A stretch of 64,000 bases of DNA from Nitrosomonadales bacterium (lineage in GTDB: Bacteria; Pseudomonadota; Gammaproteobacteria; Burkholderiales; Gallionellaceae), in NCBI GenBank assembly GCA_016214695.1, contig JACRNY010000001.1, forward strand, positions 372,001 through 436,000, written 5' to 3'. Below are positions 1 through 64,000 of the stretch, piece by piece. The notes beneath the pieces were generated by a model that saw only the letters and a program-made list of their open reading frames with translations, was not told the origin of the DNA and did not search any database. The first letter of the stretch is position 1; every line of letters begins with the position of its first letter. The position numbers and the translations under genes are program-made.

Positions 1-584
1 GCCCGATCCGCCATCTCGGCAGCCGTTTTGGCATCGCCCACCTCGTTCAGGGCCGACTCGCGCACTTCCTCGTAGAAATACGTCAGCCACCAGAAGCTGA
101 GGCCGGTGACGAACAATGTGGAGATCGTCGCACCGTCATGCTCGGCCAGGGCCGGCCAGTCACGCGCATGGAAATAGACGAATGCACCGAGCGCCGCTGC
201 ATACAGCGCTGTGAGCCTGAATCCCGGCCTTTTGCCGAACAGGAAGAAGTAATACAGCGGCGGGAACAACAGCCAGGTGCCGGTGGAGAACTGCCCCTTC
301 ATCACGATGAACACCGCCACTGCGACCAGCGTGATCAGCGTGACGGCGAGCACGGCGGATCGCTTCAGGTTCCGGGCGTAGAGGCAATCCAGCAGCACGG
401 CCAGCGTCAGCACCAGGGCGGCGGTATCGATCGCCGCGACCGTGTAAAGTTTGAAGGCAAAGAGGTTGAGCGGGATGAAGATGCACAGCACCATGATGAT
501 GGCCATCAGGGTGTATCTGATCAGGCGGAACTTGTAGCTGGCAGCACCGGCAATAGTGCTCTGCCCGCGGTCACTCTCGGGCAT
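1..584 (-). CDS. Membrane sensor protein, N-terminal part (cut by window edge)
   Basis: The reading frame is open to the window edge, so only the first ~195 residues are visible. They form about six hydrophobic segments (for example LMAIIMVLCIFIPL, LLFPPLYYFFLFG, LFVTGLSFWWLTYF), followed by a charged helix (EEVRESALNEV) running off the edge. This layout is usual for the membrane input module of a histidine kinase or GGDEF/EAL protein, but no output domain is visible, so the function is inference. The start is uncertain: ATG at 584 or an in-frame ATG at 605; neither has a clear Shine-Dalgarno. Confidence 0.6.
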   Translation of the reverse strand, partial: MPESDRGQSTIAGAASYKFRLIRYTLMAIIMVLCIFIPLNLFAFKLYTVAAIDTAALVLTLAVLLDCLYARNLKRSAVLAVTLITLVAVAVFIVMKGQFSTGTWLLFPPLYYFFLFGKRPGFRLTALYAAALGAFVYFHARDWPALAEHDGATISTLFVTGLSFWWLTYFYEEVRESALNEVGDAKTAAEMADR

Positions 585-714
585 GACGTCTGGCGATGGT
601 CTCATCTCGTACGGGGGGTCGGCGGACTTGGCAATGGCGCAAATCTAGCACAGTCCGGAACGATATGGCAGCCGCCGGAACCGGGGCTATCCTTGAATAT
701 CTGACGCAGCAGGG

Positions 715-1197
715 TCAGCGCTTTTTCCAGCCGACCAGCACGGCGAACACGCCCAGCAACACATACCAGACCAGCGACCACTCTGGGATCCCGAGCGTGA
801 GGAAAGTCCAGCCCTTCGCTGCGCATTCGCCGGAGCCGTGCAGCAGTTCCTGCCACACCTCGGCCATCGGGAAATTCTGCAGCATGTATTCCAGACCGGG
901 GCCGCAACCGGGCACCTCGTCTTTGGGCAGATGCTGTATCCAGATGTGGCGCGCGGCGACCGCCACCCCGCCAACGGCAAAGAGCGCGATCAGGACAGAG
1001 TAGATGCGGCTGCCGATGCGTCCGGCGTTGTGCAGGCCGGCGATGAAGAAGGCGATGCCGATGGCGATGAAGATGACGCGCTGTACCATGCACAGCGGGC
1101 ACGGATCCTGACGCAGCACGTATTGCAGATAAAGCGCCGAGCCGTACAGTGCCGCCACGGTGAGCGCGCCAAGCAGGTACAGCCAGCGCCGGGACAT
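715..1197 (-). CDS. dsbB: Disulfide bond formation protein DsbB
   Basis: Inner-membrane quinone reductase that reoxidises DsbA in the periplasm. The protein has four hydrophobic helices, the first redox pair as CPLC just after helix 1, and a second cysteine pair (PGCGPG and GECAAKG) in the later periplasmic loop, which is the DsbB pattern. The start used gives the usual betaproteobacterial N-terminus MSRRWLYLL; an ATG at 1230 would overlap the end of iscX and allow translational coupling. Its place at the end of the isc operon may be read-through only, or may reflect shared thiol/redox physiology. Confidence 0.9.
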   Translation of the reverse strand: MSRRWLYLLGALTVAALYGSALYLQYVLRQDPCPLCMVQRVIFIAIGIAFFIAGLHNAGRIGSRIYSVLIALFAVGGVAVAARHIWIQHLPKDEVPGCGPGLEYMLQNFPMAEVWQELLHGSGECAAKGWTFLTLGIPEWSLVWYVLLGVFAVLVGWKKR

Positions 1198-1219
1198 GCC
1201 GTCCCAGACCTTCAACGGA

Positions 1220-1411
1220 TCAGGCTTCATCGATCCACGCGGCCTGGATGGCTTCCAGCACTTTCTCGCCGCCGCGCTGGTGATCGTCATCGAAGTCCGG
1301 CAGGTCGACCACGTAGTTGTGCAGGTCGACGAAGCGCACGGTCTTCGGGTCGATATCGGGATGCTTCTCGCTCAGCGCGATCGCGATGTCGCGCACATCG
1401 GTCCATTTCAT
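1220..1411 (-). CDS. iscX: Fe-S assembly adaptor IscX
   Basis: Small acidic protein of 63 residues, the normal IscX length, beginning MKWTDVRDIAIAL and carrying the family pattern HPDIDP, FVDLHNYV and DFDDD. In studied bacteria IscX binds IscS and iron and modulates cluster assembly. The start overlaps the fdx stop by 4 bases, so it is translationally coupled as the last gene of the isc operon. Confidence 0.93.
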   Translation of the reverse strand: MKWTDVRDIAIALSEKHPDIDPKTVRFVDLHNYVVDLPDFDDDHQRGGEKVLEAIQAAWIDEA

Positions 1412-1752
1412 TTCGAATGTCCCTCCTTCGCCATGTTAATGGTGTACTTGGGTATCTCGATCACCAGTTCCCTGTCGGCGACGATGGCCTGGCAGCTCAG
1501 GCGCGAATTGCCTTCCAGCCCCCACGCCTTGTCCAGCATATCCTCCTCCAGTTCGGTCGCTTCGGCCAGACTGTCGAAGCCTTCGCGCACGATGACGTGG
1601 CAGGTGGTGCAGGCGCAGGATTTCTCGCAGGCATGTTCGATCTCGATGCCGTTTTCCAGCAAAGCGTCGCAGACGGAAGTGCCGGGAGCGGCGTCGAACA
1701 GTGCGCCCTTGGGACAAAGTTCCTCATGCGGCAGGACGATGATCTGCGTCAT
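1408..1752 (-). CDS. fdx: ISC-type [2Fe-2S] ferredoxin
   Basis: Adrenodoxin-type ferredoxin of 114 residues giving electrons to ISC cluster assembly. The cluster ligands are visible as C-x5-C-x2-C in HACEKSCACTTCH and a fourth cysteine in LSCQA. It starts one base after the hscA stop and overlaps iscX, so it sits in the operon as in E. coli (hscA-fdx-iscX). Confidence 0.95.
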   Translation of the reverse strand: MTQIIVLPHEELCPKGALFDAAPGTSVCDALLENGIEIEHACEKSCACTTCHVIVREGFDSLAEATELEEDMLDKAWGLEGNSRLSCQAIVADRELVIEIPKYTINMAKEGHSK

Positions 1753-1753
1753 A

Positions 1754-3646
1754 TCAGCTTTCCAGGTCGGATAGTTTGTGCCCGGTCAGCGCGTGCTTCA
1801 CGCTCTGGTCCATGCGTTTCTGGGCGAATTCGGTGGTGGCCTGATTCAGCGCCTCGACCGCGCGCTTGATGGCCTGGTGGTCGCTGCCGCCGATCACGGC
1901 GCGCAGGGCCTCCATGCTGGTGCGGATGCGTGCCTGCGCTGCGGCATCCAGCAATGCCTCGCCGTCCTGCTGCAGGGCGTTGTCCACCGCTTCGAGCAGC
2001 TGCGCCGCTTCTGTCTGTTGTTCGCGCAGGGCGCGTGCCTGCATGTCGTCGCGCGCATATTGCGCGGAATCTTGCAGCATGCGCGCGATCTCGTCGTCGC
2101 TCAGGCCGTAGGAAGGTTTCACCACGATGCTGGCTTCCGTGCCGCTGCTCATCTCGCGCGCGGAGACGCTGAGCAGACCGTCCGCATCGACCTGGAAAGT
2201 GACGCGGATGCGCGCCGCACCGGCCACCATGGGCGGGATGCCGCGCAGCTCGAACTTGGCCAGCGAGCGGCAATCGCTCACCAGCTCGCGTTCGCCCTGC
2301 ACCACATGGATGCTCATCGCGGTCTGGCCGTCCTTGTAGGTGGTGAACTCCTGCGCGCGTGCGCTGGGGATGGTGCTGTTGCGCGGAACGATCTTTTCGA
2401 CCAGCCCGCCCATGGTCTCGATGCCGAGCGACAGCGGGATGACGTCGAGCAGCAACCAGTCGTCGCCGCCACGGTTGCCTGCCAGCACGTTGGCCTGGAT
2501 GGCCGCACCCAGCGCGACCACCTTGTCCGGATCCAGATTGTTCAGCGGCGCCTGCCCGAAGAAGTCGCCGACCGCCTGCTGGATATGCGGCATGCGCGTC
2601 GCGCCGCCCACCATCACCACGCCCTTGACGTCCTGCGCGGTGAGCTTGGCATCGCGCAAAGCACGGCGCAGCGCCTGCAGGGTGCGCTGCACCAGATTCT
2701 GCGACATCTCGTGGAATTCGGCGCGCGTCAGCACGTTGTCGATCACCTCGCCGCTGGACAGTACGGCAGTGGCGCGCGTCTCCAGATGATCGGTCAGCTG
2801 CTCCTTGGCGGCGCGTGCATGGGTCAGCAGGGAGCGGATGTCCGGCGCCGGCAGCGCGGAAAGACCGTTCTTCTCCAGCAGCCAGCAATAGATGCGATGG
2901 TCGAAATCGTCTCCACCCAGCGCCGAGTCGCCGTTGGTGGCCAGCACTTCGAACACGCCTTTGGAAAGGCGCAGGATGGAGATGTCGAAGGTACCGCCGC
3001 CCAGGTCGTACACCGCGTAGACGCCTTCGGATGCGTTATCCAGACCGTAGGCGATGGCGGCCGCAGTCGGCTCGTTGAGCAGACGCAACACATTCAATCC
3101 GGCCAGTTTGGCCGCATCTTTGGTCGCCTGACGCTGCGCATCGTCGAAATAGGCCGGCACGGTGATGACCGCACCGACCAGCTCGCCGCCCAGCGCCTGC
3201 TCGGCGCGGACACGCAATACCCGCAGTATCTCGGCGGAGACTTCGACCGGGCTCTTCACGCCCGCCGCCGTGCGCAACTGCAGCATGCCGGGTGCCTGTC
3301 CCGAGCCTGACGAAGAAGTCTCGACGAAGCGGTAGGGCAGGTTGCTGACGTCGCCGACATCCTTGAGGCCGCGGCCCATGAAACGCTTCACCGAGACGAT
3401 GGTGTTGTGCGGGTAGGCGCTCTGCTCTTCCTGCGCGGCCTGGCCGACCAGCACCTCGCCATCCGCGGCGTAGTGCACCACGGAAGGCAGCAATGCGCAG
3501 CCCTGTTCGTCGTTCAGCACCGTGCTGATGCCGCTGCGCACGGTGGCTACAAGTGAATTGGTGGTGCCGAGGTCGATGCCGACGGCCAGGCGGTGCTGGT
3601 GCGGCGCGGCGCTGAGGCCGGGTTCTGATATCTGAAGCAGTGCCAT
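1754..3646 (-). CDS. hscA: Fe-S cluster chaperone HscA (Hsp70 family)
   Basis: Specialised Hsp70 of 630 residues that, with HscB, releases clusters from IscU to apo-proteins. The N-terminal ATPase domain shows the phosphate-binding loop [19 protein letters not shown] and GGATRMP; the second half is the substrate-binding and helical lid region, which recognises the LPPVK motif present in the nearby IscU. Start follows the hscB stop directly. The N-terminal extension before the first strand (about 20 residues) is typical of HscA and distinguishes it from DnaK. Confidence 0.96.
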
Positions 3647-4192
3647 TTACGAATCTAACTCGTCGAATGCGGAGCCGATCTCTTCCGCCAGTTTCTCAAG
3701 GAATTTGAGCTTGCGCACTATACCGGAAGCGGCTGCATAATCGTGCGAGTCGTCGAGGTCGACGGCCAGTTGCTGTTGCAAAAAACGCACCTCGTGCTGC
3801 ACGCGCTGTTCCAGCTTTTCGAGTGCATCGATGTCCTTGGCCTGCACGGCCTCTTCCAGCGCCTCGCGCCATTCCATCTGCTGCATCAGGAACTCATGCG
3901 GCATCGCCGTGTTGCTTTCTTCCTGGGTATCCACGCCCTGCAGTGTCAGCAGATAACGCGCACGGTTCAGCGGATCGCGCAAAGTCTGGTAGCCCTCGTT
4001 GACCCGCGTCGTCCATTGCATGGAGAGGCGGCGGTCGGCTTCGGGAAGATGGGCGAATTTATCGGGATGGACCTGCGCTTGCAGGGCAAGATAGCTCTTC
4101 TCGAGGGAAGCGCTATCCAGTCGAAAACGGGAAGGAAGATCGAAGAGGCGGAAGAAATCCTGCTGAAAATCCGCAGAGAGCATGTTCATCAC
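3647..4192 (-). CDS. hscB: Fe-S co-chaperone HscB (J-protein)
   Basis: J-domain protein of 181 residues that delivers IscU to HscA and stimulates its ATPase. The J domain lies at about residues 10-80 with the diagnostic HPD in [10 protein letters not shown]; the C-terminal three-helix region would bind IscU. Overlaps the end of iscA by 4 bases and abuts hscA, as expected for a coupled operon. Confidence 0.95.
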
Positions 4193-4512
4193 ACTTTAAA
4201 GCTCTCTCCGCAGCCGCAGGAATCCTTCACGTTGGGGTTGTTGAACTTGAAACCCTCGTTCAGACCCTCGCGCGTGTAATCCAGCTCCATGCCGTCGATA
4301 TAGGGCAGGCTGTGCTGGTCGACCAGCACGGTGACGCCGTTGCTGACGAACTGCAGATCCTCGCTGTCCACCGCATCGGCGAATTCGAGTTTATAAGCCA
4401 TGCCGGAACAACCGCTGGTGCGCACGCCCAAACGCAGCCCCACCCCTTTGCCGCGTTTGGTCAGGAAGTTCTGCACATGTTTAGCCGCATTCTCGGTCAG
4501 CGTGATCGCCAT
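4189..4512 (-). CDS. iscA: Iron-sulfur carrier IscA
   Basis: A-type carrier of 107 residues. The three conserved cysteines are visible, one in SGCSGMAY and two in the C-terminal CGCGESF. A-type carriers accept clusters from IscU and pass them to targets, especially [4Fe-4S] proteins. Located between iscU and hscB in the standard order. Confidence 0.95.
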
Positions 4513-4521
4513 CTCTCTCTC

Positions 4522-4938
4522 CTACTTGTTTCCGTTGCAGGCGGCGGTCTCGACCATCGCACCGCTCTTCGCCTTGTAGTCCGCCACGGCTGCCTTGATG
4601 GCATCTTCCGCCAGGATGGAGCAGTGGATCTTCACCGGCGGCAGCGCCAGTTCTTCGGCGATCTGCGTGTTCTTGATCGCCAGCGCCTGATCGACGGTCT
4701 TGCCCTTGACCCATTCGGTCACCAGGGAACTCGACGCGATGGCGGAGCCGCAACCGTAGGTCTTGAATTTCGCATCCTCGATCACGCCGTCCTTGCCGAC
4801 CTTGATCTGCAGCTTCATCACGTCGCCGCAAGCCGGCGCACCGACCATGCCGGTACCGACGAAGGCATCGTCCTTGTCCATCGAACCGACGTTGCGCGGA
4901 TTCTCGTAGTGATCCAGTACTTTTTCGCTGTAAGCCAT
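4522..4938 (-). CDS. iscU: Iron-sulfur scaffold IscU
   Basis: Scaffold on which IscS-derived sulfur and iron form the nascent cluster. The 138-residue protein has the three ligand cysteines in GAPACGD, YGCGSA and IHCSIL, and the HscA-recognition motif LPPVK immediately before the third. The catalytic-site aspartate region after the first cysteine is intact. A SD-like GGAGGC lies upstream of the ATG. Confidence 0.97.
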   Translation of the reverse strand: MAYSEKVLDHYENPRNVGSMDKDDAFVGTGMVGAPACGDVMKLQIKVGKDGVIEDAKFKTYGCGSAIASSSLVTEWVKGKTVDQALAIKNTQIAEELALPPVKIHCSILAEDAIKAAVADYKAKSGAMVETAACNGNK

Positions 4939-4987
4939 ATCTGCCTCCTATGGATTCAAGATGAACTGCTCTGCCCGAATCCTGTTT

Positions 4988-6202
4988 TTAATGTGCCGCC
5001 CACTGCACAGTATTCATATCCACGCCATCCTTGTACATATCCCATAAGGGGGATAACTCACGAAGTTTGGCAATCTTTTCCTGCAACAGTTTCACTGTGT
5101 AATCCACTTCTTCGACTGTGGTGAAACGGCCGATGGTGAAACGGATCGAGCTGTGCGCCAACTCGTCGTTGCGCCCCAACGCACGCAGTACATAGGAAGG
5201 CTCCAGGCTGGCCGAAGTGCAGGCCGAGCCGCTGGACACCGCGATGTCCTTCACCGCCATGATCAGCGATTCGCCTTCGACGAAGTTGAAGCTCACGTTC
5301 AGGTTGTGCGGTACACGGCTTTCCATGTCGCCGTTGAGATAGACCTCTTCCATGCCGGACAGGCCTTTCCACAGGCGGTCGCGCAGCATGCGGATGCGCT
5401 CGTTCTCGCTCGCCATCTCTTCTTTCGCGATACGGAAGGCCTCGCCCATGCCGACGATCTGGTGCGTTGCCAGCGTGCCGGAGCGGAAACCGCGCTCGTG
5501 GCCGCCGCCGTGCATCTGCGCTTCCAGGCGCACGCGCGGTTTACGGCGCACATACAGTGCGCCGATGCCTTTGGGGCCGTAGGTCTTGTGCGCGGAGAAC
5601 GACATCAGGTCGACCTTGAGCTTCTGCAGATCGATGGCCACCTTGCCGGTCGCCTGCGCCGCATCGACGTGGAGCAGGACGCCTTTGGCACGGCAGAGTT
5701 CGCCGATGGCGGCGATGTCCTGGATGACCCCGATCTCGTTGTTCACCAGCATCACCGACACGATGGTGGTATCCGGGCGCAGCGCCGCTTTCAGCTTCTC
5801 CAGATCGATCAGGCCGTTGGGTTCCGGATCGAGGTAGGTCGCCGAGAAACCCTGGCGCTCCAGCTCGCGCACGGTATCCAGCACCGCCTTGTGCTCGGTC
5901 TGCACGGTGATGATGTGCTTGCCCTTGTCGGCATAGAAATGCGCCGCGCCTTTCAGGGCGAGGTTGTTCGACTCGGTCGCGCCGGAGGTCCACACGATCT
6001 CTTTCGGATCAGCGTTCACCAATGCCGCAACCTGACCGCGCGCATGCTCCACAGCCTCGTCCGCCGTCCAGCCGAACGAGTGCGAACGCGAAGCCGGGTT
6101 GCCGAACTTCTCGGTCAGGTAGGGAATCATCGCTTCGGCCACGCGCGGATCGACAGGGGTGGTCGCCGAATAGTCCAGATAGATGGGAAGATGCAGTGCC
6201 AT
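4988..6202 (-). CDS. iscS: Cysteine desulfurase IscS
   Basis: PLP enzyme of 404 residues that converts cysteine to alanine and supplies persulfide sulfur to IscU and other acceptors, including tRNA thiolation. The PLP lysine lies in [12 protein letters not shown] and the mobile-loop active cysteine in SSGSACTSA. Starts 15 bases after iscR. Upstream cysE may raise the cysteine supply for this enzyme. Confidence 0.97.
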
Positions 6203-6217
6203 GGATTACCCCAAAGT

Positions 6218-6682
6218 TCAGGCGATAGCCTGTTGCGCCGACTTGCTCACTTTCACGATCGATTCGGACGACTCGGAGCGTATCTGCCCGTCCACCAGTT
6301 GCTGCAGATTGATCTTGCCCAGATACTCGTGGATGGTCTCGTTGAGGCCGTACCACAGATCGTGCGTCAGGCAGGGCTTGCCATCCTGGCAAGTACCGCG
6401 GGTTTCGCAATTGGTGGCATCCAGCGCCTCATCCACGGCGACGATGATGTCGACCACGGAGATCTTGTTGGCCGGACGCGCCAGGCAATAACCACCACCC
6501 GGACCGCGCACGCTGGCAACCACGTTGTTGCGGCGCAACTTGCCGAACAATTGTTCCAGATATGACAACGAGATCTTCTGGCGTTCGCTGATGCCCGCCA
6601 ATGTCACGGGGCCCTTGCCGCCGCGCATCGCCAGATCGACCATCGCCGTCACTGCAAATCGTCCTTTGGTAGTAAGTCTCAT
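6218..6682 (-). CDS. iscR: Fe-S-responsive regulator IscR
   Basis: Rrf2-family transcription factor of 154 residues that represses the isc operon when it holds a [2Fe-2S] cluster. The N-terminal winged helix starts MRLTTKGRFAV; the cluster ligands C92, C98, C104 and H107 are all present in the spacing C-x5-C-x5-C-x2-H, identical to E. coli IscR. A strong SD (GAGGGAA) precedes the ATG. It is the first gene of the operon and so probably autoregulates it. Confidence 0.97.
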   Translation of the reverse strand: MRLTTKGRFAVTAMVDLAMRGGKGPVTLAGISERQKISLSYLEQLFGKLRRNNVVASVRGPGGGYCLARPANKISVVDIIVAVDEALDATNCETRGTCQDGKPCLTHDLWYGLNETIHEYLGKINLQQLVDGQIRSESSESIVKVSKSAQQAIA

Positions 6683-6753
6683 GTTGTTTCCCTCGTAAAT
6701 ATTTAACCAGGTCCGGCAATAGCCGTACTCTTATCCCTGCCACTTCTGAGGAT

Positions 6754-6782
6754 ATAATAGAATACCTGATGCTTTTAATCAA
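6754..6782 (-). promoter_or_regulatory. Candidate sigma70 promoter for the isc operon
   Basis: On the minus strand a -35 TTGATT is followed after exactly 17 bases by -10 TATTAT, giving a start near 6747 and a leader of about 65 bases before iscR. The -35 overlaps the stop codon of cysE, so the isc genes can be transcribed independently of trmJ-cysE. No good match to the long IscR type 1 site was seen by eye. Confidence 0.5.
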
Positions 6783-7503
6783 CAATCTTGTTCAGATAGT
6801 TCGGATCGAACTTGTCGGCGGTGGCCTGCTCGTCTTCTACACGCACACCCAGCTTCTCGAGTTGTTGCAGGATATGTTCTATGCGCTGGTCCACGGTGAC
6901 GCTGTGCCCGATCAGGCCGTGCAGTGCCTTGGCGACCGGGTCGTTCTGGTCGTTGCTGATGCCGTAGGCATTGAATCCAGTGGTTTTTTTGGCATCATCG
7001 AGGATGCGCGCCGGGATGCCCGCTGCCGTCGCCCCGGCCGGAACGTCCTTCACCACCACCGCGTTGGAGCCGATCTTGGCGTTGGCACCTATATGTATAG
7101 GACCCAGTATCTTGGCGCCGGCCCCCACCACCACGCCGTTGCCCAGCGTCGGATGGCGCTTGCCCTCCTTCCATGAGGTGCCGCCCAGCGTCACGCCGTG
7201 ATACAGCGTGACGTCGTCGCCGATCTCGGCGGTCTCGCCGATCACCACACCCATGCCATGATCGATGAAGAAACGCCGGCCTATGGTCGCCCCCGGATGG
7301 ATCTCGATGCCGGTCAGCCAGCGCGCAACGTGCGAAGTGAAGCGCGCCATCCACTTCAGCCCGGCATGCCATAGCGTGTTGGACAGGCGGTGCAGGATGC
7401 GCGCGTGCAGCCCGGGATAGCAGGTCAGCACCTCGAACGTGGTGCGCGCTGCAGGGTCACGGGCAAATACACTGGCAATGTCTTCGCGGATATTCTTAAA
7501 CAT
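6775..7503 (-). CDS. cysE: Serine O-acetyltransferase CysE
   Basis: Makes O-acetylserine, the carbon skeleton for cysteine. The 242-residue protein has an N-terminal helical region followed by left-handed beta-helix hexapeptide repeats ([19 protein letters not shown] and similar), and contains the active-site stretch IDHGMG. Overlaps the end of trmJ by 8 bases. Location directly upstream of iscR and iscS couples cysteine supply to a cysteine-consuming pathway. Confidence 0.94.
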
Positions 7504-8260
7504 CTTTGTGCTCTTCCTGGTAACGCCTCTTCAAGCGGGCATTGTACTCGGTTGCGACAGTCAGGATACCGCGCAGGATGTTGATCTCCTCGTCTTCCAG
7601 GCGGGTGCGCGCGAACAGGCGGCGCAGACGCTGCATCAGCCGCGCCGGGTTCTGCGTGGTGAAGAAACCGATCTCGAACAAGGTCTTCTCCAGGTGCGCA
7701 TACAGTCCTTCCACGCGCTCGTGCGGCGCCGGCTGCAGTTCCGGCAGGGCTGATACGAAGCTTTGTGCCGCCGCGCTCAACTCATAAGCCATCACCTGCA
7801 CCGCAGCCGCGATATTGAGCGAGGAGAACTCCGGGTTCGCCGGGATGTTCACGCCCAGTTGTGCCTTGCCCATCTCCTCGTTGGTGAGCCCCGACATCTC
7901 GGTGCCGAACAGCAGCGCCACCGCAGCGGTCTGCGCCTGCTGCAGCACCTGCGGCATCGCCTCGCGCGGCGTCTGCACCGCGATGGAGATGTCGCGCAGC
8001 CGCGCCGTCATCGCCACGGTGAAGGTCACGCCCTGCAAGGCCTCGTCAATGGAAGAACAGACCACCGCATCCTGCAGGATGTCGTCCGCACCGGCGGCCA
8101 TCGCCGTGGCCTGCGGGTCGGGGAAGTGACGCGGATTGATCAGGTACAGCCGGCCCAATCCCATGGTCTTCATCGCCCGCGCCGCCGCGCCGATGTTGCC
8201 CGGATGGGTGGTGTGGCTGAGCACCACGCGGACATTACTTAAAGGATTAGGTTTATTCAA
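7496..8260 (-). CDS. trmJ: tRNA (cytidine/uridine-2'-O-)-methyltransferase TrmJ
   Basis: SPOUT-class enzyme that methylates the ribose at position 32 of certain tRNAs. The N-terminal part ([22 protein letters not shown]) and the knotted C-terminal SAM site ([14 protein letters not shown], plus [18 protein letters not shown]) are clear. 254 residues, near the family norm, with a C-terminal helical extension. In E. coli trmJ also lies just upstream of iscR; here cysE is inserted between them. Confidence 0.93.
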
Positions 8261-8318
8261 AACGCAATACCAACTAAAATGCGGGGCGGTTACATCAATT
8301 CGGAACTTTGAGTAACCG

Positions 8319-8425
8319 TAGCGAGCGGCTTGAGTGCAAGGCGCACGGCGCGCAGGAACCGGAGTGTACTCACAAGTACATGAGGATTCCGAGCACCGCG
8401 CAACGCAGCAATCGGGCCGCGCAGT
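8319..8425. repeat. Palindromic GC-rich intergenic element
   Basis: The 208-base gap between the divergent trmJ and suhB genes holds a non-coding stretch with imperfect inverted symmetry centred near 8373 (AGTGTACT facing AGTACAT, GGAACC facing GGATTCC) flanked by GCGC-rich arms. It could fold as one long hairpin. It looks like a dispersed genomic repeat or structured RNA, but only this copy is in the window. Confidence 0.45.
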
Positions 8426-8468
8426 AGGTTAATCAAAGTTTCGCGCTCATTAAAAAGGTCGTACTCAT

Positions 8469-9266
8469 ATGCACCCCATGCTCAACATCGCGGTGAAGGC
8501 CGCGCGTCGCGCCGGAAACCTGATCCACCGTGCCGCCGACAACCTCGACCACCTCACCGTGACCAAGAAGTCCCATGCGGACTACGTCAGCGAAGTGGAT
8601 CGCGCCGCCGAGCGCATCATCGTGGAGACCTTGCTGGAAGCCTATCCCGGCCATGCGATTCTAGCAGAAGAGGGTGGCGCCCAAGGCCAGTCGGAGTACG
8701 TCTGGATCATCGACCCGCTCGACGGCACCACCAATTTCCTGCACGGCGTGCCGCAGTACGCCGTCTCCATCGGACTGCAGCACAACGGCGTGCTCACCCA
8801 GTCCGTGGTGTACGACCCGACCAAGAACGACCTCTTCACCGCCACCCGCGGCCGCGGCGCCTTCCTCAACGACAAGCGCATCCGCGTCAGCAAGCGCAAG
8901 GAGATGAGCGACGCCCTCATCGGCACCGGCTTCCCCTACACCCGCTTCGAACACAAGGACGCCTACATGGCGATCTTCATGGACGTCATGCAGAAGAGCG
9001 CCGGCCTGCGCCGCCCCGGCGCGGCCTCGCTCGACCTGGCCTGGACCGCGGCCGGCCGTTTCGACGGTTTCTTCGAGACCGCGCTCAAGCCCTGGGACAT
9101 CGCCGCCGGATGCCTGCTCATCACCGAGGCGGGCGGCATCGTCACCGATCTGGCGGGCAACCAGAACTTCCTCGCCAGCGGCCACCTGTGCGCGGGTAAC
9201 CCGTTCATCCAGGAACAGCTGCTGCAGGTCATCGCGCCGCACCTCACCGCGGGACTCAAAGCCTGA
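8469..9266 (+). CDS. suhB: Inositol-1-monophosphatase family protein SuhB
   Basis: Mg-dependent, lithium-sensitive phosphatase fold of 265 residues. Metal-binding motifs are intact: EEGG around residue 67, DPLDGTTNF about 15 residues later, and WDIAAG near residue 217. In enterobacteria SuhB also acts in rRNA transcription antitermination. Starts at the first ATG; an in-frame ATG three codons later is possible. Confidence 0.93.
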
Positions 9267-9286
9267 CGACAGCCTGAAGCGCCTAC

Positions 9287-10321
9287 ATGGACCCCACCCT
9301 GCTCGTCCTCGTCATCGCGACGATCCTCGTCGTGCTCGCCTTCGAGTACACCAACGGCTTCCATGACGCGGCCAACATCATCGCCACCGTCATCGCCTCG
9401 CGCGCGATGACGCCGGTGCAGGCGGTGCTGCTGGTCGCCTTCTTCGAATTCCTCGGCCCGCTGCTGGGCGGCACGGCGGTGGCCAACACCATCGGCAAGT
9501 TCATCACGCTGGACGACCTCGACCGCACGCTCGCGCTCACCATCGTGCTGTGCGGGCTGTCCGGTGCCATCGCCTGGAACCTGCTGACCTGGTGGTTCGG
9601 CATCCCCTCTTCTTCCTCGCATGCACTGGTCGGCGGCCTGGCCGGCGTGGTCATGGTCGCCGCAGGCAGCGGCCATGTCGTCTGGGGATTCGGCGATCTG
9701 CTGCACGGCGAACTCAACGGCGTCGCCAAGGTGATCGTCGCGCTCATCCTGTCGCCCATCATCGGCTTCTGGGTCGGCTATATCCTGCACCGCATCATGC
9801 TGACGCTGCTGCGCGGCGCGCACCCTTCCATCAACCGCGACCTGCGCCACCTGCAATACGTCACCTCGGCCGGACTGGCCTTCTCGCACGGCGCCAACGA
9901 CGCGCAGAAGAGCATGGGTATCCTCACACTGGTGCTGCTGCTGGGCGGATTCATCCCCACCTTCGAAGTGCCGTTCTGGGTGATGCTGGCCTGCTCGATG
10001 ACCATCACGCTGGGCATCCTCTCCGGCGGCTGGCAGATCGTGCGCACGCTGGGCTTCTCCATCTACAAGATCCGCCCGGTGCACGCGCTCGATTCGCAGA
10101 TGACCGCCGCCGGCGTCATCTTCAGCTCGTCGATGTTCGGCGCGCCCGTCTCCACCACTCACGTGGTTGCCTCCTCCATCATGGGCATAGGCGCTTCCGA
10201 GCGCCCGAAAGCCGTGCGCTGGGGTAAGGCTTTCGAGATCATCACCACCTGGCTCATCACCATCCCCGGCGCAGCACTGATGTCGATTTGCTGCTATCTT
10301 CTCGTCAACTTCTTCGTCTAG
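9287..10321 (+). CDS. pit: Low-affinity inorganic phosphate transporter (Pit family)
   Basis: Polytopic membrane protein of 344 residues with the two inverted Pit signature regions: GFHDAANIIAT near the N-terminus and SHGANDAQKSMGI in the second half. Pit proteins carry metal-phosphate complexes with protons. The next gene encodes the DUF47/PhoU-like partner that is usually co-transcribed with Pit, 10 bases downstream. Confidence 0.93.
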   Translation: MDPTLLVLVIATILVVLAFEYTNGFHDAANIIATVIASRAMTPVQAVLLVAFFEFLGPLLGGTAVANTIGKFITLDDLDRTLALTIVLCGLSGAIAWNLLTWWFGIPSSSSHALVGGLAGVVMVAAGSGHVVWGFGDLLHGELNGVAKVIVALILSPIIGFWVGYILHRIMLTLLRGAHPSINRDLRHLQYVTSAGLAFSHGANDAQKSMGILTLVLLLGGFIPTFEVPFWVMLACSMTITLGILSGGWQIVRTLGFSIYKIRPVHALDSQMTAAGVIFSSSMFGAPVSTTHVVASSIMGIGASERPKAVRWGKAFEIITTWLITIPGAALMSICCYLLVNFFV

Positions 10322-10331
10322 AGGCCACCCC

Positions 10332-10982
10332 ATGAATGCCGCACTCAAAGCATCCCAGACCATGCTGGCCCGCATCCTGGACCGCGTCTTCCCCAAGATC
10401 CCCGATTTTTTCTCCATGCTCTCCGAGCAGAACCGCAAGGTCGCGCACACCGTCGACCTGCTGGTCGAATACATGGAGCACGACGGCCCTGAAGTAGCCG
10501 ATGCACTGAAACTGGACGTGCACGAGGCCGACCTCATCAAGGCGCGCAACCTGCACGAACTCAACGACGCCTTCTCCACCCCCATCGACCGCGAGGACAT
10601 CTACCGCGCCATCATGGCGCTGGACGACATCGTGGTGTACTGCAAGACCACCGTGCACGAGATGGATGTGCTGGGCGTCAAACCCGACCCCTTCATGCGC
10701 GAGATATCGCAAGGCATCAAGGACGGCGTCGAAGCGCTGGCCAAGGGCTTCGCCCTGCTGGGCAGCAAGCCCGCCGATGCCGCGCAATACGCCGATGCCG
10801 CACGCAAGGCCGAGCGCCGCGCCGAAAAACAATACCGCATCGCGCTGTCCACCCTGTTCGAGGGCGGCGACTACGTCAACATGTTCAAGCGCCGCGAGAT
10901 CTACCGCCACCTCACCAACGCCGCCCACCACATGGCGCAGGGCGCCAACACACTGCACGACATCGTGGTGAAGATCTCCTGA
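10332..10982 (+). CDS. DUF47 PhoU-like Pit accessory protein
   Basis: All-helical soluble protein of 216 residues resembling TIGR00153/DUF47 proteins (FFSMLSEQNRKV, ALDDIVVYCKTTV, YRHLTNAAHHMAQGANTLHDIVVK). Members pair with Pit transporters and are thought to regulate phosphate uptake. Close coupling to pit supports that role here; the biochemical action is not established from sequence. Confidence 0.9.
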   Translation: MNAALKASQTMLARILDRVFPKIPDFFSMLSEQNRKVAHTVDLLVEYMEHDGPEVADALKLDVHEADLIKARNLHELNDAFSTPIDREDIYRAIMALDDIVVYCKTTVHEMDVLGVKPDPFMREISQGIKDGVEALAKGFALLGSKPADAAQYADAARKAERRAEKQYRIALSTLFEGGDYVNMFKRREIYRHLTNAAHHMAQGANTLHDIVVKIS

Positions 10983-11031
10983 GGAACCCCGGAGTCAGCC
11001 GTGGTTAAATGTTGTTTCCGGAAAAATCAAC

Positions 11032-11964
11032 ATGATTGAAATATCCAGCCTCACCTTCGACTACCCCGGACATCGCGCCCTCGACGGTGTCACCCTCACT
11101 GTGCCGACCGGCAGCGTCACAGCGCTGGTTGGCCCCAACGGCGCAGGCAAAACCACGCTGATGCGCTGCATCGCCGGACTGGAGACGCCGCTTGAAGGCC
11201 GCATCGCCGTGGCCGGCATGGACGTCATCGAACAGCCGCGCGAAGTGCACCGCATCATGGGCTACCTGTCCGATTTCTTCGGCCTCTACCAGGAGCTCAG
11301 CGTCGCGCGCTGCCTCGAATATGCCGCCGCCGCACAGGGCCTGCCCGAAGCCGACATTCCCGCCGCCATCGAACGCACGGCGCAACGTCTCGACCTGGAC
11401 GACCGGCTGCGCCAGCCTGCCGGCAGCCTGTCGCGCGGCCTGCGCCAGCGCGTCGCCATCGGCCAGGCAATCATCCACCAGCCGCGCGTGCTGCTGCTGG
11501 ACGAACCCGCCTCAGGCCTCGACCCCGAGGCGCGCTCCGGCCTCGCTGCCCTGTTCCGCCAATTGCAGGCTGACGGCATGACGCTGCTGGTGTCCTCGCA
11601 CATCCTGGCCGAACTCGACGAATACTCCACCCACATGCTGGCGCTGCGCGACGGCCGCATCCTCGAGAACCGCGAACTCAAGCCCGCCCACCTCACCGAG
11701 ACGCAGCGCACCCTGCACCTCGATCTGGCGCATGCGGACGCGCGGCTACCGCAATGGCTGCAGGGATACGCACAGGTGGCCCTGCAGCGGGCCGATGCCG
11801 CGCATGCGGAATTCGACTTCGAAGGCGACCTGCCCGCCCAGGCCGCCCTGCTCAAGGCGCTGGTGCATGAGGGCTTCGCTGTGAGCAGCCTCGGCGAATA
11901 CCGCGAGAACCTGCAGCAGTCCTACCTGCGCTCGGTCGCAGCCCATCTGGAGAAACAGCAATGA
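11032..11964 (+). CDS. ABC transporter ATP-binding protein (ABC-2 type)
   Basis: Nucleotide-binding subunit of 310 residues with Walker [10 protein letters not shown], signature LSRGLRQRV (a common variant in ABC-2 exporters), Walker [13 protein letters not shown] and the H-loop SSHI. A C-terminal ~80-residue domain follows, as in exporters of this class. Stop overlaps the start of the next membrane gene by 4 bases. Substrate unknown. Confidence 0.9.
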
Positions 11965-13268
11965 TGAATCCCGAGCTCAGGCGCAATCTCTGGCTGTCCT
12001 TCTCCACGCACCGGCTGATCGCCATGCCAGCGCTGCTCGGCCTCGTCTTCCTCGCCACCGCCTTCATGGACCAGGGCGAGAAAGCCGCGGCGAACCTGTA
12101 TGTCGCCGCCGTCTCGATGTTCGTCTTCATCGTCTGGCTGTGGGGCGCGCGCAACGCCAACGCCGCCATCATCGACGAGTTCCGCGACAAGACCTGGGAC
12201 CAGCAGCGCATGAGCGCGCTCGATCCCTGGACCATGACCTGGGGCAAGCTGTTCGGCGCGACATCGTTCAACTGGTACGGCGGCGCGATGTGCCTCGCGG
12301 TCATCGCGGCCTCCGGCTTTGCCGCCGGCAAGCCGGACGTGCTCGCCAACCTGATCACGTTGTGCGCCGCCGGCGTCATGCTGCACGCAGCGCTGATCGC
12401 GCTCAACCTGCACATCGGCCAGTTCGAGTCGCGCCTCATCCAGCGCGGCGGCATGGGCTGGCTGGCGATCATTCTGGTTTTCATGTTCATGCCCGCGTTC
12501 ACCTACGGCACCGACAAACCGATCCACTGGTGGGGCATGGAGATCGGGCGGGCGCTTTTCTGGATGGACACCGCGCTGCTGTTCGCCGCCAGCGCCACCT
12601 TCGCCGCCTGGCGTGTGGTCAGCAACGCCCTGCAGGTGCGCACCCTGCCCTGGGCGTGGCCTGCATTCGCTTGCCTGCTCTCGCTCTACCTCGCCGGCTT
12701 CATACACGACGAGAGCCGCCCGCCTTCGCTGTGGCTGGCCGGCCTGTTCGTCGCGGTCGCCATGACCTATGCCGCGCTGTTCACCGAATCCAACAACCTG
12801 CTGCGCTGGCGCAAACTGCGCCTGCTGCAGGAGCGCGGCGACCTGCGCGGCTGGCTGGAATATTTGCCGATGTGGCCGACCACGCTGGCGCTGAGCTTCC
12901 TGTTCGCCTTCATGACCCTGCTCACCGCGCCCGATCTGCACACCGGCTACGACCGCATGGGCATGCTGCAACCGCAGCACGCAATCACCCTGGCGCTGAT
13001 GCTGCTGCGCGACGCCTGCGTGCTGCTGTTCTTCGCACTGGCCCCCAACAGCAAACGCACACTCGGCGCAGCCATGCTCTACCTGCTGGTACTCAACATG
13101 CTGCTGCCCTTCCTCGCCGGCGTCACCGGGCTGGATGCGCTGCGCTACTTCTTCCTCCCCTTCGAAGCCACCGCCGACCCGTGGAACAGCGTGCTCGTGA
13201 TGACCGTCCACACCGCCATCGCCATCGGCCTGGTCAACTGGCGCTTGCGCAATACAGGGCCGGCATGA
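11961..13268 (+). CDS. ABC transporter membrane subunit, putative
   Basis: 435-residue protein with about ten hydrophobic segments (for example [45 protein letters not shown]). It is translationally coupled to the ATPase gene and is therefore its likely permease, although the sequence is not a textbook ABC-2 permease. The N-terminal stretch with [16 protein letters not shown] fits such permeases. The stop overlaps the mutS start (ATGA). Confidence 0.75.
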
Positions 13269-15970
13269 GCGACGCCATTGAAAAACACACACCCATGATG
13301 CAGCAGTACCTGCGGCTCAAGGCCGACCATCAGGACAAGCTGCTGTTCTACCGCATGGGCGATTTCTACGAACTGTTCCATGACGATGCCGTGCGCGTCG
13401 CCAAGCTGCTCGACATCACCCTCACCCAGCGCGGCGCCTCCAACGGTAACCCGATCAAGATGGCCGGCGTGCCCTACCATGCCGTGGAGCAATACCTCGC
13501 AAGGCTGGTGAAGATGGGCGAGTCCGTGGCGATCTGCGAGCAGATCGGCGACCCCGCCACCAGCAAAGGCCCGGTCGAACGCAAAGTGGTGCGCATCGTC
13601 ACCCCCGGCACCGTCACCGACTCCGCCCTGCTGGAAGAGAAGCGCGACAACCTGCTGCTCGCGCTGCACCAGAACCGCAACGAGATCGGCCTAGCCTGGC
13701 TCAACCTCGCCTCGGGACAATTCACCCTCGCCGAAGTCAGCGCCAGCCAGTTACCCGCCGAATTGGAACGCCTGCAACCTTCCGAGATACTGTTCGCTGA
13801 AAGCACGACTGCACCGCAGTTCAAGAACGCCGCGAACAAATCTTTGCCCGACTGGCACTTCGACCGCGACACCGCGCACCGCGCGCTGTGCCAACAGTTC
13901 GGCACCCGCGACCTCGCCGGATTCGGCTGCGAAGATTTCACGCATGGCCTGAGTGCCGCCGGCGCACTGCTCGGCTACGCCAAACTCACCCAGGGCCAGA
14001 GCATCGCCCACATCCGCAGCGCGCAGGTCTATCACGCCGACGAATACGTGCGCATGGACGCTGCGACAAGACGCAACTTGGAGATCACCCAGACCCTGCG
14101 CGGCGAACCCGCGCCGACGTTGCTCTCGCTGCTCGACACCTGCGCCACCAACATGGGCAGCCGCTTGCTGGCGCAATGGCTGCATCATCCGCTGCGCGAC
14201 CGTGACGTGCTGCGTGCGCGGCTGGATGCCGTCTCCGCCCTGCTCCCCTCGCCCGCAAGCGGGAGAGGGGCTGGGGGTGAGGGTTACCAAACAGTCCACG
14301 AACACCTCAAACCCAGCGTGGACGTGGAACGCATCACCGCCCGCATCGCCCTGCGCAGCGCAAGACCGCGCGACCTCTCTGGCTTGCGCGACACACTGCT
14401 GACCTTGCCACAGCTGCACGCATTGCTGGCTAACGTGGATGCCCCGCGAATTCAACATTTAGCCCAAGAACTTAACCAATCCGTTCGTCCTGAGCCTGTC
14501 GAAGGATCGGCGCAAAGCGCCGGCAGCCCCCAAGACACACGCCAGACCCGCGCGCCCGTCAACCCTTCGACCGCCTTTAGTCCTGAGCTTGTCGAAGGAT
14601 CAGGGCGAACGGGGATAGAGTTGGTCGAGTTGCTTCAGAAAACCATCAAAGCAGAACCTTCCAGCGTATTGAGAGAAGGCAGCGTAATCGCCGACGGCTT
14701 CGACTTCGAGCTGGACGAACTGCGCGGCATCCAGACCAACTGCGGCGACTTCCTGATGGAGCTGGAACTGCGCGAACGCGCGCGCACCGGCATCGACAAA
14801 CTCAAGGTCGAATACAACCGCGTGCACGGCTTCTACATCGAGGTGAGCTTCGCCAATGCCGACAAGGTGCCGGACGACTACCGCCGCCGCCAGACATTGA
14901 AGAACGTCGAGCGCTACATCACGCCGGAACTGAAAGCCTTCGAGGACAAGGCGCTCTCCGCCAACGACCGCGCACTGGCGCGCGAGAAATTGCTCTACGA
15001 GCAACTGCTGGACCAGCTCGCCCCGCACATCCCGCAACTGCAACGCATCGCCGCCGCCATCGCCGAACTGGACGTGCTCGCCACCTTTGCGGAACGCGCC
15101 ACCACGCTCAACTTCAGCGCACCGCGTTTCAGCGACGATGCGCAACTCGTCATCAAGCAAGGCCGCCATCCGGTGGTCGAAGCGCAAGTGGAACAGTTCA
15201 CCCCCAACGACGCCACGCTCAACGATTCGCGCCGCACGCTGCTCATCACCGGCCCCAATATGGGCGGTAAATCGACCTACATGCGCCAGGTCGCCATCAT
15301 CGCGCTGCTCGCGCATGTCGGCTGCTTCGTCCCCGCGCAGGAAGCCGTGCTGGGCGAGATCGACCAGATCTTCACTCGCATCGGCGCATCGGATGACCTC
15401 GCCAGCGGACGCTCCACCTTCATGGTCGAGATGACCGAGGCCGCCAACATCCTGCACAACGCCACCGACAAGAGCCTGGTGCTGGTGGACGAGATCGGGC
15501 GCGGCACCAGCACCTTCGACGGCCTCGCCCTCGCCTGGGCCATCGCGCGTCACCTGCTGGAACTCAACCGCAGCTACACCCTGTTCGCCACGCACTACTT
15601 CGAAGTCACGCGGCTGGCCGAAGAATTCAAGCAACTCGCCAACATCCACCTCGCCGCCATCGAACACCAGCACAGCATCGTCTTCCTGCACAGTGTGAAC
15701 GAAGGCGCCGCCAGCCAGAGCTACGGCCTGCAAGTCGCCGCGCTGGCGGGCGTGCCGAACAGCGTCATCCGCAACGCCAAGAAACAACTGGTGCGACTGG
15801 AACAGAACAGCGCCGCGCAGAACCCGCAGGGCGACCTCTTCACCGCCGCGCCCGACGCGCCGGAGCCGGAAGAACATCCGCTGCTGACGGCGCTACGCGA
15901 TTTGCAACCGGATGAGATGAGTCCGAAGGAAGCGCTGGAGAGGATTTATCAGTTGAAAAAAATGTTGTAA
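13265..15970 (+). CDS. mutS: DNA mismatch repair protein MutS (with two in-frame repeat insertions)
   Basis: Recognises mismatches and recruits MutL. Start is the ATG overlapping the upstream stop, giving 901 residues against about 853 in E. coli. The mismatch-contact motif [11 protein letters not shown] is at residues ~28-38; the ATPase has Walker [22 protein letters not shown] and ATHYFE. The extra length comes from two stretches absent in other MutS proteins: one reading [13 protein letters not shown] near residue 330, and one of ~45 residues near 406-450 containing RPEPVEG and SPELVEG. Both are palindromic repeats translated in frame within the lever/core domain. All catalytic motifs are intact, so the protein may still work. 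Confidence 0.95.
14243..14284. repeat. Palindromic repeat inside mutS (GGGAGAGGGG family)
   Basis: The sequence reads CTCCCCTCGCCCGC then AAG then GCGGGAGAGGGG and continues into GGGGGTGAGGG. The same core occurs between moeA and mogA (57656-57682), twice between mobA and mobB, and in variant form between pycB and pycA. Here it is in frame within mutS. Confidence 0.85.
14481..14616. repeat. RPEPVEG-encoding inverted repeat element inside mutS
   Basis: A ~136-base element starting CCGTTCGTCCTGAGCC and ending TCAGGGCGAACGG, i.e. with inverted ends. It contains two copies of a CTGTCGAAGGATC/CTTGTCGAAGGATC core plus an opposite-facing CCCTTCGACC. Translated in the mutS frame it gives RPEPVEGS and SPELVEGS. 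Repeats of this kind are, from general knowledge, dispersed in many proteobacterial genomes, mostly between genes. Confidence 0.8.
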
Positions 15971-15981
15971 CAAACATCAGT

Positions 15982-15997
15982 GGGGGGGGGGGGGGGG
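15982..15997 (+). repeat. Homopolymer tract of 16 G
   Basis: A run of 16 guanines ends two bases before the ATG of the following gene and begins 11 bases after the mutS stop. It occupies the Shine-Dalgarno position. Such tracts can slip during replication; the length given could also be a sequencing or assembly error. Confidence 0.9.
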
Positions 15998-15999
15998 AC

Positions 16000-16704
16000 A
16001 TGTCTATATTTGAAATCATCAGCAACAATCAACTAATATCTTCACTATTCGCAGCCACAATAATTAGTACAATTGGTTACTGTTGGACATCTTTCAGAAA
16101 TTATCGCGACAGTAATAGGATTTACGAATTTCTGAGTCAATCGGCATCCGACACGAACTTTGTCTTTCGCAGCACACAAGCAATTTCAGCAAGGACCAAA
16201 ATTACAGAAAATCGAATAGAGGAGTTATGCAGCAAGCACCTGAACATCAGGCGAAACGAAAAGGAAAAGCAGTCATGGCAGATCATTGAGCAGCCCTACT
16301 CTAGCCGCATCATCGTGCGAAAGTTATTACTTCAAAGGGTATTGCCTGCAACATTAATTGCAATGTTTGCTCTAACCATCCTTACCAAACTCCTGACTCT
16401 TGGAAATCAACAAATAATACTTCCAGCAGATGAATTGGCAAAACTTTCTGAAGAGGCCTACATAGAAAATGAATGGCTATTTATCAAACTCTACAATGGC
16501 TCCACTTGGACGGTTCAGTCAATAACGGTGGAAATCTCCAGAGGAAAAAACGGAAGCCCACATAACCTAGAACGTATATATCGGTTGAATTGTAATTCCT
16601 CTCCCTTAACGGCTACAGAATGCAAAACAAACGCTGGATTTAGCTTGGGCAAGGATGAACGGTTATTTGGAAAGAAAATCAGTGCTGAAGGACAACCAGG
16701 CTAA
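16000..16704 (+). CDS. Orphan membrane protein, AT-rich, downstream of poly-G tract
   Basis: 234-residue protein not recognised as a known family. It has a hydrophobic segment at about residues 12-28, a soluble stretch of ~80 residues with a charged helix-turn-helix-like section (SARTKITENRIEELC), a second hydrophobic segment near residues 113-135 (VLPATLIAMFALTIL), then a beta-rich C-terminal domain (~155-234) likely on the other side of the membrane. Base composition is visibly more AT-rich than the neighbours, suggesting transfer. The only candidate ribosome-binding sequence is the poly-G tract. Confidence 0.7.
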   Translation: MSIFEIISNNQLISSLFAATIISTIGYCWTSFRNYRDSNRIYEFLSQSASDTNFVFRSTQAISARTKITENRIEELCSKHLNIRRNEKEKQSWQIIEQPYSSRIIVRKLLLQRVLPATLIAMFALTILTKLLTLGNQQIILPADELAKLSEEAYIENEWLFIKLYNGSTWTVQSITVEISRGKNGSPHNLERIYRLNCNSSPLTATECKTNAGFSLGKDERLFGKKISAEGQPG

Positions 16705-16720
16705 AAGGCCAAAACGATAA

Positions 16721-16740
16721 TCAGGGACACTATTCCCTGA
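16721..16740. terminator. Small inverted repeat after the orphan gene
   Basis: TCAGGGA (16721-16727) faces TCCCTGA (16734-16740) across a 6-base loop, between the convergent ends of the orphan gene and the methyltransferase remnant. There is no clear T run, so terminator function is a guess. Confidence 0.35.
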
Positions 16741-16773
16741 CTTAATAAACTCCTCTTATTCACCAAGACCTGC

Positions 16774-17082
16774 TCAGCCATGCCCTGTTGCAGGCTCAAA
16801 CAAGACGAATCCCGCATACTGTTCCATCGCCCGTCTTTTCTCCGGCGGCATCAGCATACCCAACACGGATGTGATGAGCCTGACGTGCCACGGGAAGGGT
16901 GCAGGTCGACGCAGGCGTTGTGCTTCTTCCGCAAAATATTTGATCTCTTTCGGCTGCCACCCGGCTGCGGCGAAGAAGCCGAAATAATCTTTCGGCTCGA
17001 AGAGGAAGGGGGCGTTCTTCATCGCCCGGCTCATGCCGCTGCGTCTGCGGTATTCATCAGCTAAAGGGGCCAGGCTCGAATA
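16774..17082 (-). pseudogene. C-terminal remnant of a SAM-dependent methyltransferase
   Basis: The frame is open from a stop at 17083-17085 and reads SLAPLADEYRRRSGMSRAM, then LFEPKDYFGFFAAAGW and PPEKRRAMEQYAGFVLFEP. This resembles the last ~100 residues of class I SAM methyltransferases of the leucine carboxyl methyltransferase-like group; the SAM-binding N-terminal domain is absent. An internal ATG (17034) could give an 86-residue peptide, but without the cofactor site it should be inactive. Supports the view that this stretch has been rearranged. Confidence 0.6.
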
Positions 17083-17134
17083 TCACATCGCAGCCAGCTT
17101 GACCCGCCTGACAGCCCCATCAAAAACAATCCGA

Positions 17135-17163
17135 TTGACGATTTTATAGCATTTCGCTATATT
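17135..17163 (+). promoter_or_regulatory. higBA promoter with overlapping inverted repeat
   Basis: TTGACG (17135-17140), a 17-base spacer and TATATT (17158-17163) form a near-consensus sigma70 promoter. The inverted repeat TATAGC (17145-17150), 5-base loop, GCTATA (17156-17161) covers the spacer and the -10, a good place for autorepression by the HigA/HigB complex. The -10 ends only 8 bases before the toxin ATG at 17172, so the transcript should have almost no leader. Confidence 0.65.
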
Positions 17164-17171
17164 CATCCCCA

Positions 17172-17477
17172 ATGAACGTCATCAAGAAGAAAACGTTGGA
17201 TGGCTACGCCGCCCGCCATGCCGATGCAGCCGAGCAACTGGCAAGCTGGCGCAAGGTCTTTGAGAAGACGGATTTTGCCGATATTCATGCCGTGCGCGCG
17301 GCGTTGCCGACGGCGGACTTCGCCGATCCGTACACGATCTTCAATATCAAGGGTAACAACTATCGACTGATCTCGATCATCCACTACCGGTTTCAGCGGG
17401 TTTATATCAAGGAGTTTTTCACTCACGCCGAGTACGACCAGTGGAACAAGGATCGCAAAAGGAGTAAACGCAAATGA
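17172..17477 (+). CDS. higB: HigB-family mRNA interferase toxin
   Basis: 101-residue basic protein of the HigB toxin group (RelE superfamily); features are DPYTIFNIKGNNYRLI, YRFQRVYIKEFFTHAEYD and a lysine/arginine-rich tail. HigB toxins cleave mRNA at the ribosome. The toxin precedes the antitoxin, the usual higBA order, with a 4-base overlap. No Shine-Dalgarno is seen before the ATG, consistent with leaderless translation from the promoter described at 17135-17163. Confidence 0.88.
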   Translation: MNVIKKKTLDGYAARHADAAEQLASWRKVFEKTDFADIHAVRAALPTADFADPYTIFNIKGNNYRLISIIHYRFQRVYIKEFFTHAEYDQWNKDRKRSKRK

Positions 17478-17902
17478 ATACTGTCTCCGAACGCCATCTC
17501 GATCTCGCCTCGGTTCAGTCCGCATGGCAGGACTTGAACAGGCTCGTGCCGCTGGGGCCGATCACCAACAAAAAAGATTATGAACGCCGCGTGCTTGTGA
17601 TGGATGAACTGCTCGACCGCATTGGGACGAACGAATCGCACCGCTTGATGCCGCTGCTCGACCTGATCACCAAAGAAGTTGAAGCCTACGAAACCAAACA
17701 CGAGAAGGTGCCCGAAGCGACTCCCGCACAGGTGTTGGGCTTTCTGATGGCCGAGCACGGTCTCAAGCAGGCCGATCTGGCCGAAGAGCTGGGCGGCCAA
17801 AGCATCGTGTCGTCCATTCTGAATGGCAAGCGCGAACTCAATACGCGACAGGTGAAAGCCCTGGCAGCGCGTTTCGATGTTTCGCCTGCTGTGTTTCTGT
17901 GA
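17474..17902 (+). CDS. higA: HigA-family antitoxin
   Basis: 142-residue antitoxin with an N-terminal helical part that would wrap the toxin and a C-terminal Xre-type helix-turn-helix (GLKQADLAEELGGQSIVSSILNGKR split across residues ~98-122). Overlaps higB by 4 bases. Expected to neutralise HigB and repress the shared promoter through the TATAGC/GCTATA repeat. Confidence 0.88.
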   Translation: MNTVSERHLDLASVQSAWQDLNRLVPLGPITNKKDYERRVLVMDELLDRIGTNESHRLMPLLDLITKEVEAYETKHEKVPEATPAQVLGFLMAEHGLKQADLAEELGGQSIVSSILNGKRELNTRQVKALAARFDVSPAVFL

Positions 17903-18129
17903 TGACTGAGCCCACAAATAAACAAGGCATGCAGATAAGCACCAAGCTTACCGTCGAGCAGTTGAAGACCGCTGTCGCGCAAGGCATCAGCGAATCATGC
18001 ACGCCCGCCGACGAGGTCTTTGATCGTTTGGAAGCAAAGTACCGCAAGCTCGCCACAGTTAAGAATTTGCGCGGGGTGGCCCGCGGCGCTAACCCAGCGA
18101 AGTATCGAGACCGCAAAGATCGCACCTGA
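17902..18129 (+). CDS. Small protein coupled to higBA
   Basis: 75-residue protein whose ATG overlaps the higA stop (a GTG at 17899 is also in frame). It is not clearly recognised: a short acidic start, a helix with TVEQLKTAVAQGISES, then TPADEVFDRLEAKYRKLA and a basic tail. The size and helix pattern recall small addiction-module proteins, but this is only resemblance. It may be a third component of the locus or an unrelated gene read through from it. Confidence 0.55.
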   Translation: MTEPTNKQGMQISTKLTVEQLKTAVAQGISESCTPADEVFDRLEAKYRKLATVKNLRGVARGANPAKYRDRKDRT

Positions 18130-18202
18130 CTAGCCGCAAGGTGACGGCCTCATCCTGCCGCTTGGCATCCATAGGTGAATCTTTAATGAGCTAAAGCCCC
18201 CC

Positions 18203-18229
18203 GCAAACCCCACCAGCAAAGGGGTTTGC
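18203..18229. terminator. Hairpin downstream of the higBA locus
   Basis: GCAAACCCC (18203-18211) pairs perfectly with GGGGTTTGC (18221-18229) over a 9-base loop, 74 bases after the last small gene and before selO. No U tract follows, so it may be a rho-independent-like terminator or mRNA end stabiliser. Confidence 0.5.
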
Positions 18230-18304
18230 CACCCCTCCCGCATTGCCCTCCCTCCCCCAGCGATGTAAGGTAGCCGCATCACCATTCCAATTCAGGCGAA
18301 CACT

Positions 18305-19792
18305 ATGCCCACCCAAGACCCCACCACCGGCCTGCGTCTGGATAACCAGTTCGCCCGCGAGGTGCAAGGCATGTCTGTGCGCTGGCAACCCGAGCCGGCA
18401 CCTGCACCGCGCTGGCTGCACTTCAACGATGCACTGGCACTAGAACTGGGGCTGGACGCACAGGCATTGCGCAGCGATGCCGGACTTGCGGTGTTCTCCG
18501 GTCAACGGATCCCCGAGGGGGCAGAGCCGGTGGCGCAGGCTTATGCCGGTCACCAGTTCGGCTATTACTCGCCGCAACTGGGTGATGGGCGCGCGTTGTT
18601 GCTGGGTGAGCTCGTCGATGCGGCGGGGCAGCGTTTCGATCTTGCGCTGAAGGGTTCCGGCCCCACGCCGTTTGCGCGCAACGGTGACGGCAAGGCGGCG
18701 GTCGGGCCGGTGCTGCGCGAATTCCTGACCGGTGAGGCGATGCATGCGCTGGGTGTGCCGACGACGCGGGTGCTGGCGGCAGTGGCGACGGGCGAAGCGG
18801 TGCGCCGTGAGAGAGCCTTGCCCGGTGCGATGCTCGCCCGTGTGGCTGCGAGCCATCTGCGCGTGGGCAGTTTTGAATATGCGGCGCGCGCCGATGATGC
18901 CGCCTTGCTGGGCCGCCTCGCCGAGCATGCCATCGCGCGCCACGCGCCGCACTTGCAGGGCCAGCCGCAGCGCCATCTCGGTTTGCTGGAGCAGGTGGTG
19001 GAACGTCAGGCAAGTTTGATCGCACAGTGGATGGGGTTGGGTTTCATCCACGGGGTGATGAACACCGACAACATGACCATCTCCGGCCAGACCATCGACT
19101 ATGGGCCTTGCGCGTTCATGGAGCATTTCGATCCCGAGGAGGTGTTCAGTTCGATCGACCGTGATGGACGTTATGCCTGGGCCAACCAGCCCGCCATCGC
19201 ACACTGGAATCTTTCACGTCTGGCCGAGACGTTGTTGCCGCTGCTCGACGACAATGCGGATCGCGCGGGTGAACTGGCGACAACTGCCATTCAAAGATTC
19301 GAGACGCAATTGTCGACACACTGGCTGGCCTTGCTGCGCAGCAAGGTGGGGCTCCCGGACGGTGCCGATGTGGCAGATCGCGTCGCCACCGAATTTTTGC
19401 ATCTGCTGCAACGCCACGAAGTGGACTTCACGCTGGGCTGGCGTCGGCTGGGCGATGCTGCCGCGGGAAACGAAGCACCGCTGCGCGCCTTGTTCGGCAA
19501 GCATGCTGCCGCGCTGGATGATTGGCTCGCGCGTTGGCGCGCGATGTTCGGTGCCACACCGGGAGCAGAGCGCGCACGTGCGATGGCGAAGGTGAACCCC
19601 ATGGTCATTCCGCGCAACCATCTGGTCGAGCTGGCGCTGGAGGCGGCCGCCGACTACGACGACCTTGACCCCTTCGAGCGGCTGCTGGACGAGGTGCGCC
19701 GACCGTTCGGGCCGCGCGATGAAGACAGCCCTTACATCCAGCCCGCGACACGCGAAGAGACTGCTGGCTACCGCACTTTCTGCGGAACCTGA
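18305..19792 (+). CDS. selO: Protein adenylyltransferase SelO (YdiU family)
   Basis: 495-residue pseudokinase-fold enzyme that in studied members transfers AMP to Ser/Thr/Tyr of redox proteins. Family motifs include [46 protein letters not shown] and the metal-site DYGPCAFME. The C-terminus ends in YRTFCGT, so the position that is selenocysteine in some eukaryotic SelO proteins is cysteine here. Single gene, 175 bases after the toxin-antitoxin locus. Confidence 0.93.
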
Positions 19793-19886
19793 GGGAATTT
19801 AAGGGCCTTGGCACGAATTGCCTTTAGACAAACTCCTGTCTCAACTGATAGCCTTCGGACTATCCCTCACACCACAAAGGTAAGCA

Positions 19887-20378
19887 ATGGAGATCCTGGT
19901 CTGGGCTTTCATCGGCGGCATCGTCGGTGCCGTGCTGATGGATGTCACCGAGACTTTCGCCGCCGGGTTCGGCATCACCAGCGGCGTCAACATCGCGCTG
20001 GTGGGGCGCTGGTTCCTGGGTTTGCTGCGCGGGCGCTTCGCTTATTCCAACATCCTCAATTCCGCCCCGCTGCCCAATGAAGTGAAAGCCGGTTGGGCGT
20101 TTCATTTTCTGATCGGTGGCGGCGGGGTGGCGTTGCTGTATCCGCTCTTTTTCCAAATCACCGGTTTGCCTTTTCCCGGCGATCATCTGCTGGGCGGTGC
20201 GCTGTTTGGCTTTGCCACTTCAGCGCTGCCCTGGTTCATTCTGCTGCCTTCGTTCGGCTGGGGGATATTCGGGCGGCACGGTCCGCGCGGCTCGAATGCC
20301 TTGCTGGCGAGTACGCTGTCTCACCTCCCTTACGGGTTGGGCGTCGGTGCGATGATCGCGTTGGGCGGGAACAGCTGA
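19887..20378 (+). CDS. DUF2938 family membrane protein
   Basis: 163-residue protein with four hydrophobic segments (FIGGIVGAVLMDVTE, AFHFLIGGGGVALLYPL, ALFGFATSALPWFILLP, PYGLGVGAMIALGG). The pattern MDVTETFAAGFG at the end of helix 1 and GRWFLGLLRGRF match what I recall of DUF2938 proteins, whose function is unknown. A hairpin-like GATAG...CTATC lies just upstream. Confidence 0.7.
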   Translation: MEILVWAFIGGIVGAVLMDVTETFAAGFGITSGVNIALVGRWFLGLLRGRFAYSNILNSAPLPNEVKAGWAFHFLIGGGGVALLYPLFFQITGLPFPGDHLLGGALFGFATSALPWFILLPSFGWGIFGRHGPRGSNALLASTLSHLPYGLGVGAMIALGGNS

Positions 20379-20575
20379 AGGGCTCGGCTTCGCATGCCTG
20401 CCGCAGGTTCAGCCAACAGGGGCGAATCGCGGCACCGATTGCTAGCCCCGTCGCAAAAACCATATGATAATTATTGGTAATTGCCGCAAGGTCCGTGCTT
20501 TGCGGAAAAAGTATTACCGTTATGGCCTGCATTCCGGTTATGCTTTTTCCCTCGCCACTGAAAAGGCCCACAGTC

Positions 20576-21412
20576 ATGATCCCGTTATTCTCTGAACAAT
20601 GGATGTCCGACCTGAAGGATGCGTGGAATGCGGCGCCCCAGGTCTACGAGCCCTTGCAAAAGGCTTCGTTCTCTTCACGCGTCGGTTACGGTTTCGTCGG
20701 GGAACCCCAGCCGCGGGGCGTACTGGTCATTGAAAACGGGATGGCGGCTTCGACGCTTTCCGGAACCGACATCGGCGATGTCGATTGGGATCTGCGCGCC
20801 ACGGAAGACAACTGGAAGGGCTGGATCGAGAATGGGTTCTCCCTTTACAACCTGGGCATCGCATTCGCCTCCCACCAGCTGCAGTTCCAGAAAGGCGATT
20901 ACGCCCAGATGCTGAAGAACCCGCTGCTGAGCCGGCCCTTCGTCAGGCACTTTGAACTGTTCGAGAACATCCAGACCTATCAGACCAACTCGGGACTCCT
21001 GTACCGTCTGGGACTGAAAAAGAAGAAGGGCGTCATCGAAGCGGACACTTCCGGGCAGCGCTCCGGATTGGACCTGATGGAAGCGATCCAGGCTCATCTC
21101 AAATGGAAAACGCGTTTCCAGAGTGTCATCGATGGCGTATCGAAGGAGACCTTCAGTCCCGCGGAGGCCTATACCGATACGGCATGCGAACTGGGGAAAT
21201 GGATCCACAGCCCTTTTTCGGAGATCTTCCACGACCAGCCCCATTTTGAAAATCTCAAGAAGACCCACCTCGAGTTCCACAAACTCGCCGGGGACATCAC
21301 GATCAAGATCCAAAGCGGTTCAAAGGAAAGTCTGGATCAGTCGATAGACGAGTTCAATCGCATCTCTCGCGGCCTGATCCGGGATCTGCATGAGCTGGCC
21401 AAGTTCATGTAG
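20576..21412 (+). CDS. SCP2-like domain fused to a CZB zinc-binding domain
   Basis: 278-residue soluble protein, start chosen at ATG 20576 (earlier in-frame starts lack support). Residues ~28-130 resemble an SCP2-type lipid-binding domain (GVLVIENGMAAS, QLQFQKGDY). Residues ~170-245 carry the chemoreceptor zinc-binding (CZB) signature: H174 in AHLKWK, C204 in CELGKWI, H231 and H235 in THLEFH. CZB domains sense zinc or oxidants such as hypochlorous acid, usually attached to chemoreceptors or diguanylate cyclases. Pairing with an SCP2-like fold is unusual. No membrane segment or output domain is present. Confidence 0.72.
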   Translation: MIPLFSEQWMSDLKDAWNAAPQVYEPLQKASFSSRVGYGFVGEPQPRGVLVIENGMAASTLSGTDIGDVDWDLRATEDNWKGWIENGFSLYNLGIAFASHQLQFQKGDYAQMLKNPLLSRPFVRHFELFENIQTYQTNSGLLYRLGLKKKKGVIEADTSGQRSGLDLMEAIQAHLKWKTRFQSVIDGVSKETFSPAEAYTDTACELGKWIHSPFSEIFHDQPHFENLKKTHLEFHKLAGDITIKIQSGSKESLDQSIDEFNRISRGLIRDLHELAKFM

Positions 21413-21493
21413 GCAGTCCCATCCGCCGAAAGCGCAGCCCAGCGGGGGCGGATCGATTCCGACAGACTAACTTATATTTTCATCTGACAATCC

Positions 21494-22027
21494 GTGACCA
21501 CGCTTATCGCCCTGCTGCGCGGCATCAATGTCGGCGGCAGCAACCCATTGCCGATGAAGGAGCTGGCCGTTTTGTTGACGGGAATGGGGCTGCGCGAGGT
21601 TCGGACTTATATCCAGAGCGGGAATGTGGCGTTCCGCTGCGATGCGAAAAACAAGACGGTGCTGGCCGCGCAGATCAGCACGGCGATCAAGACACAGCAT
21701 GGCTTCGCGCCGCATGTGCTGCTGCTCGACGCAGCGGAATTGCATGCGGCGTTGGCGGGCAACCCTTACCCGCAAGCCGCGGCCGAGCCCAAATCCTTGC
21801 ACCTGTATTTTCTGGATGAGGTTCCGCAGCATCCAGACCTGAAATCGCTGGAAGCCATCAAAACAGACAGCGAGGACTTCAAGCTGGCGGGCAAGGTGTT
21901 CTACTTGCATACGCCGGAAGGTTTCGGTTCTTGCAAGCTCGCCGCGCGGGTGGAAAAGCTGCTGGGCGTGGCCGCCACCGCGCGCAACTGGAACACGATA
22001 TGCAAGCTGGCGGAGATGGTCGGCTGA
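21494..22027 (+). CDS. DUF1697 family protein
   Basis: 177 residues, GTG start giving the family N-terminus TLIALLRGINVGG. Other family features are YIQSGNVAF and the C-terminal ATARNWNTICKLAEM. Function unknown across the family; common in soil and water bacteria as a stand-alone gene. Confidence 0.88.
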   Translation: MTTLIALLRGINVGGSNPLPMKELAVLLTGMGLREVRTYIQSGNVAFRCDAKNKTVLAAQISTAIKTQHGFAPHVLLLDAAELHAALAGNPYPQAAAEPKSLHLYFLDEVPQHPDLKSLEAIKTDSEDFKLAGKVFYLHTPEGFGSCKLAARVEKLLGVAATARNWNTICKLAEMVG

Positions 22028-22043
22028 AACCGCTGTTTTCGCC

Positions 22044-22361
22044 TCACTCCAAAATCCGATACGGCTCCATCGCGACCCTTTCGACCCGTTCACCGAGCAT
22101 GACCACCTCCCCTTCTCGCCTGCTGTCGCCCGTTTCGCTGAATTCGAAGCGATAGGTGCGGCGCAGTACCCGGCGTCCGCTGCTGTCGCGCGCCAATGCC
22201 AGCTTGGTGCCGGCGACGGTGTCGTCCAGGAACTGGACATCCATCCTCATGCAGGCTTGCTTGCCGGCATTGCGCGCGATCTCAAGGATGCGGATGCTGT
22301 GCAGCCAGAACCACCCTCCCAAACCCAATACGGCCAGTACCGATACACTTGCGAAGTCCAT
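22044..22361 (-). CDS. DUF3301 family membrane-anchored protein
   Basis: 105 residues with an N-terminal hydrophobic helix (VLAVLGLGGWFWLHS) followed by a small beta-rich domain (QFLDDTVAG, RTYRFEFSETG, EGEVVMLGERV). Matches the layout I recall for DUF3301, conserved in beta- and gammaproteobacteria with no known role. Confidence 0.7.
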   Translation of the reverse strand: MDFASVSVLAVLGLGGWFWLHSIRILEIARNAGKQACMRMDVQFLDDTVAGTKLALARDSSGRRVLRRTYRFEFSETGDSRREGEVVMLGERVERVAMEPYRILE

Positions 22362-22385
22362 GAAGATTCCCGTTTCTGAAGTTTC

Positions 22386-22577
22386 CTAGCCCAAGGGGGC
22401 GAAGCGTGGCACGGTTTTACCTTCGTGCTGCACCGGCTCGTGGAAGGCGGACTTGGGGCGCGTCCATATCTGCCCCTGCTCGGATCTGTAGACCATTATG
22501 ATGATGTCGGGATCGGCTTCCAGCTTCGCCTCGCAGACGATCTCGTAGATGCCACCCTTGTAGTGCCGGTATTTCAT
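22386..22577 (-). CDS. DUF1653 family protein
   Basis: 63 residues starting MKYRHYKGGIYEIV, then DIIIMVYRSEQGQIWTRP and FHEPV; a short DUF1653 domain, function unknown. Lies 24 bases upstream of the DUF3301 gene on the same strand, so both are probably one transcript. Confidence 0.85.
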   Translation of the reverse strand: MKYRHYKGGIYEIVCEAKLEADPDIIIMVYRSEQGQIWTRPKSAFHEPVQHEGKTVPRFAPLG

Positions 22578-22720
22578 TGTTCACCCCTGACGAATCAGCC
22601 ACGAGTGGATTCTACAGCCTGCGGCTCACCACATCCGCATGTCGAATGCGGGTGATATGGTAAAGTTGGCAGTGCAGCGCCTTGATCTGGCATCTTGCTG
22701 AAGAACAAATCGGAGAAAAC

Positions 22721-23026
22721 ATGAAACGCATCATTCTCGCTCTCGTCCTCGCGACTTTTTCGAGCATCTCGAATGCCGGTTTCGATTACACCTGTCTGCA
22801 AGACTGCTCCGAGGAAGGGAGCACCTTCCAGTACTGCACAACGAAATGCACGATCAACGATTTCCCCATCGTTCAGCAATCGGCTCCGTCAGAGACCGGG
22901 ACTGAAGCCGAGGCCCGGGCTCCGAGTCCGACAGTGATCACCCCCCATACCGATGCCAGCTGTCTCGCCGAGTGCGACAGCGCGGGATACAGCAAAGAGT
23001 TTTGCCAGCAACGTTGTACTTTCTGA
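22721..23026 (+). CDS. Exported protein with two CX3C-X9-CX3C hairpin motifs
   Basis: 101 residues, start after a GGAG-like SD. A signal peptide (about residues 1-19, ending SNA) precedes two copies of the same cysteine frame: C25-C29...C39-C43 and C81-C85...C95-C99, each CX3C-X9-CX3C, joined by a Pro/Thr/Ala-rich linker. Each copy is expected to form a disulfide-pinned helical hairpin, as in alpha-hairpinins and the twin CX3C proteins of mitochondria, though homology to those is not claimed. Role unknown. Confidence 0.75.
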   Translation: MKRIILALVLATFSSISNAGFDYTCLQDCSEEGSTFQYCTTKCTINDFPIVQQSAPSETGTEAEARAPSPTVITPHTDASCLAECDSAGYSKEFCQQRCTF

Positions 23027-23099
23027 ACCGCTCTGGCCGAAATATTCCCTTCATCGACACGCCGTAGCATCTCCCATACACGAACGGTACGATGAAAAG

Positions 23100-24071
23100 A
23101 TGAATGGCAGCGTAGCGATGGATCAGCAGAAAGAGACCTTGCAGGAAAGCATCGCACAGCAGCGCCGTGTGCTGCTGGAGATCATGCGTGAGCCGCTGCG
23201 GGAGCTGGCACAGCTGTGCCAGCCGGTGTGGGGCGACCGCGCGCAACTCGACCAGGCACTGAGCAGCGCTTTGCCGAAACTGCCGTTCGGCAGTTCGCTG
23301 TATGCGCTGGACACCCGCGGCATTCAGGTCAGCAGCAATGTCAGCGCCGATGGATTGACGCCGACCTCCTTTGGCCGCGACCGCTCCCGGCGGCCTTACA
23401 TGAACGATGTGTTGCCGATCAGCGGCGCGCTGCTTTCGCAGGCCTACATCAGCCTGCTCGGACGGCGTCCGTCGCTGACTGCCGTGCAGATCGTGCGCGA
23501 TCCTTCCGGCACCGTGCTCGGCTTCATCGGCACCGATTTCGACCTGCGCGACCTGCCGCTCACGCACAAGTTGTACGACGAGCCGGCGGTCTGGCGCCAG
23601 CTCAAGGGCGATCCTTCCATCCGCGACACGGTGTTCCACCAGAACCGGGTGGAGAGCGTGATGGACCAGCAGATCGATACCGTGCTGGGAGTGTTCGAGG
23701 AGCTGATGCTGTATCACGGCGTGTACCACGTGATCCTGCATTTCTCCAGCAGCCGCGCGGTGATCTGGGTGATGGAAGATCCCTACCGCTATCGCCTGCT
23801 CGACATCGACGCGCTGGTCGACCCGGACATCTGCCTCGCCTTCCCCAAAACACCCTACCCTGCCAGTGCGCTGGTGCCGCGCGAGCAAATACGCGACGTG
23901 CTGGATGCCTTCCGCGGACTGCGACTGATGGACGAGATGTTCTACCTGCGCTCGGGCACGCTGAACGTGTTCAACGGCATCGTCGGCCTCACCTTCTCTT
24001 GCGACGGTACGCACTACATCCCGCACGACGAGTTCCTGAAGGCGGGCTACGATTTCTGGGTCAGGGATTAG
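23100..24071 (+). CDS. Soluble PDC/Cache-like sensor domain protein
   Basis: 323 residues. The first ~180 resemble a PDC (Cache) ligand-binding domain: SSLYALDTRGIQVSSN, the binding-site stretch RDRSRRPYM, then VQIVRDPSGTVLGFIGTDFDL. Such domains normally sit outside the membrane in receptors, but no signal or membrane segment is present, so this one is probably cytoplasmic. The C-terminal ~140 residues are not recognised. Start could also be the ATG at 23118. Confidence 0.65.
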   Translation: MNGSVAMDQQKETLQESIAQQRRVLLEIMREPLRELAQLCQPVWGDRAQLDQALSSALPKLPFGSSLYALDTRGIQVSSNVSADGLTPTSFGRDRSRRPYMNDVLPISGALLSQAYISLLGRRPSLTAVQIVRDPSGTVLGFIGTDFDLRDLPLTHKLYDEPAVWRQLKGDPSIRDTVFHQNRVESVMDQQIDTVLGVFEELMLYHGVYHVILHFSSSRAVIWVMEDPYRYRLLDIDALVDPDICLAFPKTPYPASALVPREQIRDVLDAFRGLRLMDEMFYLRSGTLNVFNGIVGLTFSCDGTHYIPHDEFLKAGYDFWVRD

Positions 24072-24274
24072 CGTGCCCTGCATCCCCGCATAACCGCACT
24101 CGCGATAGCAATATTCGGCAGCCGGCCGTGCACGGACTTGCGCCACCCCCGCATCAACGGCGTAAGATGTACATTCCCATATCGGCGCTTCACCCTCTGG
24201 TTTCCTTGATGCGGCACGCCATGGTTTTGCTTCGGCAACAACCGCAGCGTGCCCGAAGATCGAAAGGAGCTGCC

Positions 24275-25453
24275 ATGAAGCATTTCAGATATCTCATCAT
24301 CGGCGGCGGCATGGCTGCCGACGCCGCTGTCCACGGCATCCGCAAGTTGGATCGCAACGGCACCATCGGCATGATCAGTGACGAGCACGATCCCCCGTAT
24401 GACCGCCCACCCCTGTCGAAATCGCTGTGGAAGGGCAAGTCGATCGAATCCATCTGGCGTCACATCGGCGACCTGAACGTCGACCTGCATCTGGGCAGGA
24501 AGGTCGTCGCGCTCGATCCCGCAGGCAACGCGGTGACCGACGATGCCGGCGACGTCTACAGCTATGCGAAACTGCTGCTCGCGACCGGCGGCTCGGTGCG
24601 GCGCCTGCCGGATGCCGACGAGCATGTGATCTATTTCCGGACGGCGGCCGATTACCGCAGGCTGCACAAGCTGAGCGAACACGGCGCGGATTTCGTGGTG
24701 ATAGGCGGCGGCTTCATCGGTTCGGAAGTGGCGGCAGCGCTGGCCATGAACGGCAAACGGGTGACGCTGGTGTTTCCGTCGAACGCGATCGGGTCGCGCG
24801 TCTATCCGCAAACGCTGGCGGCGTTCCTGAATTCCTATTACGAGGAGAAAGGCGTGACGCTGCTCGCATCGGAGACGGTCAAGTCCGTGCACAGGGTGAA
24901 TGGCAAGATGATCGTCACCACCGGCAGTGGCCGCGAACTCGCCGCCAACGGTGTCGTGGCCGGGCTGGGCATCCTGCCCAACACCGCGCTGGCGGAACAA
25001 GCCGGACTCAAGGTGGACAACGGCATCGTGGTGGACGAGCTGCTGCGCACCAGCGCCCCGGACATCTACGCGGCGGGCGACGTGGCGAACTTCCACAGCG
25101 CGGCGCTGGACCGGCGCATGCGCGTGGAACACGAGGACAACGCCAACGTGATGGGCGAGCTGGCGGGCAGGAACATGGCCGGGGCGAGCGACATCTACAG
25201 CCACCAGCCCTACTTCTATTCCGACCTGTTCGATCTTGGTTACGAGGCTGTGGGCGAACTGGACAGCAGTCTCGATATCGTCGAGGACTGGCAGGAGACA
25301 TTCCGCAAGGGAGTGATCTATTATCTGCGCGACGGCCGCGTGCGCGGCGTGCTGCTCTGGAACACCTGGGGCCAGGTCGCCGCCGCCACACAGCTGATCG
25401 CGGAGAGGGCGCGGCATACGCGCGAGTCTCTGCTCGGACGGATACACGATTGA
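24275..25453 (+). CDS. FAD-dependent NAD(P)H oxidoreductase
   Basis: 392 residues with FAD-binding IIGGGMAADAA at the N-terminus, PPYDRPPLSKSLW, NAD(P)H-binding VIGGGFIGSEVAAALA in the middle, and the second FAD motif IYAAGDVANF. This is the pattern of ferredoxin/rubredoxin reductase or AIF-like enzymes. Start is an ATG behind AAAGGAG. The physiological electron acceptor is not evident. Confidence 0.85.
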   Translation: MKHFRYLIIGGGMAADAAVHGIRKLDRNGTIGMISDEHDPPYDRPPLSKSLWKGKSIESIWRHIGDLNVDLHLGRKVVALDPAGNAVTDDAGDVYSYAKLLLATGGSVRRLPDADEHVIYFRTAADYRRLHKLSEHGADFVVIGGGFIGSEVAAALAMNGKRVTLVFPSNAIGSRVYPQTLAAFLNSYYEEKGVTLLASETVKSVHRVNGKMIVTTGSGRELAANGVVAGLGILPNTALAEQAGLKVDNGIVVDELLRTSAPDIYAAGDVANFHSAALDRRMRVEHEDNANVMGELAGRNMAGASDIYSHQPYFYSDLFDLGYEAVGELDSSLDIVEDWQETFRKGVIYYLRDGRVRGVLLWNTWGQVAAATQLIAERARHTRESLLGRIHD

Positions 25454-25487
25454 TATCCCTTCGGGGAAGCGTCGCATAGGGGAAGGC

Positions 25488-26366
25488 ATGGACAATACCG
25501 ACTGGATCGACCGCGACGAATATCCGTTCGCGTCACATCATCTTCAGACCGCGGCCGGCAAACTGCATTACGTGGACGAAGGCAGCGGCGAAACGGTGGT
25601 GATGCTGCACGGCAACCCGGCCTGGTCGTTCCTGTACCGCAAGCTCATCAAGCGGCTCAGCCCGTCTTACCGCTGCATCGCGCCCGACCATATCGGCTTC
25701 GGCCTGTCCGACAAGCCGACGGACTGGAGCTACCTGCCGGAGCAGCACGCGAAGAACCTGGCAGCGCTCATCGGGCATCTGGGGCTGAAAGACATCACGC
25801 TGGTGGTGAACGACTGGGGCGGCCCCATCGGCATGCACTATGCGGTGAATCATCCGCACAACGTGAAGCGGCTGGTGGTGCTGAACACCTGGGCGTGGCC
25901 GGTGGATGACGATTTCCACTATGTGGCGTTCAGCGCCTTCATGGGTGGACCCATCGGCCGTTTCCTGATCCGCCACTTCAACTTCTTCGTCACTTCCTTC
26001 ATGCGCGTGGCGTTCGGCGACAAGAGCAAGCTCGGCGCACATGCGCACCGGCATTACAGGGCCGCGCTACCCACGGCGGCTTCGCGCAAGGGCTGTTATG
26101 TGTTTCCCGGGCAGATCATAGGCTCCACCCCGTGGCTGCGTCAGATATGGGAGAAGATGAGCGCGTTGAAGGACAAGCCGACTTTGTTCGTGTGGGGCAT
26201 GAAAGATGTGGCGTTCCGCGAACAGGAACTGAAACGCTGGCAGCAGGCGCTGCCGAATTCCATCACGCTGCGCCTGGGCAGCGTTGGACATTTCGTGGCG
26301 GAAGAGGCGCCGGAGCAACTCGGCGAGGCGGTGGAGAACTTTCTCAAGGAGCAGACACGTGGCTGA
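25488..26366 (+). CDS. Alpha/beta hydrolase, haloalkane dehalogenase-like
   Basis: 292 residues. The nucleophile elbow is VVNDWGGPIG, with aspartate in place of the usual serine and followed by tryptophan, as in haloalkane dehalogenases; HGNPAW supplies the oxyanion/halide-site Asn-Trp, and the catalytic histidine is in SVGHFVAEE. A cap domain lies between. The substrate could be haloalkanes or another ester-like compound. Confidence 0.8.
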   Translation: MDNTDWIDRDEYPFASHHLQTAAGKLHYVDEGSGETVVMLHGNPAWSFLYRKLIKRLSPSYRCIAPDHIGFGLSDKPTDWSYLPEQHAKNLAALIGHLGLKDITLVVNDWGGPIGMHYAVNHPHNVKRLVVLNTWAWPVDDDFHYVAFSAFMGGPIGRFLIRHFNFFVTSFMRVAFGDKSKLGAHAHRHYRAALPTAASRKGCYVFPGQIIGSTPWLRQIWEKMSALKDKPTLFVWGMKDVAFREQELKRWQQALPNSITLRLGSVGHFVAEEAPEQLGEAVENFLKEQTRG

Positions 26367-27045
26367 GCGATATTTTTCCAAACAGACCTTCGCCTTCCTC
26401 TCGACACTGGCCGAGAACAATGAACGCGCGTGGTTCGAGCAGCACCAGCAGGAATACGAAGACTTCGTGCGCACGCCCGCGCTGGACCTCATCGGCGACA
26501 TGTCGGACGAGATGCCCGCCATCTCGCGCCATTTCCTCGCGCAGCCGAAGAAGGTGGGCGGTTCGCTGATGCGCATCTACCGCGACACGCGTTTCAGCCG
26601 CGACAAGACGCCGTACAAGACCAACATCGGCATCCAGTTCCGCCACGAGGTGGGCAAGGATATCCACGCGCCCGGCTATTACCTGCACATCGAACCGGGC
26701 GGGTGCTTCGTCGGCATCGGATTGTGGCATCCGGAGGCGGATGCGCTGTTCAAGATACGACAAGCCATCGTGGAGAAACCGGAAGTCTGGCTCGCGGCAC
26801 GCGACGACAAGACCTTCCGCATGCATTTCACACTGGAGGGCGATTCGCTCGCCAATGCGCCGCGCGGTTTCGCCAAGGACCATCCGCTGGCGGAAGACCT
26901 GAAGCGCAAGGATTTCATCTGCCTGGCGCCGCTGAGCGAGGCGACGGTGACTTCGAGCAAGCTGCGCATGCAGGTGGTGGAGCGCTTCCGCCAGGCCGCG
27001 CCTTATATGCGCTTCCTGTGCACTGCGCTGGAGTTGCGCTTCTGA
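26359..27045 (+). CDS. DUF2461 family protein
   Basis: 228 residues starting at GTG 26359 (AAGGAG SD 6 bases upstream), overlapping the hydrolase stop by 8 bases. It begins with FSKQTFAFLSTLAENNERAWFEQH and contains RIYRDTRFSRDKTPYKTN and GYYLHIEPGGCFVG, diagnostic for DUF2461 (TIGR02453). Function unknown. Confidence 0.88.
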   Translation: MAERYFSKQTFAFLSTLAENNERAWFEQHQQEYEDFVRTPALDLIGDMSDEMPAISRHFLAQPKKVGGSLMRIYRDTRFSRDKTPYKTNIGIQFRHEVGKDIHAPGYYLHIEPGGCFVGIGLWHPEADALFKIRQAIVEKPEVWLAARDDKTFRMHFTLEGDSLANAPRGFAKDHPLAEDLKRKDFICLAPLSEATVTSSKLRMQVVERFRQAAPYMRFLCTALELRF

Positions 27046-27086
27046 ATCAGGCCCGCGACGGCAGGCCAAAGGGAAACGCTATCGTG

Positions 27087-27278
27087 CTACTGGGGTGGAT
27101 ATTCGCTGGCGGCGATCTGACTGACCAGGGGATGCGAACAGACGTTGCCGAAGGGAAGCGCATAGGAACATTGCGGCTTCATCAGGCACACGCCCATGCC
27201 GTTCTCCAGTCTGCGCACGCGGCAGTTGCTGACGTCATGCTGCTTTTCGTTCGGTTTTTTTTCGATGCTCTGAGCCAT
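27087..27278 (-). CDS. Small Cys-containing protein
   Basis: 63 residues, preceded by a strong SD (GGGAGAG) correctly spaced. Four cysteines at residues 19, 31, 37 and 47 (NCRVR, GVCLM, QCSYA, VCSHP) suggest a small metal or Fe-S site or disulfides. Not recognised. Divergent from the 27376 gene with ~97 bases between. Confidence 0.6.
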   Translation of the reverse strand: MAQSIEKKPNEKQHDVSNCRVRRLENGMGVCLMKPQCSYALPFGNVCSHPLVSQIAASEYPPQ

Positions 27279-27375
27279 GATCTCTCCCGCAATCCATCAA
27301 GTTTGTGCGATACAACCGACAATCGATGCGTGATTCCTGTGCTGCAGCCAACCTTACGCAAGCCATTCTAAACAC

Positions 27376-28092
27376 ATGATAAACAGTTCGACAAGCGCAA
27401 CCCCGAGGGCCGGAAAGAAACCCGGGCACCCGCAAATGCCGCCCCGCTACGCCGCATGGCTGCGATATGTGTTCGAGCGCCCTGTCACGCCGAACGGCTG
27501 GTACTTCGATCTCGATGAGCCGGACTTCGAAGGCAGCGAGGCCGAGATCGCCGAATTGGTCGCATACACGCTGGAGAACTGCGGGCGCGACCTGGCCGGC
27601 TATAGCGAGGAGCAGGTCTACCACGGCCTGAACTATATCTTCAGCAACGCCTGTTCCAATACCGTGTTCGCGCTGATGGACGACATCGTTCCCGTCGCCT
27701 TGCGCCTGCGCGCCATCGCCGCGATCAAGCTGCTCTACCGCGACTGTTTCGCACCGCGGTGTGCGCCCGTGCTGGGCTGTCTGGACGAGCCGGGCGGCAA
27801 TCGGCTGAACTCGATCTGCTACATGCTGTGGGATATGTCACCGCTCGGACACTGGGAAGGCCGGCCGAACAAGGAGGTCTTTTACAGCGCGGTGGTGGGG
27901 GTGATGGAAGAAGCGCTGGCTTCGTCCAATCCTGCCTGCGTCGAGAGCGCGCTGCATGGTCTGGGTCATGCCCAACCTTACTTCAGCGCAAGGGTCGTCG
28001 AGGTGATCGCCGCCTATCAGCGGCGCAACGTGTACGTCTCGCCGCGCCTCAAGGATTATGCGCAATACGCCAGGAACGGCTGCGTGCAGTGA
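27376..28092 (+). CDS. Uncharacterised helical protein
   Basis: 238 residues, soluble, mostly helical with several buried cysteines (AYTLENCGRDL, FSNACSNTVFALMDD, CYMLWDM). The segment DDIVPVALRLRAIAAI and LASSNPACVESALHGLGH suggest HEAT-like helical pairs. No catalytic motif recognised. The N-terminal ~25 residues are low complexity and may not be translated; ATG at 27436 (MPPRYAAWL) is an alternative. Confidence 0.72.
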   Translation: MINSSTSATPRAGKKPGHPQMPPRYAAWLRYVFERPVTPNGWYFDLDEPDFEGSEAEIAELVAYTLENCGRDLAGYSEEQVYHGLNYIFSNACSNTVFALMDDIVPVALRLRAIAAIKLLYRDCFAPRCAPVLGCLDEPGGNRLNSICYMLWDMSPLGHWEGRPNKEVFYSAVVGVMEEALASSNPACVESALHGLGHAQPYFSARVVEVIAAYQRRNVYVSPRLKDYAQYARNGCVQ

Positions 28093-28110
28093 CGCGGCGT
28101 CCTATATCCG

Positions 28111-28788
28111 TTATTGGCCCGGCGTGAGGGTCGGTGGCATTGCCGGTTTTTCTGCCGTGGAGGCCTGCTCGGGTGGGGCCGCCAGCGGTGAAGCGAGCGG
28201 AATGACAGGGATCGGACTGCTGGCTGCGGATGGAAGCACGGGTCTGCCAGCCGGCGCGACTGCCGCCGCAGGCGCACTGGCCGGCAAAGTTCTGCTTGCC
28301 GGCAATCTGGACGGCAACGGTTTGTAAGCCGCAGCCACCGCCGGTGCACTGGCCGCGAGCGGCGTGAGCAGCGGTTTTGCCGGCACGGGAGCGGCAGTTT
28401 GCAGCGGTTGCACTGCGCTATGCGGCATGACTGCCGCGGAAGCGGGTTGCGACGGAGCAGCCAGGGCGTGCGTTACTGCGGGTTGGGATGCCGGCTCGCT
28501 TTCAGGCACAGTCGCGCTCAAGCCGGCCTCCGGAGCAGCAGTCGGCGATTCGACTGGCTGCAGGGCGAGCCACCCCTGCCAGAGTGCGACAGCCCCCGCA
28601 GCCGCCAACGCCAGCTGCCACAAGGCGCGGCGGATACCGTCGTGCTTGCGGATGATGCGAACCCTGGCCCTGCCGAAGATCGTCTCGGTGACGACCGCCT
28701 CGCCGATCTCGCGGGACAGGCTCACCTTCGACCGCGCGGGCAACAGCTCGCGGTCTTGCAGATCTGGTTGGTTGTTCTCGTCAGACAT
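28111..28788 (-). CDS. Membrane-anchored Pro/Ala-rich protein
   Basis: 225 residues from ATG 28788 (SD CAGGAA); an in-frame start exists at 28827. A charged cytoplasmic part (~65 residues, LPARSKVSLSREIG) is followed by one transmembrane helix (ALWQLALAAAGAVALW) and ~140 residues of Pro/Ala/Ser-rich sequence without a folded domain. Topology suggests an inner-membrane protein with a long extended periplasmic tail. Function unknown. Confidence 0.65.
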   Translation of the reverse strand: MSDENNQPDLQDRELLPARSKVSLSREIGEAVVTETIFGRARVRIIRKHDGIRRALWQLALAAAGAVALWQGWLALQPVESPTAAPEAGLSATVPESEPASQPAVTHALAAPSQPASAAVMPHSAVQPLQTAAPVPAKPLLTPLAASAPAVAAAYKPLPSRLPASRTLPASAPAAAVAPAGRPVLPSAASSPIPVIPLASPLAAPPEQASTAEKPAMPPTLTPGQ

Positions 28789-28955
28789 CGGTTCCTGCCC
28801 CTGAATTTTGCAGCTCAACGCGCGCATGATAACAAGTAATCGGCCCGCGACAACCGCCGACCGGATATCCCCCGTCCAGCCCGGGCGGGAACGCGCACCG
28901 CACGCAGGTTTTGCGGATTTGGGTTATCTTCCGCCTATCCTGTCGGGGAGTAGAT

Positions 28956-29870
28956 ATGAGACTGCGCGTTTTGATCCTGGGCTATGGCGAGATGGGCCAT
29001 GCGATGGAGTATCTGTTGGCGGAGCGGCACGATGTGCGCATCTGGAACATCGGCACTGTGGTGAAAGGCGATCATGCGACGCTGGAAGAGGAAGTCGCCG
29101 AGGCACAGGTGGTGCTGTTCTGCCTGCCGGTGAATCCGCACTTCGAGATCGCCAGCCGCATCGAGCCCCATCTGGCGGCGGGCAGCGTGTGCCTTTCCAT
29201 CGCCAAGGGGCTGGACGAGTCGGGACGCACTGCGGCACAGGTGTTCGAGCGCGTGTTCAACGGCAAGCATCACTACGGCGTGGTGTACGGCCCGATGATC
29301 TCGGAAGAGATCCGCGCTGGGCGCCATGCCTTTGCCGATGTGGTGTTATCCGATGCGGCGGATTTCGACGTGATGCACGAGCTGTTCCGCGGCAGCACGC
29401 TGGTATGCCAGCAGGCGAGCGACATGCACGGGCGCAGCTGGTCGGTGATCCTGAAGAACGTGTACGCCATCATGTTCGGCGTGGCCGATGAACTGGAGCT
29501 GGGCAAGAACATGCGCGGCCACCTGATGGTGGCGGCCATCGCCGAACTGTCCGGCATCGTGCAGGCCTTCGGCGGACAGGCGCACACACCTTACAGCTAT
29601 GCCGGACTGGGCGACCTGATGACCACCGGCACCAGCGAGGATTCGCATCACCACACACTGGGGCGCCAGCTGGCGCGCGGCGAGTGGGATGACATCTCGG
29701 GCGAAGGGGTGCATACCCTGCAGATGGTGGAGAGATACAGCGTGTTCGACTGGCGCGCCTTTCCGCTGTTCGCGCTGGCGCATGACGTGGTCACCGAGCC
29801 GGCGACATTGCACGAACGGGTGGAAGAATATCTGAAGATGTTGCGCGGGATGGAGAGCTGCCCGATCTGA
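28956..29870 (+). CDS. NAD-dependent glycerol-3-phosphate dehydrogenase-like protein
   Basis: 304 residues. N-terminal Rossmann motif LILGYGEMGHAM, LFCLPVNPH, SIAKGLDESGRT and GPMISEEI match the GpsA-type dehydrogenase fold; the helical C-terminal half has SVILKNVYAIMFGVADELELGKN and GLGDLMTT. It is shorter and divergent from GpsA, so it is probably a paralogue with a different substrate. Start ATG behind GGGGAG. Confidence 0.78.
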   Translation: MRLRVLILGYGEMGHAMEYLLAERHDVRIWNIGTVVKGDHATLEEEVAEAQVVLFCLPVNPHFEIASRIEPHLAAGSVCLSIAKGLDESGRTAAQVFERVFNGKHHYGVVYGPMISEEIRAGRHAFADVVLSDAADFDVMHELFRGSTLVCQQASDMHGRSWSVILKNVYAIMFGVADELELGKNMRGHLMVAAIAELSGIVQAFGGQAHTPYSYAGLGDLMTTGTSEDSHHHTLGRQLARGEWDDISGEGVHTLQMVERYSVFDWRAFPLFALAHDVVTEPATLHERVEEYLKMLRGMESCPI

Positions 29871-29879
29871 AACGGCTGC

Positions 29880-30407
29880 TCAGGCGTTGCCGAGCAGCTT
29901 GCCGGCTTCGGCGATGCTGGCGATCTTGTTGAGCACGCCGCTCATGTCCTTCACCTTGGCTTCCAGCATGGCCAGTTCCTTGCTCATGGCTTCCAGTTCG
30001 GCGGTCTTGTCGGTCGCCCCGGCTGATTTGGCCTGCTCCTGCTTCAGCATCTCGCGCAGCTGATCGATCGTCTTCTGGTGTTCGAGGGTCTTCTTCTTCT
30101 CTTCCTCGATCTGCGCGTTCTTCCTGGCCAGTTCGTTCGCCTCAAGCAGCGCATGCTCCCTGAGCTTGGCCTCCAGCTCGGCCGCCTTCCTGCCCGCCTC
30201 AACGGCCCTGGCCTGTTCCTGCTTGAGGCTCTCGCGCAGCTGCACGATGGTTTTCAGGTTCTCGAGCGACTTGCTGCGCTCTTCTTCCAGCAAGGAGTTG
30301 AGCTTTGCATACTCCTGCGACTTGCTCCTGTCTTCCGCAGGTTTGTTTTGCGCCTCGGCTGCGATCCCCGCATCGGTATAGGCGCGAAGTTTTACTGTTT
30401 TTTCCAT
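29880..30407 (-). CDS. Coiled-coil protein with 60-residue internal duplication
   Basis: 175 residues, strongly charged and helical. Residues 41-90 and 101-150 are two copies of one unit, aligned without gaps at a 60-residue period (EEERSKSLENLKTI against EEEKKKTLEHQKTI; ESLKQEQA against EMLKQEQA; AAELEA against TAELEA). A short C-terminal part (MSGVLNKIASIAEAGKLLG) is different. Convergent to the dehydrogenase gene, 94 bases downstream of pilU on the same strand. Role unknown. Confidence 0.7.
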   Translation of the reverse strand: MEKTVKLRAYTDAGIAAEAQNKPAEDRSKSQEYAKLNSLLEEERSKSLENLKTIVQLRESLKQEQARAVEAGRKAAELEAKLREHALLEANELARKNAQIEEEKKKTLEHQKTIDQLREMLKQEQAKSAGATDKTAELEAMSKELAMLEAKVKDMSGVLNKIASIAEAGKLLGNA

Positions 30408-30501
30408 GATGTCTGCTCCGTTAGTACGGCATTACCGGGTACACAGCGTCCATTGTACCCAAGCCGGCGCCATCGTTCACAACAGACTGCCCAGACCGTG
30501 G

Positions 30502-31836
30502 CTACTCCAGCGACAGCTGCAGCTTGTCCAGCTGGATGGGCGGGGCCGGCGGTTTCGCGGCCGATGCCGCCTCCTGCTGCTGCTTTTCCTGCTGCCTGGC
30601 GAGTTGCTCGGCCTCGAACTGGCGCTTGTGCTCTTCCTGTGCGGCAAGTTCCGCCTGGCGTTCGGCTTCCAGCTGTTCCGGGCTCTTGTACTCGTGCAGC
30701 GAAAGATCCATGCCGGCAGTGGCAGAGGCCGGCTCGCCGCGCTTGCTCTTGAGCTTGATGTTCAGGCGCAGCTCGTTGGCCGAGTCGGCGTTGCGGATGG
30801 CCTCCTCGTAGGAGATGAAACCGTCGTTGTACAACTCGAACAGCGACCAGTCGAAGGTGCGCATGCCAAGCTCGCGCGACTTTTCCATGATGCCTTTGAT
30901 CTCGTTGAATTCACCCTTGAAGATCTTGTCGGCCACGATGGGCGTATTGAGCAGGATCTCGATGGCGGCCTTGCGCCCCTTGCCGTCCGGCGTACGGATC
31001 AAACGCTGCGAGATCAGCGCGCGCATGTTGGCGGAAAGGTCCATCAGCAGCTGGTTGCGCCGCTCCTCGGGGAAAAAATTGATGATGCGGTCTATGGTCT
31101 GGTTGGCACTGTTGGCGTGCAGCGTACCCAGGCACAGGTGGCCGGTCTCGGCGAAAGCGATGGCGTGCTCCATGGTCTCGGCGTCGCGGATCTCGCCGAT
31201 CAGGATGACGTCGGGCGCCTGGCGCAGGGTGTTCTTCAACGCGTGGTGCCAGCTGTGCGTGTCCACACCCACTTCGCGATGGGTGATCAGCGACTGCTTG
31301 GACTGGTGCACATATTCCACCGGGTCTTCGACGGTGATGATGTGCCCCTTGGAGGTGCGGTTGCGGTGGTCGATCATCGCGGCCAGCGAGGTGGATTTGC
31401 CGGAGCCGGTGCCGCCGACCACCAGCACGAGGCCGCGCTTGTTCATGATGATCTCCTTGAGCACCTCGGGCAGGCCGAGCTTCTCGAAGTTGGGGATCTC
31501 GGCGGCGATGGTGCGGATGACCATGCCGACGTTCTGCTGCTGCACGAACACGTTGACGCGGAAACGCGATACGCCCGGCACGGAGATGGCGAAGTTGCAC
31601 TCCATCTCCTTGTCGAACTCGGCACGCTGATCCTCGTTCATCAGGGCGTATGCAAGCTGGCGCGTGATCGCGCCGTTGAGTTTCTGCGCGGTCATCGGCG
31701 TCATCTCGCCGTGCGCCTTCATGCTGGGCGGGAAATCGTTGGAGATGAACAGGTCGGAACCGCCTGCCTTGCTCATGGCGGTGAGCAGTTTGATGATGTA
31801 TTCGTATGCTTGCTGGTCGGTAAGGCCGGATGACAT
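30502..31836 (-). CDS. pilU: Type IV pilus retraction ATPase, PilU-like
   Basis: 444 residues from ATG 31836. PilT/PilU family hexameric ATPase: Walker A GGTGSGKST, Asp box ITVEDPVEYVH, Walker B VILIGEIRDAETM and the His box GHLCLGTLHANSA. The last ~65 residues form a Gln/Glu/Ala-rich extension (EAERQAELAAQEEHKRQ and onward) absent in the ~345-residue PilT. N-terminus and length fit PilU more than PilT. No other pilus genes are nearby in this window. Confidence 0.88.
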   Translation of the reverse strand: MSSGLTDQQAYEYIIKLLTAMSKAGGSDLFISNDFPPSMKAHGEMTPMTAQKLNGAITRQLAYALMNEDQRAEFDKEMECNFAISVPGVSRFRVNVFVQQQNVGMVIRTIAAEIPNFEKLGLPEVLKEIIMNKRGLVLVVGGTGSGKSTSLAAMIDHRNRTSKGHIITVEDPVEYVHQSKQSLITHREVGVDTHSWHHALKNTLRQAPDVILIGEIRDAETMEHAIAFAETGHLCLGTLHANSANQTIDRIINFFPEERRNQLLMDLSANMRALISQRLIRTPDGKGRKAAIEILLNTPIVADKIFKGEFNEIKGIMEKSRELGMRTFDWSLFELYNDGFISYEEAIRNADSANELRLNIKLKSKRGEPASATAGMDLSLHEYKSPEQLEAERQAELAAQEEHKRQFEAEQLARQQEKQQQEAASAAKPPAPPIQLDKLQLSLE

Positions 31837-32166
31837 CGAAATCCCTCGCAATGGTTGTCTGACAGGAATGCTCTGCACATTCTAGCAGCAAGACCGGACA
31901 GTTGAACCGCTGCCACAACGCAAATCCGGGGGTGACACACCCGGCCGCCATCCCTTTCCCGCAACACGACCGACAAGATGCTTGAAGCCGCACTGACCGG
32001 GCGCGTAGAATGGTTCGAGACAGGAAGGTGGATGAAACGCCCCATGTCCAGCGCGCCGGCAGGCGCGGCAGGAGGTGTCTTCCGGCGCCGGAGACTTCAG
32101 CGCAGACACGGCATTTCACAGGATTCTTTGGTTTCCATTCAGCAAGTTCAGAGAGGGAGAAACGCA
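31837..32166. promoter_or_regulatory. Divergent region between pilU and ppdK
   Basis: 330 bases with no credible gene. On the plus strand TTGAAG (31982-31987), 18 bases, TAGAAT (32006-32011) is a plausible promoter for ppdK with a ~150-base leader. A purine-rich GAGAGGGAGAAA just before 32167 is the ppdK ribosome-binding site. Nothing else was seen. Confidence 0.4.
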
Positions 32167-34962
32167 ATGACCGGCACCAGGCAATTCATCTACGATTTCG
32201 AAAAAGGCGACGGCAAGAACAAGATGCTGCTCGGCGGCAAGGGCGCCAACCTGTGCGAGATGACGCAGATCGGCCTCAACGTCCCGCCCGGCTTCACCAT
32301 CACCACCGAAGCCTGTCTTGCCTATCTGGAGAAGAACCAGCTGCCCGACGGCCTGATGGACGACATCAAGGCGCACATGAAGGCGCTGGAAAAGAAGACC
32401 GGCAAGGGCTTCGGCTCCGCGGACAATCCGCTGCTGGTGTCGGTACGCTCCGGCTCGGCGATGTCGATGCCCGGCATGATGGACACCATCCTCAACCTCG
32501 GCCTCAACGAGACCTCGCTCAAGGGGCTCATCAAACAGACCGGCAACGAGCGTTTCGCCTGGGACGCCTACCGCCGCTTCGTGCAGCTGTTCGGCAAGAT
32601 CGCGCTCAACATCGGCGACGAGCATTTCGACGAACTGATGGGCGAGATCAAGCGCAAGTACGGTGCGCCGCAGGACGTGGACCTGAAGACCGAGCACCTG
32701 AAAGAGCTGGCCCACGGCTTCCTCGACATCGTGCAGAAGCACAGCGGCAAACCCTTCCCGCAGGACCCCCTGCAGCAACTGGAGATCTCCGTCGGCGCGG
32801 TGTTCCGCTCCTGGATGGGCAAACGCGCGGTCGATTACCGCAAGCAGTTCAAGATCACCAAAGACCAGGCCAACGGCACCGCGGTCAACATCTGCACCAT
32901 GGTGTTCGGCAACATGGGCAACGACTCCGGCACCGGCGTCGGCTTCACGCGCAACCCCGGCACCGGTGAGAACCTGATCTACGGCGAATACCTCACCAAC
33001 GCGCAGGGCGAGGACGTGGTGGCGGGCATACGCACGCCCAAGGCCATCGCCGAGATGGAAAAGGAGATGCCGGAGATCTACCGCCAGCTCATCACCCTGC
33101 ACAATCGCCTGGAATCGCATTACCACGAGGTGCAGGACTTCGAGTTCACCATCGAGAAGGGCATCCTGTATTGCCTGCAGACGCGCAACGGCAAGATGAA
33201 CGCGCGCGCCATGGTGCGCAGCTCGGTGGAGATGTTCAACGACGGACTGATCGGCAAGGAGCGCGCGCTGCTGCGCATCGAGCCGGCGATCCTTGAGCAA
33301 TTGCTGGTACCGCAACTGGCGCCCAACTTCCGCGGCAAGTCGCTGGCGCAGGGCCTGCCTGCCTCACCCGGCGCCGCTTCCGGCAAGATCGTGTTCGATG
33401 CCGACACCGCCGAGGCGCGCGGCCGCGCGGGCGAGAAGATCATCCTGGTGCGCGAGGAGACCAAGCCCGAAGACATCCACGGCTTCTTCCAGGCGCAGGG
33501 CATCCTCACCAGCCGCGGCGGCAAGACCTCGCACGCGGCCGTGGTGGCGCGCGGCATGGGCAAGCCCTGTGTCTCCGGTTGCGAGGCCATCGTCATCAAC
33601 GACGTGCTGCGCAGCGCGCAGATCGGCGACACTGTGCTGCATGAGGGCGACGTGGTCACCATAGACGGCGGCACCGGCCATGTCTATGCGGGCGAGGTGC
33701 CGACCGTGGAACCGGAATTCTCCGAAGAACTGAACACCCTGCTGGCCTGGGCCGACGAAGTGTCGCGCCTGAAAGTGATGGCGAACGCCGACACCCCGAA
33801 CGATGCCGCGCGCGCGCGCGAATTCGGTGCCATGGGCATCGGCCTGTGCCGCACCGAGCGCATGTTCAACAGCACCGACCGCCTGCCCATCGTGCAAGAG
33901 ATGATCCTCGCCGAGACGCCGGAAGCGCGCCAGTCCGCACTCGACCGTCTGCTGCCGATCCAGCGCGCCGACTTCAAGGGCATCTTCAAGGCGATGAAGG
34001 GCCTGCCCGTCACCGTGCGCCTGCTCGACCCGCCGATGCACGAGTTCCTGCCCACCGCCGCACAGCTCGAACTGGAGATCGCCCACCTGCACCAGCTGCG
34101 CGACACCATCAAGGGACTGGAAGAACTGCCGGACACGCTCAAACTGCTCAACCCCAAGCTGTACCAGCAATATGCCGACGGCCTGACCAAACTGATGGGC
34201 GGGCTGGGTGACTTCAAGGAATCGCATCTGGAAGAGGATGTGATCGGCCGCAAGGAAGTGGTGCTGAAAAAAGTGCGCGCGCTGGCCGAAGTGAACCCGA
34301 TGCTGGGCCACCGCGGCGTGCGCCTCGGCATCACCTATCCCGAGATCTATTCGATGCAGATACGCGCCATCCTGGAAGCCGCTGCGCTGTGCGCCAAGGA
34401 AGGGCTGGAGATCTACCCCGAGATCATGGTGCCGCAGGTGGCGACCGTGGAAGAGCTCAAGCGCATCCACAGCTACGTGCAGCGCATCCATGCGGAAGTG
34501 AACGCGACCCACGGCATCGACGTGCAGTTCAAGTTCGGCTCGATGCTGGAAGTGGTGCGCGCCTGCGTGCGCGCCGGGCGCATGGCCGAGACCGCCGAGT
34601 TCTTCTCCTTCGGCACCAACGACCTCACCCAGGCCACCTTCTCGTTCAGCCGCGAGGACGCCGAGAACAAGTTCCTGCCCGCCTACACCGAGACCGGCAT
34701 CCTGCAGGACAACCCGTTCGAGGTGCTCGACATCAAGGGCGTGGGACAGCTGATGAAACTGGCGGTGGGCAAGGGACGCGAGACCAACCCCAACCTCAAG
34801 GTCGGCATCTGCGGCGAACACGGCGGCCACCCCGGCTCCATCCGCTTCTGCCACCACATCGGCCTCAACTACGTCTCCTGTTCCGGCCCGCGCGTGCCCA
34901 TCGCACGGCTGGCGGCGGCGCAAGCGAAGCTGCTGGAGGAGCAATACAGGGAACCGAACTGA
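32167..34962 (+). CDS. ppdK: Pyruvate phosphate dikinase
   Basis: Interconverts pyruvate + ATP + Pi and phosphoenolpyruvate + AMP + PPi. 931 residues from ATG 32167. The ATP-grasp domain (LGGKGANLCEM, SVRSGSAMSMPGMMDT) is followed by the swivelling phosphohistidine domain with H456 in GGKTSHAAVV, and the C-terminal PEP/pyruvate barrel (MGIGLCRTERMF, FSFGTNDLTQ, GICGEHGG). With pycAB nearby it gives the cell both pyruvate-to-PEP and pyruvate-to-oxaloacetate routes. Confidence 0.96.
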   Translation: MTGTRQFIYDFEKGDGKNKMLLGGKGANLCEMTQIGLNVPPGFTITTEACLAYLEKNQLPDGLMDDIKAHMKALEKKTGKGFGSADNPLLVSVRSGSAMSMPGMMDTILNLGLNETSLKGLIKQTGNERFAWDAYRRFVQLFGKIALNIGDEHFDELMGEIKRKYGAPQDVDLKTEHLKELAHGFLDIVQKHSGKPFPQDPLQQLEISVGAVFRSWMGKRAVDYRKQFKITKDQANGTAVNICTMVFGNMGNDSGTGVGFTRNPGTGENLIYGEYLTNAQGEDVVAGIRTPKAIAEMEKEMPEIYRQLITLHNRLESHYHEVQDFEFTIEKGILYCLQTRNGKMNARAMVRSSVEMFNDGLIGKERALLRIEPAILEQLLVPQLAPNFRGKSLAQGLPASPGAASGKIVFDADTAEARGRAGEKIILVREETKPEDIHGFFQAQGILTSRGGKTSHAAVVARGMGKPCVSGCEAIVINDVLRSAQIGDTVLHEGDVVTIDGGTGHVYAGEVPTVEPEFSEELNTLLAWADEVSRLKVMANADTPNDAARAREFGAMGIGLCRTERMFNSTDRLPIVQEMILAETPEARQSALDRLLPIQRADFKGIFKAMKGLPVTVRLLDPPMHEFLPTAAQLELEIAHLHQLRDTIKGLEELPDTLKLLNPKLYQQYADGLTKLMGGLGDFKESHLEEDVIGRKEVVLKKVRALAEVNPMLGHRGVRLGITYPEIYSMQIRAILEAAALCAKEGLEIYPEIMVPQVATVEELKRIHSYVQRIHAEVNATHGIDVQFKFGSMLEVVRACVRAGRMAETAEFFSFGTNDLTQATFSFSREDAENKFLPAYTETGILQDNPFEVLDIKGVGQLMKLAVGKGRETNPNLKVGICGEHGGHPGSIRFCHHIGLNYVSCSGPRVPIARLAAAQAKLLEEQYREPN

Positions 34963-34969
34963 TCCGGCT

Positions 34970-35003
34970 CGTACCGGATGCGCAAGCGTCCGGTACGGCT
35001 TTG
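34970..35003 (+). terminator. Terminator after ppdK
   Basis: CGTACCGGA (34970-34978) pairs with TCCGGTACG (34989-34997), a 9-bp stem with a 10-base loop, followed by GCTTTTG; starts 7 bases after the ppdK stop. Confidence 0.65.
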
Positions 35004-35177
35004 ATCTTCCGGGAACGGGTTCCGGGCTTGCTCCAGCCGCGATCCGGGCTGATCGATAAATCAGAGGGAAAGACTACGATACTGCGTTCGTGTTCACGCA
35101 TCCCGTACTGTTTCGGCTAGAATGATTCCGCCCCTGTTCAGGCTGTGAGACGTGCAAACATCACTCAATCATTGAAA

Positions 35178-36014
35178 ATGATCAAATCCAAACTGCAAAA
35201 CCTGTTCGCGATCACCCTCCCCACACTTTGCCTGCTCGCAGCGCCGCTGCAATCACGGGCGGAAACCGACTGCCCCGAGATGGTCGTGATCCATGCGGGC
35301 AGTTTCGAGATGGGAGCGCCCAAAGCCAATGCCGGACGCAAGCCGGTCGAGATCCCCGGCGGTACCATGCTCGGCGGCACCTCGATGCTGTTCTCGATAG
35401 TCCCGCAACCCAAACTGGGCAGCAAGGAGACCCTGCAGGTGAAGATCCCCAAACCCTTCGCCATATGCACGACGGAAGTGACCCAGGGCCAATGGCGCTC
35501 CGTCATGGGCAGCAATCCGAGCGAGTTCTACAGATGCGGGGACGACTGCCCGGTAGAGAGCGTCAGCTGGAACGAGGCCAAGGAATTCATCAAACGACTC
35601 AATGCCAGAACCGGAAAACAGTACCGTTTACCGAGCGAACAGGAGTGGGCCTATGCCTGCCAGGCCGGCCTGAAAAGCGAATTCTGCGGGGGCAATGAGC
35701 TCGACACGGTCGCCTGGTATCAGCGCAATGCCGAAAACACCACACACCCGGTCGCCAGAAAACACTCCAATGCATGGGGCATCTACGACATGAGCGGCAA
35801 TGTGTGGGAGTGGGTCGAAGACGGATGGCACGAAGACTTCAATGGCGCCCCCACGGATGGCAGACCCTGGACGGGCGAAGGCCCCAATCGCGTGGTGCGC
35901 GGGGGTTCGTGGTTCAGCGACGCGCCATCCATGCACGGGGCAAGACGCTTCGGCTTCAACCAGGCCGAGCGCAGCAACAACATCGGGTTCCGCCTGGTGA
36001 AGACGATCCAATAG
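35178..36014 (+). CDS. Exported FGE/sulfatase-modifying-factor-fold protein
   Basis: 278 residues from ATG 35178 with a signal peptide ending near QSRAET. The mature protein has the formylglycine-generating-enzyme (SUMF1) fold: MVVIHAGSFEMG, ICTTEVTQGQW, GDDCPVESVSWNEA, YRLPSEQEWAYAC, DMSGNVWEWVEDG, VVRGGSW and NIGFRLV. The catalytic cysteine pair of true FGEs after GGSW is missing (SW is followed by FSDAPSMHG), so enzymatic FGE activity is unlikely. A paralogue lies at 55888-56988. Confidence 0.85.
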   Translation: MIKSKLQNLFAITLPTLCLLAAPLQSRAETDCPEMVVIHAGSFEMGAPKANAGRKPVEIPGGTMLGGTSMLFSIVPQPKLGSKETLQVKIPKPFAICTTEVTQGQWRSVMGSNPSEFYRCGDDCPVESVSWNEAKEFIKRLNARTGKQYRLPSEQEWAYACQAGLKSEFCGGNELDTVAWYQRNAENTTHPVARKHSNAWGIYDMSGNVWEWVEDGWHEDFNGAPTDGRPWTGEGPNRVVRGGSWFSDAPSMHGARRFGFNQAERSNNIGFRLVKTIQ

Positions 36015-36043
36015 TCCGGAGCGGGTTACCGCTGCAAGAACGG

Positions 36044-36071
36044 AAAAGGGGTGCGAGATCGCACCCCTTTT
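36044..36071. terminator. Bidirectional terminator
   Basis: AAAAGGGGTGCGA (36044-36056) is a perfect 13-bp match to TCGCACCCCTTTT (36059-36071) with a 2-base gap, lying between the convergent FGE-like gene and pycB. A-run and T-run flank both sides, so it can act in both directions. Confidence 0.85.
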
Positions 36072-36092
36072 CGTTTGACACCCCGATCCACC

Positions 36093-37949
36093 CTACTCTG
36101 CAGACTGGATCTCCACCAGCGTCTCGTCCGGCGCGACACTGTCGCCTTTCTTGACATGGATGCTGACGACGACGCCGCTCTGCGGAGCCTGGATCTCGTT
36201 CTCCATCTTCATGGCCTCGATCACCAGCAGACCGTCGCCCGCTTCGACCTTGTCGCCGATCCTGGCCTTCACATCGACGATGGTGCCGGGCATGGCGGTG
36301 GTGACACAGCCCTGATGGGAAGGACGCGGACGGCTGGTGTTCGCCGCCGAGGTGGTGACGGACTTCTTCTTGCTCCGCCCATCGCCGCTGCGGCGGCCGC
36401 TGACCTCGATCTCGTTCAGCGTCTCGACGCTGACCTCTTCCGAGATACCGTCCACCGAAACATAGAACGGGCGCTGCGCCTCGCCGTGGTGGCCGCTGCC
36501 GGTGAGCTTGATGTGGAAGGTCTCGCCGTGCAGCGTGACCTTGAACTCGTTGGGTGCGTAACGTTCCGCGGCGTGGCTGGCCGCCTCCTTCGGCTGCAGC
36601 ACCTCAGGCTTGAGCGTGTCAGCGTTGCGTTCCTGCAGGAAGGTCTTGCCGATGTCGGGGAACATGGCGTAGGTGAGCACGTCTTCATCGCTCTGTGCGA
36701 AGGTTTCGCTCTCGGCCTTGAGGCGGTTCATCTCGTCTTCCAGCAGGTCGGCGGGACGGCAGGTCATCACTTCGGCATCGCCGACGGCGAGCTTGCGCAC
36801 CTTCTCGTTGATCTTGCCCGGCGCCTTGCCGTACTGGCCGAGCAGGTAGTTCTTCACTTCGTTGGTGACCGATTTGTAACGCTCGCCGGTCAGCACGTTC
36901 AGCACCGCCTGGGTGCCGACGATCTGCGAGGTCGGCGTGACCAGCGGCGGATAGCCCATGTCTTCGCGCACGCGCGGGATCTCGGCCAGCACCTCGTTCA
37001 TGCGGCTCAGCGCATCCAGCTCCTTGAGCTGGTTGGACAGGTTGGAGATCATGCCGCCGGGCACATGGTTCACCAGCACGCGTGTATCCACGCCGGTGAA
37101 AGCGCTCTCGAACTGCCAGTATTTCTTGCGCACTTCGACGAAGTAGGCGGTGATCTCCTGCAGTGCGGCGAGGTCGAGGCCGGTGTCGTAGGGCGTGCCC
37201 TGCAGCGCAGCGACCACGCTCTCGGTGGAGGAGTGGCTGGCGCCTTCGCCGAACGAGGAGTTGCAGGTGTCGAGCATGGTGGCGCCCGCCTCCACCGCCT
37301 TGAGGATGCACATCGCGGACAGACCGGAGGTGGAATGGCTGTGCAGGTGGATGGGCACGTTGACGGCGGCGCGCAAGGCCTTGACCAGCTCGAAGGTGGC
37401 ATAGGGCGTGAGCAGGCCGGCCATGTCCTTGATGGCGATGGAATCGCAACCCAGCGCTTCCAGTTCGGCGGCCATGGTGACGAAGGTGGGGATGTCGTGC
37501 ACCGGGCTGGTGGTATAGCTGATGCAGCCTTCGGCATGCTTGCCGGATTTTTTCACCGCCTCGATGGAGACGCGCAGATTGCGCATGTCGTTCATCGCGT
37601 CAAAGATGCGGAACACGTCCACGCCGTTGTCGGCGGATTTCTTCACGAAGGCGCGCACCACGTCGTCGGAATAGTGACGGTAGCCGAGCAGGTTCTGGCC
37701 GCGCAGCAGCATCTGGATGCGGCTGTTCGGCAGCGCCTTGCGCAGACGCGTCAGACGCTCCCACGGGTCTTCTTTCAGGAAGCGCACGCAGGAATCGAAG
37801 GTCGCCCCGCCCCAGGCTTCCAGCGACCAGAAGCCGATGCTGTCCAGCCTGGAACAGATGGGCAGCATGTCGTCGGTGCGCATGCGCGTGGCGATCATGG
37901 ATTGGTGTCCGTCACGCAGGACCAGTTCGGAGATTTGTGTCTTTGCCAT
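36093..37949 (-). CDS. pycB: Pyruvate carboxylase subunit B (carboxyltransferase + biotin carrier)
   Basis: 618 residues. N-terminal carboxyltransferase barrel (ELVLRDGHQS with metal ligand Asp, EAWGGATFD, GYRHYSDD, HLHSHSTSGL), a connecting domain, and a C-terminal biotinyl domain with the biotin lysine near residue 581 in EAMKMENE. The protein is equally similar to oxaloacetate decarboxylase alpha; the partner biotin carboxylase (pycA, next upstream gene) and absence of oadB/oadG nearby favour two-subunit pyruvate carboxylase. Confidence 0.88.
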   Translation of the reverse strand: MAKTQISELVLRDGHQSMIATRMRTDDMLPICSRLDSIGFWSLEAWGGATFDSCVRFLKEDPWERLTRLRKALPNSRIQMLLRGQNLLGYRHYSDDVVRAFVKKSADNGVDVFRIFDAMNDMRNLRVSIEAVKKSGKHAEGCISYTTSPVHDIPTFVTMAAELEALGCDSIAIKDMAGLLTPYATFELVKALRAAVNVPIHLHSHSTSGLSAMCILKAVEAGATMLDTCNSSFGEGASHSSTESVVAALQGTPYDTGLDLAALQEITAYFVEVRKKYWQFESAFTGVDTRVLVNHVPGGMISNLSNQLKELDALSRMNEVLAEIPRVREDMGYPPLVTPTSQIVGTQAVLNVLTGERYKSVTNEVKNYLLGQYGKAPGKINEKVRKLAVGDAEVMTCRPADLLEDEMNRLKAESETFAQSDEDVLTYAMFPDIGKTFLQERNADTLKPEVLQPKEAASHAAERYAPNEFKVTLHGETFHIKLTGSGHHGEAQRPFYVSVDGISEEVSVETLNEIEVSGRRSGDGRSKKKSVTTSAANTSRPRPSHQGCVTTAMPGTIVDVKARIGDKVEAGDGLLVIEAMKMENEIQAPQSGVVVSIHVKKGDSVAPDETLVEIQSAE

Positions 37950-38008
37950 GGTGTTGACTCAAAAAAAACTGATAAATAAATTAAAAGCAGATTGCCCCTC
38001 GTCGTCTC

Positions 38009-38091
38009 TACCCCCATCCCAACCTTCCCCCTGCAAGGGGGAAAGAGCCAGTCCCCTCCCCCTTGCAGGGGGAGGGCCGGGGTGGGGGTAG
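38009..38091. repeat. Composite palindromic repeat between pycA and pycB
   Basis: Outer arms CTACCCCCATCCC and GGGGTGGGGGTAG enclose two hairpins, TTCCCCCTGCAAGGGGGAA and CCCTCCCCCTTGCAGGGGGAGGG. It belongs to the same CTCCC/GGGAG type of repeat seen in mutS and the molybdenum cofactor genes. It fills the 180-base gap between the two pyruvate carboxylase subunit genes. Confidence 0.85.
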
Positions 38092-38130
38092 AAGCGAAAT
38101 CCCGCTACTACAATTCCGCCGGAGTTCCGT

Positions 38131-39549
38131 TCAAATCCCTTCGTGTGCCGCGATCACTGCCGCAATGGCCGCCGCCCTCAGTTCCGGCGGAACCTTGGTG
38201 ACATAGTCGACCAGCTCCGGATGCGCCTCCACGAATCCGGTGTTGAAATCCGCATTCCTGAAATCGGGATGCTGCAGGATCTCCTGGTAATACGGGATGG
38301 TGGTCTTCACGCCGTACACCACCATGTCGTCCAGCGCGCGGCGGCCGCGCTCGACCACGCCTTCCCAGGTGAGCGCCCACACGGTGAGCTTGGCGCACAT
38401 CGAATCGAAATACGGGGGAATGACATAGCCGCTGTACATGGCGGCGTCGATGCGCACGCCGGGACCGCCGGGTGCGTAGTAGCGCGTGATCTTGCCGAAG
38501 CTGGGCAGGAAACCGTTCTTGGGGTCTTCCGCATTGATGCGGAACTCCATCGCGTAACCGCGGTACTGCACGTCTTCCTGTTTGTATTGCAGCGGCAGGC
38601 CGTCGGCGATACGGATCTGCTCCTGCACAATGTCGATGCCGGTGATGGATTCGGTCACGGTGTGCTCGACCTGCACGCGCGTGTTCATCTCCATGAAGTA
38701 GAAATTGTCGTCCTGGTCGAGCAGGAACTCGACGGTACCGGCATTCTCGTAACCCACCGCATGGCAGGCCTTCACCGCCAGTGCGCCTATGTGTTCGCGC
38801 TGCTGCTGCGTGATCTGCGGCGACGGGGCGATCTCGATGAGTTTCTGGTTGCGGCGCTGGATGGAACAGTCGCGCTCGAACAGGTGGATGGCGCTGCCGT
38901 GACTGTCGCCCAGCACCTGCACTTCGATGTGCTTGGGATTGACCACGCATTTTTCCAGGAACACCTCCGGCTTGCCGAACGCCTTGCTCGCTTCGGAGAT
39001 CACGCGCTCGTAGTTGGCGAGCAGGTCCTTCTCGTTGTCGCAGCGGCGGATACCGCGCCCGCCACCGCCGTTGGTGGCCTTGAGCATGACGGGGTAGCCG
39101 ATCTGTTTGGCCAGCGTGCGCGCCTCTTCGACATCGGCGAGGTTGCCGTCGCTGCCCGGCACGCAGGGGATGCCCGCAGCGATCATGGCATTGCGCGCCT
39201 GGATCTTGTCGCCCATCTGGCGGATCACATCCGCGCTCGGGCCGATGAACTTGATGCCGCGGCGTTCGCAGATCTCGGCCAGCTCGGGATTCTCGGACAG
39301 GAATCCGTAGCCGGGATGCAGTGCATCGCAACCCGAGGTCACGGCGACGTTGACGATGTTATGCGCATTCAGATAGCCGGTGACCGGCTCTGCACCGAGG
39401 TGGTAGGCTTCATCCGCCTTCTTGACGTGCAAGGCCTGGCGATCGGCGTCGGTGTAGATGGCGACCGACTTGATGCCCATCTCCGAGCACGCACGCACGA
39501 TGCGAACTGCGATCTCTCCTCGGTTGGCGACGAGTATTTTTTTAATCAC
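38131..39549 (-). CDS. pycA: Pyruvate carboxylase subunit A (biotin carboxylase)
   Basis: 472 residues from GTG 39549 (KKILVANRGEIAVRI). ATP-grasp biotin carboxylase: ATP loop LKATNGGGGRGIR, bicarbonate/biotin site CSIQRRNQKLIE, catalytic FYFMEMNTRVQVEHTVTE (shown across residues ~280-300). A longer TTG start at 39579 is possible but less likely. Very similar to AccC; the following pycB gene argues for a role in anaplerotic pyruvate carboxylation rather than fatty acid synthesis. Confidence 0.88.
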   Translation of the reverse strand: MIKKILVANRGEIAVRIVRACSEMGIKSVAIYTDADRQALHVKKADEAYHLGAEPVTGYLNAHNIVNVAVTSGCDALHPGYGFLSENPELAEICERRGIKFIGPSADVIRQMGDKIQARNAMIAAGIPCVPGSDGNLADVEEARTLAKQIGYPVMLKATNGGGGRGIRRCDNEKDLLANYERVISEASKAFGKPEVFLEKCVVNPKHIEVQVLGDSHGSAIHLFERDCSIQRRNQKLIEIAPSPQITQQQREHIGALAVKACHAVGYENAGTVEFLLDQDDNFYFMEMNTRVQVEHTVTESITGIDIVQEQIRIADGLPLQYKQEDVQYRGYAMEFRINAEDPKNGFLPSFGKITRYYAPGGPGVRIDAAMYSGYVIPPYFDSMCAKLTVWALTWEGVVERGRRALDDMVVYGVKTTIPYYQEILQHPDFRNADFNTGFVEAHPELVDYVTKVPPELRAAAIAAVIAAHEGI

Positions 39550-39673
39550 GGGGAATTTCCAATTCGGTTCGGCACGCAACCGGGAAATTGTAACATTTGA
39601 CCCTGCCTCAAAAGCAGGTTTGGAGATTATTTTGAGCGCTGTAAGCCTGATGTAAGGCAGTTATGCAGGCCGT

Positions 39674-40513
39674 TCATGCAGTCACCCGCACATCCAGCCC
39701 CAGGAGACGGATACGCGCGGCGAAGCGCTCCAGCACAGTCTCGGGCAACGTCGACAGACGCGGCGCTTCCTCCTGCCAGGAGACCCGCGCAAGTCCATAC
39801 AGCAATACTCCGCGCGGCCTGATGCCTGCGCGCACCATGCCTTCAAGAAAGGCCAGATAATCGTCTTCGTCCTGCGCATCCGGAGCGCGTCCGTCCAGTG
39901 CGAACCAGCAGGTCTGCAACCAGGTGTTCGGGCAGCACGCGACAGCGATGGACAGGTTCTGCCGCACCTTGTCCATCGTCATCTTCGCATCGTTGATGCG
40001 CGCTATCGCCGCCTCGCTGGCGCGATCCAGTTTGAACCAGACCTCGCCGTTGAGTTGTGCCATGCGGCGCAATCCCTGCTGCACATTGTCGCGCTGCATC
40101 AGGCTGCCGTTGGTGATGAGCACCAGTTTCAGTTCGGCCGGTTTGTGCCTGCCGATGAGTTCGATGACCTCGCCGAACTCCTGCGCGCTGGTCGGCTCGC
40201 CGTTGCCGGAGATGGCGATATCGTTGATACGACGCGCCTCGGGCGGTACGCGCTGCATGAAATCGCCGTGCTGCAGCTCATGCAGGAAGCCGGACAGTTC
40301 CTTTTCCAGCAGGACCAGATCGACAGGCGGTGCGGTGCCGCGCGTGAGATCCGGCACTTGGCAGTAGAGGCAGCGCCAGTTGCAGGCATTGTTGGGATTG
40401 AGGTTGATGCCGATGGAGACGCCGCCGGCGCGGCGCGAAACGACAGGGTAGACGTAGTGCAATCCGGCGCTGTCGCGGCTGTGGTCGGTGACGCTTAGCG
40501 AGTGATCGCTCAA
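39674..40513 (-). CDS. Radical SAM protein
   Basis: 279 residues if it starts at TTG 40513, which overlaps the nlpD stop. The radical SAM motif CNWRCLYCQ binds the [4Fe-4S] cluster; GNGEPTSA and VLITNGSL fit SAM-binding strands of the family, which resembles MoaA/NifB-like and wyosine-type radical SAM proteins. Reaction unknown. It occupies the place downstream of nlpD where many proteobacteria carry rpoS. Confidence 0.75.
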   Translation of the reverse strand: MSDHSLSVTDHSRDSAGLHYVYPVVSRRAGGVSIGINLNPNNACNWRCLYCQVPDLTRGTAPPVDLVLLEKELSGFLHELQHGDFMQRVPPEARRINDIAISGNGEPTSAQEFGEVIELIGRHKPAELKLVLITNGSLMQRDNVQQGLRRMAQLNGEVWFKLDRASEAAIARINDAKMTMDKVRQNLSIAVACCPNTWLQTCWFALDGRAPDAQDEDDYLAFLEGMVRAGIRPRGVLLYGLARVSWQEEAPRLSTLPETVLERFAARIRLLGLDVRVTA

Positions 40514-41469
40514 GATTTTACCAGCGGCAGATATTTCGCCGGATCGACCGGCTTGCCGAACTTGCGGATCTCGAAGTGCAGTTTCACCTGGTCGGCATCG
40601 CTGCTGCCCATCTCGGCGATCTTCTGGCCCTTGCCGACGTTCTGGCCTTCTTTCACCATGATCTGCTCGTTGTGCGCGTAGGCGCTCAGGTAGGTCTTGT
40701 TGTGCTTGATGATGATGAGCTTGCCGTAGCCGCGCAGGCCGCTGCCGCTGTACACCACCTTGCCCGCGGCGCTGGCCACCACCGCCTGGCCGCGCTGGCC
40801 GACGATGTCCACACCTTTGCGGTTGTCGCTCTCGGAGAAACCGGCGACCAGCTTGCCGCTGGTCGGCATACCCCACTCCAGCGGATCCTCGTCATCCACT
40901 TTGGGCGCCGGCGGGGCCAGCGGCTTGCGCGGCGTCACTGCCGCGGCTACCGGTTTGCCCGCCGCGACAGCCGGCTGTCCTTCCTGCAAACGCTCCGCCT
41001 GGGCCAGCGCGCTCTCGGTGTAGGCCAGCTTGCCCACCTTGGGATAGCTCTTCACTTCGGCAGGTTGCTCCGCCACCTGCGAATCCATGACCGGCCTGGG
41101 CGCGCCCGCCTGTGTCGATGTGCCCGCCACCGGGATGCGCAACTGCAAAGTCTGGCCGATCTTGATCTCGGCAGGATTGTCGATGTCGTTCCAGTCCGCC
41201 ACGTCGCGGTAGTCGACACCGTTGAGGAAGGCGATGCTGTACAGCGTGTCGCCCTTTTGCACGATATGGATACGCGTGACGGTCTCGTAGTCGGAGTCCA
41301 TCACCGGCTTCCTGTTGTCGGGGATCTGCGCTGCCGGGACCGGCGCACGCTTGTCTGCGCCGTATTCCATGACGGGTGCACGCCGGCCGCTCGCTGCGGG
41401 AACGGCACAACCGGCCAGCACGATTGCGGCCAGCGCCAACGTTCCCCACTGCGAGATCCTCATGCTCAT
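40510..41469 (-). CDS. nlpD: Lipoprotein NlpD (amidase activator, LysM + degenerate LytM)
   Basis: 319 residues. Lipobox LAGC at the N-terminus, a LysM domain ([13 protein letters not shown] to [11 protein letters not shown]), a Pro-rich linker, and a C-terminal M23/LytM domain. The LytM zinc ligands are lost: the first histidine is replaced (NRKGVDIVG) and the HxH motif reads KLHFEIR, as in E. coli NlpD, which activates the amidase AmiC instead of cutting peptidoglycan. Overlaps pcm by 4 bases. Confidence 0.92.
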
Positions 41470-42128
41470 GCCTTCCCCATCACCAACGGTACGAATTTGA
41501 CTGCCTCCAGACGGCTTTCGCGGAAGCCGTTCTCGTCGCGCTCGATCAGGTACAGGTATTGTTCCTGCGTCCCCATCGGCAGCACCATTCTACCACCGAC
41601 CGCGAGTTGCTCCCGCAGCACGGCGGAGAGCGCGGGCGCGGCACAGGCCATGATGATGCCATCGAACGGCGCGACATCCGGCAGGCCGGCCGAACCGTCC
41701 ACATGACGCAGGTTGACGTTGTTGATCTTCAGTTCGCGCAGCGTCTTGCGCGCGCGCTCGTACAGCGGCTGGATGCGCTCGACCGAATACACTTCCTTCG
41801 CCACCCTGGACAGCACCGCCGCCTGGTAGCCGCAGCCGGTGCCGATCTCCAGCACGCGGTTGAGCCGCTTGCCGTTGCGCAACACCTCGGTCATGCGCGC
41901 CACGATATAAGGTTGCGAGATGGTCTGGCCGTGGCCGATGGGCAGGGAAACATCGTCGTAGGCGCGCGTGGCCAGCGCCTCGTCGATAAAGATGTGGCGC
42001 GGTATCTCGTTCATCGCCGCCAGCACCGTCTCGTCGGCGATGCCTTCGCCGCGCAAGCGCTCGATGAGCCGGCCGCGCGTGCGCGCCGAGGTCATGCCTA
42101 TGCCAGCGTGGCGGATACTAATATTCAT
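41466..42128 (-). CDS. pcm: Protein-L-isoaspartate O-methyltransferase
   Basis: 220 residues; repairs damaged aspartyl residues. SAM motif [16 protein letters not shown] and the family start [17 protein letters not shown] are clear. The annotated start (MNISIRHAG) may be a little long; ATG 42095 is an alternative. Part of the conserved surE-pcm-nlpD group. Confidence 0.94.
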
Positions 42129-42133
42129 ATGTG

Positions 42134-42928
42134 TCAGTCACCCGCAAGGGGTACGCCGGTGGGTACCCCGCTGCTTCGCAGCGACCCTTCCGCAGTCAGC
42201 CATGCTTTTACCGCATCGAGCTGGCTGTACTGGGTGAGGTCGATCTGCAGCGGGGTGATGGAAACGCGGCCCTGCGACGTGGCGTGGAAATCGGTGCCCT
42301 CGCCCGCGTCCTGCGCCTTGCCCGCCGGGCCGACCCAGTACACCGGCTGGCCGTGCGGGTTGAGAGTCTTGATGACCGGCTCGGCCTTGTGGCGTTTGCC
42401 CAGGCGGGTGACCTCCATGCCGGTGAGTTGCTCGTATGGCACATCCGGCACGTTCACGTTGAGCAGCCAGGGATGCGGCGTTTCCTTCATGAAACGCTGC
42501 ACCAGTTCCACTGCCACCTTGCCCGCGGTGTCGTAATGGGTGGGATCGTGCTTCGCCATCGAGATGGCGATGGCGGGGATGCCGAGCAGGAAGCCCTCGG
42601 TCGCCGCGGCCACGGTGCCGGAGTAGATGGTGTCGTCGCCCATGTTGGCGCCGGAGTTGATGCCGGAGACCACGATGTCGGGCTGCGTATCCAGCATGCC
42701 GGTGACGGCCATGTGCACGCAGTCGGTGGGCGTGCCGTCCACATAATAAAAACCGCTCTGTGCACGCTTGAGGTTGAGCGGACGGTTCAGCGTGAGCGAG
42801 TTGCTGGCGCCGCTGCGGTCGCGTTCCGGCGCGACCACCGTCACCTCGGCGATGGCGGAAAGATGTTTGGCCAGACAGGCCAGACCCGGCGCGAAATAGC
42901 CGTCGTCGTTACTGATCAGGATGCGCAT
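42134..42928 (-). CDS. surE: 5'/3'-nucleotidase SurE
   Basis: 264 residues, survival protein. N-terminal [15 protein letters not shown] carries the metal-binding Asp pair; [20 protein letters not shown] (split) is the second signature. Six bases upstream of pcm. No rpoS follows nlpD in this window. Confidence 0.95.
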
Positions 42929-43058
42929 GGGATAAGGCCGGGTCGAAAAAATGGGAGAACTGGTTCGGTGTCATGGTCATGGGCGATCGGGTAATTGCAT
43001 GGATGCGGATCGCAGGGACGAATGTTAGCCGCCTTTTCCGTTTGCTTCCAGCCTGATT

Positions 43059-44660
43059 TCAGGCCTGCCCGGCCCACTCGAAACCGATCTGTTCGTAGTC
43101 TTCGCCCTCGGCGATGAGCCGCGTCAGCTTGATGTCGCGGCTGTGCTCGCCCATCAGCGCCTGATAGTAGTTTCCGGGTACGAACGCACCCGGCTCCATC
43201 AGCAGGGTGGCATTGCGGAAACTGTTCTGCGCATCCGGCAGCATGATGGCCGGCAGGTAGGTGTACTGGAACGAGCCGGAACTGGTCTCCCAGTTGGACG
43301 CCTTCTCCGCCCCCTTGCCCAGCGCGCGCAGCCAGATGGAGAGCGGCTTCTTGGCGACGATGGCGACGACCAGGTGCACGTTGTTGTCGGCGTCGGTGTG
43401 GATGCGCCGGATGGTGCCCACCCACCACAGCGGATTGTTCTGCGTCTTGATGCCGCACAGGTCGCCCACCTTGACCCAGGCGCCCGCGCTCTTCGTCAGC
43501 TTGATGCCGATCTCGTCAAGGCTGATGTCACTGACGGTCCACAGCTCGGAGGTGAAATCGACCTCCTCTTCCGCGGCCAGGTTGATCCTGTTCGCTTTCT
43601 GCTTCTCGGCATCGGCCGCAACCAGCTCGATGCGCGTCACCATCTGGCTGATCAGGCGGAAACCGTGGATCACATCGACCGTGGTGTCGATGCCGCGATG
43701 GTCCTGGTGGCGCAACGGCGGCTGCGCCACCCACCAGGCCAGCAGGTGCTTGAGCACGGTGAGCTTGCCGCCGGGGGTGAATTCGCTGCCGAAGCGGCGC
43801 TCCTGCCAGACCGGATCGTCCTCGTTCTGCTTCTCGATCTTCTCCACCGCCGCCAGTGCGCGTACTGCGCCGAAATAGCGCGTATCCGGTGTGGCCGCAC
43901 CTTGCACGCGCTGCGGCGCGGTGCCGGCAGCCAAGTCGAACTGGTAGGGGCAATCGGCATCTGCCGCCGTCTTGAGATCGAAGAAACTGCACATGCGCCC
44001 GGCGATGCGGTAGCTCACCTCGATCTGGTCCGGCGCCAACTCGTCCGGTGCAGAGAGATACAGCATCAGCGCGCGCAGCAGTTCGCGCTGCGGGCTGGCG
44101 TGAATGACGTGGCCGGGATAGGCCAGCACCATGCTCTCGGCGATCTGTTCACCTTCGATGAAACGCTGGCACGCGGCGATCTGCTGCCACACCGCTGGCT
44201 CGATATCCAGATAACGCATCAGCTCCAGCTTCAACTGCTCGCCGATGGCGCGCGCCCAGCGCACGCAGACCAGCGGCATCTGCTGCCGCATCTCGAACGT
44301 CCTCTTGTCCGAGACGCGATATCCTTCGGCGATGGCGGCATAGGCCTCGGCCAGCGCCTTGGCGTAGGCATGCATGCCCTGCCACAGATGCACACCTTTG
44401 AAGTCCTGCAGATGCGGCGCACTCAGATACTGGTGCAGGAACTCGGTGTAGATGGCCAGCGCGGTCTCATCCAGCAACAGCACGATGGCGCTGCGCACCT
44501 CGGGGTGGAAACCTTTCGTGGTCTTGATCGAATCGAGCCAGAAGGTGATGTCCTCCAGCGCCTTGCGACTGTCGTCTTCCGGCAATTCGGCGATCAGCCG
44601 CTTCGTTTCATCGAGATCGAACAGGGGGTGATCCGGCTTGCCTTCAAACAGATTGAACAT
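43059..44660 (-). CDS. Large conserved-looking protein of unknown function
   Basis: 533 residues, soluble, not recognised. The first ~330 residues are mainly helical (MHAYAKALAEAYAAIAEGYR, LLRALMLYLSAPDELA); a C-terminal region (~390-500) is beta-rich with GAWVKVGDLCGIKTQ, WWVGTIRRIH and VHLVVAIVAKKPLSIWLRA, which might be a PilZ-like or SH3-like barrel, though no RxxxR-D/NxSxxG signature was found. Divergent from the two-anchor lipoprotein gene. Confidence 0.7.
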   Translation of the reverse strand: MFNLFEGKPDHPLFDLDETKRLIAELPEDDSRKALEDITFWLDSIKTTKGFHPEVRSAIVLLLDETALAIYTEFLHQYLSAPHLQDFKGVHLWQGMHAYAKALAEAYAAIAEGYRVSDKRTFEMRQQMPLVCVRWARAIGEQLKLELMRYLDIEPAVWQQIAACQRFIEGEQIAESMVLAYPGHVIHASPQRELLRALMLYLSAPDELAPDQIEVSYRIAGRMCSFFDLKTAADADCPYQFDLAAGTAPQRVQGAATPDTRYFGAVRALAAVEKIEKQNEDDPVWQERRFGSEFTPGGKLTVLKHLLAWWVAQPPLRHQDHRGIDTTVDVIHGFRLISQMVTRIELVAADAEKQKANRINLAAEEEVDFTSELWTVSDISLDEIGIKLTKSAGAWVKVGDLCGIKTQNNPLWWVGTIRRIHTDADNNVHLVVAIVAKKPLSIWLRALGKGAEKASNWETSSGSFQYTYLPAIMLPDAQNSFRNATLLMEPGAFVPGNYYQALMGEHSRDIKLTRLIAEGEDYEQIGFEWAGQA

Positions 44661-44819
44661 GGTCTGCGCTTTCGTCCATCACACTAAGTGGCAGCATTAT
44701 ATTCAGGTATGCTGCCTGCGGCACTGCAAGGAGGTCGCAGCGAATGTTTGCCTGGCACGGCCAACTATGGGAGGATTGTCCCCGCCTGTCACTTTTCAAC
44801 CGTCTCACTGGAGAACACC

Positions 44820-45317
44820 ATGACCAAATACAACAGATTAGCCCTACCTGCCGCACTGATTTTTGCTGCACTGGCCTTGTCTGCTTGTGCGAGCAAGCCC
44901 AAGGAAGAGGCCGCCGCACCCGCAACGACCGCTGTCGTCGAGCAACCCGCTGCCGTAGCCGTGCCTGCACCGACTCCCGCTCCGGAACCCGTCGCTGTGG
45001 CCGAACCGGCACCTGCCCCGGCAGCCAGCAGCATGAAAGAAGCACCCAAGCCGGTAGTCAAGAAGCCGAGAAAGAAAAAAGTAGTCAAAGCCGCCCCGCC
45101 CAAACCCGTTGCGCCGGAACCCGTAGCTGAGCCGGCACCCGCCCCTGCGCCTGCCCCGGTCGCCGCTCCGGTACAGGAACCCGCTCCGGCACCCGCGATC
45201 GTCGAGACTCCTCTCCCGCCGGCAGAGGAAGGCTTCTTCGCCAAGTACTGGATGTGGCTGCTCGGCATCATCATCGCAGCCGTCGGGATCGTGTTCGTGA
45301 TGCGCAAGAAAGAATAA
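44820..45317 (+). CDS. Lipoprotein with C-terminal transmembrane anchor
   Basis: 165 residues from ATG 44820 (GGAG SD). Signal with lipobox LALSAC (Cys23 followed by Ala, not Asp, so outer-membrane sorting is expected by the +2 rule). The mature protein is a Pro/Ala/Val/Glu repeat-rich linker with a basic patch (KKPRKKKVVK), ending in a hydrophobic helix YWMWLLGIIIAAVGIVFVM followed by RKKE. If both anchors act, the protein would tie two membranes together. Alternatively the C-terminal helix fixes it in the inner membrane. Confidence 0.7.
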   Translation: MTKYNRLALPAALIFAALALSACASKPKEEAAAPATTAVVEQPAAVAVPAPTPAPEPVAVAEPAPAPAASSMKEAPKPVVKKPRKKKVVKAAPPKPVAPEPVAEPAPAPAPAPVAAPVQEPAPAPAIVETPLPPAEEGFFAKYWMWLLGIIIAAVGIVFVMRKKE

Positions 45318-45344
45318 CTTCCGCACAGCTCTTTGCCGCACAAA

Positions 45345-45369
45345 ACAATGGCGCCCTTGGCGCCATTGT
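45345..45369. terminator. Bidirectional terminator-like hairpin
   Basis: ACAATGGCGCC (45345-45355) pairs perfectly with GGCGCCATTGT (45359-45369) between the convergent lipoprotein and nnrS genes. Confidence 0.7.
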
Positions 45370-45394
45370 TCATTTTGGATGAGGCATCGTCAGT

Positions 45395-46627
45395 TCAACC
45401 CGCTTGCCCGTCCGCACGCGGTCGCCAGTACGCCGGCAGATAACGCCACACCCACGGAAAGAAACAGACCAGCCACATCGCCGCTGCCGCAACATAGAAC
45501 CAGTAGCTGAATTGCGCTGGCAGCATATCCGCCAGCACACGCAACAGCGCAACGATCTGCATCCCCGCAAACATCAGCTTGATCGGGCCATCCACCTTCA
45601 TCGGCAAACCGGAGTGTCCCAGCGTGACGCGCGTGCCCATGCCGATGATCAGTGTCGCGAAGCAGCCGATGGTCAAGGCATGCAGCGGCGCCAATCCCCA
45701 CACGAATGAAACGCCCCCACTGTATGCGAACAGCATGCTCTGCACCGCGAACAGCGACATCGCGATGCCCAGCCAGGCGAACCCCACATGCAGCACCGCC
45801 AGCAGGGGGACAGCGAAGCTGCGGCGGAATCCCCAGACATGGCTCAGATAGAGCGCCGCGACCGCCAACGGCAAGTCGCCCAGCCACAACCATGCACCCG
45901 CACCGGCCAGCTTGAGCAGGCCATGCGCCATGCTTCCCGCAAGCATGGTCCACCATGGCCAGTAAGAGCGCGGCAGCACGCTCTGCGGCAGCGCGCTGCT
46001 GGTGAAGAAGGGGATCATGCGGTGGCCGACCGTGGCGAACACCGGCAACAGGAAGAACCACAGTCCGGTTTGGATGGAGATATCCAGATAGCGCGCCTCA
46101 TCGGTGAACAGCCAGCCGGCATAACTGGCGAGGCCGCACCAACCCATGAAGAGCGCGATGAACAGGACGACGGGATGGCGCTTGTCGGAATGTGTGGTGT
46201 CGAGCAACACGCGCAACAATGCATACAGCGCCATCGCCCAGCCTGCCAGCATGCCGAGCACCGCAACCGGCAGCATCCCGGCATCGGTGAACAGGCCGAT
46301 ATAGAAAGCGCCCGCTCCCGACAGCATCAGCAGGAACGCCGGCACATAATGCCGTGCCGGGATCTCCGTGCCGGCCATCCAGCGCGGGAAGGTGGTCATC
46401 AGGAAACCGAACATGAAGAACGGGAACAGGCCGTAGATCATCAGCCAGGCATGCGCAGCGGCTGGCGCGATACTCCATGTCAGCGCCTGGCCGAACATGC
46501 CCGAGCGCGTGACCAGTTCGACCAGCCACCACAGCATCACCGCCAGCACCTGCAGCGCGCCGCCGAAGAACATCACGCGGTGCGGTGCGGCGGTGAAACT
46601 GCTCCAGCGATTATTAACGCCACTCAT
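45395..46627 (-). CDS. nnrS: NnrS family protein (nitric oxide stress)
   Basis: 410 residues with ~12 hydrophobic segments. Family motifs are APHRVMFFGGALQVL, HAWLMIYGLFPFFMFGFLMTTFPRW, VFATVGHRMIPFF and HALTIGCFATLIIGMGTRVTLGHSG (each shown in parts). NnrS is a haem-containing membrane protein protecting from NO or iron-nitrosyl stress. Overlaps the upstream cytochrome gene by 4 bases; start chosen at ATG 46627. Confidence 0.9.
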   Translation of the reverse strand: MSGVNNRWSSFTAAPHRVMFFGGALQVLAVMLWWLVELVTRSGMFGQALTWSIAPAAAHAWLMIYGLFPFFMFGFLMTTFPRWMAGTEIPARHYVPAFLLMLSGAGAFYIGLFTDAGMLPVAVLGMLAGWAMALYALLRVLLDTTHSDKRHPVVLFIALFMGWCGLASYAGWLFTDEARYLDISIQTGLWFFLLPVFATVGHRMIPFFTSSALPQSVLPRSYWPWWTMLAGSMAHGLLKLAGAGAWLWLGDLPLAVAALYLSHVWGFRRSFAVPLLAVLHVGFAWLGIAMSLFAVQSMLFAYSGGVSFVWGLAPLHALTIGCFATLIIGMGTRVTLGHSGLPMKVDGPIKLMFAGMQIVALLRVLADMLPAQFSYWFYVAAAAMWLVCFFPWVWRYLPAYWRPRADGQAG

Positions 46628-47088
46628 TTTGTTTCGACGAAGCGGTACATCGCATGGCAGGCGATGCAATTGTTCATGGTCGCACTCAATTTCGCCACGA
46701 CACGCTCGCTATCCTTGTTCTTCGCGGCCTCGGCGGCGATCTCGTCGAACTTCCTGCGCGTATCGAAACCGAGCGCCTTCATCTCGACCGGTATCTTGCG
46801 GAACAGCGAGCCGGGCGTATCCGCTTCCGCCGCCATGCCCGATGTCGTGGCCGCCATCACCACCGCATCAAAATCCTTGGCCGATGCCGCCGCCAATACG
46901 GATTGCGAACTTTGCAGCCACGTGCGCATCTCCAGCAACAGGGCATTACGCTCGTCCTTGGTCAGCAGCACGGCCTGGCGGCCGTCATCGGACGGCGCCA
47001 CATTGCCCACCGTGAACTTGTATGCGAACACGGCGACGATGATCGTCAACACCGCCACCAGCACCCAACTCAATCTGCAATTCTTCAT
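46624..47088 (-). CDS. Cytochrome c'-type (class II) protein, membrane anchored
   Basis: 154 residues from ATG 47088 ([15 protein letters not shown]). N-terminal hydrophobic helix (WVLVAVLTIIVAVFAY) works as signal or anchor; the single haem motif CIACH is near the C-terminus in NNCIACHAMYRF, the class II arrangement. Cytochromes c' bind NO at a five-coordinate haem. Coupled to nnrS and to a second cytochrome c' upstream. Confidence 0.82.
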   Translation of the reverse strand: MKNCRLSWVLVAVLTIIVAVFAYKFTVGNVAPSDDGRQAVLLTKDERNALLLEMRTWLQSSQSVLAAASAKDFDAVVMAATTSGMAAEADTPGSLFRKIPVEMKALGFDTRRKFDEIAAEAAKNKDSERVVAKLSATMNNCIACHAMYRFVETK

Positions 47089-47123
47089 CCCTTTTCCTCT
47101 CTGTCTTATCGAAATCAGTCTGT

Positions 47124-47561
47124 TCACTCGCCGGCTTTGCCGTAGAAATGTTTTACGAACGGTGCACGGAACGCCTGATGGCAACCCAGACAGGATGTCT
47201 GCACTTTGTGGAAGGCATCGATGACACCCTGCCCGTTCTTCTCGTGTGCCGCATGTTCCAGCTCATGTGCCGCCTCATGTGTCTGCATGTCGAAAGATTT
47301 GAACTTCGGCATGCGCGCGCCCATGAAGCTGACGATGCGCTGTTTCTCCTCTGCCGGCGGCTGCGGATGCTGCGCGATCAGCGGCGCGGTCTTCGCCACC
47401 AGTTCCCAGTCCTCGCGCGAAATGGCGTCGGCAACGACCTGCATGTTCCTGCCCAGCTCTTTCATCACCTTCTGAAATTCCATCGGCTCGGCGGCCTGCA
47501 CAGGCAGGGTTGCCAATGTTGTACCGGCAAGGAGTGCGACTAGGGCCAACTGTTTGCTCAT
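47124..47561 (-). CDS. Cytochrome c' (class II)
   Basis: 145 residues with a cleavable signal peptide (ending VQAAE), a four-helix body and a C-terminal haem site SCLGCHQAF. Periplasmic NO-binding cytochrome by family knowledge. Preceded by AAGGATTT, a plausible SD, and 35 bases upstream of the membrane-anchored cytochrome gene. Confidence 0.88.
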   Translation of the reverse strand: MSKQLALVALLAGTTLATLPVQAAEPMEFQKVMKELGRNMQVVADAISREDWELVAKTAPLIAQHPQPPAEEKQRIVSFMGARMPKFKSFDMQTHEAAHELEHAAHEKNGQGVIDAFHKVQTSCLGCHQAFRAPFVKHFYGKAGE

Positions 47562-47630
47562 GGTAAATCCTTTCGTGGGTGAAGAATCAAATTCGGGTTA
47601 TGTACAGGTGCGCACGGATGACGAGGCGCC

Positions 47631-48038
47631 TCATCTGCGCCGCAAGACCTTGCTCGCCACGACCGCGATCACGATCCAGACCACACTGCGCAGACTCATG
47701 GCAATCACCGTGCGCAGCTCATAGAGCCCACCGGAGTAGATGTATATGCCAAGCGATGCGAACGTCACCACAGTCGCCAGGGCGATATAGCCCGCCAGCC
47801 AGACCGCCCAGCGTTTCTGCAGCCACAATCCGGCAGCGGCAGCGACATAGGCGAAACCGGCCAGGAAGTTGAACCACAGGACGAACGGCACATAGTTTCC
47901 GGCAGCGGCACGTGCCGTCTCGTCGCCGAACAGGACTGTGCCGCCTTCTTTGATAGTCAGCAGACCGAAACCGGCTGCGACCAGGGAAATGACCCAGGTC
48001 GTTAATTCGCGTTTTTGATTGGGCGTTGTCATCTTCAT
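47631..48038 (-). CDS. Small four-helix membrane protein
   Basis: 135 residues from ATG 48038 (ATG 48032 also well placed behind AAAGGATG). Four hydrophobic segments: LTTWVISLVAAGFGLLTI, FVLWFNFLAGFAYVAAAAGLW, LAGYIALATVVTFASLGIYIY and SLRSVVWIVIAVVAS. Not recognised; membership of the nnrS/cytochrome block suggests a role with those genes. Confidence 0.65.
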   Translation of the reverse strand: MKMTTPNQKRELTTWVISLVAAGFGLLTIKEGGTVLFGDETARAAAGNYVPFVLWFNFLAGFAYVAAAAGLWLQKRWAVWLAGYIALATVVTFASLGIYIYSGGLYELRTVIAMSLRSVVWIVIAVVASKVLRRR

Positions 48039-48057
48039 CCTTTCACGGGTTAGCAGA

Positions 48058-48681
48058 TCAAATGGAGCTACTGCGGGTCTTGATGCCATGCAGGAAGATG
48101 GGGAAGGTCTTCTCTGCCTGTTGCTGCAGGGCGCGTTTTCCGCCGAAGATGGTGGACTGCATCACCAGCCCCTGGATCATGCCGATGTAGAGCACCGCGG
48201 CGCTCTGGCTGTCGAGGTCGGCGGACACCAGCGACTGCGCCTTGGCCTCATCCAGCAGACCGGCGATCTTGGCCTCGTAGCCGGAGATGATGCCCTCGAT
48301 GAGCTGGCGCAATTTGCTGTTCTTCTTGTGCAGCAACTCGGAGAACAGCAGGCGCGGAATGGCCGGGTGCTTGCCGATGAAAGCGATGTGCGCGTTGAAC
48401 ATGCGCTCGATGGCATCCAGCGGATCGCTGGCTTCGGCTGCGGCCTTGCCCACCACTTTCATCATGCGGTCGCGTATCCACACCACCACCGCGACCCAGA
48501 TGTCGTCCTTGGTTGCGAAGTGACGGAAGATCGAGCCTTGCGTGAGTTGCATCGCATCGGCCATGTCCTGCGTGGTGACGCTGTCGACGCCCTTCTCGGC
48601 CGCCAACTCGATCGACACGCGGATGATCTCGCTCTGCCGTTCTTCCGAACTGAGTCTTCTTTTCACGACTTCCTGATTCAT
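48058..48681 (-). CDS. TetR/AcrR family transcriptional regulator
   Basis: 207 residues. N-terminal helix-turn-helix: IIRVSIELAAEKGVDSVTTQDMADAM and LTQGSIFRHFATKDDIW; the rest is the helical ligand-binding domain. It lies inside the block of export and cytochrome genes and is a candidate to bind the inverted repeat at 51777-51796 ahead of the first gene. Confidence 0.9.
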   Translation of the reverse strand: MNQEVVKRRLSSEERQSEIIRVSIELAAEKGVDSVTTQDMADAMQLTQGSIFRHFATKDDIWVAVVVWIRDRMMKVVGKAAAEASDPLDAIERMFNAHIAFIGKHPAIPRLLFSELLHKKNSKLRQLIEGIISGYEAKIAGLLDEAKAQSLVSADLDSQSAAVLYIGMIQGLVMQSTIFGGKRALQQQAEKTFPIFLHGIKTRSSSI

Positions 48682-48701
48682 GCTGTTTCTCCTCCTGAGA
48701 A

Positions 48702-49409
48702 CTAAACTTGCCGGCCTTCGCCGGCTTCTTCATAGGTGCGCCCATCGCGTATGTGATAGATGCGCTTGAAGGTCGGAATGATCTTTTCGTCATGCGTGAC
48801 GACGATGATGGCGGTCTGATACTGCTCCGCCATCCGGTTGAGGATGCGCATCACGTTCAGCGCCCGCTCGCTGTCCAGCGGTGCGGTCGGCTCATCGGCC
48901 AGGATGACCGGCGGATGGTTGGCCAGAGCGCGCGCGATGGAGACGCGCTGCTGCTCGCCGCCCGACAGTTGCGCGACGTTGGCCCTGGAGCGGTGCCCCA
49001 CATCCAGCGCAGCCAGCAATTCCTGCGCGCGGCTGCGCGAGTCCGCGTTCGACACGCCGGCCAGCATCGGCAGCAGGGCGACGTTGTCGGTGACATCGAG
49101 GAAGGGGATCAGATAAGGCGCCTGAAACACGAAACCGATGCGGTCGCGGCGCAGTGTGCGCAGGTCGTCTATCTTCCACTGCTCGTCGAAGATGGTCTGC
49201 CCGCCCAGCGTCATCCGCCCAGCGGTGGGTTCGATCACGGCACCGAGACATTTGAGCAGCGTGCTCTTGCCCGAACCGCTGGGACCGACCAGGCCGACTA
49301 CCTCGCCCGGCCAGATGGTCATGTCCACGCCCTTGAGCGCGTCCACCGCGGTCTCGCCCTCGCCGTAGCGCTTCTTCAGGTTCTCGATATGGATGGCCGG
49401 TTCGCGCAT
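48702..49409 (-). CDS. ABC transporter ATPase (MacB/LolD-like)
   Basis: 235 residues with Walker A GPSGSGKST, signature LSGGEQQRV, Walker B VILADEPTAPLD (alanine for the usual glycine before PLD is tolerated) and H-loop VTHD. Type VII (mechanotransmission) ABC family; partner permease is the next gene upstream. Confidence 0.92.
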   Translation of the reverse strand: MREPAIHIENLKKRYGEGETAVDALKGVDMTIWPGEVVGLVGPSGSGKSTLLKCLGAVIEPTAGRMTLGGQTIFDEQWKIDDLRTLRRDRIGFVFQAPYLIPFLDVTDNVALLPMLAGVSNADSRSRAQELLAALDVGHRSRANVAQLSGGEQQRVSIARALANHPPVILADEPTAPLDSERALNVMRILNRMAEQYQTAIIVVTHDEKIIPTFKRIYHIRDGRTYEEAGEGRQV

Positions 49410-49413
49410 ATGG

Positions 49414-50604
49414 CTATCCCCCGATGGCCGTGGCCGGATCGATACGCAACGCGGCGCGGATGGCGAAGATGCTGGCGACGGAACACATCAGCATGACCAG
49501 CACGAATCCCTGCACCGCATCGCCCGGCAACAGCAGCACATATTTCGGGAACAGCGGCGCCCACAGGGTCGCGGACAACTTGCCCACCAGGAAACCGATC
49601 AGCCCCAGTCCCAGCGCCTGCTGCAGGATCATCGCGCTGATGGTGCGATTGGTCGCGCCAATCAGCTTGAGCACGGCGATCTCGCGCACCTTGTTCAGGG
49701 TCATGGTATAGATGATGAAAGCGACGATAGCGGCGCTGACGATGGCAAGTATCACCAGGAACATGAAGATCTGTTTGGACGAGGTGGCGATCAGGCGCGC
49801 CACCAGTATCTCGTCCATCTCGGGTTTGCTGTACGCCTGCAGATGTTTCCAGCGCTCGATCTGTGCGGCCACCGCCTCTTCCGCTCCCGGCGCGGTGCGC
49901 ACCAGCACCGCATTCACGAAACGGCTCGATGTCTGGCTGGCCTGCACCGCTTCCAGCAGACCGGGAACGCCGGGGCGGTTGAACGCGGGATTGGCGGCGG
50001 TGCGTGCGCGCTCGTTGACCAGCGCATCGTTGTCCTTGAGGAACTGCACTTCCTGCGCGTCCCGGAGCGGGATGAAGATCATCGGGTCGCCGCTGGAAGA
50101 GACCATGCGCCGCGTCAGTCCCACCACCGTGTATTCGTGGCGCCGGACATCGATGCGATCGCCCAGGGCAAGGCCGGTCTTGATGTCGGCCAGCGCTTCG
50201 TAGTGCGGCTGCGTGATCGGGCGTCCCGCAACCAGATAGGCCGGCTCGCCCGGTTTGCCCGCCTCATAGCCGACCAGCATCACGCGGATCTCTTTGCGCT
50301 CGTGGCGGATCTGCATGGTCAGATAGGTCACGTTGCCCGCCTCGCGGATGCCCGGCATCCCGAGCAGGTCACGGGCCACATCGTCATGCACGCTGGAAGG
50401 TTCGGCATAGGGGCCCAGCGTGTCCTGCTGCACCACCCACAGGTCGGCCCCCGCATTCTCGATCAGCACGCGCGCATCATCCACCATGCCGCGGTAGACG
50501 CCCGCCATCGTCAGCGTCACGCCGATCAGCAGTCCCAGGCCGATGCCGGTGAAGACGAACTTGCCCCAGCCGTGCAGGATGTCGCGGCTCGCCAGATTGA
50601 TCAC
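49414..50604 (-). CDS. FtsX-type ABC permease
   Basis: 396 residues: an N-terminal helix, a ~230-residue periplasmic domain, then three C-terminal helices (FMFLVILAIVSAAIVAFIIYTM, ILQQALGLGLIGFLVGKLSA, VLVMLMCSVASIFAIRAAL in parts), the MacB/FtsX layout. Begins LASRDILHGWGKFVFTG. Abuts the adaptor gene, so the three genes form one export or envelope-remodelling system. Confidence 0.9.
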   Translation of the reverse strand: MINLASRDILHGWGKFVFTGIGLGLLIGVTLTMAGVYRGMVDDARVLIENAGADLWVVQQDTLGPYAEPSSVHDDVARDLLGMPGIREAGNVTYLTMQIRHERKEIRVMLVGYEAGKPGEPAYLVAGRPITQPHYEALADIKTGLALGDRIDVRRHEYTVVGLTRRMVSSSGDPMIFIPLRDAQEVQFLKDNDALVNERARTAANPAFNRPGVPGLLEAVQASQTSSRFVNAVLVRTAPGAEEAVAAQIERWKHLQAYSKPEMDEILVARLIATSSKQIFMFLVILAIVSAAIVAFIIYTMTLNKVREIAVLKLIGATNRTISAMILQQALGLGLIGFLVGKLSATLWAPLFPKYVLLLPGDAVQGFVLVMLMCSVASIFAIRAALRIDPATAIGG

Positions 50605-50605
50605 G

Positions 50606-51769
50606 CTAGCCTCGCACCAGCGCGGACACGACCTTCACCTTCAGCCCCGCACGCAAGGGCTGCTGGCTGTACACGATGACCATATCGTCGTCACCGAGGC
50701 CGTCCAGTATCTGGGTATGCCCTTCCATGGTGGACAGGCCGGTCCTGACCGCCTTGAACTCGACCTTGCCGTCCCGCAGCACCCACACGCCAGTCTGCCT
50801 GTCGACGCGCTTGACCGCGGCAGTCGGGATGCTTCTGCTGTTGTTCAACTCGGGCAGCTTGATCGTGACCTCGGCGAATTCGCCGATACTGGTATCGGCC
50901 TTGCCGATCGAGACATTGACGATGCGCTCCTCGGTCACCGCATCACTCACCATGTCCACGCGCGCGACCTTGCCGGGCAGCGGCATCTGCGGCTGCGAGC
51001 GCAGCACGATCTCCGCCGCCTGTCCGACCCGGACTTGCCCGGCCTGCTGCTGCGCGATCCTGGTCTCCACCCACAGGCTCCTGGGGTCGATGACCTGCAA
51101 CGCGACCTGCCCGCCCACCAGCGTGCTGCCCGGCTCGACATTCCTGGCGACCACCACGCCATCGATCGGACTGAGCAGCTGCGTCTGCGCGCGCGCCTTG
51201 CCGATGCCGCGCATATCAGCCTGTGCTCTGGCGTGCTCTTCGCGGGCCGATGACAGATTCGCCGCAGCTGCCGTCAACGCCGAAGCGGCGGCGTTCTTCT
51301 CGTGCAACTTCGCATCCAGCATCTCCTGGCTGACGAAGCCGCGCGTGCGCAGATCCTCATAGCGGGCGAGCGTCGCCGAGATCGTCTTCAGGCGGCTCTC
51401 CGCCTCGCTCATTTGCGCCTCCGCCGCGAGGATCGCGTTGGCCGTCTTCTCGACCACGCGCTGGCTGCCCGTCAGCTTCTCATCCAGATCGACCGGATCC
51501 ATCTCGGCCAGCACCTGTCCGGCAACGACGCTGTCGCCTTGGTCGACCAGAACGCTTCGCACCCGGCTCGTCATCGTGGGCGCCAGGTTGTAGCTGCGTC
51601 TGGCTTTCAGGATGCCGACGCCGAACACGCTGTTGGAAAGATTCCCGACCTGCACTTTTTCGACGGTGACCTTGACCGGCGCCAAGGGCCCCTGTGTCAT
51701 CACCACCCACGCGAACACCCCGATCACACCCGCGCCTATCGCCAGCAATCTGATTTTCTGTCCGGTCAT
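50606..51769 (-). CDS. HlyD/MacA-type periplasmic adaptor
   Basis: 387 residues: N-terminal membrane helix, biotinyl-lipoyl half (SVLVDQGDSVVAGQVLAEMD), a long helical hairpin (~90-190), second lipoyl half (LLSPIDGVVVARNVEPGSTL), and beta-barrel domains. It is the first gene of the block and would link the permease to an outer-membrane channel or act alone; no TolC-like gene is seen. Confidence 0.9.
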   Translation of the reverse strand: MTGQKIRLLAIGAGVIGVFAWVVMTQGPLAPVKVTVEKVQVGNLSNSVFGVGILKARRSYNLAPTMTSRVRSVLVDQGDSVVAGQVLAEMDPVDLDEKLTGSQRVVEKTANAILAAEAQMSEAESRLKTISATLARYEDLRTRGFVSQEMLDAKLHEKNAAASALTAAAANLSSAREEHARAQADMRGIGKARAQTQLLSPIDGVVVARNVEPGSTLVGGQVALQVIDPRSLWVETRIAQQQAGQVRVGQAAEIVLRSQPQMPLPGKVARVDMVSDAVTEERIVNVSIGKADTSIGEFAEVTIKLPELNNSRSIPTAAVKRVDRQTGVWVLRDGKVEFKAVRTGLSTMEGHTQILDGLGDDDMVIVYSQQPLRAGLKVKVVSALVRG

Positions 51770-51776
51770 CTGCAGC

Positions 51777-51796
51777 CACCAAGTTAGTAATTGGTG
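51777..51796 (-). promoter_or_regulatory. Candidate operator (inverted repeat) before the adaptor gene
   Basis: CACCAA (51777-51782) and TTGGTG (51791-51796) are perfect inverted half-sites with an 8-base centre (total 20 bp), just after the predicted -10 and 8 bases from the adaptor ATG. Position fits repression by the TetR regulator of the same block. Confidence 0.5.
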
Positions 51797-51799
51797 ACT

Positions 51800-51828
51800 A
51801 TCTTAATGGGCGCCTGTGAATTACACAA
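51800..51828 (-). promoter_or_regulatory. Candidate sigma70 promoter of the adaptor-ABC-TetR-cytochrome-nnrS block
   Basis: On the minus strand TTGTGT (51823-51828) and TAAGAT (51800-51805) are separated by exactly 17 bases. The predicted start falls within the inverted repeat 51777-51796. Confidence 0.5.
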
Positions 51829-51895
51829 CCTGATGTTTAATAATTAAATACCTCGATCAGCACGCAGGGAATTAACTGTTTGAAACAAGGAGCAA

Positions 51896-52312
51896 TTAAG
51901 CCTTGGGAAAGTCTTTCAGGCAACAACGACCGGAGGGGTTGCTGGTCTCGCAGGAGCATAAACCCTGGCGGGTCTTCTCCACCACGGAATCCTTGAGGGC
52001 CGGATCGGCCAGCGCAGCAGCCCGCGTGATATCGAAGCAATAGCAAAGCGGCGAGTCGTCACCCGCCTCCTTCACCCCCACCGTGGTTCGCAGTTGCGAC
52101 TTGAGGATGACGGAACCATCGTCCCCGAAATAGACGACATCACAGCCGGGATCGTCGCAAAAAAAATATCGCCGCCCGCGCTCCTGCCACAACTCCGGCT
52201 GTTTGAGGTGATGCAGGATGGTATGCGCGGAGACCTCGGCATACTCCATGCCGTTGCGCGGACAACGGTGTTTTTTCGGGTGGGTGGCGGAAGGTGAACA
52301 GCAGTCTGACAA
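51896..52312 (-). CDS. CopZ-family iron-sulfur/zinc protein
   Basis: 138 residues with an N-terminal CC (SDCCSP), a zinc-type site C-x4-C (FFCDDPGCDVVYFG), and a C-terminal set of cysteines, CYC and GLCSCETSNP, GRCC, resembling the [2Fe-2S]/zinc N-terminal half of Archaeoglobus CopZ. The copper-binding domain is absent. Its precise partner is not evident; genes around it concern cytochromes and export. Confidence 0.75.
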   Translation of the reverse strand: MSDCCSPSATHPKKHRCPRNGMEYAEVSAHTILHHLKQPELWQERGRRYFFCDDPGCDVVYFGDDGSVILKSQLRTTVGVKEAGDDSPLCYCFDITRAAALADPALKDSVVEKTRQGLCSCETSNPSGRCCLKDFPKA

Positions 52313-52349
52313 TTCGTTCTACCTGAGGTGGTTGGCGATGGACCGCTGT

Positions 52350-52463
52350 TAACCGTGATCTATAAGCTGGACAGCTTCGAAGACCCGCTTCTCGGCCGAT
52401 GCAGACTTGGCGGAGTTTCCATGACAGCTTTTGCACACGAATACGATGGCATGTAGCGCTATG
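52350..52463 (-). pseudogene. Possible remnant of a c-type cytochrome (CKSCH)
   Basis: In the 173-base gap between the diguanylate cyclase and the CopZ-like gene, one minus-strand frame reads FVCKSCHGNSAKSASAEKR and ends LIDHG-stop, with a standard haem motif. There is no export signal and no convincing start, and a stop lies ~11 codons upstream. It may be a cytochrome end left after deletion, or chance. Confidence 0.3.
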
Positions 52464-52485
52464 GTTCAAGAATGCTGCAGCAGCC

Positions 52486-54141
52486 TCAGAAGCGGTAGGT
52501 GGCTCGCCCGGCCTGTTTGGCGCGGTACATCGCCTCGTCGGCATGCTGCAGCAGGCTTTGCGGATTGTCGCCATCCTCAGGGAAACGCGCGATGCCGATG
52601 CTGCCACTGATCTCGACAGGCGAGGGCGCGCCATCGAGGCAGAAGGGGGTCGAGAGCTCCGCGAGGATACGCCTGGCCACATTCTCGATATCGTCCGGAG
52701 TGACAGTATTCGGCAAAATCACGGTGAACTCGTCGCCGCCCAGACGGGCGATCGTATCTCCCTCGCGCAGCAGTCCCTGTATGCGCCTGCTCACTTCCTT
52801 CAGCAGCGCGTCGCCGACCGCATGACCAAAGGTGTCGTTCGCCCATTTGAAACGGTCCAGATCGACGAACATAAGTGCCATGCCGATCTTGCCGCGATGC
52901 GCCAGCATCACCGCCTGATGCAGGCGGTCGTTGAACAGCTTGCGGTTCGGCAGCCCGGTCAGCGGGTCATGCGTGGCCTGCCGGGTCAGTTCCTCGTTGG
53001 CCAGACGCAATTCATGCGTGCGTTGATCAACTACCTTCTCCAGCTCCTGCGCGTGCTGTTCGATATTGTGTTTGCTCGTTGCCAGTTCATGCAGCAGGTC
53101 GTTGATCGTGGAGGCGATGATGGCTATCTCGTCGTGCTTCTCGATTGTGGCGGGTACCTGCTCGCCCTTGGCGATTCGCCGCGTACGCTCGATCAGCAGA
53201 TTGAGGGGAGCCATGATGCGCGCCGAGATGCGCCAGATGAACAGCGAGAATACCACCAGGCCGAACGCATACAGCCACAGGTATTTCTGTTGCAACCGTT
53301 CGATGATGGCGCTGAGAGTGCTGCTGGGGTAGGTCAGCAGCAACGAGCCGTCCATGCCTTGATCGAGCAGGCGCAGGGTGCGCACCGAAGCGAAGTAGCC
53401 CTGCCCGTCGATCTGGACCTCCCGGGTCAGTGAGGGTTCGTTGTACAGCAACTGATAGTCCAGAAAGGGAACGGGCGAATCGACCAGTCGGCGTTCCGGC
53501 GTGCTAAAACTGGAAGCCATCACCGCAGTGCGCCGCACAAAGGTCAGGCCGATGGCACTGTCTTGGCTGAGACTCCTGACCAGTTCGTCGGAGATGCGAT
53601 AGCCGGTCAGAACGATGTAGGCGGGGGCGCCGTGGCGATTCGCGAGGGTGATGCCGCTACCGTAGATGATGAAGTTGCCCGATTCCTCGACGATGCCATA
53701 CGAAGGTTTCCCCTCCGTCACTGCCCGGCGCACGATCTGCCAGGACATCAATGATTCACCGTCCTTCTCGTGAAAGGCGCTGTGATGGATGATGCGCCCG
53801 CGCTGGTCGAGTACGATCATGGTGTCGCTATGCGCATCGTTGCGCATGCGTTCGACCTCTTTTGATATCTCTGCCCGGGACCGTCGCATGCTTTGAGACA
53901 GGCCGGCATATTCGGCGAAATGGAAGGACCAGGTGCGGGCCATCTGACCGATGATGTCGAGCGAGTTTTCGGCGAACGAAAAGGTGGAATCGAACTGCCG
54001 TTCCATCACGTTAAAGAACTCGTCGCGTGCCAGCTGGATGGAGGTGTAGGCGCCGACCAGCGCACCGCCCAGTACCAGCGAGCCGAACAGCGCGATCAGG
54101 CGGACCGTGATACGCCGGTGGAAGGGCAGCTTGTCGCTCAA
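52486..54141 (-). CDS. Membrane diguanylate cyclase (GGDEF)
   Basis: 551 residues: N-terminal helix, ~250-residue periplasmic sensor region, second helix (YAFGLVVFSLFIWRI), HAMP-like linker, coiled coil, then GGDEF domain with the active motif LGGDEF after THDPLTGLPNRK and a substrate aspartate in MFVDLDRFKWAND. Makes cyclic di-GMP. Overlaps the start region of the ten-haem cytochrome gene by 4 bases, i.e. downstream of it in one transcript. Confidence 0.92.
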   Translation of the reverse strand: MSDKLPFHRRITVRLIALFGSLVLGGALVGAYTSIQLARDEFFNVMERQFDSTFSFAENSLDIIGQMARTWSFHFAEYAGLSQSMRRSRAEISKEVERMRNDAHSDTMIVLDQRGRIIHHSAFHEKDGESLMSWQIVRRAVTEGKPSYGIVEESGNFIIYGSGITLANRHGAPAYIVLTGYRISDELVRSLSQDSAIGLTFVRRTAVMASSFSTPERRLVDSPVPFLDYQLLYNEPSLTREVQIDGQGYFASVRTLRLLDQGMDGSLLLTYPSSTLSAIIERLQQKYLWLYAFGLVVFSLFIWRISARIMAPLNLLIERTRRIAKGEQVPATIEKHDEIAIIASTINDLLHELATSKHNIEQHAQELEKVVDQRTHELRLANEELTRQATHDPLTGLPNRKLFNDRLHQAVMLAHRGKIGMALMFVDLDRFKWANDTFGHAVGDALLKEVSRRIQGLLREGDTIARLGGDEFTVILPNTVTPDDIENVARRILAELSTPFCLDGAPSPVEISGSIGIARFPEDGDNPQSLLQHADEAMYRAKQAGRATYRF

Positions 54142-55505
54142 TTCGGTTTATCCGATTTTGCCAGCCTTGCCGCAACCCCGGGATAGTGCCGGTCGAATTC
54201 GCGCATCGCCCAGCTCAGGGGTTTGTCCTTGTGGCAACCGGAATTCTGGCAGGAATTGGGGATCTGCTCCTGCTGGCTCGCCTGTGGCGGCACGATGCGG
54301 AAGGCATGGTTGCGCAGGCTGTAGAATCCGCCGGTCTTGACGGTACGCGGCATGTGGCAGTCGGCGCAGCCCACCTTGCCGGACGGGCAGGGGGAATGCG
54401 GCTTGGCGGCAGCGCCCCCAGCGCGGCTGGCAAAGTTGGAGAGGTGGCAGTTGCCGCACTTGTTGTCGAACTCGTCGTGGGCGTGCCTGTCCAGTCCGTG
54501 CGGTTCGTGACAGGAGACGCAGGTCACGCCGTAGCGCGCCGTCTCCAGCGTCGGCTTGTCGCCGCGCGCCAGGTGGAAGTCGGCGGAATGGCACTCCATG
54601 CACTGGTCGTTGCGCTCTCCCTTGCTGCAGCTCGGCCCGCGCGCCCCGGTCATCTCCTGCAGGTTACTCAGCGCCTTGGCATGTTTGGAATTGTTCCAGT
54701 CGGCATATTCCTGATGCCTGTCCTTGGAGATGCCGAACCCCCACCAGTATTTCTGCTCGGTATCGTTTTTTGCCACTTTCTCCTTGAAGTTTTTGCTGAT
54801 GTCATCGCCCGGCTTGGTGTTCACCGGAAAGTCGAAAGCGCCCGCCGCGAAGTCGCCGCTCTCGTTGTTCTTGCCGCGTGTGTGACACTGACCGCAGACC
54901 GAGGGTGCGACGGTGCGAACGATGTCCTGTGTTTTCGGCTGAGTGTCATCGTGACAGACCGAGCACCATGCCGAGATCTTCATTTGCTGATGCGCGGCAT
55001 GACGACTGCCGGGGCCGTGGCAGGATTCGCAGCCCACCCCGAATTCGCGGAACTTTCCGGTCGCCGGATCGAAACCGGTGGTATGGCAGCCGTTGCACTT
55101 CTTGGTCATCGGGGTCTCATGCCAGTCCTTGACCTTGTAGGGCACCCACTTCTGCTGCATCACCATCCACTTCGCGGTGAGCGGGTAGTACTCTCCATCC
55201 ACCATGTGCACATAGACCTGTTCCCACTTGCTGCCGACGACAAACTTGATATCTTCCTTCTTGAACGTCACAGCTGGGTCGGGTTTGGAAAAATCGCCAA
55301 GGATGTCGCTCTCCCGGGTGACCGGGCGGAATATCTTCGGGTGCAACGTCTGTTGCCAGGAGGCGTGCTGAAGCTGGTGGCATCCGGCGCATTGCTGTGA
55401 CGAGATGTAATGAGGGTCGCCGGCCAATTTGCCATGCGAGTGGTAGGCATAGACAAGCAACAGGAGCGCGGTCAGGGCCGCACTCCACAGGATCTTCTTC
55501 ATCAT
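54138..55505 (-). CDS. Multihaem cytochrome c (nine CXXCH plus one CX4CH)
   Basis: 455 residues, N-terminal signal or anchor (ILWSAALTALLLLVYAY). Haem motifs in order: CAGCH (from residue 39), CNGCH, CESCH, CSVCH, CGQCH, CMECH, CVSCH, CGNCH, CADCH, and a final CQNSGCH (from ~419), a CX4CH site. So ten haems if all are filled. The arrangement resembles cytochrome c554-type modules. Likely periplasmic electron carrier or reductase; in an iron-oxidising organism it could sit between outer-membrane and quinone pools, but that is inference. Confidence 0.88.
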   Translation of the reverse strand: MMKKILWSAALTALLLLVYAYHSHGKLAGDPHYISSQQCAGCHQLQHASWQQTLHPKIFRPVTRESDILGDFSKPDPAVTFKKEDIKFVVGSKWEQVYVHMVDGEYYPLTAKWMVMQQKWVPYKVKDWHETPMTKKCNGCHTTGFDPATGKFREFGVGCESCHGPGSRHAAHQQMKISAWCSVCHDDTQPKTQDIVRTVAPSVCGQCHTRGKNNESGDFAAGAFDFPVNTKPGDDISKNFKEKVAKNDTEQKYWWGFGISKDRHQEYADWNNSKHAKALSNLQEMTGARGPSCSKGERNDQCMECHSADFHLARGDKPTLETARYGVTCVSCHEPHGLDRHAHDEFDNKCGNCHLSNFASRAGGAAAKPHSPCPSGKVGCADCHMPRTVKTGGFYSLRNHAFRIVPPQASQQEQIPNSCQNSGCHKDKPLSWAMREFDRHYPGVAARLAKSDKPN

Positions 55506-55887
55506 TCACTCCTCCAACCTTCGCGGCAGCTTCCATGCTGATCGCCGCTTTTCGACATTATTTTTATTGCCTGAGTATTTTACGCCTTATAGCGACCACT
55601 ATAAAACTTGTCGGAATTTGTGCGAAGAAGCAAGATCGGCAAGGTATTGGCCTGGTGCTACATAACTGCACCCTTCCATTGCAGCAAGAGCAATATCGAG
55701 CCTATAAGTCCGATGGTCGGAACGGTTAAATAGCCAAGGACGAACACTTCTATCCTGAATCCCCACTTTAGCCTGTGGAGCGGAAAGTCGCCGCGCCCTT
55801 TGAAGTTGCGTTGTTGGCCGCTAGCAGACGTTTGCTCAGCCAGGATCGCTAACGAAAGGAGGTGCCAGCCCGACACCTTGGACGATG
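55506..55887. other. Intergenic region upstream of the ten-haem cytochrome
   Basis: 382 bases. TATAG/CTATA symmetry (55588-55603) lies ~85 bases upstream of the cytochrome start. A minus-strand frame (55658-55876) could encode 72 residues with a hydrophobic end (VFVLGYLTVPTIGLIGSILLLL) but its only start is a GTG without SD, so it is probably a remnant or not expressed. A purine-rich AAAGGAGG is at 55855-55862. Confidence 0.4.
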
Positions 55888-56988
55888 TTACTGCACCGAC
55901 CTCGCCAGCCTGAAGCCGTGGCTGTAGTAACGGAATGATGTGCTGAAACGGATGCGCGCTGAAGCGCGGCCGAATTTGGGCTCATAGCCCCAGGAGCCGC
56001 CGCGCAGCACGCGCATGGAGCCGTCCGTCCGCGCGCTGCCGTCTGCCGGCGCACCTTCGTAGCTCGGGTGATAGGTATCTTCCACCCACTCCCACACGTT
56101 GCCGCTCATGTCGTAGAGACCGAAGGCGTTGGCCTGTTTGGTGGCGACCGGGTGCGGGGTGTTGAAGAAGAAGCTGCCGCTGTTGATGTCGTTCCACGAC
56201 ACGCTGTCCACGGTGTCGCTGCCGCAGTATTCGAATTCGGTTCCGGCGCGGCAGGCGTATTCCCATTCGGCTTCGGTCGGCAGGCGGTATTGCTTGCCGG
56301 TCTTGGCATTGAGCTTCTTGATGTAGGCCTGTGCGTCATCCCAGCTGACTTGCTCCACCGGGCAGGTGTCGCCGCAGCCGGTGAAGTTGCTCGGGTTGCT
56401 GCCCATCACGGCTTGCCATTGCGCCTGGGTGACTTCGGTCTTGCCGATGGCGAAGGATTTGACGGTGACGCGATGCACGGGTTGCTCATCCGCTTTGCCT
56501 TTGGTCGAACCCATGTCGAAACTGCCGGCGGGAAGTTCAACCATCTCGGGACATTCCGGGCAGTCGTTGAACACCTTGATCGCGACCGGTTCGGCGACTA
56601 CTTCCCACTGATAGATTTTGTCCTGCGCGGCGCGCGCATCGGCGCCTTCGGGAGCGAGCAGCAGATAGCGCTGCATCTCGCTCATCGCATCGCGGTATTT
56701 CTTCTTCTCGCCGAGCAGCAGCGCCAGCTTGTAGTGACCTTCCGGCCACCAGGGGGCGATCGCCAAGGCCTTGCCGTACAGGGCGATGGCCTTGTCGGCC
56801 TGCTTCTCCTGCACCATGAATTCGGCCTGCACCTTGTACTTGCGCGCTTCTTCGGACAATTCCGGTTTGGGTTTGGCGGCCTTGTACTGGGCGACGACAT
56901 CGAGGAAGGGGTCGGCAACTTCGGCAGCGAACGCCTGAGCAGAGGTCATGAACAGAGCAGCCAACAGCCAGGTCCGAATGTTTACCAA
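55888..56988 (-). CDS. Exported TPR + FGE-fold protein
   Basis: 366 residues from TTG 56988, supported by AAGGAG six bases upstream. Signal peptide ends near FAAEV; residues ~45-130 hold TPR-like helices (KADKAIALYGKALAIAP region, YRDAMSEMQRYLLLAP); residues ~145-366 are an FGE/SUMF1 fold (MVELPAGSFDMGS, GKTEVTQAQW, YRLPTEAEWEYACRAG, SGNVWEWVEDTY, LRGGSW). As in the 35178 protein, the catalytic cysteines after GGSW are missing (WGYEPKFGRASAR). It may be a binding or assembly protein rather than an enzyme. Confidence 0.85.
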   Translation of the reverse strand: MVNIRTWLLAALFMTSAQAFAAEVADPFLDVVAQYKAAKPKPELSEEARKYKVQAEFMVQEKQADKAIALYGKALAIAPWWPEGHYKLALLLGEKKKYRDAMSEMQRYLLLAPEGADARAAQDKIYQWEVVAEPVAIKVFNDCPECPEMVELPAGSFDMGSTKGKADEQPVHRVTVKSFAIGKTEVTQAQWQAVMGSNPSNFTGCGDTCPVEQVSWDDAQAYIKKLNAKTGKQYRLPTEAEWEYACRAGTEFEYCGSDTVDSVSWNDINSGSFFFNTPHPVATKQANAFGLYDMSGNVWEWVEDTYHPSYEGAPADGSARTDGSMRVLRGGSWGYEPKFGRASARIRFSTSFRYYSHGFRLARSVQ

Positions 56989-57084
56989 AATACTCTCCTT
57001 CTTCTTTGCTTAATGATGGGATCAGCGGGGAATTGTAGCTGGTTTTACAACTTGCTTTCTTGCGAAGTCTCTTTCCCTGTCTGC

Positions 57085-57627
57085 TTACTTCGGCGGCTTC
57101 GCATGCGCCGGACGGAAGGCCTTGCACTGCGCCGGATCGGATTCCAGATACGCGCCTTCGATGAGGTCGATGCAGTAAGGGATGGCGGGGAACACGGCGT
57201 TCAGGCAGTCGTCGATCGCGGAAGGCTTGCCGGGCAGGTTCACGATGAGGCTCTTGCCGCGTATGCCCGCGGTCTGGCGCGACAGGATCGCCGTGGGCAC
57301 GAACTTGAGCGAAGCGGTGCGCATCAGTTCGCCGAAACCCGGCATCATCTTCTCGCACACGGCTTCGGTCGCCTCCGGCGTGACGTCGCGCAGAGCCGGT
57401 CCGGTGCCGCCGGTGGTGACGATGAGGCAACAACCTTCCCTGTCGGCCAGTTCGATCAGTGTCTGCTCGATCAAGGGTTGTTCATCGGGGATGACGCGCA
57501 CCACCGGCTCCCACGCGCTGGTCAGCACGCGCGCAAACCAGGCCTGCATCGCCGGGCCGCCCTTATCCTCGTATTCGCCGCGACTGGCGCGGTCGGAGAC
57601 CGTCACAAAACCGATGCGTGCTTTCAT
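57085..57627 (-). CDS. mogA: Molybdopterin adenylyltransferase MogA
   Basis: 180 residues; activates molybdopterin by adenylation before metal insertion by MoeA. The binding loop IVTTGGTGPALRDVTPEA is diagnostic, with KPSAIDDCL later. GAGGA SD upstream. Last of the molybdenum cofactor genes here. Confidence 0.93.
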   Translation of the reverse strand: MKARIGFVTVSDRASRGEYEDKGGPAMQAWFARVLTSAWEPVVRVIPDEQPLIEQTLIELADREGCCLIVTTGGTGPALRDVTPEATEAVCEKMMPGFGELMRTASLKFVPTAILSRQTAGIRGKSLIVNLPGKPSAIDDCLNAVFPAIPYCIDLIEGAYLESDPAQCKAFRPAHAKPPK

Positions 57628-57655
57628 ATCAATTCCTCAAAAACAATCCATCTGC

Positions 57656-57682
57656 CCCCTTCTCCCGCAAGCGGGAGAGGGA
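57656..57682. repeat. Short palindromic repeat between moeA and mogA
   Basis: CCCTTCTCCCGC then AA then GCGGGAGAGGG, the same core as the repeat inside mutS at 14243-14284. Confidence 0.85.
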
Positions 57683-57694
57683 ACTAAACCGCAC

Positions 57695-58933
57695 TTACCA
57701 CTCTCCGCCTGCTTCGTTCTGATATTCGGCACCATCCAGCAACTGCACCGTCACCGGTTCGCCGGCCTTCATACCCGTGCAATCGGCGGGCACGACCATC
57801 AATCCTTCCGCCTTCGACATGGAGGCCAATATGCCGCTGCCTTGCGCGCCTGTCGAGGTCGCGGCATAGCCGCCTTCTTCCCGGCTCAGCATCACGCGCA
57901 CGAACTCTGCGCGGCTGTGCTTGTGCTTCACATCATGCGTCAGTCTTGCCGTGATGGTGCGGCGGTGGATGCGCGTGTGCCCGTTCATGCGGCGCAGCGC
58001 AGGCACAACGAATTCCTCGAAGCACACCATGCTCGACACCGGATTACCCGGCAGACCGAACACCCAGGTCAGCGGCGCGACACCGAACGCCATCGGATGA
58101 CCCGGCTTCATCTCCACGCGCCAGAACTTCATCTGCACGCCCAGCGCTTCCAGCGTGGGACGCACATAGTCGTGCACGCCGACCGATGTGCCGCCGGAAA
58201 CCAGCAGCACATCGTATTGCAGGCCGCGCTGCAGCATCTCCTTCAGGTGGCTTGGTTCGTCGCGCGCGATGCCGAGCAGATCGGGCGTGATGCCCAGCGC
58301 CTGCACCTGCGCCATCAGGGCATAGCTGTTGGCATCGGGGATCTTGTCGGCATCGAAGGGATCGTGCAGACCTTCCAGTTCGTCGCCGGTGGAAAGGATG
58401 GCCACGCGCGGCTGGCGGTACACCTCCGCACTGGCGCGCTTCACCATCGCCAGCATGCCGACCGCACCGGGCGTGAGCTCGGTACCGCGCGCCAGCACCA
58501 CCTCGCCGGTGCGCATGCCTTCGCCGCGCGGGCGAATGTCGTTGTTCGCCTTCACCGGCACGTTGATCTGCACCCGCGTGTCGGAAAGCATTTGCGTGTC
58601 CTCGACGCGAATCACCGTGTCCGCGCCCTGCGGTACCGGCGCGCCGGTCATGATGCGCACGCACTGTCCGGCCTGCACGGTCTTGCGCGGCATATCGCCG
58701 GCCTTGATGTCCTCGATGATGTCGAGCTGCGCTGGCGCGCTCGCCACGTCCGCACTGCGCAGGGCGAAACCGTCCATCGCCGACACATCGTAGGGCGGCT
58801 GGTCGCGGTTGGCGCGGATGTCTTCGGCAAGCACGCGCCCGAGAGACTGTTCCAGCCCGACGCTCTCCGCGCCGAGCAGCTTGATCGATCCCAGCACGCA
58901 CTGCTGTGCTGCCGTCACTGTCAGATGTTCCAT
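57695..58933 (-). CDS. moeA: Molybdopterin molybdenumtransferase MoeA
   Basis: 412 residues from ATG 58933. Domain motifs include YDVSAMDGFAL at the N-terminus, RIMTGAPVPQGADTV, and VLLVSGGTSVGVHDY in the MoeA/MogA fold; GLPGNPVSSMVCFEEFV near the end. Inserts molybdate into adenylated molybdopterin. A longer start (59077) is open but unsupported because the intervening DNA is a repeat. Confidence 0.94.
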   Translation of the reverse strand: MEHLTVTAAQQCVLGSIKLLGAESVGLEQSLGRVLAEDIRANRDQPPYDVSAMDGFALRSADVASAPAQLDIIEDIKAGDMPRKTVQAGQCVRIMTGAPVPQGADTVIRVEDTQMLSDTRVQINVPVKANNDIRPRGEGMRTGEVVLARGTELTPGAVGMLAMVKRASAEVYRQPRVAILSTGDELEGLHDPFDADKIPDANSYALMAQVQALGITPDLLGIARDEPSHLKEMLQRGLQYDVLLVSGGTSVGVHDYVRPTLEALGVQMKFWRVEMKPGHPMAFGVAPLTWVFGLPGNPVSSMVCFEEFVVPALRRMNGHTRIHRRTITARLTHDVKHKHSRAEFVRVMLSREEGGYAATSTGAQGSGILASMSKAEGLMVVPADCTGMKAGEPVTVQLLDGAEYQNEAGGEW

Positions 58934-58953
58934 ATTTCCATTTTCCAAATGTA

Positions 58954-59022
58954 GGGTGGGCACGCACTTGCGCCCACGCTGTTTCGGGTATCTGCCGCGT
59001 GGGCACAACGGCATGCCCACCC
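58954..59022. repeat. Nested inverted repeat between mobA and moeA
   Basis: Outer arms GGGTGGGCA (58954-58962) and TGCCCACCC (59014-59022); inner arms GCCCACGC (58972-58979) and GCGTGGGC (58997-59004). It can form a cruciform or a branched RNA hairpin. Confidence 0.8.
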
Positions 59023-59030
59023 TTCCCGAA

Positions 59031-59615
59031 TTATTTTTTCGCAGCCTGATAATCCTGCGGTGTATCCAGATCCACAAAACTGCGCAATTGCGGATCGCAT
59101 TCGCGCAACTCCGCCTCGCTCACATAACGCACATCCAGTTTTTGCAGCATGCCGCGCAAGCTCTTGTCGCCCGATTCCAGACTTGCGCGCATCGCCTCCA
59201 GCGCACTCGCCGCATAGAAAGCGGCGAGCGGCTGCGGATGCTCACCCACCATCGGCACGACTGCCTGATGTTTGTCACGCAGGCTCGCCAGATGCCGCAC
59301 GACAGCCGGCGTCACGAAAGGCATGTCGCAAGCCACCGCGAACACCCACGGCGTGTCGGCCCGGGCCAGCCCCGCGATCAATCCGGCCAGCGGGCCGCTG
59401 GCCGGCTGCTCGTCGCAGACCTGCGGCAGCTCGACCTCGCCGCGCAGTTGGCGCACGCTGACGACCACTCTGGGGAACACCTGTTGCATGATGCCGGTGA
59501 CATGGCCCAGCAAGGTCTTGCCGTCCAACACCAAGCCCGCCTTGTCCTGTCCCATGCGGCGCGAATCACCGCCCGCGAGGATGAGCGCGGTGCAATCGTC
59601 GATCATAGCAACCAT
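59031..59615 (-). CDS. mobA: Molybdenum cofactor guanylyltransferase MobA
   Basis: 194 residues. Nucleotidyltransferase loop LILAGGDSRRMGQDKA near the N-terminus and acidic site AVACDMPFV. Adds GMP to the cofactor to make the bis-MGD form. ATG 59615 is preceded by GGAGAGGGG, which is part of a palindromic repeat and seems to serve as its Shine-Dalgarno; ATG 59606 is an alternative. Confidence 0.93.
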   Translation of the reverse strand: MVAMIDDCTALILAGGDSRRMGQDKAGLVLDGKTLLGHVTGIMQQVFPRVVVSVRQLRGEVELPQVCDEQPASGPLAGLIAGLARADTPWVFAVACDMPFVTPAVVRHLASLRDKHQAVVPMVGEHPQPLAAFYAASALEAMRASLESGDKSLRGMLQKLDVRYVSEAELRECDPQLRSFVDLDTPQDYQAAKK

Positions 59616-59622
59616 TCCAGTC

Positions 59623-59710
59623 CCCTCTCCCTATGGGAGAGGGTTAGGGTGAGGGAATCATTCATTTCACAGCACCCTCACCCCTGCCCTCTCCCATAGG
59701 GAGAGGGGGC
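59623..59710. repeat. Paired palindromic repeats between mobB and mobA
   Basis: Two copies facing each other: CCCCTCTCCCTATGGGAGAGGG (59623 on, 22-base palindrome given in parts) followed by TTAGGGTGAGGG, and CCCTCACCCC followed by CCCTCTCCCATAGGGAGAGGG. The second copy enters the 3' end of mobB and carries its stop codon; the first lies in the mobA ribosome-binding region. Confidence 0.85.
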
Positions 59711-60202
59711 TTGATTCATAATAAACTCAACGACGCCGTTCACATCATCCAGCGCAAAATGCGGCAGTTGCGCATGCACCTCGGCGACATCGGTGACCAG
59801 CGCGATCAGGCCGTCCCCGATCTGGCAGCGCGGCGTCGCCGAACATTCGCGCCGCAACACTTCGATCTTCACACCCGGCGCGAGCGAGTATCCCTCCACC
59901 AGCACCAGGTCGGCATCGCTCATGTAGCGCTGTGCCAGTTGCTGCGGCTCGCGCGCATCGCCAGTATCCGCGATCAGTTGCAAGACATCGCCGCTCACCA
60001 GCATGCTCATCGCCGCCCCGGCCTGTTTGTAGCGCCAGCTGTCCTTGCCCGGCGTATCCAGCTCCACCTTGTGGTGTGCGTGCTTGATGGTGGCGACGCG
60101 CAGCCCGCGCTGCGTGAGCTCGCGCACCAGTTTCTCGATGAATGTGGTTTTGCCGGAACCGGAGTGGCCGACGAAGGTGATCACGGATGGGGAGTGACCC
60201 AT
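59678..60202 (-). CDS. mobB: Molybdopterin-guanine dinucleotide biosynthesis protein MobB
   Basis: 174 residues. Walker A GHSGSGKTT and KHAHHKVELDTPGKDSWR are clear; GTP-binding helper of MobA. The last ten residues, PSPYGRGQG preceded by QA, are encoded by the palindromic repeat, which also supplies the stop. Overlaps moaE by 22 bases. Confidence 0.92.
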   Translation of the reverse strand: MGHSPSVITFVGHSGSGKTTFIEKLVRELTQRGLRVATIKHAHHKVELDTPGKDSWRYKQAGAAMSMLVSGDVLQLIADTGDAREPQQLAQRYMSDADLVLVEGYSLAPGVKIEVLRRECSATPRCQIGDGLIALVTDVAEVHAQLPHFALDDVNGVVEFIMNQAPSPYGRGQG

Positions 60203-60606
60203 GCTTCCCCCTGCGGCGTGATCTCTTTCTTCCAGATCGGCACGCGCTGCTTGAGCTCGTCTATCATCCAGCGGCAGGCATCGAAGGCGGCGGCGCGGTG
60301 CTCGGCCCCGGCCGCGATGAACACGATGTTGTCGCCCGCCTGGACAGTGGTGACGCGGTGCACGATGCGCGCATCCAGCAGTCCGAATCTTTCAATCGCC
60401 TCGCTGCGCAGTTTCTTCATCTCGGCCAGCGCCATGCTGCCGTAGGCCTCGAAGCCGATCTGCGACACTTCGCGGCCTTCGGAGAAGTCGCGTGCGCAAC
60501 CGATGAAGGTGGCGATGCCACCCATGCACTTCGAACCGGCCTTGAGCGCGTCAACTTCTTCGTTCTGGGAAAAATCTTCTGCCTGGATACGGACCGCTGC
60601 GAGCAT
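60181..60606 (-). CDS. moaE: Molybdopterin synthase catalytic subunit MoaE
   Basis: 141 residues from ATG 60606. Family motifs: GGIATFIGCARDFSEG, EAYGSMALAEMKKL, VHRVTTVQAGDNIVFI and DELKQRVPIWKKE (active lysine region). Two bases after moaD. Confidence 0.94.
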   Translation of the reverse strand: MLAAVRIQAEDFSQNEEVDALKAGSKCMGGIATFIGCARDFSEGREVSQIGFEAYGSMALAEMKKLRSEAIERFGLLDARIVHRVTTVQAGDNIVFIAAGAEHRAAAFDACRWMIDELKQRVPIWKKEITPQGEAWVTPHP

Positions 60607-60607
60607 C

Positions 60608-60847
60608 TCAACCACCGCTGAACTTTGCCATGAAGGCGACCTCGTCATTATCCTGCAACGCCATCTGCTTGTCGTGGACCTGGTTTTGGTTGACGGCAAA
60701 GAAGCTGACGATGCTGAAGACCCCCGGATATTGCATGCCGAGGTGGGCGATGATGTCATGCAGCGTCATGCCGGGAGTGAACTCGACTTGCGTCTCGCGC
60801 ATCTGCACGCGATCAGCCACCGGCCCGAAGAACAGTACCTTGATCAT
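60608..60847 (-). CDS. moaD: Molybdopterin synthase sulfur carrier MoaD
   Basis: 79 residues, ubiquitin-like fold, ending in the required C-terminal Gly-Gly (AKFSGG) that is thiocarboxylated. Start ATG 60847 overlaps the moaC stop by 4 bases. Confidence 0.94.
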
Positions 60848-61344
60848 TTTGCCCCCTCGCGTTTCCACAGGCCGCTCTTCCCTCCGCGCTTCTCTTCCAG
60901 CTGCACGCACTCGATGCGCATGCCGCGGTCTATGGCCTTGCACATGTCGTAGATGGTGAGCAATGCGACGTTGGCGGCGGTCAGCGCCTCCATCTCGACG
61001 CCGGTCTGGCCTACACAGGATGCGGTAGTGACGACCCTGATGCCGACGCAGCCCTGTCCATCCCTGTCGGTGATCTCGCTGAATTCGACCTGCACGCCGC
61101 TGAGCGCGATGGCATGGCACATCGGGATGATGTCCGGCGTGCGTTTGGCCGCCATCACCGCACCAACATCGGCCACGGTCAGCACGTCGCCCTTGGCTAT
61201 CTTGCCCTCGCGTATGCGCGCCAGGGTCTCCGGTTGCATGCGCAACACGCCGCTGGCGACAGCGACGCGCTGGGTGCTGGACTTCTCCGACACATCCACC
61301 ATGCGGGCGCGGCCGGAATCGGAGAAATGCGTCAGATCAGACAT
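60844..61344 (-). CDS. moaC: Cyclic pyranopterin monophosphate synthase MoaC
   Basis: 166 residues. Motifs [30 protein letters not shown] and [20 protein letters not shown] (in parts) are diagnostic. With MoaA it makes the first pterin intermediate; moaA itself is not in the window. Confidence 0.95.
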
Positions 61345-61347
61345 CGC

Positions 61348-62442
61348 TCAGGTGTTCTGCACCACGATTTTCGGAAATGCCGCACTGTGGTCCTGCGCCA
61401 TGTCGGCGATCTTCACCGCGATGCGGCGCGCGATCTGCTTGTAGACCCTGGAGATGTTGCCGTCCGGATCCGCGACCACGGTGGGTTTGCCGGAGTCGGC
61501 CTGTTCGCGGATGCGGATGTCGAGCGGCAGGCCGCCGAGGAACTCGGTGTTGTACTCGGCGCACATCTTCTCGCCGCCGCCGGCGCCGAAGATATGCTCC
61601 TCATGCCCGCACTTGGAGCAGATGTGGGTACTCATGTTCTCGACGATGCCGACGATCTTGATGCCGACCTTCTCGAACATCTTGAGGCCCTTGCGCGCAT
61701 CCAGCAGCGCGATGTCCTGCGGTGTGGTGACGATGACCGCGCCGGTGACCGGCACCTTCTGCGCCAAGGTGAGCTGGACGTCGCCGGTGCCCGGCGGCAG
61801 GTCCACCACCAGGTAATCGAGGTTGTCCCATTTGGTCTGGTGCAACAGTTGTTCCAGCGCCTGGGTGACCATCGGGCCGCGCCAGATCATGGGCGTGTCG
61901 TTGGCATCGATGAGGAAGCCGACCGACATGGCTTGCAGGCCGTGGTTGGTCATCGGCAGCATGGTCTTGCCGTCTTCGGAATCGGGGTTGCCGGAAATGC
62001 CGAGCATGGTGGGTTGCGAAGGGCCGTAGATATCGGCATCGAGCATGCCGACGCGCGCGCCTTCGGCGGCCAGCGCCAGCGCCAGGTTGACGGCGGTGGT
62101 GCTCTTGCCCACGCCACCCTTGCCGCTCGCTACCGCGATGATGTTCTTCACCCCGTCCACCAGCTTCACACCGCGCTGCACCGCATGCGGCACGACCTTG
62201 CTGCTGACGCTCGCTTCGATCTTGCCGGCGCCCGGCAATGCGGATTTGAGGTGAACCTCGATGGCCGCCTTGATCTCGCCCCACACGCTTTTGGCCGGAT
62301 AGCCCAGCAGCACGTCCAGGGTCACGTCATTGCCGCTGACCTTGACGTTCTTGATGGATTTGCCGCTGACGAAATCCTTCTTCGTGTTCGGGTCGATCAG
62401 GTTCTTCAACGCGTTCTGCACATCTGCTTCGGTAAAACTCAT
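61348..62442 (-). CDS. apbC: Mrp/ApbC-type Fe-S carrier ATPase
   Basis: 364 residues from the second of two adjacent ATGs (62445 also possible; AGGAG upstream). N-terminal MIP18/DUF59-like domain, then the deviant Walker A ASGKGGVGKSTTAVNLA, switch DLPPGTGD, and the C-terminal CxxC in CSKCGHEEHIFG that binds a [4Fe-4S] cluster between subunits. Upstream of moaC by 3 bases; it may help mature Fe-S enzymes such as MoaA. Confidence 0.93.
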   Translation of the reverse strand: MSFTEADVQNALKNLIDPNTKKDFVSGKSIKNVKVSGNDVTLDVLLGYPAKSVWGEIKAAIEVHLKSALPGAGKIEASVSSKVVPHAVQRGVKLVDGVKNIIAVASGKGGVGKSTTAVNLALALAAEGARVGMLDADIYGPSQPTMLGISGNPDSEDGKTMLPMTNHGLQAMSVGFLIDANDTPMIWRGPMVTQALEQLLHQTKWDNLDYLVVDLPPGTGDVQLTLAQKVPVTGAVIVTTPQDIALLDARKGLKMFEKVGIKIVGIVENMSTHICSKCGHEEHIFGAGGGEKMCAEYNTEFLGGLPLDIRIREQADSGKPTVVADPDGNISRVYKQIARRIAVKIADMAQDHSAAFPKIVVQNT

Positions 62443-62533
62443 CATTCACTCCTGGTTGATATTCGTCCGGGATCGCATCCCGACTAAGACACTCGACATT
62501 GTAGCGGGTGGCAGGGTCTGTGAGTGACTACCT

Positions 62534-62968
62534 TTAACCGTGCCTGCCCTTGTAACACTGCGCAGCCGCATGGACGACCTGCGACCACGGGATCTCGGCC
62601 CAATCACCCCACTGGCGCAAGGCGTTCTCCGCCAATCCATCCACGTTCGCCACCTCGGCGTCGCCGCGCATCTCCTGCTGCAATCCCTTGAGGCCGCCGC
62701 ACTGCACACGCATCTCCTTGGCATGCGGCAGCACCGTATCGTCGTGCAAGGTGCCCAGCGCGAAGGAGAAAGCATGCCGCAACTGACCGTGCAATTCACC
62801 GCAACGGGAATGGCTCGCCGCAGTGTGGCAGGTCACCGCTTCGCGCTCGGCGATCTGCTTCCGTTGCGCGCGCTCGCAGGCGACGCAACGTGTCAGCAGT
62901 GCCTTCTCGAACACACAGGGGCGTGCCACCACCTCGGCGAACTTCTGCCGGTAGGCGGCTTCGTCCAT
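62534..62968 (-). CDS. Cys-rich protein of unknown function
   Basis: 144 residues. Cysteines at 18, 28, 31, 47 and 56 (PCVFEKALLTRCVACERA, VTCHTAA, SRCGEL) plus one near 90 and one near 137 suggest a metal or Fe-S site. CVAC is a CxxC pair. Not recognised. Same strand as the Mrp/ApbC gene, 88 bases upstream of it. Confidence 0.65.
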   Translation of the reverse strand: MDEAAYRQKFAEVVARPCVFEKALLTRCVACERAQRKQIAEREAVTCHTAASHSRCGELHGQLRHAFSFALGTLHDDTVLPHAKEMRVQCGGLKGLQQEMRGDAEVANVDGLAENALRQWGDWAEIPWSQVVHAAAQCYKGRHG

Positions 62969-62973
62969 GGGAC

Positions 62974-63201
62974 TTAGTCGTCCCCCAGCTGCGGGGCCGG
63001 CTCGCGCACTTCGTTGAGCAGATCCTCGGCGTGCAGTTCCGACTCGGCGTGGATCATCTTGATGAGCGAGCGCGAATCTTCCGCCTGCTCGGCGCGCAAC
63101 TGCTTGGCACGCGCCGACGCCTCGCGATAGGCATCGAACTGTTCCAGCTTCTGCAGCTGTTTGATGGGGAATTCGGTCACACGGTAGATAAAGTAGGGCA
63201 T
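62974..63201 (-). CDS. Small charged protein
   Basis: 75 residues beginning MPYFIYRV, then a long helix rich in Glu/Arg/Ala (QLQKLEQFDAYREASARAKQLRA). No known domain. Five bases before the Cys-rich gene and 16 after the ankyrin gene, so co-transcribed. Confidence 0.65.
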   Translation of the reverse strand: MPYFIYRVTEFPIKQLQKLEQFDAYREASARAKQLRAEQAEDSRSLIKMIHAESELHAEDLLNEVREPAPQLGDD

Positions 63202-63217
63202 GGTGTCACCTCGTTCG

Positions 63218-63793
63218 TTATTTCGTGCCTGGACGTTTCAGGAAGGTGATGACATTCGCGCCGGGTGCGTTCTTGCTGGCGCAACTGCCCTCGCCCAGTC
63301 CGGCGAGTTGTTCGGCTTCGTGCAACAGATTGATGACGTCGACATAATTCTTCTGCTTCACCATCATCAGGGCGGTATAGCCGCCCTCGTTCTTCGCCAG
63401 CACTTCGGCACCGGCCTGCAACAATGCCTCGACCACTGCCGTCTCGCCATAACCTGCGGCCAGCATGAGCGGGCGCACACCATACCCGATGGCAGCCTCG
63501 ATATTGGCACCGGCAGCGATGAGCGCCTGCACCACCTCGGCGAAGCCGCGCTTCAGCTCGGGGTTGTAGCAGGCCTTCATCAGTGCTCCCCAGCCGGCGT
63601 TGTCGGTCGCATTGACGTCCGCACCGCGGCCGAGCAGCATGCCTACCATGTCGAGGTCGCCCGCATGGGCGGCCAGCATGAGCAGAGTGGCACCCGACTC
63701 GTCGCGTGCATTCACATCCGCTCCTGCAACCAGCATGCGCTGCACCGCAGCGGTATCACCGATCTTCACTGCTGCTATCGACTCTGTAGACAT
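63218..63793 (-). CDS. Ankyrin repeat protein
   Basis: 191 residues with at least four ankyrin units: GADVNARDESGATLLMLAAHAGD, GADVNATDNAGWGALMKACY, GANIEAAIGYGVRPLMLAAGYGE and GAEVLAKNEGGYTALMM (in parts). No signal peptide, so a cytoplasmic protein-binding scaffold is likely. Confidence 0.85.
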   Translation of the reverse strand: MSTESIAAVKIGDTAAVQRMLVAGADVNARDESGATLLMLAAHAGDLDMVGMLLGRGADVNATDNAGWGALMKACYNPELKRGFAEVVQALIAAGANIEAAIGYGVRPLMLAAGYGETAVVEALLQAGAEVLAKNEGGYTALMMVKQKNYVDVINLLHEAEQLAGLGEGSCASKNAPGANVITFLKRPGTK

Positions 63794-63809
63794 GCGACCT
63801 CCGTTGTGA

Positions 63810-64000
63810 CTATTTCTTGACGGTGTTCTGAAGCGCCTTGCGGATCGCTTCCGGCGATTTCATGATGTTCATGAAGCTGTTCTTGCCCATCATGCTGAGA
63901 TCGGGGAAGTTGATGGCGATACGGAAACGCGCGTACAGCGCATACACCTTGTTGCCCGAGACCAGCACCTCGTACGGCAGGTGCGCAGTGGATTTCACGT
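63810..64000 (-). CDS. Partial protein, C-terminal end (cut by window edge)
   Basis: 63 residues visible, frame open to the window edge (the GTG at 63998 is probably internal). Ends with NFPDLSMMGKNSFMNIMKSPEAIRK and a lysine tail. Not recognised. Lies 16 bases before the ankyrin gene, same strand. Confidence 0.6.
   Translation of the reverse strand, partial: VKSTAHLPYEVLVSGNKVYALYARFRIAINFPDLSMMGKNSFMNIMKSPEAIRKALQNTVKK

Follow-up and report, generated by a model that had tools for sequence, protein, structure and literature searches.

The window analysed here is a 64,000-nucleotide stretch of a Gallionellaceae genome. It carries an open reading frame for a protein in which a probably SCP2-like N-terminal domain (the N-domain) is followed by a linker and a predicted zinc-binding CZB domain (Table 1). 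Reading the frame directly from the DNA gave the same coordinates and frame as the preliminary description. Five full-length orthologs share 85-91% identity with this fusion, and all of them keep M1. Across 15 ortholog pairs the overall dN/dS is 0.137, and it is low in each part (0.128 in the N-domain, 0.059 in the 32-codon linker and 0.154 in the CZB part). The fusion gene is therefore real and under purifying selection along the whole protein, including the linker, its most conserved stretch. Contamination or an assembly artefact is ruled out because orthologs occur in other genomes, two of which (G028 and G023) are single-contig. Upstream, a stretch with ATTCCGGTTATGCT (window positions 20520-20575) is common to the window and loci L016, L017 and L019 and is absent in L018 and L020. 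It is possibly a promoter or operator.

Table 1. Features of the fusion gene, in window coordinates.
Feature	Position	Strand	Basis
Fusion gene, 278 aa plus stop (ATG at 20576, stop at 21410-21412)	20576..21412	+	five full-length orthologs, dN/dS
N-domain, residues 1-132, probably SCP2-like (WDLRA family)	20576..20971	+	stand-alone homologs; SCP2 evidence mixed
Linker, residues 133-164	20972..21067	+	mean identity 0.952, dN/dS 0.059
CZB domain, residues 165-278	21068..21409	+	PF13682 match, Foldseek 3t9o_B
Putative zinc ligand H174	21095..21097	+	invariant
Putative zinc ligand C204	21185..21187	+	invariant
Putative zinc ligand H231	21266..21268	+	invariant
Putative zinc ligand H235	21278..21280	+	invariant

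The genes around the fusion in the window encode SelO, DUF2938, DUF1697 and DUF3301 proteins, alongside a 372-aa frame not assigned to any family. Long flanks are available for three orthologous loci (L009-L011). In all three, MutS, DUF3301 and the 372-aa frame also lie near the fusion; DUF2938 does so in two of the three, and SelO and DUF1697 in none. This neighbourhood is a conserved chromosomal place without a functional clue, and no partner gene marking the fusion's output was found among the neighbours.

The C-terminal half had been read as a CZB domain with H174, C204, H231 and H235 as ligands, and both points held. The CZB profile PF13682 matches residues 174-241 (E 1.5e-11) with 44.9 bits, above its curated cut-off of 29.4. 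It is the sole Pfam match in the protein, in which Pfam recognises no output domain. The four ligands are unchanged in all six full-length fusion sequences, the window included, and the 19 sequences of A4, a CZB alignment, show the same set throughout. Residues 163-261 also match the NCBIfam diguanylate cyclase model PRK09894, the model of DgcZ, at 36.7 bits, below the model's cut-off of 256. In whole-protein AlphaFold predictions from seven sequences, the CZB region is confident from about residue 171 (block means of 68-91 pLDDT). The best PDB match of this predicted part is the CZB structure of DgcZ, 3t9o_B (Foldseek probability 1.00, E 0.05), with a TM-score of 0.65 by target. By profile and model alike, the C-terminal half has a predicted CZB fold with a ligand set of three histidines and one cysteine.

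The N-terminal part is less clear-cut. The preliminary description saw an SCP2 sterol/lipid-carrier fold there and proposed profile searches and structure prediction as checks; profile comparisons give the idea weak support, but nothing exceeds curated thresholds and no confident model was obtained. Pfam returns no match at E<=10 for the N-domain encoded in the window, and this domain stays below the curated cut-off of PF02036 (SCP2), which matches nothing in the organism's genome, although three of 39 N-domain family members match it at E<=1 (best 0.0088). When the family profile was searched against the PDB, the SCP2 chains 2cx7 and 1wfr of Thermus thermophilus came out on top, with E-values that are not significant (0.29 and 0.40) and an alignment spanning positions 2-109 of the profile's 130. 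An hhalign comparison of alignment A1 with a first SCP2 set of 22 members, presumably mostly UbiT-like, gave no similarity (score 12.9, P 0.16). A second, more varied set of 16 PF02036 members, assembled after the first had failed, aligned with A7 at a score of 21.35 (P 0.0043, HH probability 8%). None of 200 column shuffles reached this score (maximum 16.83), and a reversed profile and a CZB profile gave 11.4 and 11.3. Structure prediction, which succeeded for the CZB part, yielded a mean pLDDT of only 48 for the N-domain alone (five near-identical sequences). The domain stayed low-confidence in the whole-protein runs with seven sequences; all these alignments held orthologous loci only, with N-domains 88-93% identical to that of the window. 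Among 195 Foldseek entries for the low-confidence N-domain model none was significant, and the SCP2 entries 6z1w and 1ikt stood at ranks 18 and 45 (E 3.5 and 5.1). Ten of the 19 invariant positions of the N-domain are aromatic.

An unlikely alternative is that the N-domain represents some unrelated alpha/beta fold and is no hydrophobic-ligand carrier, and that the RefSeq SCP2 name of two homologs is an over-annotation. The missing Pfam match of the window domain would fit this, as would the 36 of 39 family members that miss PF02036 at E<=1, the structure search without a significant match and the failed comparison with the UbiT-like set. Against it stand the A7 alignment with the varied set, whose score no shuffle reached, and the two Thermus chains heading the PDB list over most of the profile. 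Taken together, the sequence comparisons point to an N-domain that is probably SCP2-like.

Full-length fusions were found in six of the 149 relatives searched (own genome included), all from the window's own genus. In a seventh carrier, G012, the halves are split between two contigs, each half lying at a contig end, which brings the count within the genus to 7 of 34 genomes, one of them split. The N-domain family, by comparison, is a stand-alone protein of about 135 aa. Matches occur in 76 of 369 class genomes, or 74 once two weak rows (G319 and G444) are left out. In a draw across the phylum, 45 of 398 genomes matched at E<=0.1, 41 of them at E<=4e-30 (a count that includes two partial matches and the own genome) and four weakly. 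Judged by frame length, matches outside the genus in these two draws lie in open frames of less than 270 aa, and are therefore too short for the fusion, with three exceptions: a frame of 789 codons with an internal stop, and two frames with a weak match, of 1890 and 424 codons. Viral contigs and phages contained no relatives of the N-domain; the viral contigs held five CZB loci.

The N-domain tree unites the fusions in one clade (98/100), and the genes nearest to it are stand-alone ones from three genomes of the same family (nodes 84/93 and 85/89). In the CZB tree they again form a single clade (100/100), which adjoins, with modest support (80/74), a group of single-domain CZB proteins, most of which start near MGFFS-LFG. 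Judging from these relationships, the two halves are related to two separate gene families. The simplest reading is that a stand-alone SCP2-like gene and a 'CZB-only' gene would have joined once, within one Gallionellaceae genus.

The surroundings of the stand-alone relatives were surveyed in 66 N-domain loci, which are best-scoring hits rather than a random sample; most have flanks of 1.5 kb, and some are ended by contig ends. In 44 of the 66, the N-domain gene is followed on its own strand by a homolog of RND periplasmic adaptors, with no more than 477 bp between match ends in 42 of these 44. In two cyanobacterial plasmids the distance is 832 and 941 bp, with a rhodanese gene between. Of 11 longer regions (L168-L174, L176-L179), 9 continue with an RND permease homolog; in L174 the permease was not picked up among the open reading frames, and L177 is without the adaptor. 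The permease is annotated in both cyanobacterial plasmids. A NodJ-like ABC-2 permease homolog also occurs in 17 of the 66 loci. The order SCP2-like gene, RND adaptor, RND permease recurs in L168-L173, L176, L178, L179 and L110-L111, and some of these loci are preceded by an ABC ATPase (identified by eye) and an ABC-2 permease, or by an ArsR gene. ParA-like ATPases lie near the stand-alone N-domain genes in L171 and L173, the latter also with a sulfur globule protein. The three-gene set looks like an undescribed export module. In the N-domain tree, all RND-linked genes fall on the other side from the fusion, and none of the eight stand-alone genes on the fusion's side has an RND link. The own genome lacks a close RND adaptor, its RND adaptors reaching at most 32% identity.

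The N-domain family is also associated with dsrA, a gene of sulfur metabolism. This gene (TIGR02064 over cut-off) is present in 55 of 74 N-domain carriers compared with 57 of 295 other class genomes, an odds ratio of 12 (Fisher p 1e-18) that is uncorrected for phylogeny. Counted by family the figures are 32 of 38 and 26 of 145, likewise uncorrected and with the total of 183 families inferred. For comparison, the odds ratio is 2.6 between CZB genomes and dsrA, and 5.7 between N-domain and CZB genomes. We infer that dsrA works oxidatively in the N-domain carriers. Within the genus, where 24 of 34 genomes have dsrA over cut-off, the gene does not separate the carriers (5 of 7 fusion genomes, 19 of 27 others). 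The own genome has dsrA over cut-off on the same contig (G000:C2:449346-450596), about 13 kb past the window's end, and the organism therefore carries the Dsr pathway.

Other sulfur-related neighbours are sparser. Sulfur globule proteins (PF17228) account for 2 of 116 neighbouring open reading frames scanned at 59 N-domain loci. They also account for 2 of 10 proteins from the longer regions, one in L173, which is also among the 2 of 116, and one in L118. The L118 protein (2501-3037, minus strand; E 6.2e-12) is encoded about 1 kb away from L047, a stand-alone N-domain gene that the N-domain tree places on the same side as the fusion. PF17228 had no match in the 34 genus genomes, in a search that matched in no control either. 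In G066 and G039, two genomes of the same family, a stand-alone N-domain gene sits behind a gene for an SQR-like flavoprotein that falls below the cut-off of NCBIfam SQR_III. As a fusion-linked marker this flavoprotein is uninformative, because close copies (68-73%) occur in 28 of the 34 genus genomes; a match at E<=1e-20 occurs in 33. The RND adaptor and SQR-like neighbours of the stand-alone relatives are consistent with a cargo that is hydrophobic or redox-active. For the fusion itself, the RND-exporter and dsrA context of these relatives is indirect evidence only.

We tentatively propose, as a reading with somewhat less than an even chance, that the fusion is a two-domain regulatory protein, probably soluble, in which the CZB half gates a hydrophobic-ligand carrier according to zinc or redox state. 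The gating is proposed by analogy with published CZB proteins; zinc binding, cargo and output are likewise part of the hypothesis. In the available text on DgcZ, the CZB domain controls the effector joined to it, and the protein is active when free of zinc (PMC8262984); a 2026 preprint proposes, in the part available, that CZBs such as that of McpA read redox through available zinc (PMC13370339). By the same logic, the CZB half would dimerise and bind zinc through its three histidines and one cysteine. Zinc could be lost through a redox-dependent change in available zinc or through attack on Cys204, and its loss would change the shape of the CZB half. The conserved linker may pass this change to the SCP2-like half, which would then take up or release a hydrophobic cargo (a lipid, quinone or sulfur species) or, alternatively, dock on the membrane.

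The direction of signalling could also be reversed, with the SCP2-like half sensing a hydrophobic ligand and the CZB half pairing, as a modulator, with the CZBs of chemoreceptors or other signalling proteins in the same cell. The 2.7 Mb genome offers potential partners, with nine CZB matches of which the fusion is one. Some of the nine belong to long frames (390 to 749 aa). Pfam's failure to find an output domain in the fusion also favours such an adaptor, as do the homodimers that CZB domains form according to the available text of PMC8262984. This is nevertheless rather improbable, given that the CZBs of the fusions make up a clade of their own, distant from those of the 390-, 392- and 495-aa frames, and that a scan of five neighbouring window genes revealed no chemotaxis domain. 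Several other CZB matches of the genome lie in short frames resembling single-domain CZB proteins. A purely structural zinc, with the CZB half as a constitutive dimerisation handle for a carrier that senses nothing, would suit the subfemtomolar zinc affinity reported for DgcZ (PMC8262984, in part) but is quite unlikely, since the full ligand set including the reactive cysteine is retained and the CZB proteins treated in the available parts of PMC8262984 and PMC13370339 respond to zinc or oxidants.

The gated-carrier proposal can be extended to physiology, in a form that we regard as highly doubtful: a zinc- or redox-gated carrier that moves a hydrophobic cargo, sulfur or lipid, in sulfur- and iron-oxidisers, from a family that would serve sulfur oxidation together with RND exporters. 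SCP2-like carriers would then deliver to, or receive from, RND exporters, and in the Gallionellaceae fusion sulfide, polysulfide or oxygen levels might switch cargo traffic via the CZB half. The fusion carriers are some iron- and sulfur-oxidising bacteria. Through its dsrA association and RND-export neighbourhood, the N-domain family offers a testable case for an unrecognised component of sulfur metabolism.

In the open-licence PMC literature, we noticed neither an SCP2-CZB protein nor a connection between SCP2 and RND systems or sulfur globules, and found no study of the N-domain family of about 135 aa. In the available part of PMC6397845, 'sterol' belongs to the family name Sterolibacteriaceae. 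The available part of PMC11267869 does not mention 'sterol', and a term search of the main text of PMC8788666 returned nothing.

Among known systems, the SCP2 family (PF02036) is represented by T. thermophilus TT1886 (2cx7, 1wfr), which is similar in length to the N-domain. An N-terminal LF.E.W stretch of the N-domain aligns weakly with TT1886, and a KLKF..GD segment aligns weakly with PF02036 members. Unlike that family, the N-domain has its own WDLRA signature and many invariant aromatics. Homologs occur in three cyanobacterial plasmid records; in two of them the protein bears the name 'SCP-2 sterol transfer family protein', and the remaining record is unannotated. Such stand-alone proteins, for example those of Pseudanabaena plasmids, are homologous to the N-domain over its full length (35-41% identity) and, unlike the fusion, are without a CZB domain.

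On the CZB side, the fusion keeps the three-histidine, one-cysteine ligand set of the PF13682 proteins DgcZ, TlpD, McpA and 'CZB-only'. The CZB proteins nearest to it have a single domain and come from the same genus (about 40-43% identity). The partner domain is what differs, being probably SCP2-like rather than MCP, GGDEF, EAL or CheW. According to the available text of a survey of 10,140 CZB sequences, most act in chemotaxis or c-di-GMP turnover (PMC8262984); coupled to a carrier-like domain, this redox or zinc sensor would have another kind of output. None of the seven subgroups described there includes SCP2, in keeping with the preliminary description of the pairing as a new form. A protein of this type could be filed inside the survey's 'CZB only' class (27.1% of surveyed CZB proteins), because Pfam is blind to the N-domain. 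The fusion places a known sensor in a new architecture and does not amount to a new kind of system.
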